Translations under genes and position numbers: made by a program
The notes under the pieces: model-generated
The model's database searches: none
Told to the model about the DNA's origin: nothing
Seen by the model: the letters and a program-made list of their open reading frames with translations, nothing else
From: Methylobacterium sp. J-088
Lineage (GTDB): Bacteria > Pseudomonadota > Alphaproteobacteria > Rhizobiales > Beijerinckiaceae
Length of the DNA stretch: 64,000 nt
Assembly (NCBI RefSeq): GCF_022829295.1
Contig: NZ_JAKSYH010000028.1
Span: 1 to 64,000 of the forward strand
Direction: 5' to 3'
In this document: positions 1 through 64,000 of the stretch, one piece after another
How positions within the stretch are numbered: position 1 is the stretch's first letter
Layout: every line of letters starts with the position of its first letter

Positions 1-104
1 GGAGCAAGAGCAGGGGGCAAAACAAGGTCGTAGAGCCTTACCCGATCCAAACACGAACGGTACACGGCAGCGACGCCACCATCCGGGAATGAGGGGCCGG
101 TCAC

Positions 105-394
105 CTCTCCCGTGCTGGAGAGGTCTGCTTTCGCAGAAAGCCGGGTGAGGGACGTGCGGATTCCGGAAGAGACGCACCCTGCCGGAGCCTTGAAGGTGCG
201 TCCGGTCCTGAACCTATTCGACCCTCACCCCAACCCTCTCCCGAACGGGAGAGGGGGCCTGTCGCGCTTGCCGACCCAGGCGGCAGACAAGTGTCGTGTA
301 CCGTGTGGCTCGCCCACGCAAGTCTGCTCAGAGCCCTTGTTTGACCGCGCTCTCTTACGCCGAACCGGTGACCACTTTTGCGAAACCTGCTTAG
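105..394. repeat. Dispersed intergenic repeat, copy A
   Basis: This non-coding block of about 290 bp is related to a longer copy at 9771-10166. Shared pieces, in order, are the CTCTCCCGTG / GAGAGGTCTGCTTTCGCAG segment, the CCCTCACCCCAACCCTCTCCC segment split by a short hairpin, a GGGGGCCTGTCGCGCTTGCC segment, CAAGTGTCGTGT, and a terminal GACCACTTT.GCGAAACCTGC. The right edge runs into the stop codon of the gene at 391-1383. Long reading frames crossing the block look like artefacts of GC-rich DNA. Exact edges are approximate. Confidence 0.75.
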
Positions 395-1383
395 TCGAGA
401 ACCTCGTCGGCCCGCGCCAGGAGAGCCGGCGTGACGGCGATGCCCAGCCCCGCCGCGGCCCGCGCGTTCAGGATGAAGCTCAGCTGGCTCGGCGCCTGGA
501 CCGGGAGGTCTCCGGGATGCGCGCCCCGCAGGATGCGATCGACGTAGTCGCTCGCCTGCTGGAACCAGACGCTCTCGTCGGACCCATAGGAGGCGAGGCC
601 ACCGGCGGTCACGCAAGGCCGGTACGGGTAGACGGCCGGGATCCGATGACGCGCCGCCAGGGTCGCGATCAGGGGGCAGGTCTCGAGGGTGAAGGCGCCG
701 GGGGAAACCAGGATCCCGACATCGCCCAGGGCGGCCAGCCTCGCAAAGGCGGGCTCCAGATCGGAGCGCTCGCGCAGCGGCACGATCACGGCCTCCAGCC
801 CGAGGGACGGGCTGACCTGCTCGATCGATTCGGCCAGAACCGGCGCGATCGGGCTGCTCGCCGCATGCATCAGGAAGGCGACCCGTTTCAGGTCCGGGGC
901 GATCTCCCGGAGCAGCCCCACCCATTTGCGGCCCATGGACGGCTCCGTTCCGGTCAGGCCGGTCATGGTGCCCCCGGGCTTCTGCAACGTCGCGACGAGG
1001 CCGAGGCCGACGGGGTCGGCGACCCGCGTGAACACCACCGGCGTCCGTTGCGACCGCCGGTGCAGGGCGAGCGCCACCGCGGTCGAGCGGCTGACGATGA
1101 CGTCCGGCTCGGGCGTCAGGATTGCGGGCAGCAGCGGATCGATCTGCGCCGGGTCGCGGCCGACGGCGGCGAAGGTCAGCACGAGGTTCCGGCCCTCCAC
1201 CCACCCGTGCTTGACGAGGGCGTTCCTGAGGAGCCGCTCGGTCTCGCCGAATTGCGGGTCGCTCTTCGGCATGGGGAAGAGGACCACCACATGGCGGAGC
1301 CGCTCCGGGACCGCCGGAACGACAGGCTGGCCCGAGATCAGGATGAAGCCCGCGACCAGCCCGATGATGTTCCGTCGCCGCAT
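391..1383 (-). CDS. ABC-type substrate-binding protein (TrpX/ABC_sub_bind family)
   Basis: A 330-residue periplasmic binding protein of the PF04392 type (TrpX-like). The start chosen is the ATG at 1383, because it is followed by MRRRN and a hydrophobic stretch (IIGLVAGFILI) that forms a signal peptide; an upstream in-frame extension would be made only of tandem repeats. The body shows the family pattern: a VVLFPMPKSDPQ opening strand, then PDVIVSRSTAVALAL and TPVVFTRVADPVG, which are typical of the first lobe. No permease or ATPase gene is adjacent, so the ligand cannot be inferred; tryptophan-like or other small ligands are known in the family. The stop codon TAA (391-393) lies inside a dispersed repeat. 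Confidence 0.8.
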   Translation of the reverse strand: MRRRNIIGLVAGFILISGQPVVPAVPERLRHVVVLFPMPKSDPQFGETERLLRNALVKHGWVEGRNLVLTFAAVGRDPAQIDPLLPAILTPEPDVIVSRSTAVALALHRRSQRTPVVFTRVADPVGLGLVATLQKPGGTMTGLTGTEPSMGRKWVGLLREIAPDLKRVAFLMHAASSPIAPVLAESIEQVSPSLGLEAVIVPLRERSDLEPAFARLAALGDVGILVSPGAFTLETCPLIATLAARHRIPAVYPYRPCVTAGGLASYGSDESVWFQQASDYVDRILRGAHPGDLPVQAPSQLSFILNARAAAGLGIAVTPALLARADEVLD

Positions 1384-1399
1384 GCACCGCCCCCTTCGC

Positions 1400-1470
1400 C
1401 GGCGATTAGCCGCCAAGTGCCGGCGACCAGCCGCCAAGTGCCGGCGACCGGCCCCCAAGTGCCGGCGACA
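1400..1470. repeat. Tandem 21-bp repeat, three units plus a partial one
   Basis: Units at 1400-1420, 1421-1441 and 1442-1462 follow the pattern CGGCGA..AGCCGCCAAGTGC with two or three substitutions each, and a partial fourth unit follows. The array sits immediately upstream of the start codon of the binding protein at 391-1383, where its promoter or leader would be expected. Confidence 0.85.
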
Positions 1471-1589
1471 AGGGCGCGCGATTCGAGACCGGTCAAGCGC
1501 GATCGCACCAGACGCCGCCGCCGCGTCGGCGGCCGGGAACGATCGTCAGAGCGCCGTCGGAACCCGGCACGGCTCCGACCCAAGCGGCC

Positions 1590-2618
1590 TCACCGGCCCG
1601 GCAGGGTGTGGACGATCGGGAAGAACGTGTCCTTCCAGTCCTTGGGCTCGGCCTTGATGGTCTTCATCGCGTAGAAGTGCCGGGCCTGCAGCATGATGCC
1701 GTAGGGCGTGGTCGAGAAGTTGGTCCCGGGCTCCTTCATGATCGCCACCAGGGTCTCGGGCGGGGTCTTCTCTTTGGTGGCCGCCACGTAGTCCTTGGCG
1801 GCCTGGAGCGGATCCTTGGCGATCTCGGCATTGGCCTCGTCGATGGCGGCCACGATCGCGGCGGCGAGCTTCGGGTTGCGGTTGAACCAGCCGGTCCGCG
1901 CGTAGAAGATCGCGTTGCTCACCGGCTCGCCGACCAGCTCGTACGAGTTCAGCACTGTGTGGATCGCCGGGTCCTGCAATTCGCGCTGCTGGAACGGCGG
2001 CAGGGAGAAGTGGCTGTTGACCTCGTTGTGGGGGCTGCCCAGAGCCGCCACTGCGTCCGGATGGCCGAGCTGGACGGTGAGCGGGTCGAGCTTGGTCGCG
2101 TTCTCGGGGCCGAACGCCTTCTTGGCGGCGATCTGGAGCAGCACCGCCTGGGACGAGACCTTCACGGAGGGCAGGGCGATCTTGTCCTTGCCGGAAAAGT
2201 CCTTGAGGTCCTTCACATCCGGGTTGCGGGTCAGCAGCAGCATCGGCGTCGAACCGACCCCGCACAGCCCCTTCACGTCGCCGCGCGTCCGGTCGTTCAG
2301 GAGCAGCATGTTGGTGGAGCCGCTGTCGACGATGTCGATGTTGCCCGAGAGCAGCGCGTCGTTGCCGGCGGCGCCGCTCGTCAGGTTCACCCACTCCACC
2401 GCCACGTCCCCGAGGCCCGCCGCCTTGGCGTGCTTCTCGATCAGCTTGTGCTGCTCGGCGAGCACGGCCGGCAGGTAGACGAAGCCCGGCTGCCGGCTGA
2501 TCCGGACCTTGGCGTCGTCGGCCCGGGCGGGGGCGAAGAGGGCCAGCCCGGCCAGCAGCAGGGCAGCCGGCCCGATCCGAAAGACCCCGCCCAGCCGCAA
2601 CGAGCCCGTACGCATCAT
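1590..2618 (-). CDS. Nitrate/sulfonate-type ABC transporter substrate-binding protein
   Basis: A 342-residue binding protein of the NMT1/SsuA/TauA group. The start is the ATG pair at 2618, preceded by an AGGGAGAA ribosome-binding site; a longer reading frame upstream has no such site. Residues 1-35 form a signal peptide ending in a FAPARADD-like cleavage region. The mature part begins KVRISRQPGFVYLPAVLAE and continues with a GNIDIVDSGSTNMLLL segment typical of SsuA-like ligand-binding lobes. It should act in the periplasm with an ABC permease and ATPase that are not in this window. The substrate is unknown: aliphatic sulfonate, taurine, nitrate or a thiamine precursor are all possible. Confidence 0.85.
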   Translation of the reverse strand: MMRTGSLRLGGVFRIGPAALLLAGLALFAPARADDAKVRISRQPGFVYLPAVLAEQHKLIEKHAKAAGLGDVAVEWVNLTSGAAGNDALLSGNIDIVDSGSTNMLLLNDRTRGDVKGLCGVGSTPMLLLTRNPDVKDLKDFSGKDKIALPSVKVSSQAVLLQIAAKKAFGPENATKLDPLTVQLGHPDAVAALGSPHNEVNSHFSLPPFQQRELQDPAIHTVLNSYELVGEPVSNAIFYARTGWFNRNPKLAAAIVAAIDEANAEIAKDPLQAAKDYVAATKEKTPPETLVAIMKEPGTNFSTTPYGIMLQARHFYAMKTIKAEPKDWKDTFFPIVHTLPGR

Positions 2619-2790
2619 GACGCTTCTCCCTGTGGCCCGGCGTTTTCTTGGTATCGGTGCCGAGCTTGTGATTGGACACGAGTGGACAGGCTCGCGCAGC
2701 CGAGCGCAAGGCCCCACGCCCGTCTTCACCGTCCGCTCATGCTGACGCGTCATGGTTTGACGCGCTGGATGACCATCGCGGGGGCGAGGG

Positions 2791-3105
2791 GTGAGGATCG
2801 GCATCGGGGCGAAGCTCCACACCCTCGCGGCGGCCGCGCCGGTCGGCATCGTCACGGTCCCGGGCATCGGACACGTCAGCCGGACGACGCAGGTCGAGCA
2901 CGACCGCATGGCCAAGACCCGCAACCGCGTGGACACGGCCTACGGGGTCGCGGCCTATTTCGCGGGTGAGGCGCGGGCCGGGCACCTGTCCCGGGCGCAG
3001 GCCCAGGGCGCCGACTCGACGGCCTCGGACGCGGTGCTGACCCGGGATTCGGAGGCCCTCGACCGGACGGTCCGGGCGTTCCTCACGCAGGTGAAGGCGG
3101 CCTGC
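2791..3105 (+). pseudogene. Remnant of a methyl-accepting chemotaxis protein
   Basis: A GTG start with an upstream purine-rich site opens a frame beginning MRIGIGAKLHTLAAAAPVGI, a typical first membrane helix of a chemotaxis receptor, followed by an AAYFAGEARAGHLSRAQAQ segment as in periplasmic Cache-sensor receptors. After about 75 residues the sequence jumps directly to SEALDRTVRAFLTQVKAA, which resembles the extreme C-terminus of such receptors. The HAMP and signalling domains are absent. The frame then runs into the antisense of the tetR gene. I infer an internal deletion of most of an mcp gene. Confidence 0.6.
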
Positions 3106-3109
3106 GCGT

Positions 3110-3736
3110 TCAGCGCCGCGCGAAGCCGCGGACCGCCGCCCGGACCAGGGCGTCGATCATCGGCCGCACGTCGTCCATGCCGAGCGGGCCGAGGCTGCCG
3201 AGATCGGCCAGGTAGGTCATGCCGTGGACGCTGGACCAGAGCGCCCGCGCCATCACGGGGATCGCCGGCTCGGCGAGGCCGCCGCCGTCCCGCAGCACCC
3301 CTTCGAGGACCGCGAACAAAGCCGCGATGTCGGCCTGCACCGAATCCGGCGCCGCCACGGTCCGGCGCTCGAAGATCGCCGCCCAGGCCGCATGGTGCCC
3401 GGCCGCGAAGGCGAGATACGCGTCGGCCAGGCACAGGAGCCGCGCCTCCGTGTCCCGCGACGGGCAGGCGGCCAGCGCCGCCGCCAGGACATCCCGGAGC
3501 CGCCGCATCGTGACCGCGTTGGCCTCCAGCCGCAGCTCCTCCAGGCTGTCGAACTGCGTGTAGACCGAGCCGACCGCCGTGCCGGCCCGCTCCGCGACGC
3601 CGCGGGCGGTCAGCGCCCCCGCGCCGGCCTCGTTCAGGATCGCCACCGCGGCGTCGATCAGGGCCTGGCGATCCGCCGCACGATCGACCGAGGCCTTGCG
3701 CGGACGCCCCCGTATCTTTTTATGAACCTCGTTCAT
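3110..3736 (-). CDS. TetR/AcrR-family transcriptional regulator
   Basis: A 208-residue repressor with a helix-turn-helix N-terminus (roughly residues 22-70, containing ALTARGVAERAGTAVGSVYTQFDSLEEL) and a WHG-type C-terminal ligand domain including ALWSSVHGMTYL. It is transcribed divergently from the PspA-like gene at 3840. A palindrome TGAAC-N3-GTTCA covers its own start codon and a second copy lies 58 bp upstream, so it very likely represses itself and the divergent pspA-yiaAB pair. The ligand is unknown. Confidence 0.9.
   Translation of the reverse strand: MNEVHKKIRGRPRKASVDRAADRQALIDAAVAILNEAGAGALTARGVAERAGTAVGSVYTQFDSLEELRLEANAVTMRRLRDVLAAALAACPSRDTEARLLCLADAYLAFAAGHHAAWAAIFERRTVAAPDSVQADIAALFAVLEGVLRDGGGLAEPAIPVMARALWSSVHGMTYLADLGSLGPLGMDDVRPMIDALVRAAVRGFARR
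3723..3735. promoter_or_regulatory. Palindromic operator 1 overlapping the tetR start codon
   Basis: TGAACCTCGTTCA is a perfect inverted repeat (5-bp arms, 3-bp centre). It lies over the first codons of the tetR gene and matches a second site at 3781-3793, differing only in the centre. I infer that the adjacent TetR protein binds it. Confidence 0.65.
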
Positions 3737-3780
3737 TTTATCCCTTGCGCCGGACGCCGCCGCATGGTTACCTCGTTTTG

Positions 3781-3793
3781 TGAACGACGTTCA
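3781..3793. promoter_or_regulatory. Palindromic operator 2 in the tetR-pspA intergenic region
   Basis: TGAACGACGTTCA has the same arms as the site at 3723-3735. It is 47 bp upstream of the GTG start of the PspA-like gene, where a repressor would block that promoter. Confidence 0.65.
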
Positions 3794-3839
3794 ATCAAAT
3801 CCAGACCGGCTCCGGACCGTCGTTCCCGCGAGGTGAACC

Positions 3840-4529
3840 GTGACGAGGACCCTCTCTCTCCTGATGCGCGGCGTGATCGCCGACAACGCCCAGGCAATCC
3901 ACGACGCCCATGCCGTGACGATCCTGCGCCAGCAGATCCGGGACGCCGCCGGCGCCCTGGCGACCGCCCGGCGGGAACTCGCCGTGGCCATGGCCTACCA
4001 CGCCGCCGAGGCCCGCGCCCTCGACGCGATCGGAACCCGGATCGACACCTTGTCGGACGGGGCGCGGCGGGCGCTCGGCGACGGCCGCGCGGATCTCGGG
4101 ACCGAGGCGGCGATCCACATCGCCGCCCTGGAAGACGAGCGCACCGACCGTCGGGAGGCCGCCGACCGCTTCGCCGCCGAGGTCGAGCGGCTGAAACGCC
4201 TGGTCGCACAAGGCGGAGAGCGGCTGCGGGATCTCGACCGCGGGCTCCAGACCGCCCGCACCACCGAGGCGCTGCGCCGGGCGGGGCTTGAGGGCCGCCG
4301 GGCCACGACCCTCTCGGCGGGCGCCCTCGGCGAGGCGGAGCGGACGCTGGCCCGCCTGCGCGCCCGGCACGAGGCCGAGGCGGATGTCGCCGCGGCGCTG
4401 AGCGAGCTGGAGACCGAGGCCGCAGGCGGGATCGAGGCCGACTTGAAGGCCGACTTGGAAACCGCCGGCTACGGCCGCCCCCGCACGGACCCGCGGGCGG
4501 TGCTCGACCGCCTCAGGGCGACGACCTGA
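3840..4529 (+). CDS. PspA/IM30-family protein
   Basis: A 229-residue, almost entirely helical protein with long coiled-coil stretches rich in Ala, Glu and Arg, of the PspA/IM30 (ESCRT-III-related) family. The N-terminus MTRTLSLLMRGVIADNAQAI fits the short amphipathic helix 0 that binds membranes. The start is GTG with a GAGG site six bases upstream. Family members protect the inner membrane under stress. It is followed after about 50 bp by a YiaA/YiaB-type membrane protein, a common partner in alphaproteobacteria. The pair is probably controlled by the divergent TetR through the TGAAC-N3-GTTCA sites. Confidence 0.85.
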   Translation: MTRTLSLLMRGVIADNAQAIHDAHAVTILRQQIRDAAGALATARRELAVAMAYHAAEARALDAIGTRIDTLSDGARRALGDGRADLGTEAAIHIAALEDERTDRREAADRFAAEVERLKRLVAQGGERLRDLDRGLQTARTTEALRRAGLEGRRATTLSAGALGEAERTLARLRARHEAEADVAAALSELETEAAGGIEADLKADLETAGYGRPRTDPRAVLDRLRATT

Positions 4530-4579
4530 TCAAACCGCATCCATCCCAATCCTTCGAACAGCAAACAGGAATCCGCACC

Positions 4580-4855
4580 ATGATCCCACAGATGCCCCAT
4601 ACCGGCGCCTGGAAGACCTTCACGCTGGTCAGTTTCGCCGCCGCAGCCGCCATGCTGACGATCGGGATCTTCTTCCTGCCCGCGGATATCTGGATCAAGG
4701 GCTACCTCGCCATGGCGTCGCTGTTCCTCACGGGGACGACCTTCACCCTGGCCAAGACCCTGCGCGACGAGCACGAGGCGAACCGGCTGATCAACAAGAT
4801 CGAGGACGCCGCCGCCGAGCGCGTCCTGCGCGAAGCGATCCCGGGCCGGCTCTGA
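4580..4855 (+). CDS. YiaA/YiaB-family inner-membrane protein
   Basis: A 91-residue protein with two hydrophobic segments (about residues 12-32 and 40-60) separated by a short loop, the signature of the YiaAB two-helix domain. The C-terminal third is charged and probably cytoplasmic. It lies directly downstream of the PspA-like gene on the same strand and is likely co-transcribed, suggesting a membrane partner in envelope-stress protection. Its molecular function is not established. Confidence 0.8.
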   Translation: MIPQMPHTGAWKTFTLVSFAAAAAMLTIGIFFLPADIWIKGYLAMASLFLTGTTFTLAKTLRDEHEANRLINKIEDAAAERVLREAIPGRL

Positions 4856-4873
4856 GGACCGGGCGGGCGCCGC

Positions 4874-5761
4874 TCAGCCGCCGGCGCCCAGGAACCCGTT
4901 CAGGACCGTGGAGAATTCCGGCGTGCGCAGGTAGCCGTAGGATTTGTGCCGGTTCTCGGTGCCATCCGGCCTCCGGTAGGCGTTGATCACCGGTACGTCC
5001 CGGACCCGCACGCCGGCGGCGTTCGGCGCGTAGATCTCCGCGAGGTCGTCGCCCACCGTGGCGATGTCCTGGCGGTCCATCAGGTTGGTCCAGGCGGTCA
5101 GCGCCGCCGGGACGCGCAGGGCGCCGTGCTCGTCGGCGAGCTTCAGCTTCAGCTCGGCCAGCGCCAAAGGCGAACCGAGGGTGACCAGGGCGCAGCGGGG
5201 CAGGGCGGTCCCGTCCGCCTCGGCGGCGCGCAGCACGTCGTAGGCGATCAGGCCACCCATCGAATGCGCGGCGATCAGCACGTCGTCGCCGGCGGCCTCG
5301 GCGATCACCGCGCGCAGGCGCGCCCGGGCCGCCGCCCGAAAGCCCGCATCCGTGTAGTAGCCCCAGAGGTCGTCGAGGCGGTATTCGAGGATCAGGTCGT
5401 CCACCGGGGTCAGCCCGGCGGCCTCCTGCAGGTGCGACAGGCCGCGGTAGATCCGGTCGGTGAGGGTCGGCGCGGCGCTCTCGGGATCGCCCGCCGGCGA
5501 CGGGAACGGGCCGAGCCCGTAATCGGGCCGGTAGGGCTCGCGGTTGCTGTCGTCGGTGAGCGGCTGCGGGTAGCGCAGGTCCGCCCAGTAGACGAAGGTG
5601 AAGCGCAGGCGGCCCTCCGGCACGTGCATCCCGCGATTGCGGTCGAGCCCCTCGCGGATCGCGGCCTGCCACCAGCCCGCCTTCTCGTCACGCGGCGGCT
5701 TGTTGGCGAGCCCGTGGATGCCGATGATATGCGCCCGACCCAGTGTCCGCTCCCGAACCAA
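4874..5761 (-). CDS. Alpha/beta hydrolase, lipase-like
   Basis: A 295-residue serine hydrolase. The N-terminal HIIGIHGLANKP carries the oxyanion-hole HG motif, and AHSMGGLIAYDVL in the centre contains the GxSxG-type nucleophile elbow with serine. It lacks a signal peptide, so it is probably cytoplasmic. The substrate is not predictable; similar proteins are annotated as lipases or esterases of the six-bladed/PGAP1-like group. It runs in the same direction as prs but is separated from it by a hairpin-rich repeat. Confidence 0.75.
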   Translation of the reverse strand: MVRERTLGRAHIIGIHGLANKPPRDEKAGWWQAAIREGLDRNRGMHVPEGRLRFTFVYWADLRYPQPLTDDSNREPYRPDYGLGPFPSPAGDPESAAPTLTDRIYRGLSHLQEAAGLTPVDDLILEYRLDDLWGYYTDAGFRAAARARLRAVIAEAAGDDVLIAAHSMGGLIAYDVLRAAEADGTALPRCALVTLGSPLALAELKLKLADEHGALRVPAALTAWTNLMDRQDIATVGDDLAEIYAPNAAGVRVRDVPVINAYRRPDGTENRHKSYGYLRTPEFSTVLNGFLGAGG

Positions 5762-5820
5762 CGCCGCGTTCGGCTCAGCACATAGGGCCTTCGCGCGCAG
5801 GGGGTACTGTGACCCCGGGC

Positions 5821-5922
5821 CTCCAAAGGGCTGAAGCCCTTTGGTGGGTCGTCAGGGCAAGGCCCTGACGAAGATCCGGGCGCCGCCCTGGACCCGCGAA
5901 AGGTCTCGACCTTTCGAAACCA
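5821..5922. repeat. Hairpin-module intergenic repeat, copy 1
   Basis: Three consecutive hairpins: CCAAAGGG..CCCTTTGG, TCAGGGC..GCCCTGA, and GCGAAAGGT-CTCG-ACCTTTCG followed by AAACCA. The same three modules in the same order occur at 19105-19222 with different spacers. The block lies between prs and the hydrolase gene and may act as a terminator or RNA stabiliser. No coding potential is seen. Confidence 0.8.
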
Positions 5923-5938
5923 TGCCTTTGTCCGGCGC

Positions 5939-6883
<945 letters not shown>

Positions 6884-7045
6884 GGGCGGCCGCTCACTCG
6901 CGGCCGGTCTGCCCGCCGCGCTCCGATGGCCGGCCCTTGCAGGCCGGAACGATGCGATGACGGGCGAGGCTCTTAGCAGCGGGCCGGAAGTGTCACAATG
7001 CCTTCACGCAGTCCTTACGGATGCCGCGCACAGGCCGTGCCGCGT

Positions 7046-7282
7046 TCAGACGGCCGGCGGCTCCAGCAGCCGGTGCAGGTGGACCACGAAATAACGGGTC
7101 TGGGCGCTGTCCACGGTGGCCTGCGCCTTGGCCCGCCATGCGGCCTGCGCGGAGGCGTAATCCGGGAAGATGCCGACGATATCGAGATTCGCGAGATCCC
7201 GGAACCGGATGCCGTCGAGATTCTGCAACTCGCCGCCGAAGACCAAATGGAGCTTCTGGTCGCTATCGATCGCCGTCGTCAT
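7046..7282 (-). CDS. DUF4170-domain small protein
   Basis: A 78-residue protein recognisable as the DUF4170 family, common in Methylobacterium and relatives (HLVFGGELQNLDGIRF.DL..LDIVGIFPDYASAQAAWRAKAQ). The start is the ATG at 7282, chosen because of a GCGGAGG site seven bases upstream; a longer frame reaching 7435 is Arg-rich and unlikely. The function is unknown and there is no signal peptide. Confidence 0.8.
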   Translation of the reverse strand: MTTAIDSDQKLHLVFGGELQNLDGIRFRDLANLDIVGIFPDYASAQAAWRAKAQATVDSAQTRYFVVHLHRLLEPPAV

Positions 7283-7466
7283 GGTCACGCCTCCGCGCTC
7301 AGCCATCCACACGCATCCGCGGCGCTCGCAAATGGCGCGGCTCCGGTCAAGCCTGAAACGCCGCATCCGAGCCCCGCCTCGGCCGCAGGCCCGCTGTTCA
7401 GGCACCCTACGGCGGCTGCAAGACCGGCGCTGCAAGACCGGCCGCGCGGCGTGCTATCAGCACGTC

Positions 7467-7856
7467 ATGACACGCGTCTCACTCCGCATCGCCGTTCTGG
7501 CGCTCGGCCTTTCGGTCCTGCCGGCCTCCAGCCAGACGGCAAGCCGGGCGCCGGCTCGGCCCGGTCCCGACAAGGCCGTCGACCGGCGGGGCGGGCCGCC
7601 GGTGATCGGCTGTCCGTCGCTGGCCAATTACCGGATGCTGATGCACGACGGCGCGCCGGCGGCGTCCGCGCTGCTGGCCGATCCCAAGGCGGACCATCTC
7701 GGCTGTAGCGTCCTGCCGCGGGGGGACGTCACCGGCATCGCCGACCGGGTCTCGCTCGGCGGCCGGAGCTACGATTGCGCCAGCCTGCGCAACACCACGG
7801 TCTGCCACTGGGTCGAGGCGGGGGCGGTCGACCGGCCCGGACCGGCCGGGCGCTGA
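7467..7856 (+). CDS. Predicted secreted hypothetical protein
   Basis: A 129-residue protein starting at the ATG at 7467, with a clear signal peptide (MTRVSLRIAVLALGLSVLPAS). The mature part has four cysteines spaced like two disulfides (GCPSLANYR, LGCSVL, DCASLRNTTVCHW). No family was recognised. It is probably periplasmic. Confidence 0.65.
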   Translation: MTRVSLRIAVLALGLSVLPASSQTASRAPARPGPDKAVDRRGGPPVIGCPSLANYRMLMHDGAPAASALLADPKADHLGCSVLPRGDVTGIADRVSLGGRSYDCASLRNTTVCHWVEAGAVDRPGPAGR

Positions 7857-7878
7857 CGGTCTTCCGCGCGAACGATCC

Positions 7879-8115
7879 TCAGCGCAGATGGCCGCTGGCG
7901 CGCAGGTCCCGCTCCACGGCGTCGTGGACGGCCCGGAGCGGATTGTCGTTCGTGGCGGCCGGCGGGGCGACCACCGGCATCGGTGCCGGCATCGGGTCGA
8001 AGCCCGGCATCGGGCCCGGCCCGCCCGGCGCCCGGTCGACAGGCCGACGCGTCGCCAGCGCGCGCAGCGCCTCGCGGAGGCCGGGTGGGAAAAGCGCGAC
8101 GAGCGTGTCCAGCAT
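7879..8115 (-). CDS. Small hypothetical protein with Met/Pro-rich centre
   Basis: A 78-residue frame starting at the ATG at 8115 behind a TGAGG site six bases upstream. It has an amphipathic N-terminus (LVALFPPGLREALRALAT), a low-complexity GPMPGFDPMPAPMPVV centre and the end motif NDNPLRAVHDAVERDLRASGHLR. It is convergent with the secreted protein at 7467. It is not recognised; codon use and the ribosome site make it plausible but not certain. Confidence 0.5.
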   Translation of the reverse strand: MLDTLVALFPPGLREALRALATRRPVDRAPGGPGPMPGFDPMPAPMPVVAPPAATNDNPLRAVHDAVERDLRASGHLR

Positions 8116-8331
8116 GACCGGCCTCAGAATTCGCGGCCGGCGGCCGGCCGGATCGGGGCGGGCGGACCGGTTCTTCACGGGGGCACCAGCGCGGGATCGT
8201 GTCGGCGCAGAGACGGCCGGGAACGACCATATCGGCGGATCGGGATCGCCGGTTTTAGCGCGTGTGTCGCCTCATCACCAATAACGACTCGGTTATAGGT
8301 CCGAATGAGCGGAGCATGCCGATCGGGATCT

Positions 8332-8424
8332 TGGCGGAAGCGGATGGGAATCGAACCCACCGTACGCTGTTGGCGTACCGCTGGTTTTGAAGACCAGGAG
8401 GGCCACCAGACCCCGTTCGCCTCC
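8332..8424 (-). tRNA. selC: tRNA-Sec (anticodon UCA)
   Basis: A 93-nt tRNA with an encoded CCA tail. The anticodon loop CTTCAAA places UCA at 8388-8390. The long acceptor arm begins GGAGGCG and pairs with CGCTTCC (one G-U). The variable arm is long (GGTACGC / GCGTACG stem) and the T-arm contains GGGTTCGATTCCC. The long extra arm and extended acceptor stem are features of selenocysteine tRNA rather than of a UGA suppressor. No selA, selB or selD gene is in the window. A selenoprotein such as formate dehydrogenase is expected elsewhere in the genome. Confidence 0.93.
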
Positions 8425-8528
8425 GGGATCGGGGTTACGGGCCGCCACCAGCCGGGTCAAGGGCTCGGCCCATGCCAAGGTCCCAGCTCGCCGGGACGTG
8501 CGCAAAGGTCGCGCCCGGGCCGCGACCC

Positions 8529-9605
8529 TCAGATCCCCCGCTCGTCCGGCGCAAGCGACAGGCCGACCGACGCCCCCGTCCGGGCCGACATGCGGGCGGC
8601 CTCGAGGCAGGCCATCACGCGGACGGCCTCCAGCGCCGCGGTATCGTCGACCGGCGCGTTATCGACCGGCCTCTCGGCGATCGTCGCGGCCACGCCCTGG
8701 TAGAACCGGCGCTGATCCCCGGCCGAGGCCGGCACGCGGCTCACCCGTCCGGTCCCGTCATGGATCTCCAGCGCGTCCGGATCCGCGCCCCATCCGGGGG
8801 CGCCGGGGGCGAGGCCCGCCAGCAGGTGCTGCTCCTGGAGATCCGCGCCGCGCTTGATCAGGCTGCCGGCCTCGCCATGCGCCACGAAGCGGGGCGATCC
8901 GCCGGCGACCAGCATGCTGGCGTGCAGCACCACCCGCAGGTCCGGATAGTCCAGCACCACGTGGGCCCAGTCGTCCGCCTGCGCGCCGGGGCGGAGCCGC
9001 GCCAGGTTGGCGGTCACCCGCTCGGGCAGGCCGAACAGCAGGAGCGCCTGGTCGAGGAGGTGGGGCCCGAGATCGTACCAGATCCCGCTGCCGGGGCCGG
9101 CGCCCTCGCGCCAGCGGTCGCGGACCTGGGGGCGGAACCGGTCGAAATGCGATTCCCAATGCCGGATCGGGCCGATGATTCCGTCCGCGATGGCCGCCCG
9201 GACGGTGAGGAAGTCGCTGTCCCAGCGCCGGTTGTGGAACACCGCGAGCAGCCGGTTCCGGCTCCTGGCCGCTTGACGCAACCCGCGGGCCTCGGCCACG
9301 TCGAGGGTGAAGGGCTTGTCGACCACGACATGCTTGCCGGCTACGAGCGCAGCCCGCGCCAGGGGGGCGTGGGTGTCGTTGGGGGCGGCGATCACCACGA
9401 GATCGACCGCCTCCGCGGTGGCGACCGCGACGGGGTCGGCGACGACCGCCACACCGGGCAGGTCGGCCGCGACCCGGGCGGGATCGCGCGAGCCGATCAG
9501 CCGCAGGTCGAGCCCCGGGACGGCACGGATCAGGGGCGCGTGAAACGTCCGGCCGGAATAGCCGTAGCCGATCAGGCCGACCCGGATCGCAGGCGTGGCC
9601 CTCAT
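8529..9605 (-). CDS. Gfo/Idh/MocA-family NAD(P)-dependent oxidoreductase
   Basis: A 358-residue oxidoreductase. The ATG at 9605 is chosen because it begins right before the Rossmann strand (IRVGLIGYGYSGRTFHAPLI, GxGxxG-type). The family signature follows as APNDTHAPLARAALVAGKHVVVDKPFTLD, with the catalytic-site lysine in the DKP motif. The C-terminal alpha/beta domain contains GIWYDLGPHLLDQALLLFG, typical of YdgJ/YvaA-like members, with the conserved His. It is probably a sugar or polyol dehydrogenase; the substrate is unknown. Confidence 0.88.
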   Translation of the reverse strand: MRATPAIRVGLIGYGYSGRTFHAPLIRAVPGLDLRLIGSRDPARVAADLPGVAVVADPVAVATAEAVDLVVIAAPNDTHAPLARAALVAGKHVVVDKPFTLDVAEARGLRQAARSRNRLLAVFHNRRWDSDFLTVRAAIADGIIGPIRHWESHFDRFRPQVRDRWREGAGPGSGIWYDLGPHLLDQALLLFGLPERVTANLARLRPGAQADDWAHVVLDYPDLRVVLHASMLVAGGSPRFVAHGEAGSLIKRGADLQEQHLLAGLAPGAPGWGADPDALEIHDGTGRVSRVPASAGDQRRFYQGVAATIAERPVDNAPVDDTAALEAVRVMACLEAARMSARTGASVGLSLAPDERGI

Positions 9606-9770
9606 CGCCGCGTCGTCCCTGTGCCGCGCGGACGGCGCCGGGCAGCACGCTTGGAACACCGGATCGCCATGCTCGACCTCGGCCGCTGCCGATAGGCCTT
9701 GGAGCCGTGCCCGATCGCTTTGCACACGGTACGCGACACTGGCGCCATCTTCGCCGAACGAGGCGCGGGT

Positions 9771-10166
9771 CCCCTCTCCCGTGCGGGAGAGGTCTGCTTT
9801 CGCAGAAAGCCGGGTGAGGGATGAGAACTTTCAAAACGAGGCGCCCCCTGTCCGCGCCTCAAGAGTATGCTCGATCCTGAACCTTCTCGACCCTCACCCC
9901 AACCCTCTCCCGCACAGGAGAGGGGGCCTGTCGCGCTTGCCAACCCTGTCGGCAAACAAGTGTCGTGTCCTGTGCGCTGTGCAATCATGCGCGGCTCTAA
10001 GCTCTTGTTGTGACGCGCACTCTTGCGCCGAACCTGTGTCCACTTCGTCGGAGGGTGCCTCCAAGCGGATTTGCGTTGGCAAGCCAACGCTTCATCTGCT
10101 GAGGTCTTTGTTATAGCGCAGATTTTTGTCGCAAAACTGGTGACCACTTTAGCGAAACCTGCTTAG
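9771..10166. repeat. Dispersed intergenic repeat, copy B (long form)
   Basis: About 395 bp, related to copy A at 105-394. It shares both end motifs and the central CCCTCACCCC..CCTGTCGCGCTTGCC block, but contains about 105 bp more near its right end, where the GTGACCACTT-type motif is present twice. The right end GCGAAACCTGCTTAG overlaps the stop codon of the small gene at 10163-10276. No convincing gene lies in it. Confidence 0.75.
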
Positions 10167-10276
10167 GGCCTACGCTCCGAAGCGTCGTGCCGATCCGTGA
10201 ACCAGGAGACGAAGCCTGCGGCGACCATGAGCATCAGTGGGGCGATGATGGCAGCAGACAGGAAACCGCCCGTCAT
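10163..10276 (-). CDS. 37-residue single-helix membrane protein
   Basis: A very small gene starting at the ATG at 10276 behind a GGAGGATCGAGGA ribosome-binding site. The peptide MTGGFLSAAIIAPLMLMVAA has one membrane helix (about residues 4-26) and a charged C-terminal tail DRHDASERRP. Size and layout resemble CydX-like or other small membrane regulators, but no partner operon is adjacent. The stop TAA is provided by the edge of repeat copy B. Confidence 0.5.
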   Translation of the reverse strand: MTGGFLSAAIIAPLMLMVAAGFVSWFTDRHDASERRP

Positions 10277-10697
10277 TCCTCGATCCTCCGCAGTACGCGC
10301 CGCCCGATCAGATGTAGGCCCACGCTCAGGGACAACCGAGTCATCACCAGAACATTCAAGCCCGTGAGCGCGATCGACGCTGTCGACGTGATGGATGTCA
10401 CGATCGGAGCAAAGCATCCGTCCGCGAGGGCAGCCGCGGCCGCACCATTCAACCAGGTCGCAGTCAGCTAGATGCGTTCGTTCCGGGCGGCTTTGTGCAT
10501 GGCGACCTTCCGGTCAAGCTTACCGCATCGCCAACCGCCGCGCCAAGGATGCTTGTGAGGCTGAGTCAGTTCGGTGTGCCCGTCGGGGCCGCCTCGCTCC
10601 GTGCGATGGTAAACCCGTTGCGAATTCAACCTGAACGCGTAATCACCGGGGGCTATTCGTATTAATTCCGCCACACTGTTGTGGCCCTGCACCAGTC
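10277..10697. other. 420-bp region without a convincing gene
   Basis: Reading frames on both strands lack ribosome sites and recognisable domains. The stretch probably holds the promoters of ntrY and of the small membrane protein. No clear sigma-70 or sigma-54 box was identified. Confidence 0.5.
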
Positions 10698-13118
10698 ATG
10701 CCGTTCCTGCAGCGCTCACCCATAGTGGAAGGCCCCGCGCCGGACCCGCAAGGGTCAAACTCACATGGGTCGGACCCACAAGGGTCGGACCCACATGGGT
10801 CGGACTCATATGGGCCGGCCGAGGGAACCGGTCCGGACGCGGCTCTGGCCGAGTCGCTGCGGCCGGGCCCCCGCGGCCCGGGCTGGATCGGGGCGGTCGT
10901 GGTGGTCACCGCCCTGATCTCGGCGCTGGCGACCTTCCTGATCCTGGCCGGCGTGATCCGGGTGACGCCCACGCCCGCCTACGGCGTGACGCTGCTCGCC
11001 ATCAACGCCGCCCTGGTGCTCGGGCTCGCCATCATCATCGCCTGGGAGGCGCGGGTCTTCCTGCACGCCCGCAAGGCCAACGCCGCGGTGGCGCGGCTGC
11101 ACACCCGCATCGTCGGCCTGTTCAGCCTGATCGCGATCCTGCCGACGATCCTGCTCGCCGTGGTCGCCTCCGTGACCATCGACCGCGGCCTGTCGCTCGG
11201 CTTCACCGACCGGGTCCGGGACGTGGTGCTGAAATCCGTGGAGGTGGCCGACGCCTACCAGGAGAACCAGTGCCAGAGCCTCGCCCGGGAGATCCGCATC
11301 CTGGCCGACGACCTGACCCGGGCAAGGCCGAATTTCGACGTGAACCGGGACTGGTTCGAGAACTTCCTGACCACCCGGGCGAGCAATCTCGGCCTGCCGG
11401 TGGCCCAGATCATGCGCGGGCCGACCGAGGTGGTGGCCCGGGCCAAGATCGACGTGCTGAAGACCAACCGCCTGCCCTCGGCGGCGGCCTTCGAGGATGC
11501 GGCATCCTCCGCGGATCCGATCTGCCTGCTGCCGACCGAGGGACGGGTCTTCGCCGCGCTGATGCGCATGCCGGCCTATGACGACGCCGTGCTGATGGTG
11601 CAGCGGGAGGTGAGCCAGCTCGCCATCGATTTCCCCGGCGTGTCCCGGGCGGCGGCGGCCGAGTACCTGACCTACGATTCGCTCCGGCGCTCGATCCAGA
11701 TCACCTTCGCGTCGGTGTTCCTGCTGATCGCGCTGATCGCGCTGCTCTCGGCGGTGTGGTTCGGCATGAACTTCGCCAACCGGTTCGTGGCGCCGATCCG
11801 CCGGCTGATCAACGCCGCCGATCAGGTGGCGTCGGGCAATTTCTATGCCCAGGTGCCGACCAAGAAGACCAGCGGCGACCTCGCCCATCTCGGCGAGAGC
11901 TTCAACAAGATGACCCAGGAGCTGCGCCGCCAGCATGCCGGCCTGATCGCGGCGAGCGACCTGATCGACACCCGCCGCCGGTTCACCGAGGCCGTGCTCT
12001 CAGGCGTGTCGCCCGGGGTGATCGGCCTCGACGCGGCGGGCTTCGTCACCATCGCCAACCCGGCCGCCGAGCGGATGCTCGATCTGGCGAGCGATGCCCT
12101 GGTCGGCCAGTCCCTCGCCCAGGCGGTGCCGGAACTCGCCCCGGTGCTCGCCGAGAGCGAGGCCCGCCCGCGCAGCCTGCAGCAGCAGCAGATCCAGCTC
12201 ACCCGGTCGCGCGGCGAGCGCACCATCACGGTGCGGGTCACGAGCGAGCAGGCGCAAGGGTCGACCCGCGGCTGGGTGGTGACGCTCGACGACATCACCG
12301 ACCTCGTCCAGGCGCAGCGCAGCTCGGCCTGGGGCGACGTGGCGCGCCGCATCGCCCACGAGATCAAGAACCCCCTGACCCCGATCCAGCTCTCGGCCGA
12401 GCGGATCCGGCGCAAATACGGCAAGGTCATCACCACCGACAAGGAGGTGTTCGACCAGTGCACCGCCACGATCGTGCGGCAGGTGGACGAGATCAAGCGC
12501 ATGGTCGACGAGTTCTCGGCCTTCGCGCGGATGCCCAAGCCCGCGATCGCGCCGAACGACCTGACCGAGATCGCCAAGCAGAACCTGTTCATGATGCGCG
12601 TGGCGCACCCCGATATCGACTTCGCGTTCTCGGCCCAGGGCGGCGCGGGGAGCGCGGAAAAGATCGTGGCGGCCTTCGACATCAGGCTGCTCAGCCAAGT
12701 GATCACCAACATCCTCAAGAACGCCGTCGAGGCGGTGGCCGAGGTGCCCGAGGCCGAGCTCGGCAAGGGCAAGATCGGCTTGAGCCTCGCCGTCGAGGAC
12801 GGGTTCGCGGTGATCGCCGTCACCGACAACGGCAAGGGTTTCCCCGCCGAGGGGCGCCAGCGGCTGCTGGAGCCCTACATGACGACGCGCGAGGGCGGCA
12901 CCGGTCTGGGGCTTGCCATCGTGAGCAAGGTGCTTGAGGAGCACGGCGGCGGGATCGAACTGAACGACAATCCCGCCGGCCGGGGCGGCCAGGTGCGGAT
13001 GCGGATCCCGCGCGAGCACGGGCCCGAGCCGTCGGCGTCCCCCGAGACCCGTCCCGTCACGACAGAGGAGAAGGGCGCCGCACCGACGGCCCCCCGGATC
13101 GCGGAGATGCACGCATGA
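10698..13118 (+). CDS. ntrY: NtrY sensor histidine kinase
   Basis: An 806-residue membrane kinase of the NtrY family, which senses nitrogen, redox or envelope state and phosphorylates NtrX. Two N-terminal helices (about 62-85 and 97-118) and a further one near 345-365 flank an extracytoplasmic region. A HAMP region with NRFVAPIRRLINAADQVASG follows, then a PAS domain. The H-box ARRIAHEIKNPLTPIQLSAE has the phosphorylated His at 554, and the catalytic domain has NILKNAVEAV, DNGKGFP and GGTGLGLAI. The first 45 residues hold a low-complexity repeat (10742-10816). The gene overlaps ntrX by four bases (ATGA), indicating coupled translation. ntrB/ntrC, often just upstream in relatives, are absent. 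Confidence 0.95.
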   Translation: MPFLQRSPIVEGPAPDPQGSNSHGSDPQGSDPHGSDSYGPAEGTGPDAALAESLRPGPRGPGWIGAVVVVTALISALATFLILAGVIRVTPTPAYGVTLLAINAALVLGLAIIIAWEARVFLHARKANAAVARLHTRIVGLFSLIAILPTILLAVVASVTIDRGLSLGFTDRVRDVVLKSVEVADAYQENQCQSLAREIRILADDLTRARPNFDVNRDWFENFLTTRASNLGLPVAQIMRGPTEVVARAKIDVLKTNRLPSAAAFEDAASSADPICLLPTEGRVFAALMRMPAYDDAVLMVQREVSQLAIDFPGVSRAAAAEYLTYDSLRRSIQITFASVFLLIALIALLSAVWFGMNFANRFVAPIRRLINAADQVASGNFYAQVPTKKTSGDLAHLGESFNKMTQELRRQHAGLIAASDLIDTRRRFTEAVLSGVSPGVIGLDAAGFVTIANPAAERMLDLASDALVGQSLAQAVPELAPVLAESEARPRSLQQQQIQLTRSRGERTITVRVTSEQAQGSTRGWVVTLDDITDLVQAQRSSAWGDVARRIAHEIKNPLTPIQLSAERIRRKYGKVITTDKEVFDQCTATIVRQVDEIKRMVDEFSAFARMPKPAIAPNDLTEIAKQNLFMMRVAHPDIDFAFSAQGGAGSAEKIVAAFDIRLLSQVITNILKNAVEAVAEVPEAELGKGKIGLSLAVEDGFAVIAVTDNGKGFPAEGRQRLLEPYMTTREGGTGLGLAIVSKVLEEHGGGIELNDNPAGRGGQVRMRIPREHGPEPSASPETRPVTTEEKGAAPTAPRIAEMHA
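10742..10816 (+). repeat. Five in-frame 15-bp repeats inside ntrY
   Basis: Five 15-bp units of the form GGACCCACAAGGGTC, with a few substitutions, encode a pentapeptide repeat DP(Q/H)GS near the N-terminus of NtrY. Each unit is partly palindromic (GACCC..GGGTC). Copy number could vary by slippage without shifting the reading frame. Confidence 0.9.
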
Positions 13119-14479
13119 GCGCCGATATCCTGATCGTCGACGACGAGGCCGACATCCGCGACCTCGTCGCCGGCATCCTGGACGACGAGGGCCACCGCTG
13201 CCGCACGGCCGGCGGCTCGGACGAGGCGCTGGCCGCCATCGAGGCGCGCCGGCCGCACCTCGTCTTCCTCGACATCTGGCTGCAGGGCTCCCGGCTCGAC
13301 GGCCTGCAGGTGCTCGACCTGATCAAGGCCGCCAATCCCGACCTGCCGGTGGTGATGATCTCGGGCCACGGCAACATCGAGACCGCGGTCTCGGCCATCA
13401 AGGCGGGCGCCTACGACTTCATCGAGAAGCCGTTCAAGGCCGACCGGCTGATCCTGGTGGCCGAGCGGGCGCTGGAAGCCTCGCGGCTCCGGCGCGAGGT
13501 CCGCGACCTGACGGCGCGCTCCGGTACCACCAACCGCATCGTCGGCGGCTCGCTCGCGATCAACCAGCTGCGCCAGACCCTCGACCGGGTGGCGCCGACC
13601 AACGCCCGGGTGATGATCACCGGGGCGCTCGGCGCCGGCAAGGAGCTCGCCGCCCGCAGCCTGCACAAGGCCTCGGCCCGGTCGAACGGCCCGTTCGTGC
13701 TCCTGAACGCCGCCACGATCCTGCCCGAGACCATGGAGGCGGAGCTGTTCGGCGTCGAGGGCGAGAGCGGCCGCCGGGTCGGCGCCCTGGAGGAGGCCCA
13801 TGGCGGCACCCTCTACCTCGACGAGGTCGCCGACATGCCGCGGGAGACCCAGAACCGGATCCTGCGCGTGCTGGTCGACCAGAACTTCCAGCGGGTCGGC
13901 GGCACCACACGGGTCCATGTCGATGTCCGGATCATCTCCTCGTCCTCCCGGGATCTCCAGGAGGAAATCGCCGCCGGCCGGTTCCGCGAGGACCTGTTCC
14001 ACCGCCTCTCGGTGGTGCCGATCCGGGTGCCGGCCCTGTCGGAGCGCCGGGAGGACGTGCCCGAGCTGATCCAGTTCTTCATGGACAACATCTCGTCCCA
14101 GACCGGCCTGCCCAAGCGCCGGATCGCCGAGGACGCGATGGCGGTGCTGCAGTCGCACAACTGGCCGGGGAACGTCCGCCAGCTCAAGAACAACGTCGAG
14201 CGGCTGATGATCCTCACGCAGGCCGACCCGGAGCAGGAGGTCACATCGGAGATGCTGCCCTCCGAGATCGGGGCCCTGGTGCCGACGACGCCGGGCGGCG
14301 CGGGCGGCGAGAAGCTGATGAGCCTGGCGCTCCGGGAGGCCCGCGAGATCTTCGAGCGCGAGTACCTCGTGGCGCAGATCGCGCGGTTCTCGGGCAACAT
14401 CTCCCGCACCGCCGAATTCATCGGCATGGAGCGTTCGGCCCTGCACCGCAAGTTGAAGTCCCTCGGCATCGGCCCGTGA
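13115..14479 (+). CDS. ntrX: NtrX response regulator
   Basis: A 454-residue regulator with a receiver domain (1-120, phospho-acceptor D53 in VFLDIW), an AAA+ domain (Walker A GALGAGKE at 171-178, Walker B LYLDEV at 234-239) and a Fis-type helix-turn-helix at the end (about 425-452, NISRTAEFIGMERSALHRKLKSL). The loop that contacts sigma-54 in activators (GAFTGA) is absent: after ELFG the sequence reads VEGESGRRVGALEEAHGG. This agrees with NtrX proteins of other alphaproteobacteria, which can act without sigma-54. It is translated together with NtrY, its partner kinase. Confidence 0.95.
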   Translation: MSADILIVDDEADIRDLVAGILDDEGHRCRTAGGSDEALAAIEARRPHLVFLDIWLQGSRLDGLQVLDLIKAANPDLPVVMISGHGNIETAVSAIKAGAYDFIEKPFKADRLILVAERALEASRLRREVRDLTARSGTTNRIVGGSLAINQLRQTLDRVAPTNARVMITGALGAGKELAARSLHKASARSNGPFVLLNAATILPETMEAELFGVEGESGRRVGALEEAHGGTLYLDEVADMPRETQNRILRVLVDQNFQRVGGTTRVHVDVRIISSSSRDLQEEIAAGRFREDLFHRLSVVPIRVPALSERREDVPELIQFFMDNISSQTGLPKRRIAEDAMAVLQSHNWPGNVRQLKNNVERLMILTQADPEQEVTSEMLPSEIGALVPTTPGGAGGEKLMSLALREAREIFEREYLVAQIARFSGNISRTAEFIGMERSALHRKLKSLGIGP

Positions 14480-14480
14480 G

Positions 14481-14496
14481 CCGGGGCGGGCCCCGG
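14481..14496. terminator. GC-rich hairpin just after ntrX
   Basis: CCGGGGC-GG-GCCCCGG has perfect 7-bp arms one base after the ntrX stop. There is no T-run, so it would be a weak intrinsic terminator or an RNA stabiliser. Confidence 0.35.
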
Positions 14497-14829
14497 TCCG
14501 GCCGGTCCGGAATGCACGCGCGCCGCCGGACCGAGGGCTCGAAGCCGCCTCCCGAAACAAAATCGCCGGCTTTCGGAACGGGGCGATGGACAACCCGGAC
14601 CTTGACGCCGCGCCGCAATTCCAATGCCCGGGGCCATGCTTTAGGGCAAAGGGACGCGTTGAGGACGGCGCCGATCCGTTACGGATCGCCCGGGTATAGG
14701 GGTTGCTTGCGCCCACCCTTTGACGACGTCATGTTGTATACACGGCTGCGGACGGGGTGATCGGACGATCCGGCCCGCGGCATACCCATCCCGGGCCGAG
14801 CGAGCCGGGACAACAAGAAGGCCAAGAAG

Positions 14830-15081
14830 ATGGCGGGCGAACGCGCACAGAACCTTCAGGACACTTTTCTCAATCATGTCCGCAAGAACAAGATCCCGCT
14901 GACGATCTTCCTGGTCAACGGCGTCAAGCTCCAGGGCGTGGTGACGTGGTTTGACAACTTCTGCGTGCTGCTGCGCCGCGATGGTCATTCGCAGCTGGTG
15001 TACAAGCACGCGATCTCGACGATCATGCCGGGCCACCCGGTGCAGTTGTTCGAGCCGGACGAGACCGCCGAGAAGGCGTGA
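14830..15081 (+). CDS. hfq: RNA chaperone Hfq
   Basis: An 83-residue Sm-like protein that forms a hexamer and pairs small RNAs with messengers. The Sm1 region is [29 protein letters not shown] and the Sm2 signature is [12 protein letters not shown]. The C-terminal tail is short, as in alphaproteobacteria. It lies between ntrX and hflX, the usual order in this class (hfq-hflX are linked in most proteobacteria). Confidence 0.98.
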
Positions 15082-15186
15082 TGTTGTGATGGGGTTAGGG
15101 AGGCTGGATCCGCGCGTCTCCCTCTCCCGAGCGGGCTAGCGGATTCACACTTCTCCCCCCGAGGCCGACCCCTCACAGAGTAAAGC

Positions 15187-15303
15187 GCTTTTCCCTCCCC
15201 CTTGCGGGGAGGGGCCAGGGGTGGGGGTGGTACAGAAGGCACCGTCACGCTCGATCCTGCGCCACCCCCACCTCCAACTCCTCCCCGCAAGGGGGAGGAG
15301 AGC
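15187..15303. repeat. Large imperfect inverted repeat between hfq and hflX
   Basis: Two arms of about 40 bp (15190-15229 and 15262-15302) contain the same CTCCCCCTTGCGGGGAGG core and GGTGGGGGTGG block in opposite orientation, separated by about 32 bp. The transcript would form a long stem. The remaining bases from 15082 to 15573 show no convincing gene; the hflX promoter should lie in 15310-15560. Confidence 0.75.
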
Positions 15304-15573
15304 GCGTCTCGGCCAACGATGTGTTAATATCGTAGCCCGCAGAGGGGGAGGGAGACGCGCGGTGGCCTTCGACTTGGATTGCTCTGCAGTCGTCGACCAG
15401 ATCGAACCGCGCGTAGCCTCCGCGGAGAGCACGCGACGCGGCACCGCGTGCGCGTTGCGGATATCTGCGGCCATCCCCGTCCGCCATCTTGGCCCGGCCC
15501 GCCCGCATCCCCATTCTGACGAATCCGATCGCTCCAACGAAACCGCCGGCCGCCCGGCGGCGCTAAAGGCCGT

Positions 15574-16986
15574 ATGACCGAAACGCTGACCTCCGGCGAA
15601 GCCCGCCTCCAGGCGCAGGCCGCCCCCGAGGGCGAGATCGCCGCGGCGACCCACACCCTGGTGATCGGCCCCTATCTGGCGCGCGGCGCCTACGGGACCG
15701 GGCCGGGGCAGGCCGTGCCCACCCGCTCCGTCGAAGCCCGCCTCGACGAGGCCACGGGGCTCGCCGCCGCGATCGAACTCGACGTGCTCGAGAGCCTCGC
15801 GATCACCTTGCCGCGGATCCGCCCCTCGACCTATCTCGGCAAGGGCCGGGTGGAGGAGATCGCCGGCCTGATCCGCGCCCGCGAGATCGGCCTCGTGGTG
15901 ATGGATTGCGCCCTCTCGCCGGTGCAGCAGCGCAACCTGGAAAAGGCCTGGGGCGCCAAGGTCATCGACCGCACCGGCCTGATCCTGGAAATTTTTGGCC
16001 GGCGCGCCTCGACGCGGGAGGGAACCCTTCAAGTCGAGCACGCCCACCTCGCCTACCAGAAGTCACGGCTCGTGCGCTCGTGGACCCACCTGGAGCGGCA
16101 GCGCGGCGGCTTCGGCTTCCTGGGCGGCCCCGGCGAGACCCAGATCGAGGCCGACCGGCGCATGATCCAGGAGCGCATGACCCGGATCGAGCGCGACCTC
16201 GACGCGGTGGTCCGCACCCGCGGCCTGCACCGCCAGAGCCGGGCGCGGGTGCCGTACCCGATCGTGGCGCTGGTCGGCTACACCAATGCCGGCAAGTCGA
16301 GCCTGTTCAACACGCTGACCCAGGCCGAGGTCACCGCCAAGGACATGCTGTTCGCCACCCTCGATCCCACCGCCCGGGCGACCAAGCTGCCCCACGGCGA
16401 GACCGTGATCCTGTCCGACACGGTCGGCTTCATCTCCGACCTGCCGACCGCGCTGATCGCGGCCTTCCGGGCGACCCTGGAGGACGCGATCGAGGCCGAC
16501 GTGCTGCTCCACGTGCGCGACGTCTCCCACGTCGATTCCGAGGCCCAGGCCGAGGATGTCGGCGACGTGCTGCGCGAACTCGGCATCGAGACCAGCGCCG
16601 ACCGGATCATCGAGGTCTGGAACAAGGCCGATCTGCTCGACGACGACGAGCGCACCCGGCTCCTGAACCTCAGCGGCCAGGCCAGGACCCGCAACGACCG
16701 CGACAGCGCGGCGCCGGTCCTGGTCTCGGCGCTGACCGGGGAGGGGCTCGCGGCCCTCACCAGCCGGATCGAGGCGCGGATCGGGCGCAACCGCGCGAGC
16801 TTCGCGGTGGCGCTGCCGCCGGAGGACGGGGCGGCGTTGAACTGGCTCTACGAGAACGCCGAGATTCTGGACCGCCGGTCGGAGGCCGACGGCACCCTGC
16901 ATCTGGCGGTGCGGATCGCCCCCGAGAAGGAGCCGCGCTTCCTCAACCGGTTCACGGCGGCGCGGCGCCTCGGCCGGGGCGGCTGA
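15574..16986 (+). CDS. hflX: Ribosome-associated GTPase HflX
   Basis: A 470-residue GTPase that in studied bacteria splits stalled ribosomes after heat or antibiotic stress. It has the N-terminal HflX domain (including [16 protein letters not shown]), a coiled-coil linker with the [13 protein letters not shown] signature, and a G domain with G1 GYTNAGKS at 235-242, G3 DTVGF and G4 NKAD. It lies downstream of hfq, as in most proteobacteria, though here 490 bp away. The stop codon shares one base with the start of the cyclase gene. Confidence 0.96.
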
Positions 16987-18374
16987 TGGCCTCAGGCCGC
17001 GCCGGCAACCCGCCGCTCCCCGGCCTGCGGACGGCGCGGACCCCCGTCGCGCACCGCCCGGTGCCGCCGGATCAGGACGAGGACGCGGTGCTGCGGGCCA
17101 TGCAGGCCGGTGGCGGCCTGCGCCTGCTCGGCCTGCGCATCGTGATCGTGCTGGTGCTGCTGATGGCGGCCCAGGCCTATGACGGCTCGCTGCACGCCCT
17201 GAGCCACTGGTTCATCCTCGCCCTCTACGGCCTGGGCACGGTCTGGTTCGGGCTGCGCGAGCGGGGCGGCGGGCCGGCGGCGTCGGCCTATAGCTGGGCC
17301 GGCACCGGGCTCAACGCGGGGCTCGCCGTCTACGTGCTGATCGAGCACATGCTGGCCGGCGGCGGGGCGGGCCTCGGCGCCGACGCGGTGAGCCGCCTCC
17401 CGGCCTTCCTGCTCCTGCTCCAGACCGGCCTGAGCATGCGGGTGGCCCAGACCGTGGTGTTCTGCGGCGTCGTCATCGCCTGCTGGAGCGCGACGTTCCT
17501 GATCGGGCTGCTGCATCCGGACCTGTTCCCGAACGAAGAAACCTTCCCGACCGCGCAGCTCACGGGGCTGGCCACCTTCGCGGCGGCGGGCCTGCTGGTG
17601 GTGGACGGGGTGGTCCGCCTGCGCGCCGCGGTGGCGCGGGCCCTGCGCATGGAGCACGAGCGGACCCTGCTGGCGCGCTTCGTGCCCGACGCGGTCGCCC
17701 TCGATCTCTCGGCCGAGGGCGGCGATTCGGCGCTGGGCGTCCACCGGCGCCACGCCTGCCTGATGATCCTCGACATCCGCGGCTTCTCCCGGCTCTCGGG
17801 CGAGCACCCGCCCGAGACCATGGTGCTGGCGCTGCTCGCCGTGCGGGCGGCCGCGCAGGCGGCGGTGGCCGAGGCGGGGGGCCTCGTGGACAAGTATATC
17901 GGCGACGCGGTGCTGGTGCAGTTCGTGATCGGCTCGCCCGACGCGCAGGCGCGGGCGGCGCTGGCCTGCGCCTTGTCGCTCCGCCGCCGGATCGCGGCCC
18001 TCAACGCGGCGCGGGCCGCGGAGGGGCTGTTCACGCTCCGGGTCGTGGTCGCGCTGCACGCGGGCGACCTGCTGGTCGGGGTGTTCGACGACGGGGTCCG
18101 GGCCGAATACACGGTGCTGGGCCCGGCCATGAACGCCCTGTCGCGGATCGAGGCCCAGGCCAAGGCGGCCGAGCTCGAACTCGCCGCCTCGGGGGATTTT
18201 GTGGATCTTTTACGTGGGGCGCTGCCGGAGGGAATCCGGGCGGTTCCGGTGCCGGGGGCCGTGCTGCCCGAGCCGCTCACCCTGTTCGCCGTGGCGGGGG
18301 AGCCGGATCCCGATCCGGCCCTTCCGCGCATGCGGATTCCCGCATCGGGTCCGTCCGCACCGGCTCAGGGCTGA
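16986..18374 (+). CDS. Membrane-bound class III adenylate/guanylate cyclase
   Basis: A 462-residue protein starting at the ATG at 16986, overlapping the hflX stop (TGATG), so translation is probably coupled. Five to six hydrophobic segments span roughly residues 42-215. After a linker, the cyclase domain begins at [17 protein letters not shown] with metal-binding D263; the second metal Asp is D307 in KYIGDAVLV. It should make a cyclic nucleotide from a membrane-sensed input. The frame reads open far upstream inside hflX, but that extension is an out-of-frame shadow. Confidence 0.88.
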
Positions 18375-18816
18375 GCGCGGGGCCCCGCTCGCGTGGGGGC
18401 CTGCAGATCCACATGTCGTCCGCCGACGATGGCCGCGTGTGCATCCCCTCGCCCCGCTTGCGGGGAGAGGGCTTCCTGCCCCCTCGTCGGGGCAGGATGC
18501 GAGGCGGCAGCCGAAGGTGAGGGGGCGGTTGAGGACGAGACTCCTCCGGAATCGCCCCCTCACCGCCGCTCAGGCTTCGCCTGCGCTTCCCGCATGGACG
18601 ACGAGGTCCATGCGGGCCTCTCCCCGCACGCGGGGAGAGGGAGAAGGCCACGCTCTGCCGCCCGCGTCGCTATCCGCTGGCGCTGTGCGGCTCCCCTAGC
18701 CCGCCTCCGGCGCCATGGCCTGAGCCGCCCCACGCCATGACGCCCGGTGCCGGAACCCGAAAGGATTTGAATCCGTTCGGTCGTCGCGGCGCAGCGTCGC
18801 GGAGAACGGAAAGTCT
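18375..18816. other. 440-bp intergenic region with REP-like repeats
   Basis: It contains repeated and inverted blocks such as CCCCGCTTGCGGGGAGAGGG (near 18450) and CTCCCCGCACGCGGGGAGAGGG (near 18620), plus GAGGGGGCGGTTGAGGACGAG facing CGCCCCCTCACCGCC. These are typical palindromic intergenic elements. No gene with a ribosome site was found. The end holds the promoter of the next gene. Confidence 0.6.
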
Positions 18817-19047
18817 ATGAACAAGCTCATCCTCGGCGCGACGCTCGCGCTCGGCCTCGTCCTCGGCGCCGCCAGCCCGACCCTGGCCGCCCCCGGCGAC
18901 GGCCTCGACCGCAACGCCGCCGCCACGGGCAACACCAATATGGGCGGTATGCACCGCAACGCCCGGATGCAGTCGCGGATGATGCGCCACCGCATGATGC
19001 ACCGGCACCACCACCGTCATCACATGATGCGCCGTCATATGCGCTGA
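18817..19047 (+). CDS. Small secreted Met/His-rich protein
   Basis: A 76-residue protein with a standard signal peptide (MNKLILGATLALGLVLGAAS, cleavage near AAPG). The mature part is about 50 residues, and its C-terminal half is built almost only from Met, His and Arg: MHRNARMQSRMMRHRMMHR followed by an HHHRHHMMRRHMR tail. Such composition suggests periplasmic binding of copper(I) or another soft metal, or binding of anionic polymers; this is inference. A GGAGAA site precedes the start. Confidence 0.7.
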   Translation: MNKLILGATLALGLVLGAASPTLAAPGDGLDRNAAATGNTNMGGMHRNARMQSRMMRHRMMHRHHHRHHMMRRHMR

Positions 19048-19104
19048 GCATCGCATCCGCCGGTTCGAGCAGTCTCAGAGCCCGTTCGAACCGGGGATCC
19101 TGGG

Positions 19105-19222
19105 CTTCCAAAGGGCCATGCCCTTTGGCGGGTTTTAGGGCAGAGCCCTGAGATCTTGGGCCCTGAGACGGTCTCCAGGGCTCTGTCCCGGACCCGCGAA
19201 AGGTCTCGACCTTTCGAAACCA
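19105..19222. repeat. Hairpin-module intergenic repeat, copy 2
   Basis: It contains the same three hairpin modules as 5821-5922 (CCAAAGGG..CCCTTTGG, AGGGCA..GCCCTGA, GCGAAAGGT-CTCG-ACCTTTCG) with an extra CCCTGAGA..CCAGGGCT pair in the middle. It is located after the Met/His-rich gene and may end its transcript. Confidence 0.8.
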
Positions 19223-19344
19223 GAACTGGCACCATCCGCACGACACAGGGCGCTCCCGTCAATGCGGGTGCCCGCGCCCGCAGCTTCTGTTACGCCCCCG
19301 GTCTCTAGCCCCCACCCGTGCAGGGGCCGCACCGCGAGGATGGG

Positions 19345-20226
19345 ATGCTGGGAGCGGGACGGTTGGGGCGGTTCGCCCTGGGATGCCTCGTGGCGCTCGC
19401 CACAATCGCACCCGCGTAGGTCCAGACCAAGCCGGTCCCACCCCTGGTCTTCACCGGCATCCCCGATCAGGACGAGAGCCGCCTCGTCGCGCGCCTCGAC
19501 ACGGTCGCCACCACCCTCGAAGCCAAGCTCGGCGTGCCGGTGCGCTAGCTCGCGGTAAAGAGCTACCCGGCGGCGGTCACCGCCTTCACCAACGGGCAGG
19601 TGCAGCGCGCGTGGTTCGGCGGCTTCACCGGGGTCCAGGCCCGCAAAGCCGTGCCGGGCGCCCAGGCGATCGCGCAGGGCGCCGAGGACGCGGCGTTCAA
19701 GACCACCGCATCGCCAACGCCGCCACCGGGCTGAAGCCGGGCCAGGATTTCCCGAAGGCCATCGCGGGAAAAACCTGCACGTTCGGCGCCCGCGCCTCGA
19801 CCTCCGGGCGGCTGATGCCGGAAGACTTCATCCGGCAGGCTTTTCCGGGGACGAGCCCCGAGCAGGTTTTGGCCCGGGTCGGCGTCACGGGCGATCACAG
19901 CCGCACCCTCCAGCTCGTCCAGTCCGGCGCCTTCGCGGTCGGCGCCGTCGACGATTCGGTCTGGGACCGCGACACCAAGGCCGGCAAGGTCGACCGACAA
20001 ACCGTCTCGGTGATCGGGGCGAGCCCGACCGTCCCCGGTGAACAATGGACCGTCCGGGGCGACAGGGATCAGACCTCCGGTGCGGGCTTCACCGAGCGCT
20101 TGCGGGCGGCGCTCGCCGGCATCACCGATCCGGCGATCCAGGAGCCGTTCGGGCGCTCGACATTCATCCCCGTGACCAATGCCGCCGACGCGCCCCTGGT
20201 CGAGGTCGGCCGGTCCACCGGCCGGG
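19345..20226 (+). pseudogene. Decayed PhnD-like (phosphonate/selenate-type) ABC binding protein
   Basis: The reading frame from the ATG at 19345 encodes a signal peptide and then VFTGIPDQDESRLVARLDTV, KSYPAAVTAFTNGQVQRAWFGG, SGRLMPEDFIRQAFPG, VGVTGDHSRTLQLVQSGAFAVGAV and a WTVRGD motif, all in the order expected for a PhnD/selenate-type periplasmic binding protein. Two in-frame TAG codons (19417-19419 and 19546-19548) and a frameshift with small deletion near 19700 break it. The end is fused to a remnant of a transporter ATPase. It is non-functional. Confidence 0.85.
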
Positions 20227-20340
20227 GCGCTGGCCCATACCGACCGGATCGTGGTTCCGGAGGCGGGCCGGATCGTCCGCGATGCGCCGGCAAAGGATCG
20301 GGATCCGGCGCGGCTCAAGCCCTTCCACGCGGGGGCCTGA
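20227..20340 (+). pseudogene. C-terminal scrap of a PhnC-like ABC ATPase
   Basis: One frame ends ALAHTDRIVVPEAGRIVRDA followed by about 17 residues and TGA at 20338. The pattern (..DRIV.L.AGRIV.D.P...D...L..F) matches the end of phosphonate-type transporter ATPases. It directly follows the PhnD-like remnant, as phnC follows phnD in some operons, so I infer a deletion that removed most of the ATPase gene. Confidence 0.45.
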
Positions 20341-20396
20341 TCCGGGTCTGCGCGGCCTGCTTCGCGATCGCGTCGGCCGGGTGCTTCGCGATCGCG

Positions 20397-20657
20397 TCAG
20401 GGTCCGGCGCCGCGCTCGCGCACCTGTTCGGCCTGCAGGGCGTTGAGATAGCCGGTCAGCCGCCCGCTCACCGCCGGATCGGCGCATTGCACCCAGAGCG
20501 GCGCCGGCAGGGCCCGGACGGGCAGGCGCAGCAGGAACGCCTCGGCCGACAGGGCCGCCTCCCGCTCGGAGCCGGCCGCCAGCAGGCGCGCCCCCGCCTT
20601 CGTGCCGATCAGGATCGCGATCGTGGCCATGATGACGATCCAGGGTTGATGAGACAT
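20397..20657 (-). CDS. Small hypothetical protein with N-terminal membrane helix
   Basis: An 86-residue frame starting MSHQPWIVIMATIAILIGTK, which forms one membrane helix or signal anchor, followed by a soluble tail with two positions that could form a disulfide (VQCADPAVSG has one Cys). It lies 47 bp downstream of the glycosyltransferase 3' half on the same strand. The ribosome site is weak. It is not recognised as any family. Confidence 0.45.
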   Translation of the reverse strand: MSHQPWIVIMATIAILIGTKAGARLLAAGSEREAALSAEAFLLRLPVRALPAPLWVQCADPAVSGRLTGYLNALQAEQVRERGAGP

Positions 20658-20704
20658 ACCAAGACGACAACGACGCGGATGCGCGAAGCGTTGCGCCGGC
20701 GTCG

Positions 20705-21836
20705 TCAGCGCGTCGCATGCCGGGTCCGGCGGATCGCGATCAGGACTCGCCGGGTTTTCCGGGCGCCGGCTCGCGCGTGGTGCCGCAGATGGCCGCGTCG
20801 CGAGGTGCGCGCCAGGCCGTGCTGCGTCTTGTTCCAGTGCTCCGGGGCGCGGACCAACTCGACCAGCGCCAGCCAAGCCCCCACGCTCACCAGCAGGAAG
20901 TAGACCGGCATCCCCAGGGCGTACGGGACGAGATTGCCCCAGCCGCGGCGGATGCAGCCCAGCAGGGCGGGGAGGATGAGGGCTCCGAGCCCCGTCCCGA
21001 ACAGGGTGATGGCGAGCCCCGTGTCGAGATTGTCCAGGAAGCGGGGGGCGGCCGGGATCTCGCGGACGAGAAAGGCCCAGATCGCCGCCGCGAGACAGGC
21101 CGGGTAGACCAGGGCCGAAACCACGGTGCCGGGGACCAGGGCTGCCGCGCAGAGCGTCTCCAGCGGGCCGAGGCGGCGCGCATTGGAGAACGGGCTGCGC
21201 CCGTGGGCGAGACTCGTCTGGACGAGGCCCTTGAGCCAGCGGATGCGCTGGCCGAGCCACGGCCTGAACCGGTTGGGCGCCTCCTCGGCGGTGGCGCTCG
21301 GCAGGTCGCCGACCGTGTAGCCCGCGAGCGCCAGCCGCATCCCGAGATCGGCGTCCTCGGTGACATTGTGGGCATTCCAGCCGCCCAGGGCCCGGAGGAC
21401 CCGGACGCGCAGGTGCATCGAGGTGCCGCCAAGCGGGACCGGCAGCCGGCACCGGGCGAGCGCCGGGTTCAGAACGTCGAACAGGCCGGCATATTCCACG
21501 GCATAGGCGCGGGTGAGCCAGCAATCGTCGGCATTGTCGATCACGAGCCGCGCCTGAAGGCAGGCGGTGCGCACGGACAGGCGTGCGAACAGCGCGGCGG
21601 ACAGGCGCAATTGCCCGGGATCAGGATCGTCCTCCGCGTCGTAGACCGTGAGCAGGTCCCCCCGGGCCAGTGGCAGGCCGACATTGAGCGCCCGCGGCTT
21701 GGTGCGCGGGCCGCCCGGCGGCACCACGATCACCTCGAACCGGGCGGGCAGGGGGATCCGCGCGAGCATCGCCCGCATCCCCAGATCGTCGGCCTCGATC
21801 AGCAGCTTGATGTCGAGCTTGGCCGGGGGATAATCG
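20705..21836 (-). pseudogene. Glycosyltransferase family 2, C-terminal half (split by transposon)
   Basis: This is the 3' part of a membrane GT2 enzyme. It begins at the transposon target site with DYPPAKLDIKLLIEADD. It has GT2 motifs: KPRALNVGLPLARGDLLTVYDAEDDP (the second Asp motif), a TED motif in NVTEDADLGMRLALAG, and QRIRWLKG (Q/RxxRW). Several membrane helices follow (about residues 220-330 of this half). Motif and frame continue exactly from the 5' half at 26265-27048 once the 4,428-bp insertion and one target copy are removed. A fragment could still be translated from an internal ATG at 21778, but it would lack the first catalytic motif. Confidence 0.9.
21829..21836. repeat. Target-site duplication, left copy (GATAATCG)
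   Basis: Eight bases directly outside the left inverted repeat, identical to 26265-26272 outside the right one. Eight-base duplications are characteristic of the IS1595 family. Confidence 0.9.
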
Positions 21837-21874
21837 CGGTATTATGCAGCAACCTCACCCAAAAGCGTTGAGGT
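21837..21874. repeat. Left terminal inverted repeat of the IS1595-family transposon
   Basis: 38 bases beginning CGGTATTATGCAGCAACCTC. It matches the reverse complement of 26227-26264 at 37 of 38 positions. Confidence 0.93.
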
Positions 21875-21882
21875 AGGCTACG

Positions 21883-22464
21883 TCAACTTTTCTTACCAGC
21901 TGGAATAACTTCCGTAGTTGGCACTTCAGAATCCCCAGCTTCATCTGAACCCGCCGACAAAAACGATACCTTGCGACCACCGGTGATAAGCTGGCCCACA
22001 ATACCCAACGAGCCAACACCAAATGCGATATATGAAAGTTTTTCGGCACCTAAATAATACATGACTCCAGAAAATATTATTAAGAAGAAAAACGCAGCTA
22101 AACCATAACGGCGCCCCTGCCGCACCGACGAAAAATCCTCTGTCGCTATTGTTCTGATTAAGCCAAGCTCCTCTTGCTTAATATCAAGCTCCCGCCTCTC
22201 GATTTCATTGTTGTGCAATATTGTGTCGGAAGCAGTTTTGACGATTAGCGCAGTGGATCCGGGGGCAAGCTGCTCAATTTGCCGCAGAATGTCAGGATGA
22301 GGATAGGCACTCGCGTACCGTTCGACTACTGCGCTCGCGCGCGTCACGACCTCTTGACGCGCTTGCGCAGGGAGCGTGGTCCCGCTTAGTGCGCGCTCCA
22401 CTTCCCCACGGATCTCTTTGGTCGCAGTCACGTGCGTCCTTTCGTGATCCTTATTCCGGGCCAT
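21883..22464 (-). CDS. DUF2335-like membrane protein (transposon cargo)
   Basis: A 193-residue protein. The central region HPDILRQIEQLAPGSTALIVKTASD, followed by HNNEIERRELDIKQEE and a GRRYGLAAFF helix start, resembles the DUF2335 predicted membrane family. Two membrane helices lie at about residues 120-140 and 145-163, with a hydrophilic tail. It starts at the ATG at 22464, overlapping the upstream gene by 14 bp, so the two proteins are probably made in fixed ratio. Low GC marks it as foreign. The function is unknown; a membrane effector in a defence pair is one possibility (inference). Confidence 0.75.
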   Translation of the reverse strand: MARNKDHERTHVTATKEIRGEVERALSGTTLPAQARQEVVTRASAVVERYASAYPHPDILRQIEQLAPGSTALIVKTASDTILHNNEIERRELDIKQEELGLIRTIATEDFSSVRQGRRYGLAAFFFLIIFSGVMYYLGAEKLSYIAFGVGSLGIVGQLITGGRKVSFLSAGSDEAGDSEVPTTEVIPAGKKS

Positions 22465-22852
22465 TCTGAGCGCGCCTCATAACCTTTGGGCGGCGTACTT
22501 GACGCAATTTGCCCTCTTGGTCGAGTCGGCGCACAATTTCAGTGGTGATTAGCAGATGGTTATTTGTTGCGATCTTGTTCATGGCTTCCGTCAGGGCTTG
22601 CGCAATAATCGATGCATCCTCTTGAGTGTTAAATGCATAGCTGCGCGAGCCCTCAAGCGTTTTTAAATTTATCTTATTATTTCGAACCTCAACCATATTA
22701 TTTAGAACTTCTGGCTGAGCACCCATCATGCTAGGACCGGATAGGCCTTGCAGTACGCCGCTCCAAAACGACTTGCGCTTCACGGCAGACACCTTAATAC
22801 CAGTGCCGAAGCCGATTTTGTGACCGCCAGTCACAAATGTAGATACGGACAC
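22451..22852 (-). CDS. Unknown protein, first gene of a cargo pair
   Basis: A 133-residue protein starting at a GTG (22852) behind a strong GAGGAGGAA site. No family was recognised. The N-terminus is basic and Gly/Lys-rich (GGHKIGFGTGIKVSAVKRK), the middle has a beta-rich VEVRNNKINLKTLEGSRSYAF segment, and the C-terminus is helical and basic. No membrane segment is seen. It overlaps the following membrane-protein gene by 14 bp, so a joint function is likely. It has AT-rich codon use unlike the chromosome. Confidence 0.7.
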   Translation of the reverse strand: MSVSTFVTGGHKIGFGTGIKVSAVKRKSFWSGVLQGLSGPSMMGAQPEVLNNMVEVRNNKINLKTLEGSRSYAFNTQEDASIIAQALTEAMNKIATNNHLLITTEIVRRLDQEGKLRQVRRPKVMRRAQNGPE

Positions 22853-23101
22853 GGCTTCCTCCTCAGGATCATGCTACAGCCCAGCTTGCCAAGGTCTTAC
22901 CGGCCGGAACAAGGCATGGTGTGTGGCATTCTGTCCCACGCGCACACAGGCCTGTCGTGTCGAGCGCCGACTCAGCTAGCTTCATAGCTGTGAACGATCA
23001 TCGGTATATGGTGATTCTAGGGGTTGACACCATAGAAGGAGCGATTCTCGCTGGGAATCCCTTGAGCCCAAGTTTGTGAGTTTCTGAATAACAGAACCGG
23101 A
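22853..23101. other. Intergenic region inside the transposon
   Basis: AT-richer non-coding DNA between the transposase-linked gene (stop at 23102) and the cargo pair (start at 22852). It should hold the promoter of the pair. No repeat or RNA structure stood out. Confidence 0.45.
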
Positions 23102-23557
23102 TCAGACGCTTATTGAGGCGCCCAGGGTAGAAAGGCGCCACATGCGCACACCTTTCCGCTTGCCCGCATCGCCAATTCGCTCTTGCATCGCAGCCCGCGA
23201 GAGGTTTTGAACTATGCGGTAAGCTATGGCTTTCCGCAGCATCACGTCATCTTCGTCCCAGCCCTTTGCGCGGATGATGGCCCGCGTGATCTCCCGCGTA
23301 TCCAGAGGCTTCCCAGCTTCCGCTATGGCTGCCTTGCACAGCTTGAACATCTCCCCATAGGCGAACAACCGGTTGAGGTTGGCGTAGGCCGGGAAGCGGG
23401 TCTGTGTGGACGGGGATAGGTCATAAAGCGCCAGCACAGCGTTGACGCTGGATAGATCGCGCTCAGCAGCGGCGAGCTGGCGCCGAAGCTCACGGATATG
23501 AGCCTCAATCTCGTTACGCTTCCCAGTGAGGGTGTTGACGATCTGAGGGAGGGCCAT
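23102..23557 (-). CDS. Transposase-coupled coiled-coil/winged-helix protein
   Basis: A 151-residue protein. The ATG at 23557 shares one base with the transposase stop (TGATG), so translation is coupled; a longer frame upstream is only a shadow of the transposase gene. The N-terminal coiled coil KRNEIEAHIRELRRQLAAAE is followed by a predicted winged helix (LDTREITRAIIRAKGW..RIVQNLSRAAMQERIG). The architecture matches that of the cargo protein at 25296-26081. It may assist transposition or regulate it; the function is unproven. Confidence 0.75.
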   Translation of the reverse strand: MALPQIVNTLTGKRNEIEAHIRELRRQLAAAERDLSSVNAVLALYDLSPSTQTRFPAYANLNRLFAYGEMFKLCKAAIAEAGKPLDTREITRAIIRAKGWDEDDVMLRKAIAYRIVQNLSRAAMQERIGDAGKRKGVRMWRLSTLGASISV

Positions 23558-24561
23558 CAGGCGACCGCCCCCTTCAGAAGCTGATGGCGCTGCCAGTAGC
23601 CCTTCCAAACCCGAGACGGGGCATGGGCGAGCGCGGCGCCCGTGATGATGGCGTACTGGCCGCCGTTGGACATGCGGCGGTAGTTCTCGCGCCAAGCCAT
23701 CTCACGCGCGTAGGCGGCGAGGTACGGGCCGGCGATCCGATGATGTACGCCCATCTCAGAACGGCGCAGACGGGCGAAATAGCTCTCTGCCTGATTGGTG
23801 CAGGCCTCGCCGTCGCTGTAGCTCTCTTGGTGATTGATGCGGTGGGTAGTGAAGCTCTTGTGCAGCCGGTCCCAGCCCTTCGCCTCGTCCGCGTGAACGA
23901 CGGAGCCGGGCAGCACGCGAGCCTCAATCGTCTCCACCGACTCGGCCTCAGATCGGAAGGCGAAGGTGAGGGCCTTACCGTTGCGCTCACGGATCACGAC
24001 GACGACGCGACGCTTGCCGGTCTGGTTCTCAGCGAGGCGACGGTCGCGCCGATCCGCCTTCATGTTCTCAGGGCGGACGTGGCCGCCGAAGTAGGCGCCA
24101 TCCACCTCAACGGTGCCGGACACGGTAGCTTCGGCCGTCTCAGCCGCGACAGCCTCACGAAGCTTGTGAGCCATCACGAACGCCGTGCGGTACTGGACGT
24201 TCAGGTCGCGGGAAAGTTGTAGGGCAGAGTGACCCTTGGCGCCGTTGGCGAAGATCGCGATGGCAAGGAGGTGATCGCGGATCGGGAGCTTGCGCGAGGC
24301 GAAGATGGTGCCGCTGGTGACGCTGTACTGGTGGCGGCACCCAGCGCACTTGAACAGCTTGCGAGTGGCGATGAACGAGTGCTTGAGGCAGCCGCAGCGC
24401 GGGCAGAACGGCTGCCCCTCGGTGGCCTCCCAGCGGATCGCCTTGAACGTCTCCCAAGCCGCGTCGTCGGACAGACGGGCGACCTGAGCAAGGGAGAGGG
24501 AGCGAGCGGCTTTGGAGAGGAGGAAGTGCTGAACCATCGCGGCCACCCGAACGTTTTGCAT
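23557..24561 (-). CDS. IS1595-family transposase (ISXO2-like)
   Basis: A 334-residue transposase. The N-terminal zinc ribbon uses C53, C56, C72 and C75 (FCPRCG and KCAGC). The catalytic domain has D154 in VEVDGAYFGG, D225 in VVHADEAKGW, and the final acidic position in NQAESYFARLRR (N256/E259), as in ISXO2-like DDE enzymes. It is intact and full length, so the element may still be mobile. It is divergent from the XRE regulator gene and followed without a gap by its accessory gene. Confidence 0.95.
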   Translation of the reverse strand: MQNVRVAAMVQHFLLSKAARSLSLAQVARLSDDAAWETFKAIRWEATEGQPFCPRCGCLKHSFIATRKLFKCAGCRHQYSVTSGTIFASRKLPIRDHLLAIAIFANGAKGHSALQLSRDLNVQYRTAFVMAHKLREAVAAETAEATVSGTVEVDGAYFGGHVRPENMKADRRDRRLAENQTGKRRVVVVIRERNGKALTFAFRSEAESVETIEARVLPGSVVHADEAKGWDRLHKSFTTHRINHQESYSDGEACTNQAESYFARLRRSEMGVHHRIAGPYLAAYAREMAWRENYRRMSNGGQYAIITGAALAHAPSRVWKGYWQRHQLLKGAVA

Positions 24562-24650
24562 TGAGGTGGACGATATGCGTTGCTTGGGATCAGGTCAACG
24601 CTTTTCGGTGCCTTGACGCAAAAAAGCGAACGCGCTAGATCCAACTCACG

Positions 24651-24899
24651 ATGACGCCAGAGCACTGTCGAGCTGCGAGAGGATGGTTGGGCTGGTCGCA
24701 AAACGATCTGTCCACAAGATCAAACGTGGGCTTGAGCACGATCCGCTCGTTTGAGAACGGATTGCGCACCCCGATCGCCAACAACCTGCTGGCAATGCGA
24801 CGCGCGTTTGAAGAGGCCGGCATCACCCTTACGGATGAGCCGGCCGGGATCACTTACTCGGCAGCGTCAGAGAAGAACGGGACGGGCATCGCCCCATGA
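24651..24899 (+). CDS. XRE-family transcriptional regulator (transposon)
   Basis: An 82-residue protein with a complete Cro/C1-type helix-turn-helix (ARGWLGWSQNDLSTRSNVGLSTIRSFENGLRTP, about residues 8-45). It is transcribed divergently from the transposase with about 90 bp between, a position suited to repress transposase expression. Its 3' end overlaps that of the small convergent gene at 24854-25042. Confidence 0.85.
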   Translation: MTPEHCRAARGWLGWSQNDLSTRSNVGLSTIRSFENGLRTPIANNLLAMRRAFEEAGITLTDEPAGITYSAASEKNGTGIAP

Positions 24900-25042
24900 T
24901 GGGAGAGGCCGCGCACGATCTTGGAGACCGTGCCGCCGTTGACGCAGAAGTAGAAGGCGGCCCGATCCTGCTTCCAGCCGAGAACCTTGACGGCGTGGAG
25001 GATGTGGCAAGCGGTGAGGTGGTCACAAGCGTAAGTGGTCAT
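24854..25042 (-). CDS. Small helix-turn-helix-like protein (transposon)
   Basis: A 62-residue protein whose core HAVKVLGWKQDRAAFYFCVN followed by GGTVSKIVRGLSHH reads like a short helix-turn-helix (pattern W.Q...A..F.VN.GTVS.I). Three cysteines and a His lie in the N-terminus (YACDHLTACHIL). It is convergent with, and overlaps, the XRE gene by 46 bp. It lies downstream of the hairpin cluster at 25081-25212. Confidence 0.55.
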   Translation of the reverse strand: MTTYACDHLTACHILHAVKVLGWKQDRAAFYFCVNGGTVSKIVRGLSHHGAMPVPFFSDAAE

Positions 25043-25080
25043 AGCTGGTCCTTAACGCCGTTCAGGCGAATTGAAGGGGA

Positions 25081-25212
25081 CCGGCTTGAACGAGACGACC
25101 AAAAGTGCGACTCTGAGCCTGTGGGGCTGTCGCTTTTGGTCGCTGTCCAAGCCGGATAGCAATTGAAATGATGGTTCTGGCTTCGGCTGGTGTTAGCGCA
25201 CCGGCCGAAGCC
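25081..25212. ncRNA. Hairpin cluster, possible structured RNA or recombination site
   Basis: Two strong stem-loops lie in non-coding DNA. The first (25081-25155) has an outer stem CCGGCTTG/CAAGCCGG, an inner stem GACCAAAAG/CTTTTGGTC, and a four-pair extension CGAC/GTCG after a two-base bulge. The second (25179-25212) has 14-bp arms with one G-U-type mismatch and loop TTAGCG. A short CCCTC-TTCT-GAGGG hairpin follows at about 25217. The strand of any transcript is unknown. Confidence 0.5.
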
Positions 25213-25295
25213 GTTACCCTCTTCTGAGGGCATGGTTGTCGGCCATGGCGTTCTCCTCTGTTAGCGCCGGACAGACGCGGGGTGGAACGGATAGG

Positions 25296-26081
25296 TCAGA
25301 CGAGACGAAGCGCCTTAAGGCGCCCGTCATCATCCGACCCGGCATCTGAGCCGTTCGACGCTGGAACGTCGGACGGCTCATTCTCTTTAGAGACAAGCTT
25401 ATAGCAACCGAGTCCGGTCTTCTCGATCACCCCTTGGCGAACGAGGCGCTGAATAGCGCTATAGCCATACTGCGGATTACCGCTTTGGCGTTCTCCAAAC
25501 TCGTCGCTCTCGCGCAACATCTCAATAATTGATCTCGGGGCTAGCTCGCCATTCTCTCGAATGGCGTTAAAGATGAAGAGATTAGATCCTTTTAGGCCTG
25601 AAAATCCAGCGTCTTCATCTATTGTATCCGCCGCAGACAGTTCTTCAAACAAGCTATGGCGATAAAATTTGTCACCATGCTTTGTAATTTGGGCGTCGTT
25701 GTGCAACCGATTGAGCGCATTGTAGAGACCATTCGGATTGCGCGTGATTTTATCTTTAGCCTCTAAACCTCCATTCTCTCGGATGAACAGAGCGATATCT
25801 TTGGGAAGCATGCCCGTAGTAGCAGCGTCCAACGCTTCCATAACAGCTTGTCGCCAGACGGAGGATCGTTCCGTCCCATCGCCTTCTTTGTCCGACGCTT
25901 CAACGATGCCGGAGAGGAAGTGAGCGGGGACAATCAACCGGACTGCGTCAAGCCACCGATCCTCAGCAGCGAGCTTTTGCTGAAGCGTGTCAATCTGTTC
26001 TGCGATCTGATCACGCTTTGCCTTCCGGGCGAGGATATCCTCGCGGGTCAAGCTAAAGCTCCAAGGTGACGACTCAGCCAC
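25296..26081 (-). CDS. Coiled-coil protein with two predicted winged helices (transposon cargo)
   Basis: A 261-residue protein. The N-terminal coiled coil is AKRDQIAEQIDTLQQKLAAE (about 20-42). It is followed by two similar segments resembling winged helices: ERSSVWRQAVMEALDAATTG with MLPKDIALFIRENGG, and NLFIFNAIRENGELAPRSII with YSAIQRLVRQGVIEKTGLGC. The end is acidic and low-complexity (NGSDAGSDDDGR). The layout of coiled coil then winged helix resembles the transposase-coupled protein at 23102-23557. AT-rich codons mark it as foreign. It is likely DNA-binding; its role is unknown. Confidence 0.7.
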   Translation of the reverse strand: MAESSPWSFSLTREDILARKAKRDQIAEQIDTLQQKLAAEDRWLDAVRLIVPAHFLSGIVEASDKEGDGTERSSVWRQAVMEALDAATTGMLPKDIALFIRENGGLEAKDKITRNPNGLYNALNRLHNDAQITKHGDKFYRHSLFEELSAADTIDEDAGFSGLKGSNLFIFNAIRENGELAPRSIIEMLRESDEFGERQSGNPQYGYSAIQRLVRQGVIEKTGLGCYKLVSKENEPSDVPASNGSDAGSDDDGRLKALRLV

Positions 26082-26226
26082 GCCACGCGCTCCGGTTGCG
26101 GTAGCAAGGTGCCCGACTCTAAATATATTTGCAAGCCACTCCTCTCATCCGACCTGGGAGGTTGGGAGGTTAGGAGGTTGGGACCTCCGGAGGTTCGAAA
26201 CTTCGAAGTACTGAAATCGTCAATCG

Positions 26227-26264
26227 ACCTCAACGCTTTTAGGTGAGGTTGCTGCATAATACCG
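26227..26264. repeat. Right terminal inverted repeat of the IS1595-family transposon
   Basis: The reverse complement matches 21837-21874 with a single mismatch. It is followed directly by the second target copy GATAATCG at 26265-26272. Confidence 0.93.
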
Positions 26265-27048
26265 GATAATCGAGCGCCGCCAGCGCCCGCAGCAGCGCCT
26301 GAACCACCGCGGCCTCCCGGTAGAGGGGGACCAGGACGGTGTAGACCGGCAGGGCGGAATCGGTGAGGGGCGGCACCGCAGCCGTGATCGGGGCCGCGAT
26401 CGCCAGGGCTGCGAGGCGGACGGTCGTCAGGGCCAGGAACAGGCTCTGCACGATCAGCACCGCCGCGCGGGCGAGCGGCGCCGGAAGTGCGGCCCAGAGC
26501 GAGAGCCCGGCGGTGAGCGTGAGAGCCAGGACCAGCAACCACCAGACGGCGGACTCGCGCGCATTCGCCTGCCCGGGCGCGTGCCACGCGCGATCCTGTG
26601 TGGCGTAATCCGCCACCCGCTTCGGGATCGCGGCGAACACAGCCTCGCGCAGGTGGGTCGGGCTGGTGATAGCCACCGGGCCGATCCGGCGTGGGCTGCC
26701 GAGCAGGCTCGCGATGATCTGGCCGCGCGGCGCCACCACCCAGGGCACCGCCGAGTCAGAGGCCAGCGGCGCGAGACCGGTGACCAGACTCTCGGGAAAG
26801 CGCAGGCCCGGACCGAACCGGATCGGGCCGGCCAGATAGGGGGCCCCGAGCGCCCGGGCGAGGGCACGGTAATACGCCGCCTCCTCCATCAGGCCGGCAT
26901 TCAGCAGCGCGGTCGCCGCATCTGTGCCGGCCTTGGCCGCGTCGGCGGCGGCCCGGATCAGCAGCCGGCTCTCGACTCCCTCCCCCCGCAGGAAGGCGAT
27001 CTCCGGCGGCAGGCCCCCCGGCCCTGCCGACGAGCGATGGAACGGCAC
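26265..27048 (-). pseudogene. Glycosyltransferase family 2, N-terminal half (split by transposon)
   Basis: The 5' part of the GT2 gene. The GTG at 27048 is the most likely start, because a GGGGGAG site lies six bases upstream. It encodes an N-terminal regulatory-type domain (EEAAYYRALARALGAPYLAG, as in GspE/MshEN-like heads of bacterial GT2 enzymes), two membrane helices (about 155-200), then PVYTVLVPLYREAAVVQALL, the first GT2 strand. The frame is cut in LAALDYP and ends in the transposon repeat at 26239. With the 3' half the original protein was about 640 residues, probably a polysaccharide synthase. Confidence 0.85.
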
Positions 27049-27091
27049 GCCACGCTCCCCCGGTGGCCCCCGGACGTGATAGGGACGGCGG

Positions 27092-28138
27092 GTGAGCCAG
27101 TCCCTGTCCCCACGCTCCGATCGGAGCACAGCCCACCTCTCGGAAGCGCCCACGGATGTGGCGCGCTCAAAGGCGGCTCTAAGGCCCAGTCTAAGCCCGC
27201 TCTCTTGCGCTGACCTTGCGTCTCGTCCGGGGAACGCCCGCGCGGCGCGGCACGGCGGACGGTGCAGTCCCATCCGGTTCGCGGCGGCCGTGCTCGCATT
27301 CGCCCTGTGCATTGTGTGGGGCGGGCCGCCACGGAGCGCCGCGGCGGCGGAGAGTCAGGCTGCGACGCCCGTCGTCACGGTGCCGAATTTCTGGAATCCG
27401 CGCAGCCGCGGCGAGCGGGTCGAGGCCCCCCAGACCGGCCGGGCGGTCCGCTTCCTCACCGACGACGAGTTCCCGCCGCTGCACTTCGCCGGCCCAGACG
27501 GCAACCCGACGGGTTTCGTGGTCGAACTCGCCCGCGCGGTCTGCGAGAAACTGGCCATCACCTGCACGGTTCAGGCGCGCCGCTTCGACACCCTATTGGA
27601 CGCGCTGGACACCAAGCAGGGCGACGTGGTCGCCGCCGCGATCCCCTTGACGGCGGGCCTGCGCGAGAAATTCCTGGCGACCCGCCCGTATTTCCGATGG
27701 GCCGCGCGCTTCGCGGCCCGGACCGACAAGGGCCTGCCGGTCCCCTCGGCTGCGGCACTCGCCGGCCGCAGCGTCGGGGTGATGGCCGGCAGCGCGCATG
27801 CCGCCTACCTGAAGGCGTTCTTCCCGAAGGCGGTGCCGAAGGATTTCACCGACCTGACGGCGGCCGAGGGCGCGCTCAAGCGCGGGGAGATCGATTACCT
27901 CTTCGCCGACGGCCTCAACCTCGCCCTCTATGTCGGCGGCCAGGACGCGGAGAATTGCTGCGCGCTCACCGGCGGCGACTACCTGGAGAACCGCTATTTT
28001 GGGGAGGGGATCGGCCTGATCACCCGCCCGGAGGACGCGGCCCTCTCGCGCGCCCTGGACGATGCGCTCCAGCGGGTCTGGGACGACGGCAAGTACACCG
28101 AATTGTACCTGCGGTTCTTTCCGGTTAGCCCGTTCTGA
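27092..28138 (+). CDS. Periplasmic amino-acid-type solute-binding protein
   Basis: A bacterial solute-binding family 3 protein. The mature body shows RAVRFLTDDEFPPLHFAGPD, GFVVELARAVCEKL, FDTLLDALDTKQGDVVAAAI and ALAGRSVGVMAGSAHAAYL, all in family order, with the C-terminal LYLRFFP. A signal peptide IRFAAAVLAFALCIVW precedes it. The start is uncertain: the GTG at 27092 or the GTG at 27158 are the in-frame options, and the first overlaps no other likely start. It may bind a polar amino acid or feed the neighbouring glycosyltransferase system; no transporter genes are adjacent. Confidence 0.8.
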   Translation: MSQSLSPRSDRSTAHLSEAPTDVARSKAALRPSLSPLSCADLASRPGNARAARHGGRCSPIRFAAAVLAFALCIVWGGPPRSAAAAESQAATPVVTVPNFWNPRSRGERVEAPQTGRAVRFLTDDEFPPLHFAGPDGNPTGFVVELARAVCEKLAITCTVQARRFDTLLDALDTKQGDVVAAAIPLTAGLREKFLATRPYFRWAARFAARTDKGLPVPSAAALAGRSVGVMAGSAHAAYLKAFFPKAVPKDFTDLTAAEGALKRGEIDYLFADGLNLALYVGGQDAENCCALTGGDYLENRYFGEGIGLITRPEDAALSRALDDALQRVWDDGKYTELYLRFFPVSPF

Positions 28139-28216
28139 GACACACCAAGGCTTCCACTGGAAGCGCGAAGCGGGAATCCTGCACGGCGTCGGGTCTCCAT
28201 GGATCAGGAGCGGCGC

Positions 28217-28444
28217 ATGACGGATCTGCTCGAGAAGGCCGTGGCGAAGGCACGGGTCCTCGCACCGGAGATGCAGGACGAGATTGCCCGGCTGATGCTG
28301 GCCATCGTGGATGATGGGGCTTCCGTCTATCGGTTTATGCCGGAGGAGGAGGCGGAACTCGACGAATCCGAAGCTGCGGCTGCACGTGGCGACTACGCCA
28401 CGGATGCGGAGGTGCGCGCCATTTGGGCCAAGCATGGGCTGTGA
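28217..28444 (+). CDS. Antitoxin-like protein of a type II toxin-antitoxin pair
   Basis: A 75-residue acidic protein starting at the ATG at 28217 behind an AGGAG site. A helical N-terminus (TDLLEKAVAKARVLAPEMQDEIARLML) is followed by a stretch rich in Glu/Asp and the end YATDAEVRAIWAKHGL, typical of RelB/ParD-like antitoxins of alphaproteobacteria. It overlaps the toxin gene by four bases (GTGA). Confidence 0.8.
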   Translation: MTDLLEKAVAKARVLAPEMQDEIARLMLAIVDDGASVYRFMPEEEAELDESEAAAARGDYATDAEVRAIWAKHGL

Positions 28445-28719
28445 GACTGCGTCTAATCCGCCCCTTGGCCGACCAGCTCGATAGCGTGCTCGCCTACTGC
28501 GCCCAGCGGAACCCGCAAGGGGCTCGTCGTGTGCAGAAGCGTCTGCGAGCGCTCATGGATCTTCTGCTGCACCATCCCTTCGTGGGTTCGATGACCGCCC
28601 GCGGCGGCATCAGGCCCGTCGCGGCACGTCCGTATCCCTATGCCATCACCTATCGCGTTGCCGATGACGAGATCATCGTCCTCGGGATTCGACACACCGC
28701 TCGGCAGCCGCAAACCTGA
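28441..28719 (+). CDS. RelE/ParE-family toxin
   Basis: A 92-residue protein starting at a GTG that overlaps the antitoxin stop. The fold pattern is that of RelE/ParE: ADQLDSVLAYCAQRNPQGARRV (two helices), HHPFVGSMTARGGIRPVAARPYPYAITYRV and DDEIIVLGIRHTAR, with the usual R-x-x-x-x-x-Y-x-I-x-Y-R strand and terminal H-T-A-R. ParE-type (gyrase poison) is favoured over RelE (mRNA cutting). Confidence 0.85.
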   Translation: MRLRLIRPLADQLDSVLAYCAQRNPQGARRVQKRLRALMDLLLHHPFVGSMTARGGIRPVAARPYPYAITYRVADDEIIVLGIRHTARQPQT

Positions 28720-28848
28720 ACGCCAGCGGAGGCGCCGTGTCGCCTCTGGTCCGCGGCCCTGAATCCCCGCCTTGCACCGCCGGGCGTTCCGCTCCGGTGC
28801 GAACCGCTCTAGGGTGCGCGCTCCCAATTCGCGCTCATCCCAGAAGAC

Positions 28849-30549
28849 ATGCCCCCCGCTCCCCCAGCCCTGACACTCGATCCCGACACCATCGAGGCCG
28901 CCACCACCGCCGCCGCCTGGCCCTTCGAGGAGGCGCGCAAGCTCGTGGCGCGGCTTGAGAAGACCGGCAAGAAAGAAGTGCTGTTCGAAACCGGCTACGG
29001 CCCCTCGGGCCTGCCGCATATCGGTACGTTCGGGGAAGTCGCCCGCACCTCCATGGTGCGGCACGCCTTCCGGGTGCTCACCCGCGACGCGGTGCCGACC
29101 CGGCTGATGGCCTTCTCGGACGACATGGACGGGCTGCGCAAGGTGCCCGACAACGTGCCGAATCGCGAGATGCTGGCCGCCCATCTCAATCAGCCGCTCA
29201 CCCGCGTGCCGGACCCGTTCAGCACCCATGACAGCTTCGGGGCGCACAACAACGCCGAACTGCGCCGCTTCCTCGACGCGTTCGGGTTCAGTTACGAGTT
29301 CCGCTCGGCCACCGAATGCTACCGCGCGGGCGTGTTCGACACGGTGCTGCTACGCGTGCTGGAGCGCTACGATTCCGTGATGGAGGTCATGCTGCCGTCG
29401 CTGCGCGCGGAGCGCTCGGCGAGCTATTCCCCGTTCCTGCCGCTCCACCCGGTCACCGGCCACGTCATGCAGGTGCCGATCGACGAAGTGAAGGCCGAGA
29501 GCGGCACCATCGTGTGGCGCGATCCCACCACCGGCGAGCGCTACGAGACCTCGGTGACCGGCGGCCACGCTAAGCTGCAATGGAAGCCCGATTGGGCGAT
29601 GCGCTGGGTCGCGCTCGGCGTCGATTACGAGATGGCCGGCAAAGACCTGATCGATTCGGTCAAGCTCTCGGGCAGGATCGCCCGGGCGCTCGGGGGCGAG
29701 CCGCCGGAGGGCTTCAACTACGAACTCTTCCTGGACGAGAAGGGCCAGAAGATCTCGAAGTCGAAGGGCAACGGCCTGACGATCGACGATTGGCTCAAGT
29801 ACGGCACGCCGGAATCCCTGAGCCTGTTCATGTACACCAAGCCGCGCGAGGCTAAGCGCCTGTTCTTCGACGTGATCCCGCGGCACGTGGACGAGTATAT
29901 CGGCTTCCTCGACCGCTACGCCGGCCAGGACACGAAGCTGCGGCTCGGCAACCCGGTCTGGCACCTGCACGCCGGCACCCCGCCCGAGCCCGAGCGGGTC
30001 GAGGGCGCGAGCCTGACCTTCGCGATGCTGCTCAACCTCGCGGCGGTGGCCAACACCGAGGATCCGGCGGTGCTGTGGGGCTTCATCCGCCGCTACGCGC
30101 CGCGGACCGGGCCGGAGACCCATCCGGGCCTCGACCGGCTGGTGGTCCACGCCCTGACGTATTTTTCGGATTTCGTGCGGCCGGCCAAGACCTATCGGGC
30201 GCCGACCCCCGAGGAGCGGGCGGCCCTGGAGGATCTGTCGGAGACGCTGGCGGACCATGCCGGCTCCACCGATCCGGAGGCCTTGCAGGCAGCGGTCTAC
30301 GAGGTCGGGCGGCGCCACTTCCCCGACACGTCCGGCAAGGCCAAGAGCCCGGACGGGCGGCCCGGCGTGTCGCAGGCGTGGTTCACGAGCCTCTACAACG
30401 TGCTGTTCGGCGAGGCCCGGGGGCCCCGGTTCGGCTCCTTCGTGGCCCTTTACGGCGTCGAGGAGACGCGGGGCCTGATCGCGGCGGCCCTGTCGGGCGC
30501 GCTGGTGGCCGAGCACGAGGCCTTCACGGCCGGCAAGAATGCGGCCTGA
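28849..30549 (+). CDS. lysS: Class I lysyl-tRNA synthetase
   Basis: A 566-residue archaeal-type class I LysRS, which replaces the class II enzyme in most alphaproteobacteria (also called lysK). It charges tRNA-Lys with lysine in the cytoplasm. The HIGH motif is HIGT at 57-60 and the KMSKS motif is KISKS at 301-305. The C-terminal helical domain binds the anticodon. The next gene starts eight bases later, so the two are likely co-transcribed. Confidence 0.96.
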
Positions 30550-30556
30550 GCCTGCG

Positions 30557-31168
30557 ATGATCGTCGACAGCCTCGCCGCCCTTGAGGCGATCTACCACGC
30601 ACCCCTGGCGCCCGCCTCCACGGTGAAGGTGGCGGTCTCGGTCACGCCGGACTATGCGGCGCTGATCGCGGCCTCGCCCTTCGCGGTACTGGCGACCTCC
30701 GGCCCAGAAGGGCTCGATTGCAGCCCCCGTGGGGACCGGCCGGGCTTCGTGCGGGTCGCCGATCCGCACACGCTGATCCTGCCGGACCGGCGCGGCAACA
30801 ACCGGATCGATTCCTTGCGCAACATCGTGCGCGATCCGCGGGTGGCCCTGCTGTTCCTGATCCCGGGCTCGGGCACGACGCTGCGGGTGAACGGGCGGGC
30901 GGTGATCTCGGCCGATCCGGACCTCCTCGCCTCCTTCAGCGTCGACGGCCACGTGCCGCGCACCGCAATCGTGATCACGGTCGCGGAGGTGTACTTCCAG
31001 TGCGCCCGAGCGATCATCCGGGCCAAGCTGTGGGATCCGGAGGCCCGGGTCGATCAAGCGAGCCTGCCAACCCCCGGGGCGATCCTGGCCGCGCTGACCG
31101 CGGGTGAAGTCGGCGGCCAGCGCTACGATGCGGAATGGCCGGGACGGGCGGCCAAGACGATGTGGTGA
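30557..31168 (+). CDS. Pyridoxamine 5'-phosphate oxidase-like flavin-binding protein
   Basis: A 203-residue protein starting at the ATG at 30557, close behind lysS. It has the split-barrel fold pattern of the PNPOx-like superfamily: FAVLATSGPEGLDCSPRGDRPGFV, LPDRRGNNRIDSLRNIVRDP and FQCARAIIRAKLWDPE, which matches the MSMEG_1061 subfamily of FMN- or F420-binding proteins. It probably reduces or detoxifies a small molecule; the substrate is unknown. Confidence 0.8.
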   Translation: MIVDSLAALEAIYHAPLAPASTVKVAVSVTPDYAALIAASPFAVLATSGPEGLDCSPRGDRPGFVRVADPHTLILPDRRGNNRIDSLRNIVRDPRVALLFLIPGSGTTLRVNGRAVISADPDLLASFSVDGHVPRTAIVITVAEVYFQCARAIIRAKLWDPEARVDQASLPTPGAILAALTAGEVGGQRYDAEWPGRAAKTMW

Positions 31169-31267
31169 GGTCCACGGGCTGCGCCGCTGCAGTCCGGACG
31201 CCTTCGTGGAACGGTTGCACCCGATCCGCTCCCGTACGGTTTCAGCTCAGCCTTCAGGGGCCGAAGC

Positions 31268-31759
31268 TTACTCCGCTGCGGCTCCCTCCCGGCTGCAACC
31301 GGCAGCCAGGGCGGCGACTCCCTTTCGGGCACCGGCCAGCGGGATCGATTCCGTGTCATCCGAGAGTGTGATGCGGAGTGTCTGGCCGGACAGAATACGG
31401 ACCCATTCGGGACTCAGAGCCGGCTCGGCCTTAAGGATGATGGTGTCGTCGAGTTCCTGTTTTTGCGCGCGCATCGGCAAAGCGAGCTTGCCGCCCTCGG
31501 ACGCGAACACGACCTTGGCTCGCGTCCCGTCACGCGTCCGGTCCCGACCATCGATGTAGGAGACGGTAAACCGGCGGCTTCGTGTGTCGCAGATCAGCAC
31601 GAGGCTCTGGTCGTCGGTCTCCGGCGCCTCGTAAGCGAGCAGGATGGTTCCCTCGCCATCGCGCCGGGCCCATTGCATCTCGGTCTGCGCCGACGCCGGC
31701 CCGGCGAGCGAAAGTCCCACGACCGTCGATGCGGTCAAGCCGAGTCGCCGCCTTGCCAT
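31268..31759 (-). CDS. Exported hypothetical protein
   Basis: A 163-residue protein with a signal peptide (MARRRLGLTASTVVGLSLAG, cleavage after ASAQ). The body is beta-rich: LLAYEAPETDDQSLVLICDT, FTVSYIDG and TLRITLSDDTESIPLAGARKG. The C-terminus has a second Cys (AAGCSREG). It is periplasmic and of unknown function. It is convergent with the flavin protein. Confidence 0.65.
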   Translation of the reverse strand: MARRRLGLTASTVVGLSLAGPASAQTEMQWARRDGEGTILLAYEAPETDDQSLVLICDTRSRRFTVSYIDGRDRTRDGTRAKVVFASEGGKLALPMRAQKQELDDTIILKAEPALSPEWVRILSGQTLRITLSDDTESIPLAGARKGVAALAAGCSREGAAAE

Positions 31760-32017
31760 GAAGACTCCAAGTCATCCTGGCGGCGTCAGCCGCTCTCATG
31801 CCTCGGGGCCATGATTTAACAGCACGCCATCCGGAGAGAAATAGCCTTCCGCACTGCGTTTCTTGGCGCTGACCGTGCGCCGCCTTGGGGATCGATCTTC
31901 GGTATCTGGCCTGACTTTGGTCGGGCACCTTCCGGCATTGGAGGACACGTGCCGGCATGGAGGATGAGCCGACCCGCTGCCGGAATCAGGCCGCTGGGCG
32001 TGCGGGTCGGAGGGCCC

Positions 32018-32917
32018 TTACCCCACCAGCGCCAGATCCTGCGTCTCGGTATCGGGGATTACATCGACCTCGACCTTGAGGCGCTGCTTGCCCGAGCCGC
32101 TGACGATGCCGTCCAGCGGTGCCACGTCGCCGTAGTCGCGGCCGCGCGCCACCACGATGTGGTCGTCCCGCACCGGCACGCCGTTGGTCGGGTCGAGGCC
32201 GAGCCAGCCCGCGCCGCACCAGACTGCGACCCAGGCGTGGCTCGCATCGGCACCGCGCAAACGCGGGCGCCCCGGCGGCGGCACCGTGCGCAGGTAGCCA
32301 CTGACATAAGCCGCCGGCAGGCCCATGCCCCGCAGGCCCGCGATCATCACGTGGGCGAAATCCTGGCAGACCCCGGCCCGCAGGGCGAAGGATTCGGAGA
32401 GCGGCGTGTAGACGTTGGTGGCGCGGGCATCGAACCGGAAGTCCCTGCCGATCCGCAGCATCAGGTCATGGGCCGCTCCGTAGGCGCTGCGGCCGGCTGA
32501 AAAGCTCGGCCGTGCGTAGGCGGTCACCTCGGGCAGCAGCGGCACCCGGCCGCTTGGGAACAGGAAATGCACCGGCGCCCGGCCGCCGAGATCGCACCCG
32601 GCCACCACCGCGTCGCGGACCCGCTCCCAGGCCGTCCCGGATTCCGGCGGCGGCGGGGCCGCGCGTTCGACTCGCACGGTGGAGAGCGCCTCGACGCTGA
32701 AGACGGTGTGGGGCGTCTCCAGGGTGATCGCCAGCGCGTCGATCCCGAAATAGTCGTGCCGCGTCACCGCAGTGGCGGGGCTCGGATCGATCGTGACGGC
32801 GCTCGCCAGCACGCTCTGGCCCTCACCGTCCTGCGGCTTGAGCCGCAGGGTGCAGCGGGCGAAGCGCACCGGCCGGCCGTAGCGGTAGGTGGTGCGGTGG
32901 CGCAGCGTATAAATCAT
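32018..32917 (-). CDS. Transglutaminase-like protein (third gene of ATP-grasp cluster)
   Basis: A 299-residue protein starting at the ATG at 32917 (MIYTLRHRTTYRYGRPV), the bacterial transglutaminase-like N-terminal beta domain. The catalytic Cys is in AGVCQDFAHVMIAG, the His in DASHAWVAVW and the Asp in LDPTNGVP. It lies downstream of the ATP-grasp/alpha-E gene and forms the usual cluster with it and the DUF2126 protein. It is cytoplasmic, with no signal peptide, and is predicted to cut or transfer peptide bonds. Confidence 0.88.
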   Translation of the reverse strand: MIYTLRHRTTYRYGRPVRFARCTLRLKPQDGEGQSVLASAVTIDPSPATAVTRHDYFGIDALAITLETPHTVFSVEALSTVRVERAAPPPPESGTAWERVRDAVVAGCDLGGRAPVHFLFPSGRVPLLPEVTAYARPSFSAGRSAYGAAHDLMLRIGRDFRFDARATNVYTPLSESFALRAGVCQDFAHVMIAGLRGMGLPAAYVSGYLRTVPPPGRPRLRGADASHAWVAVWCGAGWLGLDPTNGVPVRDDHIVVARGRDYGDVAPLDGIVSGSGKQRLKVEVDVIPDTETQDLALVG

Positions 32918-33032
32918 CCCGGCGGCCATGCCGTGAGACGTCTGTCGCCCGTGGACGCCGGCAAGAGCGAAGGCGCGTCGCAGCTCGTGCTGCGGATTGT
33001 TCTTGAAGCGACAGCGTCAAGAACGCCCATCA

Positions 33033-35573
33033 TCACGCCAGCCCCGTCAGTTTTTCCGGGCGCAGCGCGTTCGGGCCCGTCGGAAAGTAGCGCGCCGCGA
33101 TCCCGTCGGCGAGGCGTTCGAGGTCGGTCTCCAGGGCGGTCAGGCGCACGGCATCGAAATCGGCGGCCTTGCCGCTGCGCAGTTCCGCCAGGATCCGGGT
33201 GGCGAGGCGGACATGCGGCTCCGGGATACCGTCGGCGGCGAGCGCCGGCAGGTCGGCGAGGTGGCGGGTGATCGCCTCCGCCTGGAAGGCGATCGAGCGC
33301 GGGTTGTAGGGGTCGAGCAGCACCAGGTCGCGCACGGGATCGAGGGCCGCACCCTGCAGGTAGCGGCGCCCGTAGCTGATCTGCGAGTCGCAGAGCGACA
33401 GCATCACCCCGAGGCAGCCCGGCGTCGCCTCGTCGTTGGCGAAGGCGAGCGCGAAGGTGCAGGTGTTGACCGCCCGCTCGATCCGCCGGCCGAGCTCGAC
33501 GAAGTGCCAGCCCTCCGCCCGGCTCATGTTCTCGTGGGTGAGGCCGGACAAAGCCGCGAGCTGGCTCAGCGCCCGCTCGGCGCGGCCCGCGAGCTGGGAT
33601 TCGGCCAGCGCCCACCCGGTGTCGAGGGAGAGGGACTCGCCGAGATCGGCGAGCACCCTCCAGGCCTCGCCGGAGAGGCGGGCGCGCAAGGCGGCGGCGT
33701 TGCGGCGGGCCGACTCGACATGGGCCCAGGCCGAACCCGGCCGCTCGCGCCCGGCCAGGGCCTCCTGGGCGAGGCGGGCGGTGGGCAGATCGGCCGCGCC
33801 GATGGTGGCCCACTCGTACAGGAGGGCCCGCAAAGCCAGGGCGGCCGGCGTGTCGAGGGCGCCCGAGATATCGGCCCCGACCGCGTCGCCGACGCTGCGC
33901 AGATGAGCCAGCACCAGCCGGATCACTGCCTCGGCGCGTTCCAGGTAGCGGCCGAGCCAGAACAGGCCGTCGGCCGCCCGCGCGGGGAGGTGTCCGCCGA
34001 CCCGCCGCACCCGCGGTGCCGCGTGCAGACCGATCGCGGGCGCGGCGACCGGTTTTTCCGAGAGCACCCAGACATCCGCCGAGCGGATGCCGAGCCGCAA
34101 TTCGATCGGATCGACATCCTCGCGTTCCGCGACCCGGCAGAAGCCCCCGGGCATGACCTGCCAGCCGAGCGGCGTCCGCGTGGCGAAGACCCGGACAACG
34201 AAGGGGCGGGGCGCCAGCGAGAGGCCGTCCGGGCCGCGCTCCCAGCCCGGCATGGTCGAGAGCGGCGCGGCCTCCTGGGCGACGTAGTCGAACGGTCGAT
34301 CGCGCAGGGCCGCCACCACCCGCTCCCGCTCGGCTGCCAGGACGGGGCCCGCTAGGATCGCGTCGCGCCCCGCCCCACGCTGGGGCGTCGCGGCCGGGCG
34401 CAGGGTCAGGCTGTCGAGGTTGGCCTGCGCGTGCGCGAGGCCTTCGAGGTCGCCACACCACCACGTGCGCGGATGGCCGAGCCGCAGGGGCTCGCCGAAG
34501 ATCCGGCGGGCGATGCCGTCGAGATAGGGGGCGAGCGCGGCCGACTCCACGAGCCCCGAGCCCGGCATGTTGGTCACCACCAGGGAGCCGTTGCGCAGGG
34601 CCTCGAGAATACCGGGGACGCCGAGCCGCGAAGCCGGGTTCAGCTCCAGGGGATCGAGAAAGTCGGAATCGATCCGGCGCCACACGGCGTCGGCGCGCTT
34701 CAGGCCCGAGACGGTGCGCACGTGCAGGCGCCCATCCTGCATGACGAGGTCGTCGCCCTCCACCAGCATCAGGCCGAGATAGCGGGCGAGCGCCGCCTGC
34801 TCGACATAGGTGCTGCTGTAGGGGCCGGAGGTCAGCAGGCAGATCCGCGGGTCGATCCGCTCGGCGCCCAGCGTCAGCCCATCGCGAAACGCCTGGAAGA
34901 ACGCCGGCAGGCGCTCGACATGGAGGTCCTGGACGAGGTCCGGGAAGGTCCGGGCCAGGACCATCCGGTTCTCCAGCGCCCAGCCGAGGCCCGAGGGTGC
35001 CTGCGTCCGGTCGGCCAGCACCTGCCAGCGCCCGTCCGGTCCCCGGCCGAGATCGGCGGCGTAGAGCTTCAGGTAGTGGCCGCCGGGGGGCATGACCCGG
35101 TGGAGCGGGTGCAGGAATTCGGGCGTGCCGGCCACAATCGCGGCGGGGAGCAGCCCCTCCTCGACCAGCCTTCCATCGCCATAGACGTCGGCGAGGATCG
35201 CCTCCATCAGCTCCGCGCGCTGGACGATGCCGGCGCTCAGCGAAGCCCATTCGGCGCCTTCGATCACCAGGGGCAGGCAGCCGAGCGGCCAGGGATGCTC
35301 GCGCTGGTCGCCGGCGATGCGGAACGAGATGCCGGCGTCCCGGATGTGCCGCTCCGCCGCGACGAAGCGGGCCAGGATCTCCGTCTCGGTCAGGCCGCCG
35401 AGGCGGTCGAGCAGGCGCGGCCAGGCCCCGCGGGGCTGGCCGTCCGGCCCCAGGAACTCGTCCGGCCGCCCGGGGACCGGCCGGTAGCCCGCGGCCCAAC
35501 GGGCGACGCGCGCCAGCGGGTCCTCCGCCGGCTCGGCCCGGGCGAGGCTCTCCGCGAGCGCCGCCTCCATCAC
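33033..35573 (-). CDS. Circularly permuted ATP-grasp / alpha-E domain fusion protein
   Basis: An 846-residue fusion. Residues about 1-480 are a type 2 circularly permuted ATP-grasp enzyme (VYGDGRLVEEGLLPAAIVAG, TSGPYSSTYVEQAALARYLG, GLKRADAVWRRIDSDFLDPLEL, NMPGSGLVESAAL). About 520-830 is the all-helical alpha-E (DUF403) domain (ARAADGLFWLGRYLERAE, YNPRSIAFQAEAI). In many bacteria these are two genes. With the two transglutaminase-like genes beside it, it forms a predicted peptide-ligase/peptide-cutting system whose product is unknown. It starts about 10 bases after the DUF2126 gene. Confidence 0.92.
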   Translation of the reverse strand: MMEAALAESLARAEPAEDPLARVARWAAGYRPVPGRPDEFLGPDGQPRGAWPRLLDRLGGLTETEILARFVAAERHIRDAGISFRIAGDQREHPWPLGCLPLVIEGAEWASLSAGIVQRAELMEAILADVYGDGRLVEEGLLPAAIVAGTPEFLHPLHRVMPPGGHYLKLYAADLGRGPDGRWQVLADRTQAPSGLGWALENRMVLARTFPDLVQDLHVERLPAFFQAFRDGLTLGAERIDPRICLLTSGPYSSTYVEQAALARYLGLMLVEGDDLVMQDGRLHVRTVSGLKRADAVWRRIDSDFLDPLELNPASRLGVPGILEALRNGSLVVTNMPGSGLVESAALAPYLDGIARRIFGEPLRLGHPRTWWCGDLEGLAHAQANLDSLTLRPAATPQRGAGRDAILAGPVLAAERERVVAALRDRPFDYVAQEAAPLSTMPGWERGPDGLSLAPRPFVVRVFATRTPLGWQVMPGGFCRVAEREDVDPIELRLGIRSADVWVLSEKPVAAPAIGLHAAPRVRRVGGHLPARAADGLFWLGRYLERAEAVIRLVLAHLRSVGDAVGADISGALDTPAALALRALLYEWATIGAADLPTARLAQEALAGRERPGSAWAHVESARRNAAALRARLSGEAWRVLADLGESLSLDTGWALAESQLAGRAERALSQLAALSGLTHENMSRAEGWHFVELGRRIERAVNTCTFALAFANDEATPGCLGVMLSLCDSQISYGRRYLQGAALDPVRDLVLLDPYNPRSIAFQAEAITRHLADLPALAADGIPEPHVRLATRILAELRSGKAADFDAVRLTALETDLERLADGIAARYFPTGPNALRPEKLTGLA

Positions 35574-35583
35574 GGCCCCCCGA

Positions 35584-38500
35584 TCATTGCGGAGCCGGCG
35601 TGCGCAGGTCGAGGGTCAGCGGAAACTCCGCGCTCGGTTCCGGCCGGGGCATCGCGACCTGGCCCGGGGTATGGCCGTGCGGCTGGAACCGGGCGAGGCG
35701 CCGCCCCTCCGCCTCGTAGGCGTTGACCGGGTGGGTCTCGTAGTTGCGCCCGCCCGGATGGGCGACGTGGTAGCGACAGCCGCCGAGCGAGCGCCCGCTC
35801 CAGGCATCGAGGATGTCGAAGGTCAGCGGTGCGTGCGCCGGGATCGTCGGGTGCAGCGAGGAGGCCGGCTGCCACGCCTTGAAGCGCAGGCCCGCCACGG
35901 CTTCGCCGCCGCGGCCGGTGGAGGTCATGGGCAGGCGACGGCCGTTGCAGGCAATGACGTGCCGCTCGGGCACGAAGCCCTCGACCTTGACCTGCAGCCG
36001 CTCGACCGAGCTGTCGACGAAGCGCACGGTGCCCCCGCTTGTCCCTTCCTCGCCCATCACGTGCCAGGGCTCCAGCGCCTGGCGCAGTTCCATCCGGACG
36101 CCGCCATGCTCCACCGCGCCGAAGACCGGGAACCGGAACAGGGCCTGCGCCTCGAAGGCGACGGGATCGAAAGCGTACCCTGCCGCCCGCAGATCCTCCA
36201 GCACCCCGAGGAAGTCGGACCAGAGGAAATGCGGGAGCATGAAGCGATCGTGGAGGTTCGTGCCCCAGCGGACACAACTCCCGGTCTGCGGCTCGCGCCA
36301 AAGCCACGCCACGAGGGCGCGGAGCAGGAGCTGCTGCGCGAGGCTCATCCGCGCGTCCGGCGGCATCTCGAAGGCGCGGAATTCCAGGAGGCCGAGGCGG
36401 CCGGTCGGCCCGTCCGGCGAGTAGAGCTTGTCGATGCAGATCTCGGACCGGTGGGTGTTGCCGGAGACGTCCACCAGGATGTTACGGAACACCCGGTCGA
36501 CCAGCCAGCGCGGGATGTTGGGCGCGTCGGGGGCCGGGATCTGCGCCAGCGCGATCTCCAGCTCGTAGAGCCCGTCATGGCGGGCCTCGTCCATGCGCGG
36601 GGCCTGGCTGGTCGGGCCGATATACAGGCCCGAGAACAGGTAGGAGAGGGCAGGGTGGCGCTGCCAATAGAGCACGAGGCTCTTGAGCAGGTCGGGCCGG
36701 CGCAGGAATGGCGAATCGTCCGGCGTGACGCCGCCCATGACCACGTGGTTGCCGCCGCCGGTGCCGGTGTGGCGCCCGTCGACCATGAACTTCTCGGCGC
36801 CGAGCCGGGTCTGGCGGGCCTCGGCGTAGAGGTCGGTGGTGATGTCGACCGCCTCCCGCCAGGAGGCGGCCGGGTGGACGTTGACCTCGATCACACCTGG
36901 GTCGGGCGTTACCTTGATCATGCCGATCCGTGGGTCGTAGGGCGGCTCGTAGCCCTCGATCTGGATCGGCAGGTTCAGCCCGGCGGCGACCGCTTCGAGA
37001 TGGCCGGCGAGTTCGAGGTATTCGTCGACGCGCTGCACCGGCGGCATGAACACCCGCACCACCCCGTCCCGGGGCTCGATCGACACCGCCGTGCGCACGG
37101 CCACGCCCGTGATGCCCGAGCCGTTGACGGTCGTCTCGCCGGGATGCCCGTCGGGCAGCGCGGCGCGGGGCTCCAGGGGATCCTGCGGCTGGTAGTAGGG
37201 ATAATGCTCCGGTGGCACGTAGGGCAGGGACGACAGGGGCAGGCGGAAGCCCAACGGCGAGTCCCCCGGCACCAGGAAGGTGGCACCGCGGCGGAACTCC
37301 CATGTCTCCGAGATCCAGACCCGATCGGCATCGCCGTCCTTGCCGGTGGGCAGGCTGGCCAGCGGCAGGACGTAGCCCGCGGCCTCCCCGAGACCCCGCG
37401 CGTAGACCCGCTTGATCCGCGCATCGAACTCCACCGAGCCGGACTTGGCGTCGGCCGGCGTGACGTTGACCGGCAGCGCTGCGACCTTCTTCTCCCAGAG
37501 CTCAACGTCCTCGAAGGCCGGGAAGACGTAGTCGGACAGGCCGAGGCGACGGGCCAGCGCGTCGGCGAGCGCCTTGGCCTGCGCGATGGTGGCCGTTCCC
37601 TCCTCCCCGGGGGCAACTTCCGGAGCGATCAGGTCCGGGTTGCGCCAGATCGGTTTGCCATCCTTGCGCCAGTAGAGCCCGAAGGCCCAGCGGGGCAGGC
37701 TCTCGCCGGGATACCACTTGCCCTGGCCGTAATGGAGCAGCCCGCCGGGGCCGAACCGGTCGCGCAGGCGCCGGATCAGTTCGTCGGCGCGGCCGCGCTT
37801 GGTCGGGCCGACCGCGGCGATGTTCCATTCGGGGGCTTCGAAATCGTCCACCGACACGAAGGTCGGCTCGCCGCCCATGGTGAGCCGCACGTCCTGCTTC
37901 GCGAGGTCGGCATCGACCCGCTCGCCCAGCGCGTCCATGGACGTCCAGATCGCCTCCGAGAACGGCTTGGTGATCCGCGGCGTCTCGGCGACGCGGGTGA
38001 TGCTCATCGCGAAGTCGAAGGTGGTCTGGGCCGGCTCCATCGCCCCCGAGATCGGCGCGGCCGAATGGTAGTGCGGCGTCGCGGCCAGCGGGATGTGGCC
38101 CTCGCCGGTGAGCAGACCCGAGGTCGCGTCCATGCCGACCCAGCCGGCGCCCGGCAGGTAGACCTCGGCCCAGGCGTGCAGGTCGGTGAAATCCGCCGAG
38201 GCTCCCGTGGGGCCATCGACCGCAGTGGTGTCGGGCACGAGCTGGATCAGGTAGCCGGAGACGAACCGGGCGGCGAAACCGATCCGGCGCAGCACCTGCA
38301 CGAGCAGCCATGCGGAATCGCGGCACGACCCGCTCTTGAGCCGCAACGTCTCGGCGGGGGTCTGGACCCCGGGCTCCATGCGGACGCCGTAGGCGGTCTC
38401 CCCGGCGATCTGGGCGTTCAGCGCCACCAGGAACTGGACTGTGTTGGGCTCTTCGGGCAGCCGGCCCAGCAGCGCCTCCATCTCGGGGCACTCGGCGTCG

Positions 38501-38862
38501 ACCGGCAGGCGATAGGGCGCCAGCTCCTCCGCGAGATCGGCGTCATACGCGAAGGGATGGGTCTGGGCGTAGTCCTCCACGAAGAAGTCGAACGGGTTGA
38601 TCACCGCCATGTCGGCGGTGAGATCGACCTCGATCTTCAACTCGTCGGTCTTCTCCGGGAAGACGAGCCGGGCGAGCCAGTTGCCGCTCGGATCCTGCTG
38701 CCAGTTCAGGAAGTGGTTGGCGGGCGTCACCGTCAGCGCGTAGGCCGGGACCTTGGTCCGCGCGTGCGGCGCCGGGCGCAGGCGGATCACCTGAGGCCCG
38801 AGGCTGATCGGCCGGTCGTAGCGGTAATGCGTGACGTGGTGCAGGGCGGCTTTAATCGACAC
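35584..38862 (-). CDS. Transglutaminase-like / DUF2126 protein
   Basis: A 1092-residue protein starting at a GTG with a GGAG site. The N-terminal third is a transglutaminase-like protease with catalytic Cys180 in [17 protein letters not shown], a His in [15 protein letters not shown] and an Asp in GMDATSG. The remaining two thirds is DUF2126 ([52 protein letters not shown]), which resembles glutamine synthetase/ATP-guanido-type folds. It is the first gene of the three-gene cluster and is probably the core enzyme. Confidence 0.93.
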
Positions 38863-39053
38863 GATGGCTCCGTCGAAAGGATCGAACGCGGTTCTCGATG
38901 CCGGTCCCTGGCGCCGGACCCAACCGCGCAGTTATGCGATACACACCCACCGACAAGCAATTTCCGTGCGGCGGCCCGGCTGTCTGGCAGGAACTTTGCC
39001 CCGCAGCCCCGCTTGATCGGCAGGTGGGCCGGATGCCGGCCCGGGACGGCCCG

Positions 39054-40238
39054 ATGAAGATTTTCCAGTGCCAGGCGTGCGACCAGCCGGTCACCTTCGA
39101 GGCGACCGGCTGCGAGAGCTGCGCCCGGCGCCTCGGCTATGTGTGCGCAGTTCACGAGATCTCGGCCCTGGAGCCGCAGGGGCTCTCAGGTCATCCTTTG
39201 ATGGGCGGCGCGCGGGTGTTCCACGCCTACGCGGATCCGGGCCGACGCTATCGCCTGTGCAACAACGCCCTGTCGGAGGCCTGCAACTGGCTGGTGCCGG
39301 AGGACTGCACCGACATCTTCTGCACCGCCTGCCGCCACAACCGGGTTGTGCCGGACCTGTCGCAGCCCTGGAACCTGACCCGCTGGCGTCCGATCGAGGC
39401 CGCCAAGCACCGGCTGTTCTACTCGCTGCTCCGTCTGGAATTGCCGCTCGCCACCCGCGCTCAGTACACGGACGGGCTGGCCTTCGACTTCCTGGTCGAT
39501 CCCGCCGAGAGCTTTTCCGGCGGGCCGCCGGTGCTGACGGGCCATATCAACGGCCTGATCACCATGAACATCGCCGAGGCCGACGACGTCGAGCGGGAGC
39601 GCCGCCGGATCCTGTTCGGCGAGCATTACCGCACCCTGCTCGGCCATTTCCGGCACGAGATCGGACATTATTTCTGGTATCTGCTGGTGCTGAACGGCCC
39701 CGCCTGGGAGCCCTTCCGGGCGCTGTTCGGTGACGAGCGCCGCAACTACGTCCAAGCCCTGCAGGATCATTACGCGAAGGGGGCGCCGGCCGACTGGGAC
39801 GAATCCTACGTCTCGGCCTACGCCACGGCCCACCCGTGGGAGGATTTCGCCGAGACCTTCGCGCATTACCTGCACATCGTCGACACGCTCGAGACCGCAT
39901 CGACCTTCGAGTTGCACGTGCGCCCGCGCCTGCGCCATAGGTCCGCGTCGCCGACGGTCATCGACTTCGACCCCTACAATACCTTGGACCTCGACCGGCT
40001 GATCGCGGCGTGGCTGCCGCTGACCTACGCGATCAATTCGCTGTCCCACAGCATGGGCCAGTCGGCGCTCTACCCGTTCAAGTTGACGCCCACAGTGATT
40101 GCGAAGCTCGCCTTCGTGCACGAGCGGATCTACGCCTCCCGCACCGGCACCCTGCCGGATGCCGGCGAGGCCGGGGCCGAGATGCTGCGCGCGGTGATCA
40201 TGGGCCTGCGCCAGAAGGTAGCGTCGGCGACGGGGTGA
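39054..40238 (+). CDS. Zinc-binding metallopeptidase with zinc ribbon
   Basis: A 394-residue protein starting at the ATG at 39054, so that the first residues are the zinc ribbon MKIFQCQACDQPVTFEATGC (Cys pairs at 6/9 and 20/23). More Cys pairs near residues 90-100 (DCTDIFCTACRHN) suggest a second ribbon. The peptidase domain has HEIGH at 201-205 with a further Glu in PWEDFAETFAHYLHI, fitting the putative zinc metallopeptidase family Peptidase_Mx. It is divergent from the DUF2126 cluster and possibly shares a promoter region of about 190 bp. Confidence 0.85.
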   Translation: MKIFQCQACDQPVTFEATGCESCARRLGYVCAVHEISALEPQGLSGHPLMGGARVFHAYADPGRRYRLCNNALSEACNWLVPEDCTDIFCTACRHNRVVPDLSQPWNLTRWRPIEAAKHRLFYSLLRLELPLATRAQYTDGLAFDFLVDPAESFSGGPPVLTGHINGLITMNIAEADDVERERRRILFGEHYRTLLGHFRHEIGHYFWYLLVLNGPAWEPFRALFGDERRNYVQALQDHYAKGAPADWDESYVSAYATAHPWEDFAETFAHYLHIVDTLETASTFELHVRPRLRHRSASPTVIDFDPYNTLDLDRLIAAWLPLTYAINSLSHSMGQSALYPFKLTPTVIAKLAFVHERIYASRTGTLPDAGEAGAEMLRAVIMGLRQKVASATG

Positions 40239-40253
40239 GGGCCCGGCGGCCGG

Positions 40254-40615
40254 TCACGGCCGGGGACGCGGCAATGGTTTCAGCGTGATGAACCGGGCCG
40301 TCCGCGACGGGTCGCCCTCATCGGTCTGCCAAACGGTCCGAACCTGCGGGTCCATTCCGATCAGCGCCGCGAGAGGCCTTTCGAAATAGAGCTTAACGGC
40401 CTGGTGGCCGGTAAGGACGCGTTTGAAATGCGCCCGGCAACAGTGCGAGAGCAACGCATCCCGAACATCGTCCGGGTTACGGGGCGTAAGGCCGAACACC
40501 GCCAGGAAGCGGCCTTTCGCGGCTTCGTCCTTGTGATAGGGTTGAGAAGGTAATCCGCGATTTCGGCGGGAGCGATATGAAAGCGGGACAGCCAATCCGC
40601 TTCGCTCGTAGTCAC
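40254..40615 (-). pseudogene. DUF6883-domain gene with a frameshift
   Basis: The protein starts at a GTG (40615) overlapping the upstream DUF4926 stop: MTTSEADWLSRFHIAPAEIADYLLNP. It then needs a one-base shift near 40543 to continue as YHKDEAAKGRFLAVFGLTPRNPDD and VRTVWQTDEGDPSRTARFIT, the rest of the DUF6883 domain. In the starting frame the protein turns into low-complexity sequence. It is either a mutation or a sequencing error, or (less likely) programmed frameshifting. Confidence 0.7.
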
Positions 40616-40872
40616 CTGACCGCCCGTTCAACGAGGCGCACCGCAGCGGCATCGATCGTGGCCAGCGTGTCGAAGGGCTCCGTGAACTCGACCTCGAACG
40701 CCGCACCGTCTGTGTAGACAGCTACCACCGTACCGGTCGCGCCGGCCGGCACCGTCAGGTCGTCGTCACCCGTCACAGGCAGTAGAACCCGCACGCGATC
40801 GAGTTCGCGAACCGGCTCAGTCCACTCAGCCCCGGCGGGCGGCACGTGCCTGTCCGGACGCTGGACACTCAT
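40612..40872 (-). CDS. DUF4926-domain protein
   Basis: An 86-residue protein with the DUF4926 pattern: VRELDRVRVLLPVTGDDDLTVPAGATGTVV followed by AAFEVEFTEPFDTLATIDAAAVRLV, an SH3-like small barrel. The start at 40872 (MSVQRPDRHV) is chosen to avoid antisense overlap. DUF4926 genes often stand before DUF6883 genes and the pair may be a toxin-antitoxin-like module. Here the partner is frameshifted. Confidence 0.75.
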   Translation of the reverse strand: MSVQRPDRHVPPAGAEWTEPVRELDRVRVLLPVTGDDDLTVPAGATGTVVAVYTDGAAFEVEFTEPFDTLATIDAAAVRLVERAVR

Positions 40873-40921
40873 GGCGCACACGATAGCCCTCTCCCCCGAA
40901 CGCAACGCGGATCCGCGCCCG

Positions 40922-41383
40922 TCACGCCCCCCCGTGCCGCGCCGCGAAGGCACGGAACGCCTCGAGCGTCTCGGCGCTGACGTGATGCTCGATCCCCTCG
41001 GCGTCCCGCCGGGCAGTCTCGGGGCTCACCCCCAGCGCGCAGAGGAAACGCTCGACGATGCGGTGGCGCTCCCGGGCTTGGGCAGCCAGCCGACGGCCGG
41101 CCTCGGTCAGGAACACGCCGCGATAGGGCCGCTGCTGGACGAGCCCGTCCTCGCATAGGCGCTTGAGCATCTTGGCGACGGTGGGCTGCGCCACGCCGAG
41201 GCGCGCCGCGATGTCCACCTGCCGTGCCTCGCCGCCATCGCCGATCAGATCGTCGATCAGCTCGACGTAATCCTCGACCAACTCGGAACGCCGGGCCTCG
41301 CGGGCCTGGCGAAAGCTCTCCACGTGCCGCTCGGGATCGACCAGAACGGTCTCGGGCGGGCCCTGCTCGGACGGTTCCTGCAT
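40922..41383 (-). CDS. mntR: Manganese-responsive regulator MntR
   Basis: A 153-residue DtxR-family repressor starting at the ATG at 41383 ([11 protein letters not shown]). It has a helix-turn-helix [24 protein letters not shown] and a C-terminal dimerisation domain with the metal ligands in [21 protein letters not shown] and [15 protein letters not shown] (Glu, Glu, His). It is divergent from mntH, with a typical MntR box at 41501-41520, so it should repress the Mn importer when manganese is sufficient. Confidence 0.92.
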
Positions 41384-41500
41384 CGGCTCTCCCTCTCGGC
41401 ACGCACGCGCCGCCCCGCCCCTGTCTAGCAAGAACCGCCCGCGGGAGGGGAGTCCCACAGAGTCCCCATTTAGGGCTTGAATCCGGCGCGCTCAGCCCTG

Positions 41501-41520
41501 AATATAGCCAACGCTATATT
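41501..41520. promoter_or_regulatory. MntR box
   Basis: AATATAGCCAACGCTATATT has perfect 8-bp arms around a 4-bp centre. It closely resembles the published MntR operator of enterobacteria (AACATAGC-N-GCTATGTT type). It lies 18 bp upstream of the mntH start and overlaps or follows its promoter. Confidence 0.85.
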
Positions 41521-41538
41521 TTTGAGGAGAAGGTGAGC

Positions 41539-42867
41539 ATGGCGTCACCGAACGCCGCGACGACCCCCGGAAGCGCCGCGCCCGGGGCGATGAGCCGGCG
41601 GACCGAGGGCGCGATCCGCGACGTCCTCGACGGGCGTCGGAGCGGCCGGGGCCGGTTTCTGCTGTTCGTGGGGCCCGCCGTGACGGCGTCGATCGCCTAC
41701 ATGGACCCCGGAAACTTCGCCACCAACATCCAGGCCGGTGCTCGCTACGGCTACGGCCTGCTCTGGGTGGTGCTGCTCGCCAACCTCACCGCGATGCTGT
41801 TCCAGGCGCTCTCGGCCAAGCTCGGGATCGTCACGGGAAAAAACCTCGCCGAGCATTGCCGGGACGCGACGACCCGCCCGGTGCGCCTCGCCCTGTGGGG
41901 CATCAGTGAGGTCGCCGCCATGGCGACCGACCTCGCGGAGTTCCTCGGCGGCGCCATCGGCCTGTCGCTGCTCACCGGCATGCCGCTCATGGCCGGCATG
42001 GTGGTCACGGCGGTCATCACCTATGCGATCCTGCTCTTGGAGCACGAGGGTTTCCGGCCCCTGGAGATCGCCATCGGCGTGATGGTCGGCACGATCGGCC
42101 TCTGCTACGCGGTCGAGCTGCTGGTCGCGCCGGTGGCCTGGGGGGAGGCCGCCAAGGGCCTCGTCACCCCAAGAATTCCGGACGCGGAGGCGCTCACCAT
42201 CGCGGTCGGGATCATCGGCGCCACCGTGATGCCGCACGCGCTGTTCCTGCATTCGGGCCTGACCCAGGGGCGGGGCAATCCCCGCAGCGAGGCCGACCGG
42301 CGCCTGCTGGTGCGCTACTCGAACCGCGAGGTGGTGGTGGCCCTGATGCTGGCGGGCCTCGTCAACATCGCGATGGTAATCATGGCGGCGGCGGCCTTCC
42401 ATCTCGGCCACAGCGAGATCGCAGAGATCGGCGAGGCCTACCGGACCCTGACGCCGCTGCTGGGCCCCGCCGCGGGGGCGGCCTTCCTGGTGTCGCTGCT
42501 GGCCTCCGGCATCTCCTCGTCGGTGGTCGGGACGCTCGCCGGGCAGATGGTGATGCAGGGCTTCACCGGCTGGCGGATCCCGCTCCTCGTCCGCCGGCTC
42601 GCGACCATGCTGCCGGCCTTCGTGGTCGTGGCGATCGGCGTCGATCCGACCCGGGCGCTGGTCCTGTCGCAGGTGGTGCTGTCGCTGGCCCTGCCGGTAC
42701 CAATGGTGGCGCTGGTGGTGTTCACCCGGCGCCGGAGCGTGATGGGGCCCTTTGCCAACGGGCCGCTCACCCAGGCGGCCGCCATGGCGGGGGCTGCGGT
42801 GGTGCTGGCACTCAACATGGTGCTGCTGGCGGCGGCGTTCGGGGTGCCGGTGCCGGGATTGGGGTGA
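41539..42867 (+). CDS. mntH: Proton-coupled manganese transporter MntH (Nramp)
   Basis: A 442-residue, 11-helix inner-membrane protein of the Nramp family that imports Mn2+ (and Fe2+) with protons. The metal-site motifs are DPGN at 56-59 in helix 1 and MPH at 231-233 in helix 6. A ribosome site GAGGAGAAGG precedes the ATG at 41539. The first about 35 residues are a hydrophilic extension. It is regulated by the adjacent MntR. Confidence 0.95.
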   Translation: MASPNAATTPGSAAPGAMSRRTEGAIRDVLDGRRSGRGRFLLFVGPAVTASIAYMDPGNFATNIQAGARYGYGLLWVVLLANLTAMLFQALSAKLGIVTGKNLAEHCRDATTRPVRLALWGISEVAAMATDLAEFLGGAIGLSLLTGMPLMAGMVVTAVITYAILLLEHEGFRPLEIAIGVMVGTIGLCYAVELLVAPVAWGEAAKGLVTPRIPDAEALTIAVGIIGATVMPHALFLHSGLTQGRGNPRSEADRRLLVRYSNREVVVALMLAGLVNIAMVIMAAAAFHLGHSEIAEIGEAYRTLTPLLGPAAGAAFLVSLLASGISSSVVGTLAGQMVMQGFTGWRIPLLVRRLATMLPAFVVVAIGVDPTRALVLSQVVLSLALPVPMVALVVFTRRRSVMGPFANGPLTQAAAMAGAAVVLALNMVLLAAAFGVPVPGLG

Positions 42868-43069
42868 GAGCCCGCAGCGCGGTTGTCGTGCCCACGCCTT
42901 CGCGTCACCGGACGCAGATCGATCGTTGGCTCAAGCCGCAGCCCACAGGTTGGCTGTGCAGAGATGTCGAAAATCCCACACAGCTCACATGACGCGTTGT
43001 CGGTAAGCGAAGCCGACGCGTAGCATGAGCCTCGTGAGAGACCTATGTCTATGCTATGGGGATGGCGTC

Positions 43070-43321
43070 ATGCGCACGGGCAAATTCAAGATCAGCTATC
43101 CGGCAGCTGCACAGCTCGCGTTGCTGCCCCAGGCCGAGAAGGCAGCCCTGAAGCGCCTGTTCGCAAGTGATGAGATCGAGCAGCCGGAAACGACGAAGCC
43201 GATCAGCGATGGTCGTTTCGTATCCCGGCTCGGAAACAAGCGTGTGCTGTGGCGTCGGCAATCCTCGGATAACGCGCCGGAGATCCTCTCGATCGTCGAT
43301 CATTCGTTTGCTCAAGCCTGA
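43070..43321 (+). CDS. RelE-like small protein, partner of Shedu-like gene
   Basis: An 83-residue protein starting at the ATG at 43070 (MRTGKFKISYPAAAQLALLPQ). Its end NKRVLWRRQSSDNAPEILSI then VDHSF follows the RelE/ParE strand pattern (R-V-L-W-R ... I-L-x-I-V-D), but it lacks some usual active-site residues. No antitoxin gene is next to it. It stops directly before the ATG of the DUF4263-like gene (no gap), so both are one transcript. It is moderately AT-rich. The function is inferred from fold pattern only. Confidence 0.6.
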   Translation: MRTGKFKISYPAAAQLALLPQAEKAALKRLFASDEIEQPETTKPISDGRFVSRLGNKRVLWRRQSSDNAPEILSIVDHSFAQA

Positions 43322-43942
43322 ATGAGCAGTTTTGAAAGAATCAAATTCGATCTGAGGCACGCCGACACCGAATTGGCATCGTTCAAGGCATGGCTCGCTG
43401 CGGTGAATTTCGTTGGCGAGACGGTTATTGTTTCTGAAATCAAGAAGCGGCGACACATGGCCTGCCTTTTAGCTTCGACGTTAGGTCTGCCAGCGCCTGA
43501 TATGATCAAGTTCGAACTCGCGCTCAAAGGAATGTTTCGCACCGACTTGGTGCTTGGTAACGATGGTCAACGCCGGTTCGGGCTCATCGAATTCGAGGAT
43601 GCGGAAGCAACGAGCATCTTCAAGAAAGGCACCCCTCAATATCGTTTCTGGTCGCCGCGGATCGAGCATGGATTCAGCCAGATCCTCGATTGGGCTTGGG
43701 TACGATCCGATCATCCAAACGATTCGGTTCTGCTCGGCGGCTTTGGTGGCCCGATCACCACGAATGCTTATGCCGTCATTTGCGGTCGCGACGCGAGCTT
43801 GGCCGACGACGTGGAACGTAAAAGGTTCAAGCATCGTCGCGATCACCTTAAGGTGGAAGGCCAACCAGCTTTGGTGCTGACGTACGACGAGATGGTGCGC
43901 AGCATGGAGGATAATCTCTCAGTCGCGAAAACCTGGACTTGA
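43322..43942 (+). CDS. Shedu/DUF4263-like nuclease-family protein
   Basis: A 206-residue protein. FRTDLVLGN (D75), followed by the core strand FGLIEFEDAE (E90, E92) and later EHGFSQILDWAWV (Q120), follows the Shedu (DUF4263) arrangement of a PD-(D/E)xK nuclease with a trailing Gln. The usual catalytic Lys of ExK is Glu here, so activity is uncertain, or the Lys is supplied by KK at 101-102. Shedu proteins defend against phages. It is co-transcribed with the RelE-like gene. GC content is lower than that of its neighbours, suggesting transfer. Confidence 0.6.
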   Translation: MSSFERIKFDLRHADTELASFKAWLAAVNFVGETVIVSEIKKRRHMACLLASTLGLPAPDMIKFELALKGMFRTDLVLGNDGQRRFGLIEFEDAEATSIFKKGTPQYRFWSPRIEHGFSQILDWAWVRSDHPNDSVLLGGFGGPITTNAYAVICGRDASLADDVERKRFKHRRDHLKVEGQPALVLTYDEMVRSMEDNLSVAKTWT

Positions 43943-44030
43943 CGATGGAGCATGAACGGACCTCGATCCGATCGGAGCTCCTTCACGCGTCTTTACGAAG
44001 AGAAGATCTTTTCGCCCCCACCGCCCTCCC

Positions 44031-45719
44031 TCACATCGCCCGCACCACCACCTCCACGAGGTTGGCGCCCCCCGACCGGATCCCGGCCTCGATCGCCGGG
44101 GCGATATCGGCGGCGGCCGTCACCCGCCGCGCCGGAACCCCCATCGAGGCGGCGAGTGCCGGAAAATCGATCCGTGGGTCGGTGAGGTCCATGGCGATGA
44201 AGCGGTTGGCGCGCACCGAGGCGTAGTGTGCCTGGCCCTTCATGAAGGTCTTGAGGATGTTGTACTCGGCGTTGTTGATCACCACGAAGGTGACCGGCAG
44301 CTTTTCGTGCGCGGCCGTCCACAGGGCCTGAGGCGAGTATAGCGCGGCGCCGTCGCCGACCACGCAGACCACCGGGGCGCGGTCGAGGCCCAGGGAGAAG
44401 CCGACCGCGGCCGGCATGCCCCAGCCGAGCACGCCGCCGCGCATCGCCGCGTACTGATGGGCCGAGGGGCTATCGAGGAAGGTGCGCAGGTGGGTCAGGG
44501 TCGCGGGGGCCTCGTCCACGATGGTGGTCTCGGCCCCGACCGCGCGGGCCACCTCCCGGGCGGCCACCAGCGGCGCGATCACCGGATCCGCGAAGGCCGC
44601 ATCCGCGGCGGCGGCGAGCTTCGCCCGGCGCTCGGCCCGGGCGGTCACGGCCCGGTCGCGCAGGTCCGCGAAAATCGCGGACCGGTCGGCGAGGCGGGGC
44701 TCGAGCAGCGGCAGCAGTGCCTCCAGCGAGGCGCGGATGTCGCCCACCGTCGACAGGCCGGTGGCGTAGGTGCGCCCGAGGTCACGGACATCCGCGGAGA
44801 GCTGAAACACCTGCACCCCCGGTGGCACCGCCGAGACCTCCGAGTAGAGCACGGTGATCAGCGACTTGCCGCCGAGCGCGAACACCGCGTCGTAGCGCCC
44901 GAGGATCTCCGCGATGGCGTCCGCCCGGGTCGGCAGGTTGCCGGCCCAGAGCGGGTGCGCAGTGGGGAAGGGGATGTGGGCCGGCCAGGACGAACCGTAG
45001 ACCGGCGCCGCCAGGAGATCGGCCAGCGCCACCATCTGCGCCGAGGCGTCCGAGGCGTCGATCTCGTCGCCCGCGATTAGGGCGAGGCGGCCCGGCGCGA
45101 TCGCGGCGAGTTCCTCCGCCAGCCGGTCCAGGGAGCCCGCCACCGCCCGCTGGTCGATGGTCGAGGTCTCGCCCGCGGGAACCGTGCTCATCGCCTCCAT
45201 TACGTCCATGGGCAGGGACAGGAAGACCGGGCCGGAGGGGGCAGCCCCCGCATCGTGGAAGGCGCGGCGCAGCAGGATCGGGATCTGGTCCGGACTCGTC
45301 ACTTCGCGCGCCCATTTCATCACCGGGTCGGCGATGGCCACGAGGTCGCCCATCAGGAGCGGATCGGTCAGCGCGTGGCGCAGGTCCTGCTGCCCGGCGG
45401 TGACCACCAGCGGCGTGCCTGAGACCTGGGAATTGACCAGCCCGCCCATGGCGTGGCCGAGGCCGCCCGCCGTGTGCAGGTTGAGGAAGGCGGGGCGCCG
45501 CGCGCCCTGCGCGTAGCCGTCCGCCATGGCGACTGCGGTCGCTTCCTGCAGGGCCAGAATGTAGGTGATGTCGGGCGCCTCGGTGAGCGCGTCGATCAGC
45601 GGCAATTCCGTGGTACCGGGATTGCCGAAGATGTAGCGCACCCCCTCCGAGCGCAGCACCTCCACCAGGAGGTCGGCGCCCCGGCGGCGGCCCGCTGCCT
45701 CGACGGTCTCGATCGTCAT
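44031..45719 (-). CDS. ThDP-dependent decarboxylase (benzoylformate decarboxylase-like)
   Basis: A 562-residue thiamine diphosphate enzyme with an N-terminal PYR domain (GVRYIFGNPGTTELPLIDAL, catalytic Glu in ALQEATAVAMADGYA), a central domain, and a PP domain with the GDG...NN motif (CVVGDGAALYSPQALWTAAH..FVVINNAEYN). NPGTTELP and the GLG/HAMGG region point to benzoylformate decarboxylase or acetolactate-synthase-like enzymes. It lacks the typical regulatory partner of acetohydroxyacid synthase. The substrate is not determined. Confidence 0.85.
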   Translation of the reverse strand: MTIETVEAAGRRRGADLLVEVLRSEGVRYIFGNPGTTELPLIDALTEAPDITYILALQEATAVAMADGYAQGARRPAFLNLHTAGGLGHAMGGLVNSQVSGTPLVVTAGQQDLRHALTDPLLMGDLVAIADPVMKWAREVTSPDQIPILLRRAFHDAGAAPSGPVFLSLPMDVMEAMSTVPAGETSTIDQRAVAGSLDRLAEELAAIAPGRLALIAGDEIDASDASAQMVALADLLAAPVYGSSWPAHIPFPTAHPLWAGNLPTRADAIAEILGRYDAVFALGGKSLITVLYSEVSAVPPGVQVFQLSADVRDLGRTYATGLSTVGDIRASLEALLPLLEPRLADRSAIFADLRDRAVTARAERRAKLAAAADAAFADPVIAPLVAAREVARAVGAETTIVDEAPATLTHLRTFLDSPSAHQYAAMRGGVLGWGMPAAVGFSLGLDRAPVVCVVGDGAALYSPQALWTAAHEKLPVTFVVINNAEYNILKTFMKGQAHYASVRANRFIAMDLTDPRIDFPALAASMGVPARRVTAAADIAPAIEAGIRSGGANLVEVVVRAM

Positions 45720-45958
45720 GCCTGGCCCCCGGTGGAATTGGCCTGGAGGCTAGACGATGGATACCCCAGGGCAAGCCCCGGCGGCCTCCTGGCGCCGGAC
45801 GGGCCTGCGCCGAGGCTCGTCGAGCGGATCGATGCGCGGCTCTTCGTCGGCTTGCGCCTCCTTTGGTCGCATGGTGCAACGATTCACGAACCCGTGATCC
45901 CGGGTCTTCCCGGGGTCGCAAGGTTCCGCCGGTCGATGCGGCCCGTTGGAAGGACACC

Positions 45959-47107
45959 ATGGACCAGCGGACACCGCCCGATCTGAGCCGCGACGCCGAG
46001 GCCGCGGCGCGCGCGATCGCCCTGTCGGCGGCGCGGCGTGCCGCGGGCCAGGATCGCGACGACGGGTTCCCGCACGCGGATGTCGCCGACCTCGCCCGCC
46101 TGGGCCTGCTCGCCGCGCCGGTCCCGGCGGCTCTGGGCGGGGCGGGCCTCGGCGCGGAGCCGGGCGCCGGGGCGCTGGCCGAGGTGCTGCGCCTCGTCGG
46201 TTCCGGCAGCCTGGCGCTCGGACGGCTCTACGAGGGTCACGTCAACGCCCTCCAGCTCATCGGCCAATACGGCACAGCCGGTCAGCGCGCGCGCCTGTTC
46301 GCCGATGCCCGCGCGGGCCACCTGTTCGGCGTCTGGAACACCGAGCTGGCCGGGGCGGGCCTCGTCTTGGAGGCCGACGAGGATGGCCTGCGCCTGAGCG
46401 GCGCGAAATCCTTCGCCTCGGGCGCGGGCTTCGTGACCCGCGCCCTGGTCACGGCGCCCTGTCCGCGCGGGGGCGGGACCCTGATGCTGGTGGTGCCGCT
46501 GGAGCCCGGCACCCGAGCCGACCGCTCGGCATGGCGGGCGCAGGGCATGCGGGCCTCGGCCACCGGAACCCTCGATTTCGGCGCGATCGCCCTCCGGGAC
46601 GACGCCATCCTCGGAAACCCGGACGACTATTTCCGCCAGCCGGCCTTCTCAGGGGGCGCGTGGCGGTTCCTGGCGGTGCAGCTCGGCGGCATCGAGGCCG
46701 TGTTCGACGCGTGGCGGGCCCATCTCGTGCGCCTCGGGCGCGGGGCCGATCCCCATCAGCTCGCGCGGCTGGGCGAGGGCGCCATCGCGGTCGAGGGGGC
46801 GCGGCACTGGGTGGCGCGGGCGGCGGCCCTGGCCACCGGCGGGACCCTGCCGGCCGCACGCGTCGTCGCCTTCGTCAACCTCGCCCGGCTCGCGGTGGAG
46901 AAGGCCGGGCTCGACGTGCTGCAGCTCGCCCAGCGCTCCGTCGGCCTGCCGGGCTTCCTGCACGGGCATCCCCTGGAGCAGCTCTCCCGCGACCTCGCCA
47001 CCTACCTGCGCCAGCCGGGGCCCGACCGGGCGCTCACCGGGGCGGCGGCGGAGATCCTGGCGGCCGGGGAGGGGGTGGCCGACCTGTGGGATGGGGGCGC
47101 CCCGTGA
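45959..47107 (+). CDS. Acyl-CoA dehydrogenase-family protein
   Basis: A 382-residue flavoprotein starting at the ATG at 45959. It shows the N-terminal helices (FPHADVADLARLGLLAAPVP), a FAD/substrate region with LFGVWNTELAGAGL and LSGAKSFASGAGFVTRALV, and a C-terminal helical domain. The usual catalytic Glu position is not obvious, as in DszC/SfnB-like monooxygenase-type members of the superfamily. It overlaps the cytochrome b561 gene by four bases (GTGA), suggesting that electrons pass to or from that membrane protein. Confidence 0.8.
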   Translation: MDQRTPPDLSRDAEAAARAIALSAARRAAGQDRDDGFPHADVADLARLGLLAAPVPAALGGAGLGAEPGAGALAEVLRLVGSGSLALGRLYEGHVNALQLIGQYGTAGQRARLFADARAGHLFGVWNTELAGAGLVLEADEDGLRLSGAKSFASGAGFVTRALVTAPCPRGGGTLMLVVPLEPGTRADRSAWRAQGMRASATGTLDFGAIALRDDAILGNPDDYFRQPAFSGGAWRFLAVQLGGIEAVFDAWRAHLVRLGRGADPHQLARLGEGAIAVEGARHWVARAAALATGGTLPAARVVAFVNLARLAVEKAGLDVLQLAQRSVGLPGFLHGHPLEQLSRDLATYLRQPGPDRALTGAAAEILAAGEGVADLWDGGAP

Positions 47108-47697
47108 GCCGGATCTCCCGAGCGGGGGCGGTCCGCGGCCGTCCCGAACCCGCGCGGGCCGTCTGGCGCGACACGCCGCAGCGCTACGGCCGCGTCAGCC
47201 GCGCCTTCCACTGGCTGATGGCGGCCCTGTTCGCATGGCAGTTCGCGGGGGCGCTGCTCTATGTCGGCCTCGGCGACAAGGCGGTGACGCGCCTCGTCGG
47301 CGGGAGCCACTTCACCCTGGGGGCGACGTTGTTCGCGCTCGCGCTGCTGCGCGGCGCCTGGGGCCTCGCCAACCTCCCGCGCCGCCCGCCGCATCGGGGT
47401 CGCCTGGGGCGCGCCGCGGTGGCGGGGCATGCCGTGATCTACGCCCTGATGATCGTCGTGCCGGGCCTTGCGCTGCTGCGCCAGTACGGATCGGGCAAGC
47501 CGTTTACGCCTTACGGCATCCCGCTCATGCCGGGCCGGGACGACAAAATCGCCTGGATGGTCGCTCCGGGCGACCTGCTGCATCACTGGCTGGCCTTCCT
47601 CCTGCTGGCGATCCTGGTCGGCCACGTCGCCATGGCGGTGCTGCACCGCGCCCTCTGGAGGGACGACGTGCTGGCGCGGATGGCCGGTCGCTCCTGA
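47104..47697 (+). CDS. Cytochrome b561 (CybB-type)
   Basis: A 197-residue inner-membrane haem protein starting at the GTG that overlaps the dehydrogenase stop. It has four membrane helices with His in the expected places: RAFHWLMAALFAW, GGSHFTLGATLF, AGHAVIYALMIVVPG and LLHHWLAFLLLAILVGHVAMAVLH. Family members carry electrons between quinone and other partners, including superoxide. Coupling with a dehydrogenase is unusual (see findings). Confidence 0.9.
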   Translation: MSRISRAGAVRGRPEPARAVWRDTPQRYGRVSRAFHWLMAALFAWQFAGALLYVGLGDKAVTRLVGGSHFTLGATLFALALLRGAWGLANLPRRPPHRGRLGRAAVAGHAVIYALMIVVPGLALLRQYGSGKPFTPYGIPLMPGRDDKIAWMVAPGDLLHHWLAFLLLAILVGHVAMAVLHRALWRDDVLARMAGRS

Positions 47698-47781
47698 GGA
47701 GGCTGCCGTCCGGCAGTCCCGGGATTGGCGACGCACTTGCATCGCATCGTCCGTCAACCCGGGTTGTCGAGGAGGCGGACG

Positions 47782-48276
47782 ATGCGTTCGGTCTTGGCTG
47801 TGATGCTGGCGACGTTCGCACCGGCCGCGGTTCAGGCTGCCTGCGTGCCGGTGCCGATGCCTGAGACCTCAACCGAGCTTCGAAGCTCCTTCGGCATACG
47901 GATGCAGCAGCTCGGAGCCGGAGACTGGAGCTTCGCGATCGAGACGCCGCGCGGGACGATGTATCACTCCCGTTCGACCCTGGTTCGGTTCTTCACCAAG
48001 GAGGCGGGCGACCGGATCGAGGAAGCCGGCCTTCTTCTGCCCCCCGAGGGCACGACGGCCGACGCGGCCCGGATGGAGGCCGCGGCGACCTTCCTCGGCG
48101 CGCACATCTCCGGATCGTCCGAAAGCAACCTGCAGTCCCGCGTCACCCGCGCGATCGCCGTCACGCGCAGGGATGGAACCGGCCAGGCCGTGCGTGAGGA
48201 CGACACCGTGCTGATGTTCTCCAGTCCCGAGCCGGGCGCCGTCGCGCTGGTCGCCGGCCGCATGCGCTGCCGGTGA
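47782..48276 (+). CDS. Exported hypothetical protein
   Basis: A 164-residue protein starting at the ATG at 47782 behind a GAGGAGG site. It has a signal peptide (MRSVLAVMLATFAPAAVQA) and a mature part with SFAIETPRGTMYHSRSTLVRFF, AAATFLGAHISGSSESNLQSRV and a terminal Cys (GRMRCR) that may pair with the Cys near the start. No family was recognised. It is periplasmic. Confidence 0.65.
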   Translation: MRSVLAVMLATFAPAAVQAACVPVPMPETSTELRSSFGIRMQQLGAGDWSFAIETPRGTMYHSRSTLVRFFTKEAGDRIEEAGLLLPPEGTTADAARMEAAATFLGAHISGSSESNLQSRVTRAIAVTRRDGTGQAVREDDTVLMFSSPEPGAVALVAGRMRCR

Positions 48277-48417
48277 GGCCGATTCGACGACGTGCCCCGC
48301 GCAACCGGGCGGGCCTCCGATCGGCGCGGGGCTGGCCGGAACCGCCGCGTATCCGGCATGCGGACCGGTTCTCGGCGCCCCGGTGCACCCCGCCCTCGCC
48401 CGTGCACCCGCCTGCCC

Positions 48418-49110
48418 CTACGCGGCCTTGGCGGGCAGCTGGAACAGGTCGATGAAGGATTGCGCCAGTGCGGCATCCCCCGCGAAGGCGAGCGTGCCGC
48501 CCGCGCCGTCCCGGTCCAGGGGCGCCTTGCCGTAGATCGTGCGGCGCAGTGCCATCGTATCACCCGTGAAGGCAAGGTCGGGCGCCTCCACGACGCCGCG
48601 GCTCACGTGGATCTCGCCATCGCGCACAGCCGCGACGAAATCCTCGCCGGGAAAGTGGAAGGCGACCGACACCGGCAACGCCACGGCCGACGCGCGCTCG
48701 ACCAGGGCCTGGAGCGACATCATCGCGGAGGCGGCCGACATGAACAGGCTCGGATCATGCCGGGGCGAGCGCGCGGCCCAGCGGCCCAAGGCGCGCATCA
48801 GCGGTGCGGCCTCGTGGCCCCACGCGGTCAGATCGTAGACCTGCACGTTGGCCGGGGACGGCAGGCGGTAATGTCGGACGATGCCCACGGCCTCCAGGCT
48901 GTCCAGACGCTGCGTCAGGACGTTGGCACTGATGCCCGGGAGGTTCATCCGGATCTCGCCGAAGCGCCGGGGGCCGAAGACCAGCTCGCGCATGATCAGC
49001 AGCGACCAGCGCTCGCCGATGAACTCCAGGGCCAGCGCGGTACCGCAGGCATCGTCGTAACGACGCCCGCGCGGCCTGGATTCCGCGGTAGTTATTTTTT
49101 CTGACTGCAT
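48418..49110 (-). CDS. HxlR-family regulator with C-terminal sterol-carrier-like domain
   Basis: A 230-residue protein. The N-terminal winged helix (residues about 15-110) has the HxlR pattern: CGTALALEFIGERWSLLIMRELVFGPRRFGEI, ISANVLTQRLDSLEAVGIV and YDLTAWG. The remainder (about 130-228) resembles a SCP2 or ligand-binding domain (FAFAGDAALAQSFIDLF). It is divergent from the VOC/DHFR-like cluster at 49210-51173, which it probably controls. Confidence 0.85.
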   Translation of the reverse strand: MQSEKITTAESRPRGRRYDDACGTALALEFIGERWSLLIMRELVFGPRRFGEIRMNLPGISANVLTQRLDSLEAVGIVRHYRLPSPANVQVYDLTAWGHEAAPLMRALGRWAARSPRHDPSLFMSAASAMMSLQALVERASAVALPVSVAFHFPGEDFVAAVRDGEIHVSRGVVEAPDLAFTGDTMALRRTIYGKAPLDRDGAGGTLAFAGDAALAQSFIDLFQLPAKAA

Positions 49111-49209
49111 GGTTGCTTTCTATAACCGCTCCTGGCAGCTTGAGCAAAACGGGGCCGGGCGGCGTGCCGCGAAGCGGCCGACGCGCCGAGTGTCACGGAG
49201 GAGCGCCCG

Positions 49210-50001
49210 ATGCCACCTGCCGAGGGGACGCCCATCTGGTTCGAGCTGAACGCCAGCGACCAGGACGCCGCGCAGGCTTTCTACGCGGCGGTCGCCGGCT
49301 GGCAGGTCCTGCCGTCGCCGATGCCCGAGCATGGCGGCTACCGGATCGCACACGCCGACGGGACGCCCGTGGCCGGGATCCGGCGGTCGATGCCCGAGGC
49401 GCCCGGCCTTCCCGGCTGGGCGGTCTACCTCGCGACCCGCGACGTCGATGCCCTGGCTTCCCGCGTCGTCGAGCTCGGCGGCCGGATCCCGTTCGGACCG
49501 ATCGACATCCCCCATGTCGGTCGCTTCGCGATGGTGTGCGATCCGCAGGGCGTGGTCTTCGCCGTGATGAACGCGGCGCGCCCCGGCGAGAGCCGCGCCT
49601 TCGGACCCGTCCCGCTCGGGACGGAGCGGACCCTGGGGCAGGGCGTGTGGATCGAGCTGGCGACGCCGGATCCGGAGGCGGCCCTGGCGTTCTACGGAAC
49701 GCTGTTCGGCTGGGACGAGCTCGGGGCGATGCCGATGGGCGCGATGGGCGCGTACACCTTCATCGGCCGGGGCGATCTCAGACCCGGCGCGGTGATGTCG
49801 AGCGCGGCCACCGGCGCGCCGGCGCGGTGGAACTGGTACGTCCACGTGGCCGACATCGACGCCGCGGTCGCGACGGTGCGGGCGCGCGGCGGCACGGTGC
49901 TGCAGGGCCCCGATCCCATCCCCGGCGGCAGCTACTCGGCCAACATCGCCGATCCGGCGGGCAACCGGATCGGCCTCGCCGGTCCGCGTCAGGCGGCGTG
50001 A
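49210..50001 (+). CDS. VOC-family protein, duplicated domain
   Basis: A 263-residue protein with two glyoxalase/bleomycin-resistance (VOC) domains in tandem (about 10-120 and 140-258), each starting from a GTPIWFELNASDQDAAQAFY or QGVWIELATPDPEAALAFYG strand. It starts at an ATG with a GGAGG site. It is probably a metal-dependent enzyme or binding protein of unknown substrate, first in an operon with two more small genes. Confidence 0.85.
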   Translation: MPPAEGTPIWFELNASDQDAAQAFYAAVAGWQVLPSPMPEHGGYRIAHADGTPVAGIRRSMPEAPGLPGWAVYLATRDVDALASRVVELGGRIPFGPIDIPHVGRFAMVCDPQGVVFAVMNAARPGESRAFGPVPLGTERTLGQGVWIELATPDPEAALAFYGTLFGWDELGAMPMGAMGAYTFIGRGDLRPGAVMSSAATGAPARWNWYVHVADIDAAVATVRARGGTVLQGPDPIPGGSYSANIADPAGNRIGLAGPRQAA

Positions 50002-50014
50002 CGGGAGATCGGTG

Positions 50015-50515
50015 ATGACAGGCGACAAACTGACGACCTGCCTGTGGTTCGACCACGGCGAGGCCCGCAGGGCCGCGGACTTCTATGCCGCCACCTTCCC
50101 GGATAGCCATGTCGGCGCGCCCATGAGCGCCCCGTCGGATTTCCCCGGCGGATCCGCGGGCGCGGAGTTGACGGTCGCGTTCACCGTCCTCGGCCGGCCG
50201 TTCGTCGGCCTGAACGGCGGCCCCGCCTTCAAGGCCAATCAGGCGGTCAGCTTCATGGTGCTGACGGAGGATCAGGCGGAGACCGACCGCTACTGGGACG
50301 CCCTCGTGGGCGGCGGCGGGGCGGAGAGCCAGTGCGGCTGGTGCACCGACCGCTGGGGCTTCTCCTGGCAGATCACGCCGCGCGCGCTGCTGCGCGCCAA
50401 CAGTCATCCCGACAGGGCCGCGGCCCGGCGCGCGTTCGCGGCGATGATGACCATGCGCAGGATCGACATCGCGCGGATCGAGGCTGCCGTCCGGGGGGAA
50501 TCCGCCGATGCGTAA
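50015..50515 (+). CDS. VOC-family protein (PhnB-like)
   Basis: A 166-residue protein starting at the ATG at 50015. It shows the PhnB / 3-demethylubiquinone-type VOC pattern: TCLWFDHGEARRAADFYAATFPDSHVG, FVGLNGGPAFKANQAVSF and CTDRWGFSWQITPR. The C-terminal helix (MMTMRRIDIARIEAAVRG) overlaps the next gene by eight bases. Its function is unknown. Confidence 0.85.
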   Translation: MTGDKLTTCLWFDHGEARRAADFYAATFPDSHVGAPMSAPSDFPGGSAGAELTVAFTVLGRPFVGLNGGPAFKANQAVSFMVLTEDQAETDRYWDALVGGGGAESQCGWCTDRWGFSWQITPRALLRANSHPDRAAARRAFAAMMTMRRIDIARIEAAVRGESADA

Positions 50516-51173
50516 GATCACCGGCTCCCTCTTCCAGTCGCTCGACGGCGTGATCCAGGCACCGGGTGGTCCGGAAGAGGATCAGACCGGATTCACGCAG
50601 GGCGGCTGGACGGTCCCGTATTTCGACGCCTCGCTCGCCGGACCGATGGGCAAGCTGCTCGGGGGCACGTACGAATTGCTGCTCGGCCGGCGCACCTACG
50701 AGATCTTCGCAGCCTACTGGCCGCATAACGGCGATCAGCCGATCGGGGCGACCTTCAATGCCGTGCGCAAGCATGTCGTGACGTCGTCCGACCGGGCGCT
50801 CGGCTGGGCCAACAGCCAGCGTCTCGTCGGGAACCCCGTCGCGGCGGTCACCCGCCTCAAGGAGAGCGATGGCCCCGACCTCCTCATCCAGGGGAGCAGC
50901 ACGCTCTATCGGGCGCTGCTCCCGGCAGGTCTCGTCGACCGGATCGTCCTGATCACGTTCCCGGTGATGCTCGGCCGTGGCAAGCGCTGGTACGCGGACG
51001 ATCCGTCGGCCGCCCGAACCTGGACGCTGGTCGAGCAGGCGCACGCGTCGAAGGGCGTCTACGTCGCGACCTTCGCGCGGGACGGCGCGGTCCAGACCGG
51101 CAGCTTCGCCACGAAGCCGCCAAGCCCAGACGAGCGCGCGCTCCGCCAGCGCCAAGCGGCCGGCGACGGGTAG
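50508..51173 (+). CDS. Dihydrofolate reductase-fold protein (RibD C-terminal-like)
   Basis: A 221-residue protein with the RibD C-terminal/DHFR-like pattern: ITGSLFQSLDGVIQAPGGPEEDQ, LLLGRRTYEIFAAYWP, GPDLLIQGSSTLYRALLPAGLVDRI and FPVMLGRGKRWY. It is a probable NADPH-dependent reductase of an unknown substrate. It overlaps the preceding VOC gene, so the three genes at 49210-51173 form one operon. Confidence 0.85.
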   Translation: MRKITGSLFQSLDGVIQAPGGPEEDQTGFTQGGWTVPYFDASLAGPMGKLLGGTYELLLGRRTYEIFAAYWPHNGDQPIGATFNAVRKHVVTSSDRALGWANSQRLVGNPVAAVTRLKESDGPDLLIQGSSTLYRALLPAGLVDRIVLITFPVMLGRGKRWYADDPSAARTWTLVEQAHASKGVYVATFARDGAVQTGSFATKPPSPDERALRQRQAAGDG

Positions 51174-51269
51174 ACAATCGGCACCCGAGGCGACATCCGG
51201 CCCGGCGTTCCGCCGCCAGGTTCCGGCGTACCCGCCCTGCGAGGGCCGTCGTTCCGACCGCCAGGCGGA

Positions 51270-52511
51270 TCAGGCGATGCCCGCTATGGCGATCGCGAGG
51301 TTCTCGGGGCCGCGGAGGGACGCGCCTGGCCGGTACGGCGGCGGGTCGTCGAGGAGCCGCGGCGCGACGAGGCGCCGACAGAGCGCGACGAGGGCGATCT
51401 CGGCCTCGATCCGCGCGAGCGGCGCCCCCACGCAGTAATGGAGGCCCCCGCCGAACCCGAAATGCTGGTTGTCCGGCCGGTCCGGATCGAACCGGTCGGG
51501 ATGCGCGAACCGCGCCGGGTCGCGGTTTCCGGCGGCGAAGAGCAGGACCACCGTCGATCCGGCCGGGATCGTCGTGCCCGCGATCTCGATGGCGCCGAGG
51601 GCCTTGCGGGTGCGGAAATGGACGGGGGGCTCGTAGCGCAGCGTCTCCTCGATCACGCGGGGCGCCCGCTCGGGGTCGGCCTTCAGCTTCTCGAGCTCCT
51701 CCGGATGCCGGAGCAGGGTGAGCATGCCGTTGGTGATGAGGTTCACCGTCGTCTCGTGGCCCGCGACGAGGAGCAGGATCGCCGTGGAGATCAGGTCGAT
51801 ATCGCCCATGGCCGGGTTCTTCCGGTCGCCGCGGGCGGCGAGGCCGCTCAGCATGTCGTCGGCCGGATGGCGGCGCTTCGCGCGGATCAACCGGCGCATG
51901 TAGCCGGAGATCGCGTCGAAGGTCGCGGTGATCTCCCGCCGCCCCGCCTCGTCGTGGCGGGCGTCCGGCTCCAGCGCCGTCGCGAGGCGGATCGCCCAGG
52001 CGTGGAACTGCGCCTCGTCGGCCTCGGGCACGCCCAGAAGCTCGCAGATGACCGCCACCGGCAGCGGATAGGACAGGTCGTCCACGAGGCACACCGTGTC
52101 GCGGCCCCGGCACTTGTCGATCAGGGCATCGACCAGCGCCGCGACCTTGGCGTGAGAGTCCCGCACCCGGGCGATGGTGAATTCCTTCATCACGAACCCG
52201 CGCAGGGTGTCGTGGTCGGGCGGATCGCGGAAGATCAGCGGACGGTGTGCGTTGACCACCCGGTTCCGGATCGGGTTCAGGATCCAGTCCTTCAGGGGGT
52301 TGCCCGTTCTGGGCCGCCGCGAGGGCGGCAGGTCCTCCGAGCTCAGCCGGGGATCGAAGATCAGGCTCCGGAGCGCGGCATGGGTGCTGACGACGTAGCT
52401 CCCGTCCGCCTGCCGCGACACGGGCGTCGCGCGCAGGCGTGCGTAGAGGGGGTAGGGGTTCGCCCGGTTCCTCGGATCGAGGACCTGCGCGAACAGCGTC
52501 TCGTCAGGCAT
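51270..52511 (-). CDS. Cytochrome P450
   Basis: A 413-residue bacterial P450. The start is the ATG at 52511; the reading frame upstream of it is a shadow of the reductase gene. The I-helix motif is LLLVAGHETT, the K-helix ETLRYEPP, and the haem loop FGFGGGLHYCVGAPLA with the proximal thiolate C360. It overlaps the reductase by eight bases (ATGCCTGA) and forms a complete three-protein class I system with reductase and ferredoxin. The substrate is unknown. Confidence 0.93.
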   Translation of the reverse strand: MPDETLFAQVLDPRNRANPYPLYARLRATPVSRQADGSYVVSTHAALRSLIFDPRLSSEDLPPSRRPRTGNPLKDWILNPIRNRVVNAHRPLIFRDPPDHDTLRGFVMKEFTIARVRDSHAKVAALVDALIDKCRGRDTVCLVDDLSYPLPVAVICELLGVPEADEAQFHAWAIRLATALEPDARHDEAGRREITATFDAISGYMRRLIRAKRRHPADDMLSGLAARGDRKNPAMGDIDLISTAILLLVAGHETTVNLITNGMLTLLRHPEELEKLKADPERAPRVIEETLRYEPPVHFRTRKALGAIEIAGTTIPAGSTVVLLFAAGNRDPARFAHPDRFDPDRPDNQHFGFGGGLHYCVGAPLARIEAEIALVALCRRLVAPRLLDDPPPYRPGASLRGPENLAIAIAGIA

Positions 52512-53829
52512 GGGCCGTCTCCGGGGTCGCCGCGGCTCGGTCGGCGGATCGCCGCGGGCCGGCGAAGCCGGGCTCCCGCGCCTCGATCTGCGGCTGATCG
52601 GTGGCGCCGAGGATGGGCGGGAAGGCCGCCCCGGCGGCCACGGCGTCGGCATAGGCGGGCAGCCAGCGCGCCTGATCGAAGGAGAGGGCCGCGACCGTGC
52701 GCCCGGCCCGGCCGTAGACGGCGAGGAACCGGCCCGAGGCCCGCGATCCCTGGACGACCGCCAGGGCATCCGCCTCCGCGGTCAGGCCGGCGAGCTTGAT
52801 GTTGAGGCCGAACTGGCTCGACCAGAAGGACGGCAGGTGCGCGTAGGGGACTTGGGCCCCCGCCGGAGCACACATGTTCGCCGCCGCATGGCGGGCCTGA
52901 TCCACCGCGTTGCCCCAGTGCTCGATGCTGCCCGGGCGGCCGCCGGTGAGCGGGTTCGGCCAGCGCGCCACGTCGCCGGCGGCGTAGATGTCGGGATCGG
53001 GCGCCCCCGCCGTGGCCATGGCGCGGCAGGCCGCATCGCAGGTCAGGCCGCCCGCATCGGCGACGAGGCCGGCCGCGGCGAGCCAGCCCGTATCCCGCGT
53101 CGCGCCGAGGGCGACGATGACGAGATCCGCCGCGATGACCGCGCCGCCCGGCAGGTGGGCGTGCCGCACCTGTCCCGCCTCGCCCGAGAGGGCCTCCACC
53201 TTGGTGTTCGGGCGGAGATCCACACCGGACGCCCGCATCCGTTCGGCCAGCGTCGCCCCGATCACGGTGCCGAGCAGACGGGCGAGCGGCGTCGGGTTGG
53301 GATCGACGAGGGTCACCGCCAGGCCGAGGTCGCGGCAGCAGGAGGCCGCCTCGCAGCCGATCAGGCCGGCGCCGACGATCAGGACCCGGCTCGGCCGACT
53401 CGCGAGCGCGCTCCGCAGGGCGCGGGCATCCTCCAGGGTCCGGATCGTGAAAATTCCCGCGAGTCCGGCGCCCGCTCCGGGCCATGGCCGCGCCCGGGCG
53501 CCGGTGGCGATCAGGAGTTTTTCGTAAGGCTGCGCCGCGCCGTCGGCGAGGCGCAGCACCCGGCGCTCCCGATCGAGGGCGATCGCCGGCTGGCCGAGCC
53601 GCCACTGCGCCCGCAGACGGGTCAGCCGCGGAAGCGCGGTCGCCTCGGGGGGAAGTTCGCCCGCGAGGACGTGCTTGGACAGGGGCGGCCGGTCGTAGGG
53701 CTGGTGCGGCTCGTCACCGACCAGGGTCAGGGGCCCGTCATAGCCGCCGTCCCGCAGCGCCTCGGCCCCGCGCAGCCCGGCCAGGGAGGCGCCCACCACG
53801 ACGATGCCCGGTCGCTGCCCGTCCATCAC
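52504..53829 (-). CDS. Ferredoxin reductase (putidaredoxin reductase type)
   Basis: A FAD- and NADH-dependent reductase of about 441 residues. It has two dinucleotide folds, VVVGASLAGLRGAEAL (about 10-24) and VLIVGAGLIGCEAA (about 147-160), with the ATG-like APDPDIYAAGDVARWPN motif in the FAD domain. It starts at a GTG (53829) or ATG (53826) that overlaps the ferredoxin stop. It passes electrons from NADH to the small ferredoxin encoded just before it, and on to the P450. Confidence 0.92.
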   Translation of the reverse strand: MMDGQRPGIVVVGASLAGLRGAEALRDGGYDGPLTLVGDEPHQPYDRPPLSKHVLAGELPPEATALPRLTRLRAQWRLGQPAIALDRERRVLRLADGAAQPYEKLLIATGARARPWPGAGAGLAGIFTIRTLEDARALRSALASRPSRVLIVGAGLIGCEAASCCRDLGLAVTLVDPNPTPLARLLGTVIGATLAERMRASGVDLRPNTKVEALSGEAGQVRHAHLPGGAVIAADLVIVALGATRDTGWLAAAGLVADAGGLTCDAACRAMATAGAPDPDIYAAGDVARWPNPLTGGRPGSIEHWGNAVDQARHAAANMCAPAGAQVPYAHLPSFWSSQFGLNIKLAGLTAEADALAVVQGSRASGRFLAVYGRAGRTVAALSFDQARWLPAYADAVAAGAAFPPILGATDQPQIEAREPGFAGPRRSADRAAATPETAHA

Positions 53830-54041
53830 GGTTCGTCATCCTCGGCGAGCCCGGCGGGCTCGACCGCGATCGCCCGGACCGGGCAGGCCTGCTGCGCCCG
53901 CTCGATCTGCGACCGCTTCGCCTCCGGCGGCGCCGGATCGTAGAACAGAATCTCGTGACCGCGCACCTCGAAATATTCCGGGGCGGCGTAGCAGCATTGG
54001 GCGTAGCCCTGGCACCGGTTGAGATCGACGACGACACGCAT
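53826..54041 (-). CDS. 3Fe-4S-type ferredoxin of the P450 system
   Basis: A 71-residue ferredoxin with C10, C16 and C53 (CQGYAQC...QQACP), the pattern CxxYxxC(n)CP: the central residue that would be the fourth ligand of a 4Fe-4S cluster is Tyr13. An extra C17 is next to C16. Single-cluster ferredoxins with such a variable residue are common P450 partners. It is the first gene of the operon fdx-reductase-P450. Confidence 0.9.
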   Translation of the reverse strand: MRVVVDLNRCQGYAQCCYAAPEYFEVRGHEILFYDPAPPEAKRSQIERAQQACPVRAIAVEPAGLAEDDEP

Positions 54042-54198
54042 TCACGCCCTCCGTAGAGATGTGCGGCTGTATTCAGGCGCTCAAGACGGCCAGAGTGTAG
54101 CGCCTCGCGGGCGTGGGGGTAACCGAGTCCGGCCGTCGCGGAAGGCATTGGCGCAGCCGACGTGGCGCGGCGCATCGCGCGGGGAGGGTCCGGGCACC

Positions 54199-55233
54199 TC
54201 AGAAGAAGCACCGGATCGCCTCCGCGATGACATCGCCGTTCGTTTCGAGTGCGAAATGCCCCGCATCGAGGAACGTGACGCGCGCTTCCGGAATGTCGCG
54301 TCGGAAGGCCTCGGCTCCCGGCGGGATGAAGAACGGGTCGTTGCGGCCCCAGATGGCGAGGAGCTTCGGGCGTCGCGCACGGAAATAGGCCTGGATCAGC
54401 GGGTAACGCGCGAGATTGCGCGTGTAGTCGAGCTTGAGCGCGACCTGACGGTCCGCATTGCCCGGCCGCGCCAGGATGGCGGCGTCGAGCGTGTAGGCCT
54501 CGGGTTCGATGCGGGACGGATCGGGCACGCCGTGGGTATAGGCAGCCTTGACGCCGTCGAAGGTCATGCGGGCGCGGATCGCCGCGTTCACCGCCGCGTT
54601 CGCAGCTTCGTTCGGATTGGCCCAATAGGCCCGCAGCGGCGCCCAGGCCGCTTCGCCAAGCCCGTCCAGATAGGCGTTGCCGTTCTGGGATACGATGCCG
54701 GCAACGCGGTCGGGATGGGCGAGGGCGAGATCCCAGCCGACCGGCGCTCCGTAGTCGAAGGTGTAGAGGATGTAGCGGTCGAGGCCGAGCGCATCGACGA
54801 AGGCTTCGATCGTGCGCGACAGCGATGCGAAGTCGTAGATGTAGGCGCGTTCGTCCGGCACCTCCGTGAAACCGAAGGACGGCAGATCGGGCGCGATCAG
54901 CCGAAACCGGTCGGCGAGCTTCGGCATGAGGTGGCGGAAGTAGAAGGAGGAATTGGCGAAGCCATGCAGCAGCAGGAACGCGGGGGCGTCCAGGCGGCCG
55001 GCCTCGCGGTAGAAGACGTTCACGCCGTCGGCCCGGATCATGCCGTGGCGGACCTCATCGGCGGCCGAGGGCCGGCGCCGGGTCTCGGCGGCGCCCGCCG
55101 CACCCAATCCCGCCGTCAGGATACCGCCAGCGAGCACATGCCGCCGCGTCGCCTGGGCAAGGTGCGTCGCCTGGGCAAGGCGGGGCGCGGGCGCGTCGGA
55201 TCCGTGCGCGTGTCGCATCATGGCGCGTCTCAT
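54199..55233 (-). CDS. Alpha/beta hydrolase, epoxide-hydrolase/dehalogenase-like, Tat-exported
   Basis: A 344-residue protein. A twin-arginine signal (ATRRHVLAGGILTAGLGAAG, RR at 30-31) suggests export folded. The HGFANSS oxyanion loop (90-96) and nucleophile elbow YTFDYGAPVG (Asp160, not Ser) match epoxide hydrolases and haloalkane dehalogenases; the catalytic His is in DAGHFALETNG. The first residues contain a duplicated AQATHLAQATR segment. The natural substrate is unknown. It is convergent with nothing and is possibly related to the nearby P450. Confidence 0.85.
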   Translation of the reverse strand: MRRAMMRHAHGSDAPAPRLAQATHLAQATRRHVLAGGILTAGLGAAGAAETRRRPSAADEVRHGMIRADGVNVFYREAGRLDAPAFLLLHGFANSSFYFRHLMPKLADRFRLIAPDLPSFGFTEVPDERAYIYDFASLSRTIEAFVDALGLDRYILYTFDYGAPVGWDLALAHPDRVAGIVSQNGNAYLDGLGEAAWAPLRAYWANPNEAANAAVNAAIRARMTFDGVKAAYTHGVPDPSRIEPEAYTLDAAILARPGNADRQVALKLDYTRNLARYPLIQAYFRARRPKLLAIWGRNDPFFIPPGAEAFRRDIPEARVTFLDAGHFALETNGDVIAEAIRCFF

Positions 55234-55680
55234 CCCTGCGGAACCGGGAACGTCAGGCTCGGCCGTCGCGCCGGCAGGCGAGGCGGGCCGACCAAGCCGC
55301 GGCCCGGAAGCGCAGAACCGACGGCGGCGCCAGGGTGCATCACTTCGCCGGCGATCAGAACCCGGCGGGTTCGGAATTCATCCTTCCACGGCCTGAAACA
55401 ATCGATCGACGCGACGACGACGCGACCGGCCACCTGCGAGGCGTCAACAGCACCGCCCGACGTTTGACGAACGCCGCTGTCCTCGAAGCGCGTCGCTCGC
55501 AGCCGCGGGACGAACGGGTCCGCTCGTGCCAGATCGCACCGCGATCGCGCACCGCCCGGTCGGGTCGATCGCGCCGAGCAGGCGCCCCCAGGGATCGCCT
55601 CCAGATCGGCGCACGTCCGCGCTCGGCGAGCCGTCGTGTGCGCAACCTCACCAACCGGAGCCATGCGCGACCTTGACCGG
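55234..55680. other. 450-bp region without a convincing gene
   Basis: Arg-rich reading frames on both strands lack ribosome sites and domains. The right end carries the SDR operator/promoter. The left end is the promoter side of the hydrolase gene at 54199-55233. Confidence 0.5.
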
Positions 55681-55727
55681 ATACATGACGATCATCATCT
55701 TCACATAACATGATGATCGTCATGTAT
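55681..55727. promoter_or_regulatory. Long perfect palindrome upstream of the SDR gene
   Basis: ATACATGACGATCATCAT (55681-55698) and its exact reverse complement (55710-55727) are separated by 11 bp, ending 20 bp before the SDR start codon. Such size and position suggest a dimeric operator, though RNA hairpin formation is also possible. The GATCATCATCT part recurs at 61853-61863 before the RND efflux operon. Confidence 0.75.
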
Positions 55728-55747
55728 AACAAGCGGGATCTTCGACC

Positions 55748-56536
55748 ATGCGTGACACGTCAGCCGTCCTGATCACCGGTGCGTCCTCCGGCATCGGTGC
55801 CACCTATGCCGACCGGTTTGCCCGCCGCGGCCACGACCTCGTCCTGGTCGCCCGGGACGCCGCGCGTCTCGCGACGCTGGCCGAACGGCTCCGATCCGAG
55901 ACGGGCGTCGCCGTCGACGTGCTCCCCGCCGATCTCACGGCCGAGGCCGACCTCGTGCGGATCGAGGCGCGGCTCCGGGACGACGCGCGGATCGGCGTGC
56001 TGGTGAACAATGCCGGCGCGGCCGGGCACGGGGGCTTCCTCGATCAGGATCCTGCGGCGGCGGCAGCGCTCATCGCGCTCAACGTCACCGCGCCGACCCG
56101 CCTCGCCAGTGCCGTCGCGCCGCGCTTCGCGCAGGCGGGGTCGGGGGTGATCGTGAATATCGGTTCCGTCGTCGGCCTCGCCCCCGAGTTCGGCATGGCC
56201 GTGTACGGGGCGACCAAATCCTACATGCTGTTCCTGAGCCAGGGCCTGCAACACGAGCTTGGTCCGAAGGGCGTCTACGTCCAGGCTGTCCTGCCGGCGG
56301 CGACCCGGACCGAGATCTGGGAGCGCTCCGGGCGGGACGTGAACACGCTTCAAGGCGTGATGGAGGTCGGCGAGCTCGTCGATGCGGCGCTCCAAGGCTT
56401 CGACCGCCGCGAGGAAGTGACGATCCCACCCCTGCCCGATGCCGGCCAATGGCAAGCGTTCGAGGCTGCGCGGATCGCGATGGTCCCGAACTTCGCGCAG
56501 TCCCACGCCGCGGAGCGTTATCGCGCCTCGCCCTGA
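55748..56536 (+). CDS. Short-chain dehydrogenase/reductase
   Basis: A 262-residue classical SDR with TGASSGIG at 10-17, NNAGAAG, and the YGATK catalytic Tyr/Lys motif (about residues 155-159) with a Ser before it. It reduces or oxidises an unknown alcohol/ketone with NAD(P)H. It sits behind a long palindromic operator, so expression is probably induced by a specific signal. Confidence 0.92.
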   Translation: MRDTSAVLITGASSGIGATYADRFARRGHDLVLVARDAARLATLAERLRSETGVAVDVLPADLTAEADLVRIEARLRDDARIGVLVNNAGAAGHGGFLDQDPAAAAALIALNVTAPTRLASAVAPRFAQAGSGVIVNIGSVVGLAPEFGMAVYGATKSYMLFLSQGLQHELGPKGVYVQAVLPAATRTEIWERSGRDVNTLQGVMEVGELVDAALQGFDRREEVTIPPLPDAGQWQAFEAARIAMVPNFAQSHAAERYRASP

Positions 56537-57009
56537 GGCGGAATCGGGACCATCCAGGTCGCTTCAGGTTGCGGACTCTGCCTGTCCGGCCCCCGGCCCG
56601 CCCGTCGATTCCATCTGTGGACCGGCGGGCGGGCCGTCATCGGATGCGCAGGGTGGGGCCGCCAAACGGACCCGATGCCGATGCCCCTCGACACGACCTC
56701 ACCCCTGAGCCGATGCGTCGCCGCGTCGTGAAATGATCCGATCCCGCCGTCGTGGCGGTGGTCGGTCAGCGCCGCGATGGCCGCGCCTTCTGCGGGGCGA
56801 TGTGCCCCCTCCGCCGCTGATCGCCCTGCTCGGCATCGACCGCGTCTCGACCGAGATCGGCCGGGCGCTCACGCCCCTTCGCGACCGCGTAATGGGCTTG
56901 GCCGGGCCTCCCGCACGGCCCTCGATCGCCGCGACGACAACGCTGCCGGCCTTGCGCAGTGCGCTAGGGTAGGCCTACCGCGGGCGGACAGGCGGGGCCC
57001 GCCGCCCCG
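56537..57009. other. 470-bp region without a convincing gene
   Basis: One frame (56733-56972) reads ...PPPPLIALLGIDRVSTEIGR followed by ALTPLRDRV, which looks protein-like, but it lacks a ribosome site, has a poor start and matches no family I know. It may be a fragment of an older gene. Confidence 0.4.
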
Positions 57010-57558
57010 TCACTGTGCTGCCGACGCGGTGGCCGCTTCGAGCAACGCCTTCGCCAGCGCCTCGTCGTCGACGGCACGCGCCAGGACGACGGCCCCGACC
57101 AGTGTCGCCAGGGTCGCCAGGGTCTGCTGCGTGTGCCGCTCCTTGGCGGCCCGGGGCGTCAGGCCCGCCAGGGCGGCCGCCAAGTCCCGGACGCCGTCGG
57201 TGAACCGGGCCCGGACGGGGCTGCCGATCGGCTCCCGTGCGACGTCGTTCGCCAGGGCCGCGAGCGGACAGCCTTTGCCGGGCGTCTGGACGTGCCCGAG
57301 GGACAGGTAGTTCGCGAGGAGGTCATCCAGACCTCCGAGGCGCTCCTTCGAGCCCGTCCGCGCAGTGTCGAACGCCTCGGCCGCCAGGGCCTCCTTGTTG
57401 GCGAACTGGCCGTAGAACCCGCCATGGGTCAGGCCGGCGGCGGCCATGATGTCGGCGACGCCGACCCCGTGCAATCCGCGTTCGCGGAACAGGGCCGCCG
57501 CCACCTCGACCACCCGCTGCCGGTTCAGTCTGGCCTGTTCCTGGGAGACGCGGGGCAT
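57010..57558 (-). CDS. TetR-family regulator
   Basis: A 182-residue repressor with helix-turn-helix GVADIMAAAGLTHGGFYGQFANKEAL (about residues 34-60) and a C-terminal domain of the YxaF/LmrA-like group. It lies just downstream of the RND efflux operon on the same strand side and may regulate it; both it and the efflux promoter contain an ATATAGATG motif upstream. Confidence 0.88.
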   Translation of the reverse strand: MPRVSQEQARLNRQRVVEVAAALFRERGLHGVGVADIMAAAGLTHGGFYGQFANKEALAAEAFDTARTGSKERLGGLDDLLANYLSLGHVQTPGKGCPLAALANDVAREPIGSPVRARFTDGVRDLAAALAGLTPRAAKERHTQQTLATLATLVGAVVLARAVDDEALAKALLEAATASAAQ

Positions 57559-57632
57559 CGCCTGATCCTTCGAGATGACCTGATATATAGATGCGCGGCG
57601 TCATTTAACAGGAGGCCGCGCGGACCGCGCCG

Positions 57633-60600
57633 TCAGTGGGCAAGGCCGGCTGGCGCTCCCGCTGCGGCGGGGACCGCCCCCGGGCGCGGCGCCCGTCCCA
57701 CCCGGAACCACAGGGCGTAGAGGGCGGGCAGGAACAGCAGCGTCAGGAGCGTCCCCACGCCGACGCCGCCGATCAGCACATAGGCCAGCGCGCCCCAGAA
57801 CACCGAGTGGGTGAGCGGGATGAAGGCCAGCATCGCGGCGGCCGCCGTCAGGATCACCGGACGGGCCCGGCGCACCGTCGACTCGACGATGGCCTCGTAG
57901 TCCGACAGCCCCGCCGCGCGGTCGTGGTGGATCTGGTCCACGAGGATCAGCGTGTTGCGCATCAGGATGCCCGACAGCGCGATCAGCCCGAGGATCGCGT
58001 TGAAGCCGAACGGCTGGTGGAAGACGAGCAGCGTCGGGACCGCGCCGACGAGGCCCAGCGGCGCGGTCGCGAACACCATGAACATGGTGGTGAACGAGCG
58101 GACCTGCAGCATGATCACCGTCAGCGTCACGATCAGCATCAGCGGGAAGACCGCCACGAGCGCGTTCATCGCCTTGGCGCTCTCCTCCACCGCGCCGGCC
58201 GTATCGATCCGGTAGCCGGGCGGCAGCGTCGCCTTGATGGCGTCGAGCTCAGGGACGATCTGCGCGTGGACGTCCGGCGGCTGCTTGCCGTCGCGCACGT
58301 CCCCCTGGACGCGGATATAGGTCTCGCGGTTGTAGCGCTTGAGCACGGCGTCCTCGGTGCGGCTCTCCAGGTGGGCGACCTGCGAGACCGGGACCTGCCG
58401 CCCGTCATGCGTGGTCAGGGTGAGGTCGCCGATATCGCCCAGCGAGCGGCGCTCGGGGCCGGGGCTGCGCAGCAGCACGTCGACGGTGCGCAGGTTCTCG
58501 CGGACCTGCGTCGCCGGCGTGCCGTTGAGGTAACTCTGCAATTGCTGGCCGGCCTCCTTGGGCGTCAGGCCGATCAGGCGCAGCCGCTCCTGGTCGAGGG
58601 CGAGGTGCAGGGACGGCGTCTTGTCGCCCCAGTCGAGGTGGACGAGGCGCATGTTGGGGTTGGCCATCATGACGTCGCGGACCCGCTCGGCCAGGCCGTG
58701 GATCACCGCGGGGTCGGGTCCCACCACCCGGAAGGCGACGGGGAAGCGGATCGGCGGCCCGAACACGATCTGCAGCACGCGCACGCGCGCCTCGGGGAAG
58801 AGGCCATCGCTCACCAGCTTGCGCAGCTTGATCCGGAGCGCGTCGCGCGCAGCCGCGTCGGGGGTCTGGACCACGATCTGCGCGAAGGCGGGGTCGGGCA
58901 GCTCTGGGTCGAAGGACAGCACGAAGCGCGGCATGCCCTGGCCGATATAGCTCGTGATCTCGCGCGCCTCCGGCAGTTGCCGGACGGCCGCCTCGACCTT
59001 CCTGACGCTCGCCTCGGTCGCCGCGAAGGCCGAACCGGTCGGCAGCGTCACCTCGACGATGAGTTCGGGGCGCTCCGAGTTCGGGAAGAACTGCTTCTCG
59101 ACCTTGCCCATGCCGACCACCGCCGCCGCGAACAGGGCCACGGTGATCCCGGCCGCCAGCCACTTGTGGTCGACCGAGGCGCGCACCACGCGGCGCAGGC
59201 GCTGGTAGTTCTTCGTGGCGTAGATCGCCGCGTGACCGCCCTCGACCGTCTTGATGTTCGGCAGGAGCTTGACGCCGAGGTAGGGCGTGAAGGTCACGGC
59301 CACGATCCACGAGATGATCAGCGAGAAGCCGACCACCCAGAAGATGTTGCCGGCATATTCGCCCGCCGTGGAGGCCGCGAACCCGACCGGCAGGAAGCCC
59401 GCGATGGTGACGAGGGTGCCGGTCAGCATCGGCGCCGCGGTGGCGCTCCAGGCATGGGTGGCCGCCTCGACGCGGTCGACGCCCTCTTCCATGCGCACCA
59501 CCATCATCTCGATGGCGATGATCGCATCGTCCACGAGCAGGCCGAGCGAGATGATCAGGGCGCCCAGCGTGATCCGGTCGAAGTCGCGCCCGGTGACCAT
59601 CATGACCACGAACACGGCCGCGAGCGTGATCGGGACCGCAAGCGCCACCACGATGCCGACCCGGAAGCCCAGAGCCACGAGGCTGACGACGATGACCACC
59701 GAGAGCGCGGTGAAGAACTTGACCATGAACTCGTGGATGGCGTCATCGATCACCTTCGCCTGGTCGGTGATCTTGGTGAAGGCGATGCCGGTGGGCAGTT
59801 CGTGGTGGATCGCCACCTCCTCGGCGTTGAGCGCTTCGCCCAGCGCCAGGCCGTTGAAGCCCGGCTTCATCACGAGGCCGAGCATCAGGGCCGGCTCGCC
59901 GTCGTTGCGGATCGCGAACACCTTCGGGTCCTCGTAGCCGCGCTTCACGTCGGCGATGTCGCCGAGCTTGAGGCTGCGCTCGCCCGCCGCCACCGGCAGG
60001 TTGCGGATCGCGTCGAGGCCGTCGATGGCACCGTCGAGGCGCAGATAGACCCGCGGGCCGTCGGCCTCGACGAAGCCGGCCGGGGTCACGTCGTTCTGGT
60101 TGGCCAGGGCCGCCAGCAGCTGCTGCCCGGTGATGCCGAGCGTGGCGAGGCGCTGGTAGGAGATCTCGACGAAGATCTTCTGGGCCTGCTCGCCCAGGAT
60201 GTTGATCTTCTCGACGCCGGCCACGCGCAGCAGGCGCTGGCGCAGATCCTCGGCGCGCAGCACGAGGTGGCGGTGTGGCAGGCCTTGCGCCTGGAGCGCG
60301 TAGAGCGCGAAGTAGACGTCCGAGAACTCGTCGTTAAACAGCGGGCCGAGCACGCCGCGGGGCAGGGTGGAGGCCTGGTCGGAGAGCTTCTTGCGGGCTT
60401 GGTAGAACTGCTCCTGCAGCTTGGCCGGCGGCATGCTGTCCTTGAAGTAGACCTTCATCAGCATGATGCCGGGCCGGACCGTGGTCTCGACCCGGTCGTA
60501 GTAGACGAGTTCCTGCAGGCGCTTCTCCAGCGGGTCGGCGACCTGCCGCTGGATCTCCGAGGTGGTCGCGCCGGGCCACGCGGCGGAGACCGCCATCGTC

Positions 60601-60737
60601 TTGACGGTGAAGGCCGGATCCTCGGCGCGGCCGAGCTTCTGGAAGGCGAAGAAGCCGGCGGCGGTCACCGCGATGATCAGGAAGAGCGTGACGGCCCGCT
60701 CTCGGACCGCCAGGGCGGAGAGGTTGAAACCGCTCAT
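57633..60737 (-). CDS. RND efflux pump inner-membrane subunit (AcrB-like)
   Basis: A 1034-residue drug/metabolite pump with 12 membrane helices and two large periplasmic loops. Helix 4 shows the LIISLGLLVDDAIIAIEMMV proton-relay region. It lacks an outer-membrane TolC partner gene nearby and starts four bases inside the end of the adaptor gene (ATGA), so the two are co-translated. Its substrates are unknown; solvents or antibiotics are likely. Confidence 0.93.
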   Translation of the reverse strand: MSGFNLSALAVRERAVTLFLIIAVTAAGFFAFQKLGRAEDPAFTVKTMAVSAAWPGATTSEIQRQVADPLEKRLQELVYYDRVETTVRPGIMLMKVYFKDSMPPAKLQEQFYQARKKLSDQASTLPRGVLGPLFNDEFSDVYFALYALQAQGLPHRHLVLRAEDLRQRLLRVAGVEKINILGEQAQKIFVEISYQRLATLGITGQQLLAALANQNDVTPAGFVEADGPRVYLRLDGAIDGLDAIRNLPVAAGERSLKLGDIADVKRGYEDPKVFAIRNDGEPALMLGLVMKPGFNGLALGEALNAEEVAIHHELPTGIAFTKITDQAKVIDDAIHEFMVKFFTALSVVIVVSLVALGFRVGIVVALAVPITLAAVFVVMMVTGRDFDRITLGALIISLGLLVDDAIIAIEMMVVRMEEGVDRVEAATHAWSATAAPMLTGTLVTIAGFLPVGFAASTAGEYAGNIFWVVGFSLIISWIVAVTFTPYLGVKLLPNIKTVEGGHAAIYATKNYQRLRRVVRASVDHKWLAAGITVALFAAAVVGMGKVEKQFFPNSERPELIVEVTLPTGSAFAATEASVRKVEAAVRQLPEAREITSYIGQGMPRFVLSFDPELPDPAFAQIVVQTPDAAARDALRIKLRKLVSDGLFPEARVRVLQIVFGPPIRFPVAFRVVGPDPAVIHGLAERVRDVMMANPNMRLVHLDWGDKTPSLHLALDQERLRLIGLTPKEAGQQLQSYLNGTPATQVRENLRTVDVLLRSPGPERRSLGDIGDLTLTTHDGRQVPVSQVAHLESRTEDAVLKRYNRETYIRVQGDVRDGKQPPDVHAQIVPELDAIKATLPPGYRIDTAGAVEESAKAMNALVAVFPLMLIVTLTVIMLQVRSFTTMFMVFATAPLGLVGAVPTLLVFHQPFGFNAILGLIALSGILMRNTLILVDQIHHDRAAGLSDYEAIVESTVRRARPVILTAAAAMLAFIPLTHSVFWGALAYVLIGGVGVGTLLTLLFLPALYALWFRVGRAPRPGAVPAAAGAPAGLAH

Positions 60738-61819
60738 CGGACGACGCCCGTCAGGCTGGAGGGAGCCTGCCGCACCGCTTGGCCGGCCTTGAGCAGGTGG
60801 GCGCCGAGCGCCACGATCCGGTCGCCGGGGGCAAGGCCGGTGACGATTTCGGCCCCCTCCTCGGACATGCGGCCCAGGGAGACCGGCTGGGCGCTGACGG
60901 TCTGCGTCTCGGCATCGTATCGCCAGACCGCCGTGCCGTGCCCGACGTCGAACAGGGCCCCGAGCGGCACGTCGACCGACGCCGTGCGCCCGGCCTCCGC
61001 CGGCGTGAGCCGGAGCGTCACGGTCGCGCCGAGCGGCGCCGTCTCGCCGCCGCCCGACAGGATGTAGCGCGCCCGATACGTGCGCGTGGCCGGGTCGGCG
61101 GTGGCGGACAACTCGCGCAGCCGGGCCGGATAGGTGGTCTCGCCCTCGGCGTAGAGCGTCGCCGACGCGGCCCCCTTCGCGAGTTGCCGGCTCGCCTCGG
61201 GCAGGAACACCTCGGCCTCGCGGGCGCCGTCCCGGGCCAGCTTAACGACGGTCTGGCCGGCGGCCACCACCTGGCCGGGTTCGGTCGGCACCTCCATCAC
61301 GACGCCGGCGGCATCGGCCTGGAGCTCGGAATAGCCGGCTTGGTTGGCGACCTGGCTCGCCTGCGCCTCGGCATTGGCGAACTGGGCGATGGCGGCGTCG
61401 GCCGCGGCCTTGTTCTGGTCGTAGGTCTGCTTCGAGGTCCAGCCATCACCCACGAGCTTGCGGCTGCGCTCCTCGTCGGCCCTGGCCTTGATCATCTGCG
61501 CCCGGGCCGCCTCGACGGAGGCCCGCGCCGCGTTGAGCGCTAGGGTGAAGTCCGTCCGGTCGAGGCGCATCAGCGGCTGCCCCAGGCGCACGTGGTCGCC
61601 CGGATCGACGAGGCGCTCGAAGATCTTGCCGCCGACCCGGAAGCCGAGGTTGCTCTCGGTGCGGGCCCGGATGACGCCGGTGTAGCGTGCGACGCCGGCA
61701 GTCGCCGGAGCGACCGCAACCGTCTGCACCAGCGGCGGCTCCGGCGGCACGGCGGTCTCTGCCGGCGAGCAGGCCGCCAGAGCCAATGCAGGAAGCCCGA
61801 GCACCCATCTCGCGAACAT
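60734..61819 (-). CDS. RND efflux adaptor lipoprotein (AcrA/HlyD-like)
   Basis: A 361-residue membrane-fusion protein. The lipobox LALAACSPAE puts lipid on Cys16. The barrel-sandwich and coiled-coil hairpin (VGGKIFERLVDPGDHVRLGQPLMRLD, EVPTEPGQVVAAGQTVVKLA) and the beta-barrel domain (RARYILSGGGETAPLGATVTL) are visible. It is first in the operon with the pump; its promoter carries the GATCATCATCT element shared with the SDR operator. Confidence 0.93.
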   Translation of the reverse strand: MFARWVLGLPALALAACSPAETAVPPEPPLVQTVAVAPATAGVARYTGVIRARTESNLGFRVGGKIFERLVDPGDHVRLGQPLMRLDRTDFTLALNAARASVEAARAQMIKARADEERSRKLVGDGWTSKQTYDQNKAAADAAIAQFANAEAQASQVANQAGYSELQADAAGVVMEVPTEPGQVVAAGQTVVKLARDGAREAEVFLPEASRQLAKGAASATLYAEGETTYPARLRELSATADPATRTYRARYILSGGGETAPLGATVTLRLTPAEAGRTASVDVPLGALFDVGHGTAVWRYDAETQTVSAQPVSLGRMSEEGAEIVTGLAPGDRIVALGAHLLKAGQAVRQAPSSLTGVVR

Positions 61820-61850
61820 CGCTCGCCTCTTCGGTCAGCGCCTAAATATT

Positions 61851-61877
61851 ATGATCATCATCTATATGACCGGGCCT
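61851..61877. promoter_or_regulatory. Putative regulatory element of the RND efflux operon
   Basis: ATGATCATCATCTATATGAC lies about 32 bp upstream of the adaptor start codon. It shares 11 identical bases with the SDR palindrome (55690-55700) and ATATAGATG with the region before the TetR gene. I infer shared control, but only one half-site is present here. Confidence 0.5.
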
Positions 61878-62236
61878 GTCCGGTCAACGATCCCCCCCCA
61901 ACGGCTGTGCGGCGCCGCACGGAGGCGCGGTTTCCGGAGGACGGAAGCGGCCAGGCCCTGCCATTCTCCGGCGGTCGGACGTGGGGATTCGGGACGCCGG
62001 GCGGCGCGCTTCAGAGCGAAACCGGGCGATCAGCCCGCTGTGGTCGTCCGCGATGCGGTCGCAACCGTGCGCATCGCGGACGGATGGCTTGGGCGCCTTC
62101 GGCTGGCGGCGTGCGGGGCGGGCGTCCGACGCATGGTCCCGGCTGACGGGTGGCGCCTGGGTCGCGGGTCGGGAACCGCCTCCGGAACCGGAACTTGCCC
62201 TGACGAACCGACCTGCCGTCGGGCGAGGAGGCCGCC
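61878..62236. other. 360-bp intergenic region
   Basis: GC-rich DNA with no protein-like frame that has a ribosome site. It should contain the promoter of the small gene at 62237. Confidence 0.45.
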
Positions 62237-62446
62237 ATGTCGAGCGACACCGAGAAGCATCATGCGTTGCTCAGCGCGCTGAAGGCGGCGCAGGGCCAGG
62301 GCGACGGCTCCTTCGAACGGGCCGTCACCGACGCCTTCGAGCACGTCTTCGAGCATTTGGACCGCCTGAACAACCATGTCTCGCTCGGCGGCCCCGCCGG
62401 CGACGACCGCCATCTGAAACCAGGCGAGTCACCGACCCTACGATAA
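62237..62446 (+). CDS. Small hypothetical protein
   Basis: A 69-residue helical protein starting at an ATG behind a strong GAGGAGG site. The sequence MSSDTEKHHALLSALKAAQG continues with a VTDAFEHVFEHLDRLNNH helix and a disordered tail. It is not recognised as a known family. There are no neighbours on the same strand to suggest a role. Confidence 0.55.
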   Translation: MSSDTEKHHALLSALKAAQGQGDGSFERAVTDAFEHVFEHLDRLNNHVSLGGPAGDDRHLKPGESPTLR

Positions 62447-62545
62447 ACCGACCCGTGTGGTCGGTCGGGTCCGAGATCTGACAGCGGGCCTTGAATACCG
62501 GGTCCCTGCGGATGCGGCGGGTCTTCGGGCGCTGTCACCGCGCAG

Positions 62546-62803
62546 GTGGACCCCATTGGCCCAGACACGATCGAGTGGCTCGGCCACCGTCCGTGCGACC
62601 ACGTCAGGAGCGGTCAGATCCCGCTCCTGACGGCAAGGCTTCGGGCGATTGTCGATCGGGTCGAGGTCGGAGCGGATGTCATCCGCATCGTCGGCGCAGA
62701 GGGAAGCCGGGAAACCGCCTCGGCCGACACGACTGTGCGCAGTGTCCGCACATCTGCGCGAAAGCGGCGCGTCCTACGGGAGGGCAACCCAAACATCCGA
62801 TAA
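62546..62803 (+). pseudogene. Possible remnant of a serine recombinase C-terminus
   Basis: An open frame whose second half LTARLRAIVDRVEVGADVIR leads to IVGAEGS and ends SVRTSARKRRVLREGNPNIR, a pattern often seen at the end of large serine recombinases (R-x-x-I-x-R-V-x-V..D-x-I-x-I). The N-terminal catalytic part is absent. Assignment rests on pattern memory only. Confidence 0.35.
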
Positions 62804-62897
62804 CGGCAATTTTTCTGTATTCACAACGGTCAAGACTATCCCTCCAGCTATCCCTAAACTCGCTTCCCTGATGGCTCTCCTTGAGAAGCTCTGAATC

Positions 62898-63216
62898 ATG
62901 GCGAAGGTAAGCGCGGACCAATCGACTACATACGGTCGAAGCCCGGCACACGGATGCTGTACTTCCGCTATCAGTTCCCGATGGATGTCCCGGGCAAGGA
63001 CCGCGAGTTCTCGCTTAGGACATCTGATCCCAAAGTTGCGCGCGAGCGAGCGGCACACCACCTCATCCAATGGGAAGGTGGGTTGAGGAAGTCCGAGCGC
63101 GGCAGAATGCCAATTCTGAGCGCCGCCCTACTTCAACTCTAGATTATGCTTACCTGCTGGGCGAACACGCACTAGACGACGGAACTCGGATCATTGCCGA
63201 AGAAGACTGCTACTAG
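62898..63216 (+). pseudogene. Broken phage-type integrase N-terminus
   Basis: From the ATG at 62898 the protein must change frame twice to be sensible: MAKV, then PIDYIRSKPGTRMLYFRYQFP with MDVPGKDREFSLRTSDPKVARERAAHHLIQWEG (frame of 62954), then EEVRARQNANSERR with LDYAYLLGEHALDDGTRIIAEEDCY (stop at 63216). The first two parts match the N-terminus of tyrosine integrases with an Arg-rich arm-binding region. The catalytic domain is missing, so it is inactive. Confidence 0.55.
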
Positions 63217-63394
63217 ATGTCGCAGCCGGGCCGCCCGATGCGGCACGCCTATAACCGCATTCGGCGGGTCGTAGATGATGAGGTCATGACGCTCGAAGAG
63301 TACGTCAATCGCGGCGGAACCGACACACTCCACGAAGATCAGACTGATGGGGCGGATTGCCCCGGATGGCGCGGCGAGCCGATTGAGCTTCCCG

Positions 63395-64000
63395 CGGTTA
63401 GGGCATGTCATCGCTTGAGCCCGTCAAGGGCTGCGGCGAGGGCAAGGACGCCCATGAAGCTGGCGGCGGTTTTCTCGTAGCGGGTTGTGATGGCACGCCA
63501 TTCCTTGAGCCGCGCCCAGAGGCGCTCGACCTGATTGCGGTTGTCGTAGATCCAGTCCGGGCAGGCGACGGGGGCCTCGTGGCGCCGAGGCGGGATCGCG
63601 GGGCGCGCACCCCTGTCCCAGATGTGCTCGCGGAAGGCGTGACTGGTTGTAGCCGCGGTCTCCGACGACCCACTTGGGCACGCCGGGCAGCGGGTCGAGC
63701 AGCGGAACCGCATGGGGCAGTTCGTGCGCCTGCCCCGGTGCCAGCCGGAAGGCGATGGCGCGGCCCTGCCCGTCGGCGATCACGCAAGCCTTGGTGCCAT
63801 AGCCGCCACGCGAGCGGCCAAGAGCCTCACGAGTGTCTCGCTCGGCCCCAGATCCCCCCTTTTGGCGGCGCCAGCCGCCCTCTGGTGCGCGCGTATGGTC
63901 GTGCCGTCGAGGAACACCATCTCGCGCTGGAGCCCACGCTCGTGCACGAGGCTGAGGTGCCGTTCCCAGACGGCCAGCACGGGACCAGCGGATGAAGATC
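63395..64000 (-). mobile_element. IS5-family element, partial at window end, with frameshifted transposase
   Basis: The transposase runs on the minus strand from beyond 64000 to a stop at 63408-63410. It reads ...MVFLDGTTIRAHQRAAGAAK, then GRSRGGYGTKACVIADGQGR, HELPHAVPLLDPLPGVPKWV with VGDRGYN, and SHAFREHIWDRGARPA leading to IYDNRNQVERLWARLKEWRA, all in family order (IS5, IS427 group). One shift near an AAAAGGGGGG run (63854-63863) could be programmed, but one-base insertions near 63646 and near 63972 break the frame again. It is probably inactive. The right end lies outside the window; the left end is only approximate. Confidence 0.85.

Follow-up and report, generated by a model that had tools for sequence, protein, structure and literature searches.

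A putative target selector in IS1595-family transposons related to an element of Methylobacterium sp. J-088

The DNA analysed here (the window) is a 64,000-nucleotide stretch from Methylobacterium sp. J-088, and it contains a complete transposon of 4,428 bp belonging to the IS1595 family. We think it likely that this is a target-selective element, in which a small protein, here called P, acts as a swappable target selector. This role is assigned to P because the insertion site follows the lineage of P and not that of the transposase; as judged from the sequences compared, it does not track the regulator lineage either. The core of the element consists of a zinc-ribbon/DDE transposase and P, usually with a divergent regulator, enclosed by CGGYATTAKGTAGCAA-type ends and 8-bp duplications and accompanied by variable cargo. 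The features in the window are as follows.

20705..21836, minus strand: split GT2 gene, C-terminal part (PF13632, 77.5 against 27 bits; matches residues 265-625 of a homologue at 78%)
21829..21836, no strand: target-site duplication, left copy, GATAATCG (identical to the 8 bases at 26265-26272)
21837..21874, no strand: terminal inverted repeat, 38 bp, DUF2335 end (inverted-repeat search, 97%)
21883..22464, minus strand: cargo gene 2, 193-aa protein matching DUF2335 (PF10097, E 1.8e-5, 25 bits, cut-off 25)
22451..22852, minus strand: cargo gene 1, orf133 (ORF list; 14-bp overlap with the DUF2335 gene)
23102..23557, minus strand: P, 151-aa coiled-coil/winged-helix protein, proposed target selector (its ATG overlaps the transposase TGA, as TGATG)
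23557..24561, minus strand: IS1595-family transposase, zinc ribbon and DDE domain (ORF list, Pfam, NCBIfam)
24651..24899, plus strand: XRE-type HTH regulator, divergent from the transposase (PF01381, 31.7 against 23 bits)
24854..25042, minus strand: 62-aa conserved small protein (homologues in 7 other Methylobacteriaceae elements)
25296..26081, minus strand: P2, 261-aa paralogue of P, reading inward from the other end (P profile, E 3e-28)
26227..26264, no strand: terminal inverted repeat, 38 bp, other end (inverted-repeat search)
26265..26272, no strand: target-site duplication, right copy, GATAATCG (identical to the 8 bases at 21829-21836)
26273..27312, minus strand: split GT2 gene, N-terminal part (ORF as listed, start tentative; matches residues 3-266 of the homologue at 65%)

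The preliminary description of this DNA recognised a complete IS1595-family transposon with 38-bp ends carrying one mismatch, an 8-bp duplication and a split GT2 gene, and all of this holds up. The two inverted repeats are the top-listed pair within 21500-26600 and are complementary at 37 of 38 positions (97%). Both flanks match one intact homologue, and the two matches meet at the duplication. The transposase scores 49.7 bits with PF12760 (Zn_ribbon_IS1595; cut-off 25.4), 142.3 bits with PF12762 (DDE_Tnp_IS1595; cut-off 27) and 149 bits with NF033547 (IS1595; cut-off 75). An 8-bp target duplication is given for the IS1595 family in the passages of PMC8101967 that deal with it, and the element has both this and inverted repeats. 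Its composition is unlike that of the chromosome, as had been claimed: two 1-kb bins have 51% and 54% G+C and the two covering the transposase 61-63%, against 64-77% per bin outside, with a single exception of 55% (43001-44000). The ends occur once in the J-088 genome, as a single pair. Their core, together with an 8-bp duplication, is present in dozens of other genomes, so the element is not the solitary occurrence that, according to the preliminary description, would have spoken against it.

A search for related loci listed 80 of 472 matches. The delimited set (n=65) comprises 86 loci less 20 without an end pair and less L072, L116 and L119, which have poor pairs, plus L187 and L188; the likely true ends of L072 were recognised later. 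P is encoded by all 65 elements (63/63 of the first set and both two-gene members). The two-gene members, of 1,543 and 1,691 bp, contain P and give no regulator match. A divergent XRE or DUF6471 gene is found in 62 of the 65, the regulator slot being filled by XRE in 28/63 and by a DUF6471-type gene in 34/63. The J-088 element does contain six ORFs besides the transposase, the number that had been described as accessory genes and as an unfamiliar cargo set. Passengers are indeed among them, but the element group has four of the six in common, and most of the set is a conserved module; the orf133–DUF2335 pair is the sole part that looks like cargo.

The same association is seen in whole genomes. 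In a comparison by eye of 111 genomes of the genus, P lies close to every full-length transposase of the group (22/22), and of 33 places encoding P, 24 adjoin a group transposase, the other nine being partial or containing stops. In 61 relatives P is encoded at nine places, each next to a group transposase. Of six places in the genus with a partial or distant transposase, four are without P. Distant IS1595 copies, intended as a control, have end pairs in 2/14, which is too few for comparison. The presence of P in every delimited element, including the two-gene members, leads us to regard it as a core partner of the transposase, and the idea of P as a mere passenger was dropped for the same reason. 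Homologues of P2 occur in four other Methylobacteriaceae elements (phmmer, E<=1e-4). The structure model of P (mean pLDDT 81.7, pTM 0.55) has a helix at residues 4-45 followed by a winged-helix-like part, and a Foldseek search with it returned nothing under E 0.001.

Of the 65 elements, 42 are inserted at one of five exact positions, distributed over three conserved genes: two codons of the GT2 gene (10 and 9 insertions), two of comM/YifB (12 and 9) and one position in an SLBB export gene (2). Sites were assigned by strict flank clustering; a looser version, using matches <=150 nt from the junction, merged sites. The codon occupied in J-088 (site A) is used by 10 elements from different records; site B is the other GT2 codon, and site C is the comM Walker B motif. 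At the shared sites the register is exact to the base, with both orientations represented at sites A-D. Rechecking gave the same positions for 19/19 GT2 insertions, set against an intact homologue, and for 21/21 comM insertions. The GT2 gene is therefore a preferred, exact target rather than an accidental hit.

On the P tree the five sites require four changes, the minimum possible, while on the transposase tree they require 13. In 98-100% of 200 bootstrap replicates of a careful P tree, a single branch separates each site from the other labelled rows. Transposase trees constrained to one clade per site were rejected in AU tests for B (1.5e-4), C (3e-6) and D (5e-5), the value for A being 0.0502, above 0.05. 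Of the two regulator trees, one needs 6 changes where 2 would suffice and the other 7 where 3 would; for these rows the counts are 2 and 3 with P, and 5 and 8 with the transposase. A modular selector would be recognised by sites that change with the selector and not with the transposase, and this is the phylogenetic pattern obtained, site A being borderline in the AU test.

The size range and passengers of the J-088 element presumably fit the ISNha5 group. A more ordinary explanation, which we consider unlikely, is that these are simply passenger-carrying IS1595 transporter elements. The shared sites would then reflect a transposase that prefers certain short sequences, together with survival in dispensable genes, with P and the XRE protein as passenger regulators. 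A loose pattern does recur in the 8-bp duplications (G/C then A/G on the left, T/C then G/C on the right), and one third or more of the elements lie outside the five sites. The transporter IS of the IS1595 family also have a zinc-ribbon/DDE transposase, inverted repeats, an 8-bp duplication and passengers that include HTH regulators. ISNha5 is the example named in PMC11891212, where its passengers are described as transcription regulators. The J-088 group differs from ISNha5, as known from that description, in that P is found in every delimited member, the minimal ones included, and tracks the target where the transposase does not, and in recurrent insertion at exact codons across a wide range of hosts, rather than at any copy of a loose 8-mer.

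It is considerably less probable that P selects nothing, and that elements at the same site trade it when their common flanking gene recombines. Exchange with the flank is conceivable where P reads from the opposite strand, since in 27/48 such cases its start codon is 67-70 bp inside the element. However, where P shares the strand of the transposase and is distant from the end, it still falls in the clade of its own site (L042, L044, L046, L047, L050 and the J-088 element at site A; L096 and L117 at C; L069 at B). Homologous exchange is further disfavoured by the differing orientations and by the N-side flanks at site A, whose identity to the reference protein is as low as 33%. Old, vertically inherited insertions, with P clades merely following their hosts, are very improbable: P and transposase similarities are correlated (Mantel r 0.39, 0/999 permutations as high) and some rows are close (L048/L049/L054; L061/L062), but the P tree requires at least 4, 4, 3 and 3 orientation changes at sites A-D (which in-place inversion between the ends could mimic), of 103 genus genomes that match the GT2 C-half strongly, 90 show an open frame of >=500 aa at that place, and in the transposase tree, which covers these same hosts, the sites do not form groups.

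Targeting by P would be a preference and not strict homing, because elements are found elsewhere, two of them apparently in genomes with an uninterrupted GT2 frame. Elements at none of the five sites number 23/65, and eight of these off-site elements have an A-clade P (L037, L038, L043, L045, L055, L068, L084, L107); the genomes that apparently hold L043 and L045 (G323 and G320) have GT2 open frames of 635 and 646 aa. A clear P type (a score of >=100 bits with a lead of 40 over the second-best) was assigned to 25 of the 43 left-out loci. Among the left-out loci the P class predicted the site in seven (L216 and L083, with low scores, L236, L052, L090, L094 and L072), one was ambiguous, and 13 of clear P type show no end at any of the five sites (L077, L095, L103, L116, L185, L224, L227, L231, L232, L235, L237, L238, L246). 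L110 has a C-type P, yet a site-D end is visible beside it. L056 has an A-type P with a site-B end; its sole visible P is outside the element, and it was excluded post hoc as a test.

We hypothesise that the winged helix of P binds the conserved coding sequence adjoining the insertion point, while its long helix would recruit or activate the transposase. Swapping P between elements would then provide a new target. The divergent regulator may repress transcription of the transposase, and the orf133–DUF2335 pair could be a two-gene passenger of defence or addiction type.

Homologues of the DUF2335 protein, which has hydrophobic segments by eye, occur in element L043 (58%) and in 2/110 other genus genomes (67% and 61%). 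In L043 the DUF2335 gene adjoins an orf133 homologue (44%), and in L183 a short ORF resembling orf133, by eye, adjoins DUF2335. Searches with orf133 matched only itself in a large protein set and in 248 family genomes; on plasmids it had no match, and the DUF2335 protein one weak match. Neither protein matched a PADLOC family at E 0.1, and the reading of the pair as a known anti-phage defence system was dropped. The hairpin region gave one sub-threshold SymR match (26 bits, gathering score 61). Cargo of the relatives was surveyed as the longest non-overlapping ORFs, with L035-L038 and L041 left out and 147/158 ORFs searched; codon-score gene calling was set aside, since it seemed to miss AT-rich cargo. 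Among other cargo, fusions of a methylase with Mrr occur in relatives, as do defence genes of the BstA and dCTP-deaminase types.

In Tn7-type elements the choice of target is known to lie with a separate protein that can be swapped. In Tn7 the DNA-binding protein TnsD picks a conserved coding sequence, as proposed for P; Tn7 inserts beside its target gene, sparing it, and needs TnsA/B/C. P would thus have a selector role similar to that of TnsD and TnsF while being an unrelated protein, and none of the seven proteins of the element gave a TnsA/B/C or TniQ-type Pfam or NCBIfam match. The Tn6022 and Tsy elements with TnsF, as presented in passages of PMC10293859, likewise have a modular selector, target the comM Walker B site and disrupt the host gene, but use another transposase or recombinase, and TnsF has a tyrosine-recombinase fold where P is a coiled-coil/winged-helix protein of 140-165 aa. 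Those passages mention neither GT2 targets nor IS1595, and the literature searched, as represented by titles and abstract openings, contained no account of how IS1595 elements select targets or of a protein that partners their transposase. On balance we favour a two-component, protein-guided system, in which an IS1595 transposase and an exchangeable P of ~150 aa bring elements as small as 1.5 kb, with the cargo they carry, to exact codons of conserved genes, namely a GT2 gene of exopolysaccharide type, comM and an SLBB export gene, the comM Walker B site having been reached independently of TnsF.

If this is correct, a simple transposon of the IS type, from a different family, uses the same selector logic, and its selector is of a size that allows structural study and swapping. 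It would account for scattered Alphaproteobacteria having this GT2 gene and comM interrupted at identical bases. Disruption of comM could limit transformation by other mobile elements, as suggested in the passages of PMC10293859 on this gene. Given the defence genes carried by its relatives, the group may also deliver small defence systems to fixed addresses.

One complete element is present in the window, and it is bounded by an 8-bp duplication. Its transposase belongs to the IS1595 family and scores above the curated cut-offs. The minus strand carries, in this order, P2, a gene for a 62-aa protein, the transposase gene, P, orf133 and a DUF2335 gene; the plus strand carries an XRE gene that diverges from the transposase. 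P is a 151-aa coiled-coil/winged-helix protein, here proposed as the target selector, and its start overlaps the transposase stop (TGATG, read from the sequence). Only one pair of element ends, that of the window, is found in the whole 6.4-Mb genome.

Features of the window
21837-26264: complete element, 4,428 bp
25296-26081, minus strand: P2, long (261-aa) paralogue of P, at the other end of the element; by eye it seems to contain two winged-helix units
8332-8424, minus strand: selenocysteine tRNA gene, the only tRNA reported in the window by ARAGORN
43001-44000: second G+C dip (55%, compared with about 70%), perhaps also of imported origin

The two flanks are halves of one GT2 gene. An intact homologue of 627 aa (locus L196) aligns with them at residues 3-266 and 265-625, and the two alignments join at the duplication.

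A transposase profile built from seven sequences identified 472 relatives in genome contigs. The best 80 of these, the window and five further loci give a set of 86 loci, picked by transposase and not by insertion site, the profile matches among them being limited to the 80 closest transposases of the 472. Paired ends with duplications were found in 66 of the 86; three were set aside, leaving 63 elements of 2.7-7.6 kb. Two plasmid-borne members (1,543 and 1,691 bp), in which the transposase is joined by a convergent P gene and no regulator was matched, bring the total to 65. The end consensus common to the relatives is about CGGYATTAKGTAGCAA.C.CACC. Two other pieces were seen: a stretch of about 1 kb in genome G332 (L150, 1296-2300), with group-type ends, matching 8-base flanks and a broken P gene, which is likely to be a non-autonomous copy, and a lone element-end match (95.6% over 45 bases) on the Methylorubrum extorquens AM1 megaplasmid (L184).

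Iterated profile searches inside the elements found P in all 63, with a second P match in nine. In the place of the regulator, divergent from the transposase, the same searches found an XRE gene in 28 of 63 and another gene type in 34, with neither found in just one element (L109). Both scanned members of the second type match DUF6471, and we read it as encoding an HTH protein. In 15 elements P is downstream of the transposase on the same strand; in the other 48 it is on the opposite strand, and 27 of these have its start codon at 67-70 bp from the end of the element. In 111 genomes of the genus, with the two sets of places compared by eye, every full-length transposase of the group has P adjoining (22/22), and four of six partial or distant transposases lack it; conversely, 24 of 33 P places adjoin a group transposase, the other nine being partial or containing stops. 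In 61 relatives each of the nine P places adjoins a group transposase. There are 784 P homologues among 7,998 scored candidates, and all those listed but one lack a Pfam match. The predicted structure of P is a long helix (residues 4-45) followed by a winged-helix-like part, and several winged-helix regulators, AntR and Fur among them, are found with the best PDB matches to the model, none of the matches reaching E < 0.001.

Sites were assigned from translated flank hits on the same strand, with equal starting distance and within 14 nt of the junction. This strict flank comparison places 42 of the 65 elements at five positions in three genes.

Recurrent insertion sites
Site A: codons 265/266 of GT2 (LDYP motif); 10 elements, one of them the window's
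Site B: GT2 codons 405/406, in the gene of site A; 9 elements
Site C: comM/YifB, Walker B motif DELPEF; 12 elements
Site D: comM, beyond the Walker A region; 9 elements
Site E: polysaccharide-export gene with SLBB domains; 2 elements

The comM junctions were confirmed in 21 of 21 cases, with gene identity established by TIGR00368. By eye, a conserved coding block adjoins the duplication at each site, and no sequence common to all sites was seen. Orientations are mixed (A 5/5, B 4/5, C 7/5, D 6/3) and switch on the P tree at least 4, 4, 3 and 3 times at A, B, C and D. A strong match to the C-terminal half of GT2 occurs in 103 of 111 genomes of the genus, and in 90 of these 103 the frame there stays open for 500 aa or more, so insertion is scattered. 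It is worth adding some further positions. L228 and L089 both hit GT2 at residue 371, a third position in that gene, and neither has an assigned P. L116 has unusual ends (CTCCATTATG), lies at comM residue 17 and has an A-like P. In L056 (818-3308) a GT2 stretch is flanked on one side by a site-B element and on the other, about 0.5 kb past the end of GT2 homology, by a sequence resembling an element end, together with an A-type P (that is, the P of the site-A clade); these are perhaps two elements in one gene.

If P selects targets, the sites are expected to track it. Four changes, the minimum, account for the five site labels on the P tree; shuffled labels need 24.5 on average. Support in the careful P tree is 100/99, 100/97, 96/70, 97/84 and 100/96 for A to E, and in 98-100% of 200 bootstrap trees a single branch sets each site apart from the other labelled rows. 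Labelled elements never occur at a site that belongs to a P clade other than their own. The transposase tree needs 13 changes; trees constrained to keep one site's elements together are rejected for B, C and D, with a borderline p of 0.0502 for A. The regulator trees need six changes (least 2) and seven (least 3); for those rows the counts are two and three with P, and five and eight with the transposase. Three swaps are clear on the transposase tree: L066 (site A) is placed next to L061, L062 and L075 (all site B), L086 (site D) groups with L114 and L115 (site C), and L036 (site B) groups with L037 and L038, both of which have an A-type P. The link between P and site seen here is a phylogenetic one.

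The labelled elements supplied a P profile for each site, and these profiles were run on 43 further loci, of which 31 lack a paired end; agreement was counted if an element end coincided with one of the five sites and the element itself contained P. The P class predicted the site in seven: L216, L083, L236, L052, L090, L094 and L072. L216 and L083 have low scores, L090 a weak comM match and L094 one end only, and the flank of L072 was compared with L104. L233 also agrees and was left out of the count, being apparently the same element as L053. L110, with a C-type P and a site-D end nearby, is ambiguous; L056 was excluded because its P is outside the element, and no P was found in L229, at site C. 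A clear P type (at least 100 bits, and 40 above the next class) was present in 25 left-out loci; of these, 13 show an end that is outside all five sites, four (L051, L067, L082 and L234) show no end, and the remaining ones are among the loci already listed. Within the main set, 23 of the 65 elements are off-site, eight with an A-type P, and in two genomes with such A-type elements the GT2 gene is apparently intact. P type thus tells which of the five sites is used, given use of one, and not whether one is used.

For the cargo of the relatives the claim is one of presence and not of enrichment. Pfam and PADLOC searches of 147 cargo ORFs found, among others, five Panacea antitoxin domains, four P63C domains, three BstA matches (which may be the P63C proteins), two methylase-Mrr fusions, BglII, PemK and a dCTP-deaminase defence protein. 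The orf133-DUF2335 pair of the window recurs in a Methylorubrum rhodinum element (44% and 58%) and matched no PADLOC family. The pair is also found alone, with no group transposase beside it, in genome G336:

L183, 8777-9708: orf133-like and DUF2335 genes, between rimO-like and dinB-like genes (names by eye)

From the company it keeps, one might guess at a role in defence or addiction.

IS1595 elements with passenger genes are already known, as the available text of PMC11891212 describes. In the literature searched, which did not extend to the founding paper, nothing was found that describes a partner protein choosing targets for IS1595 elements. A comparable arrangement is known elsewhere: according to the available text of PMC10293859, the modular selector TnsF sends Tn6022 and Tsy to the Walker B region of comM, the same target as site C of this IS1595 group.
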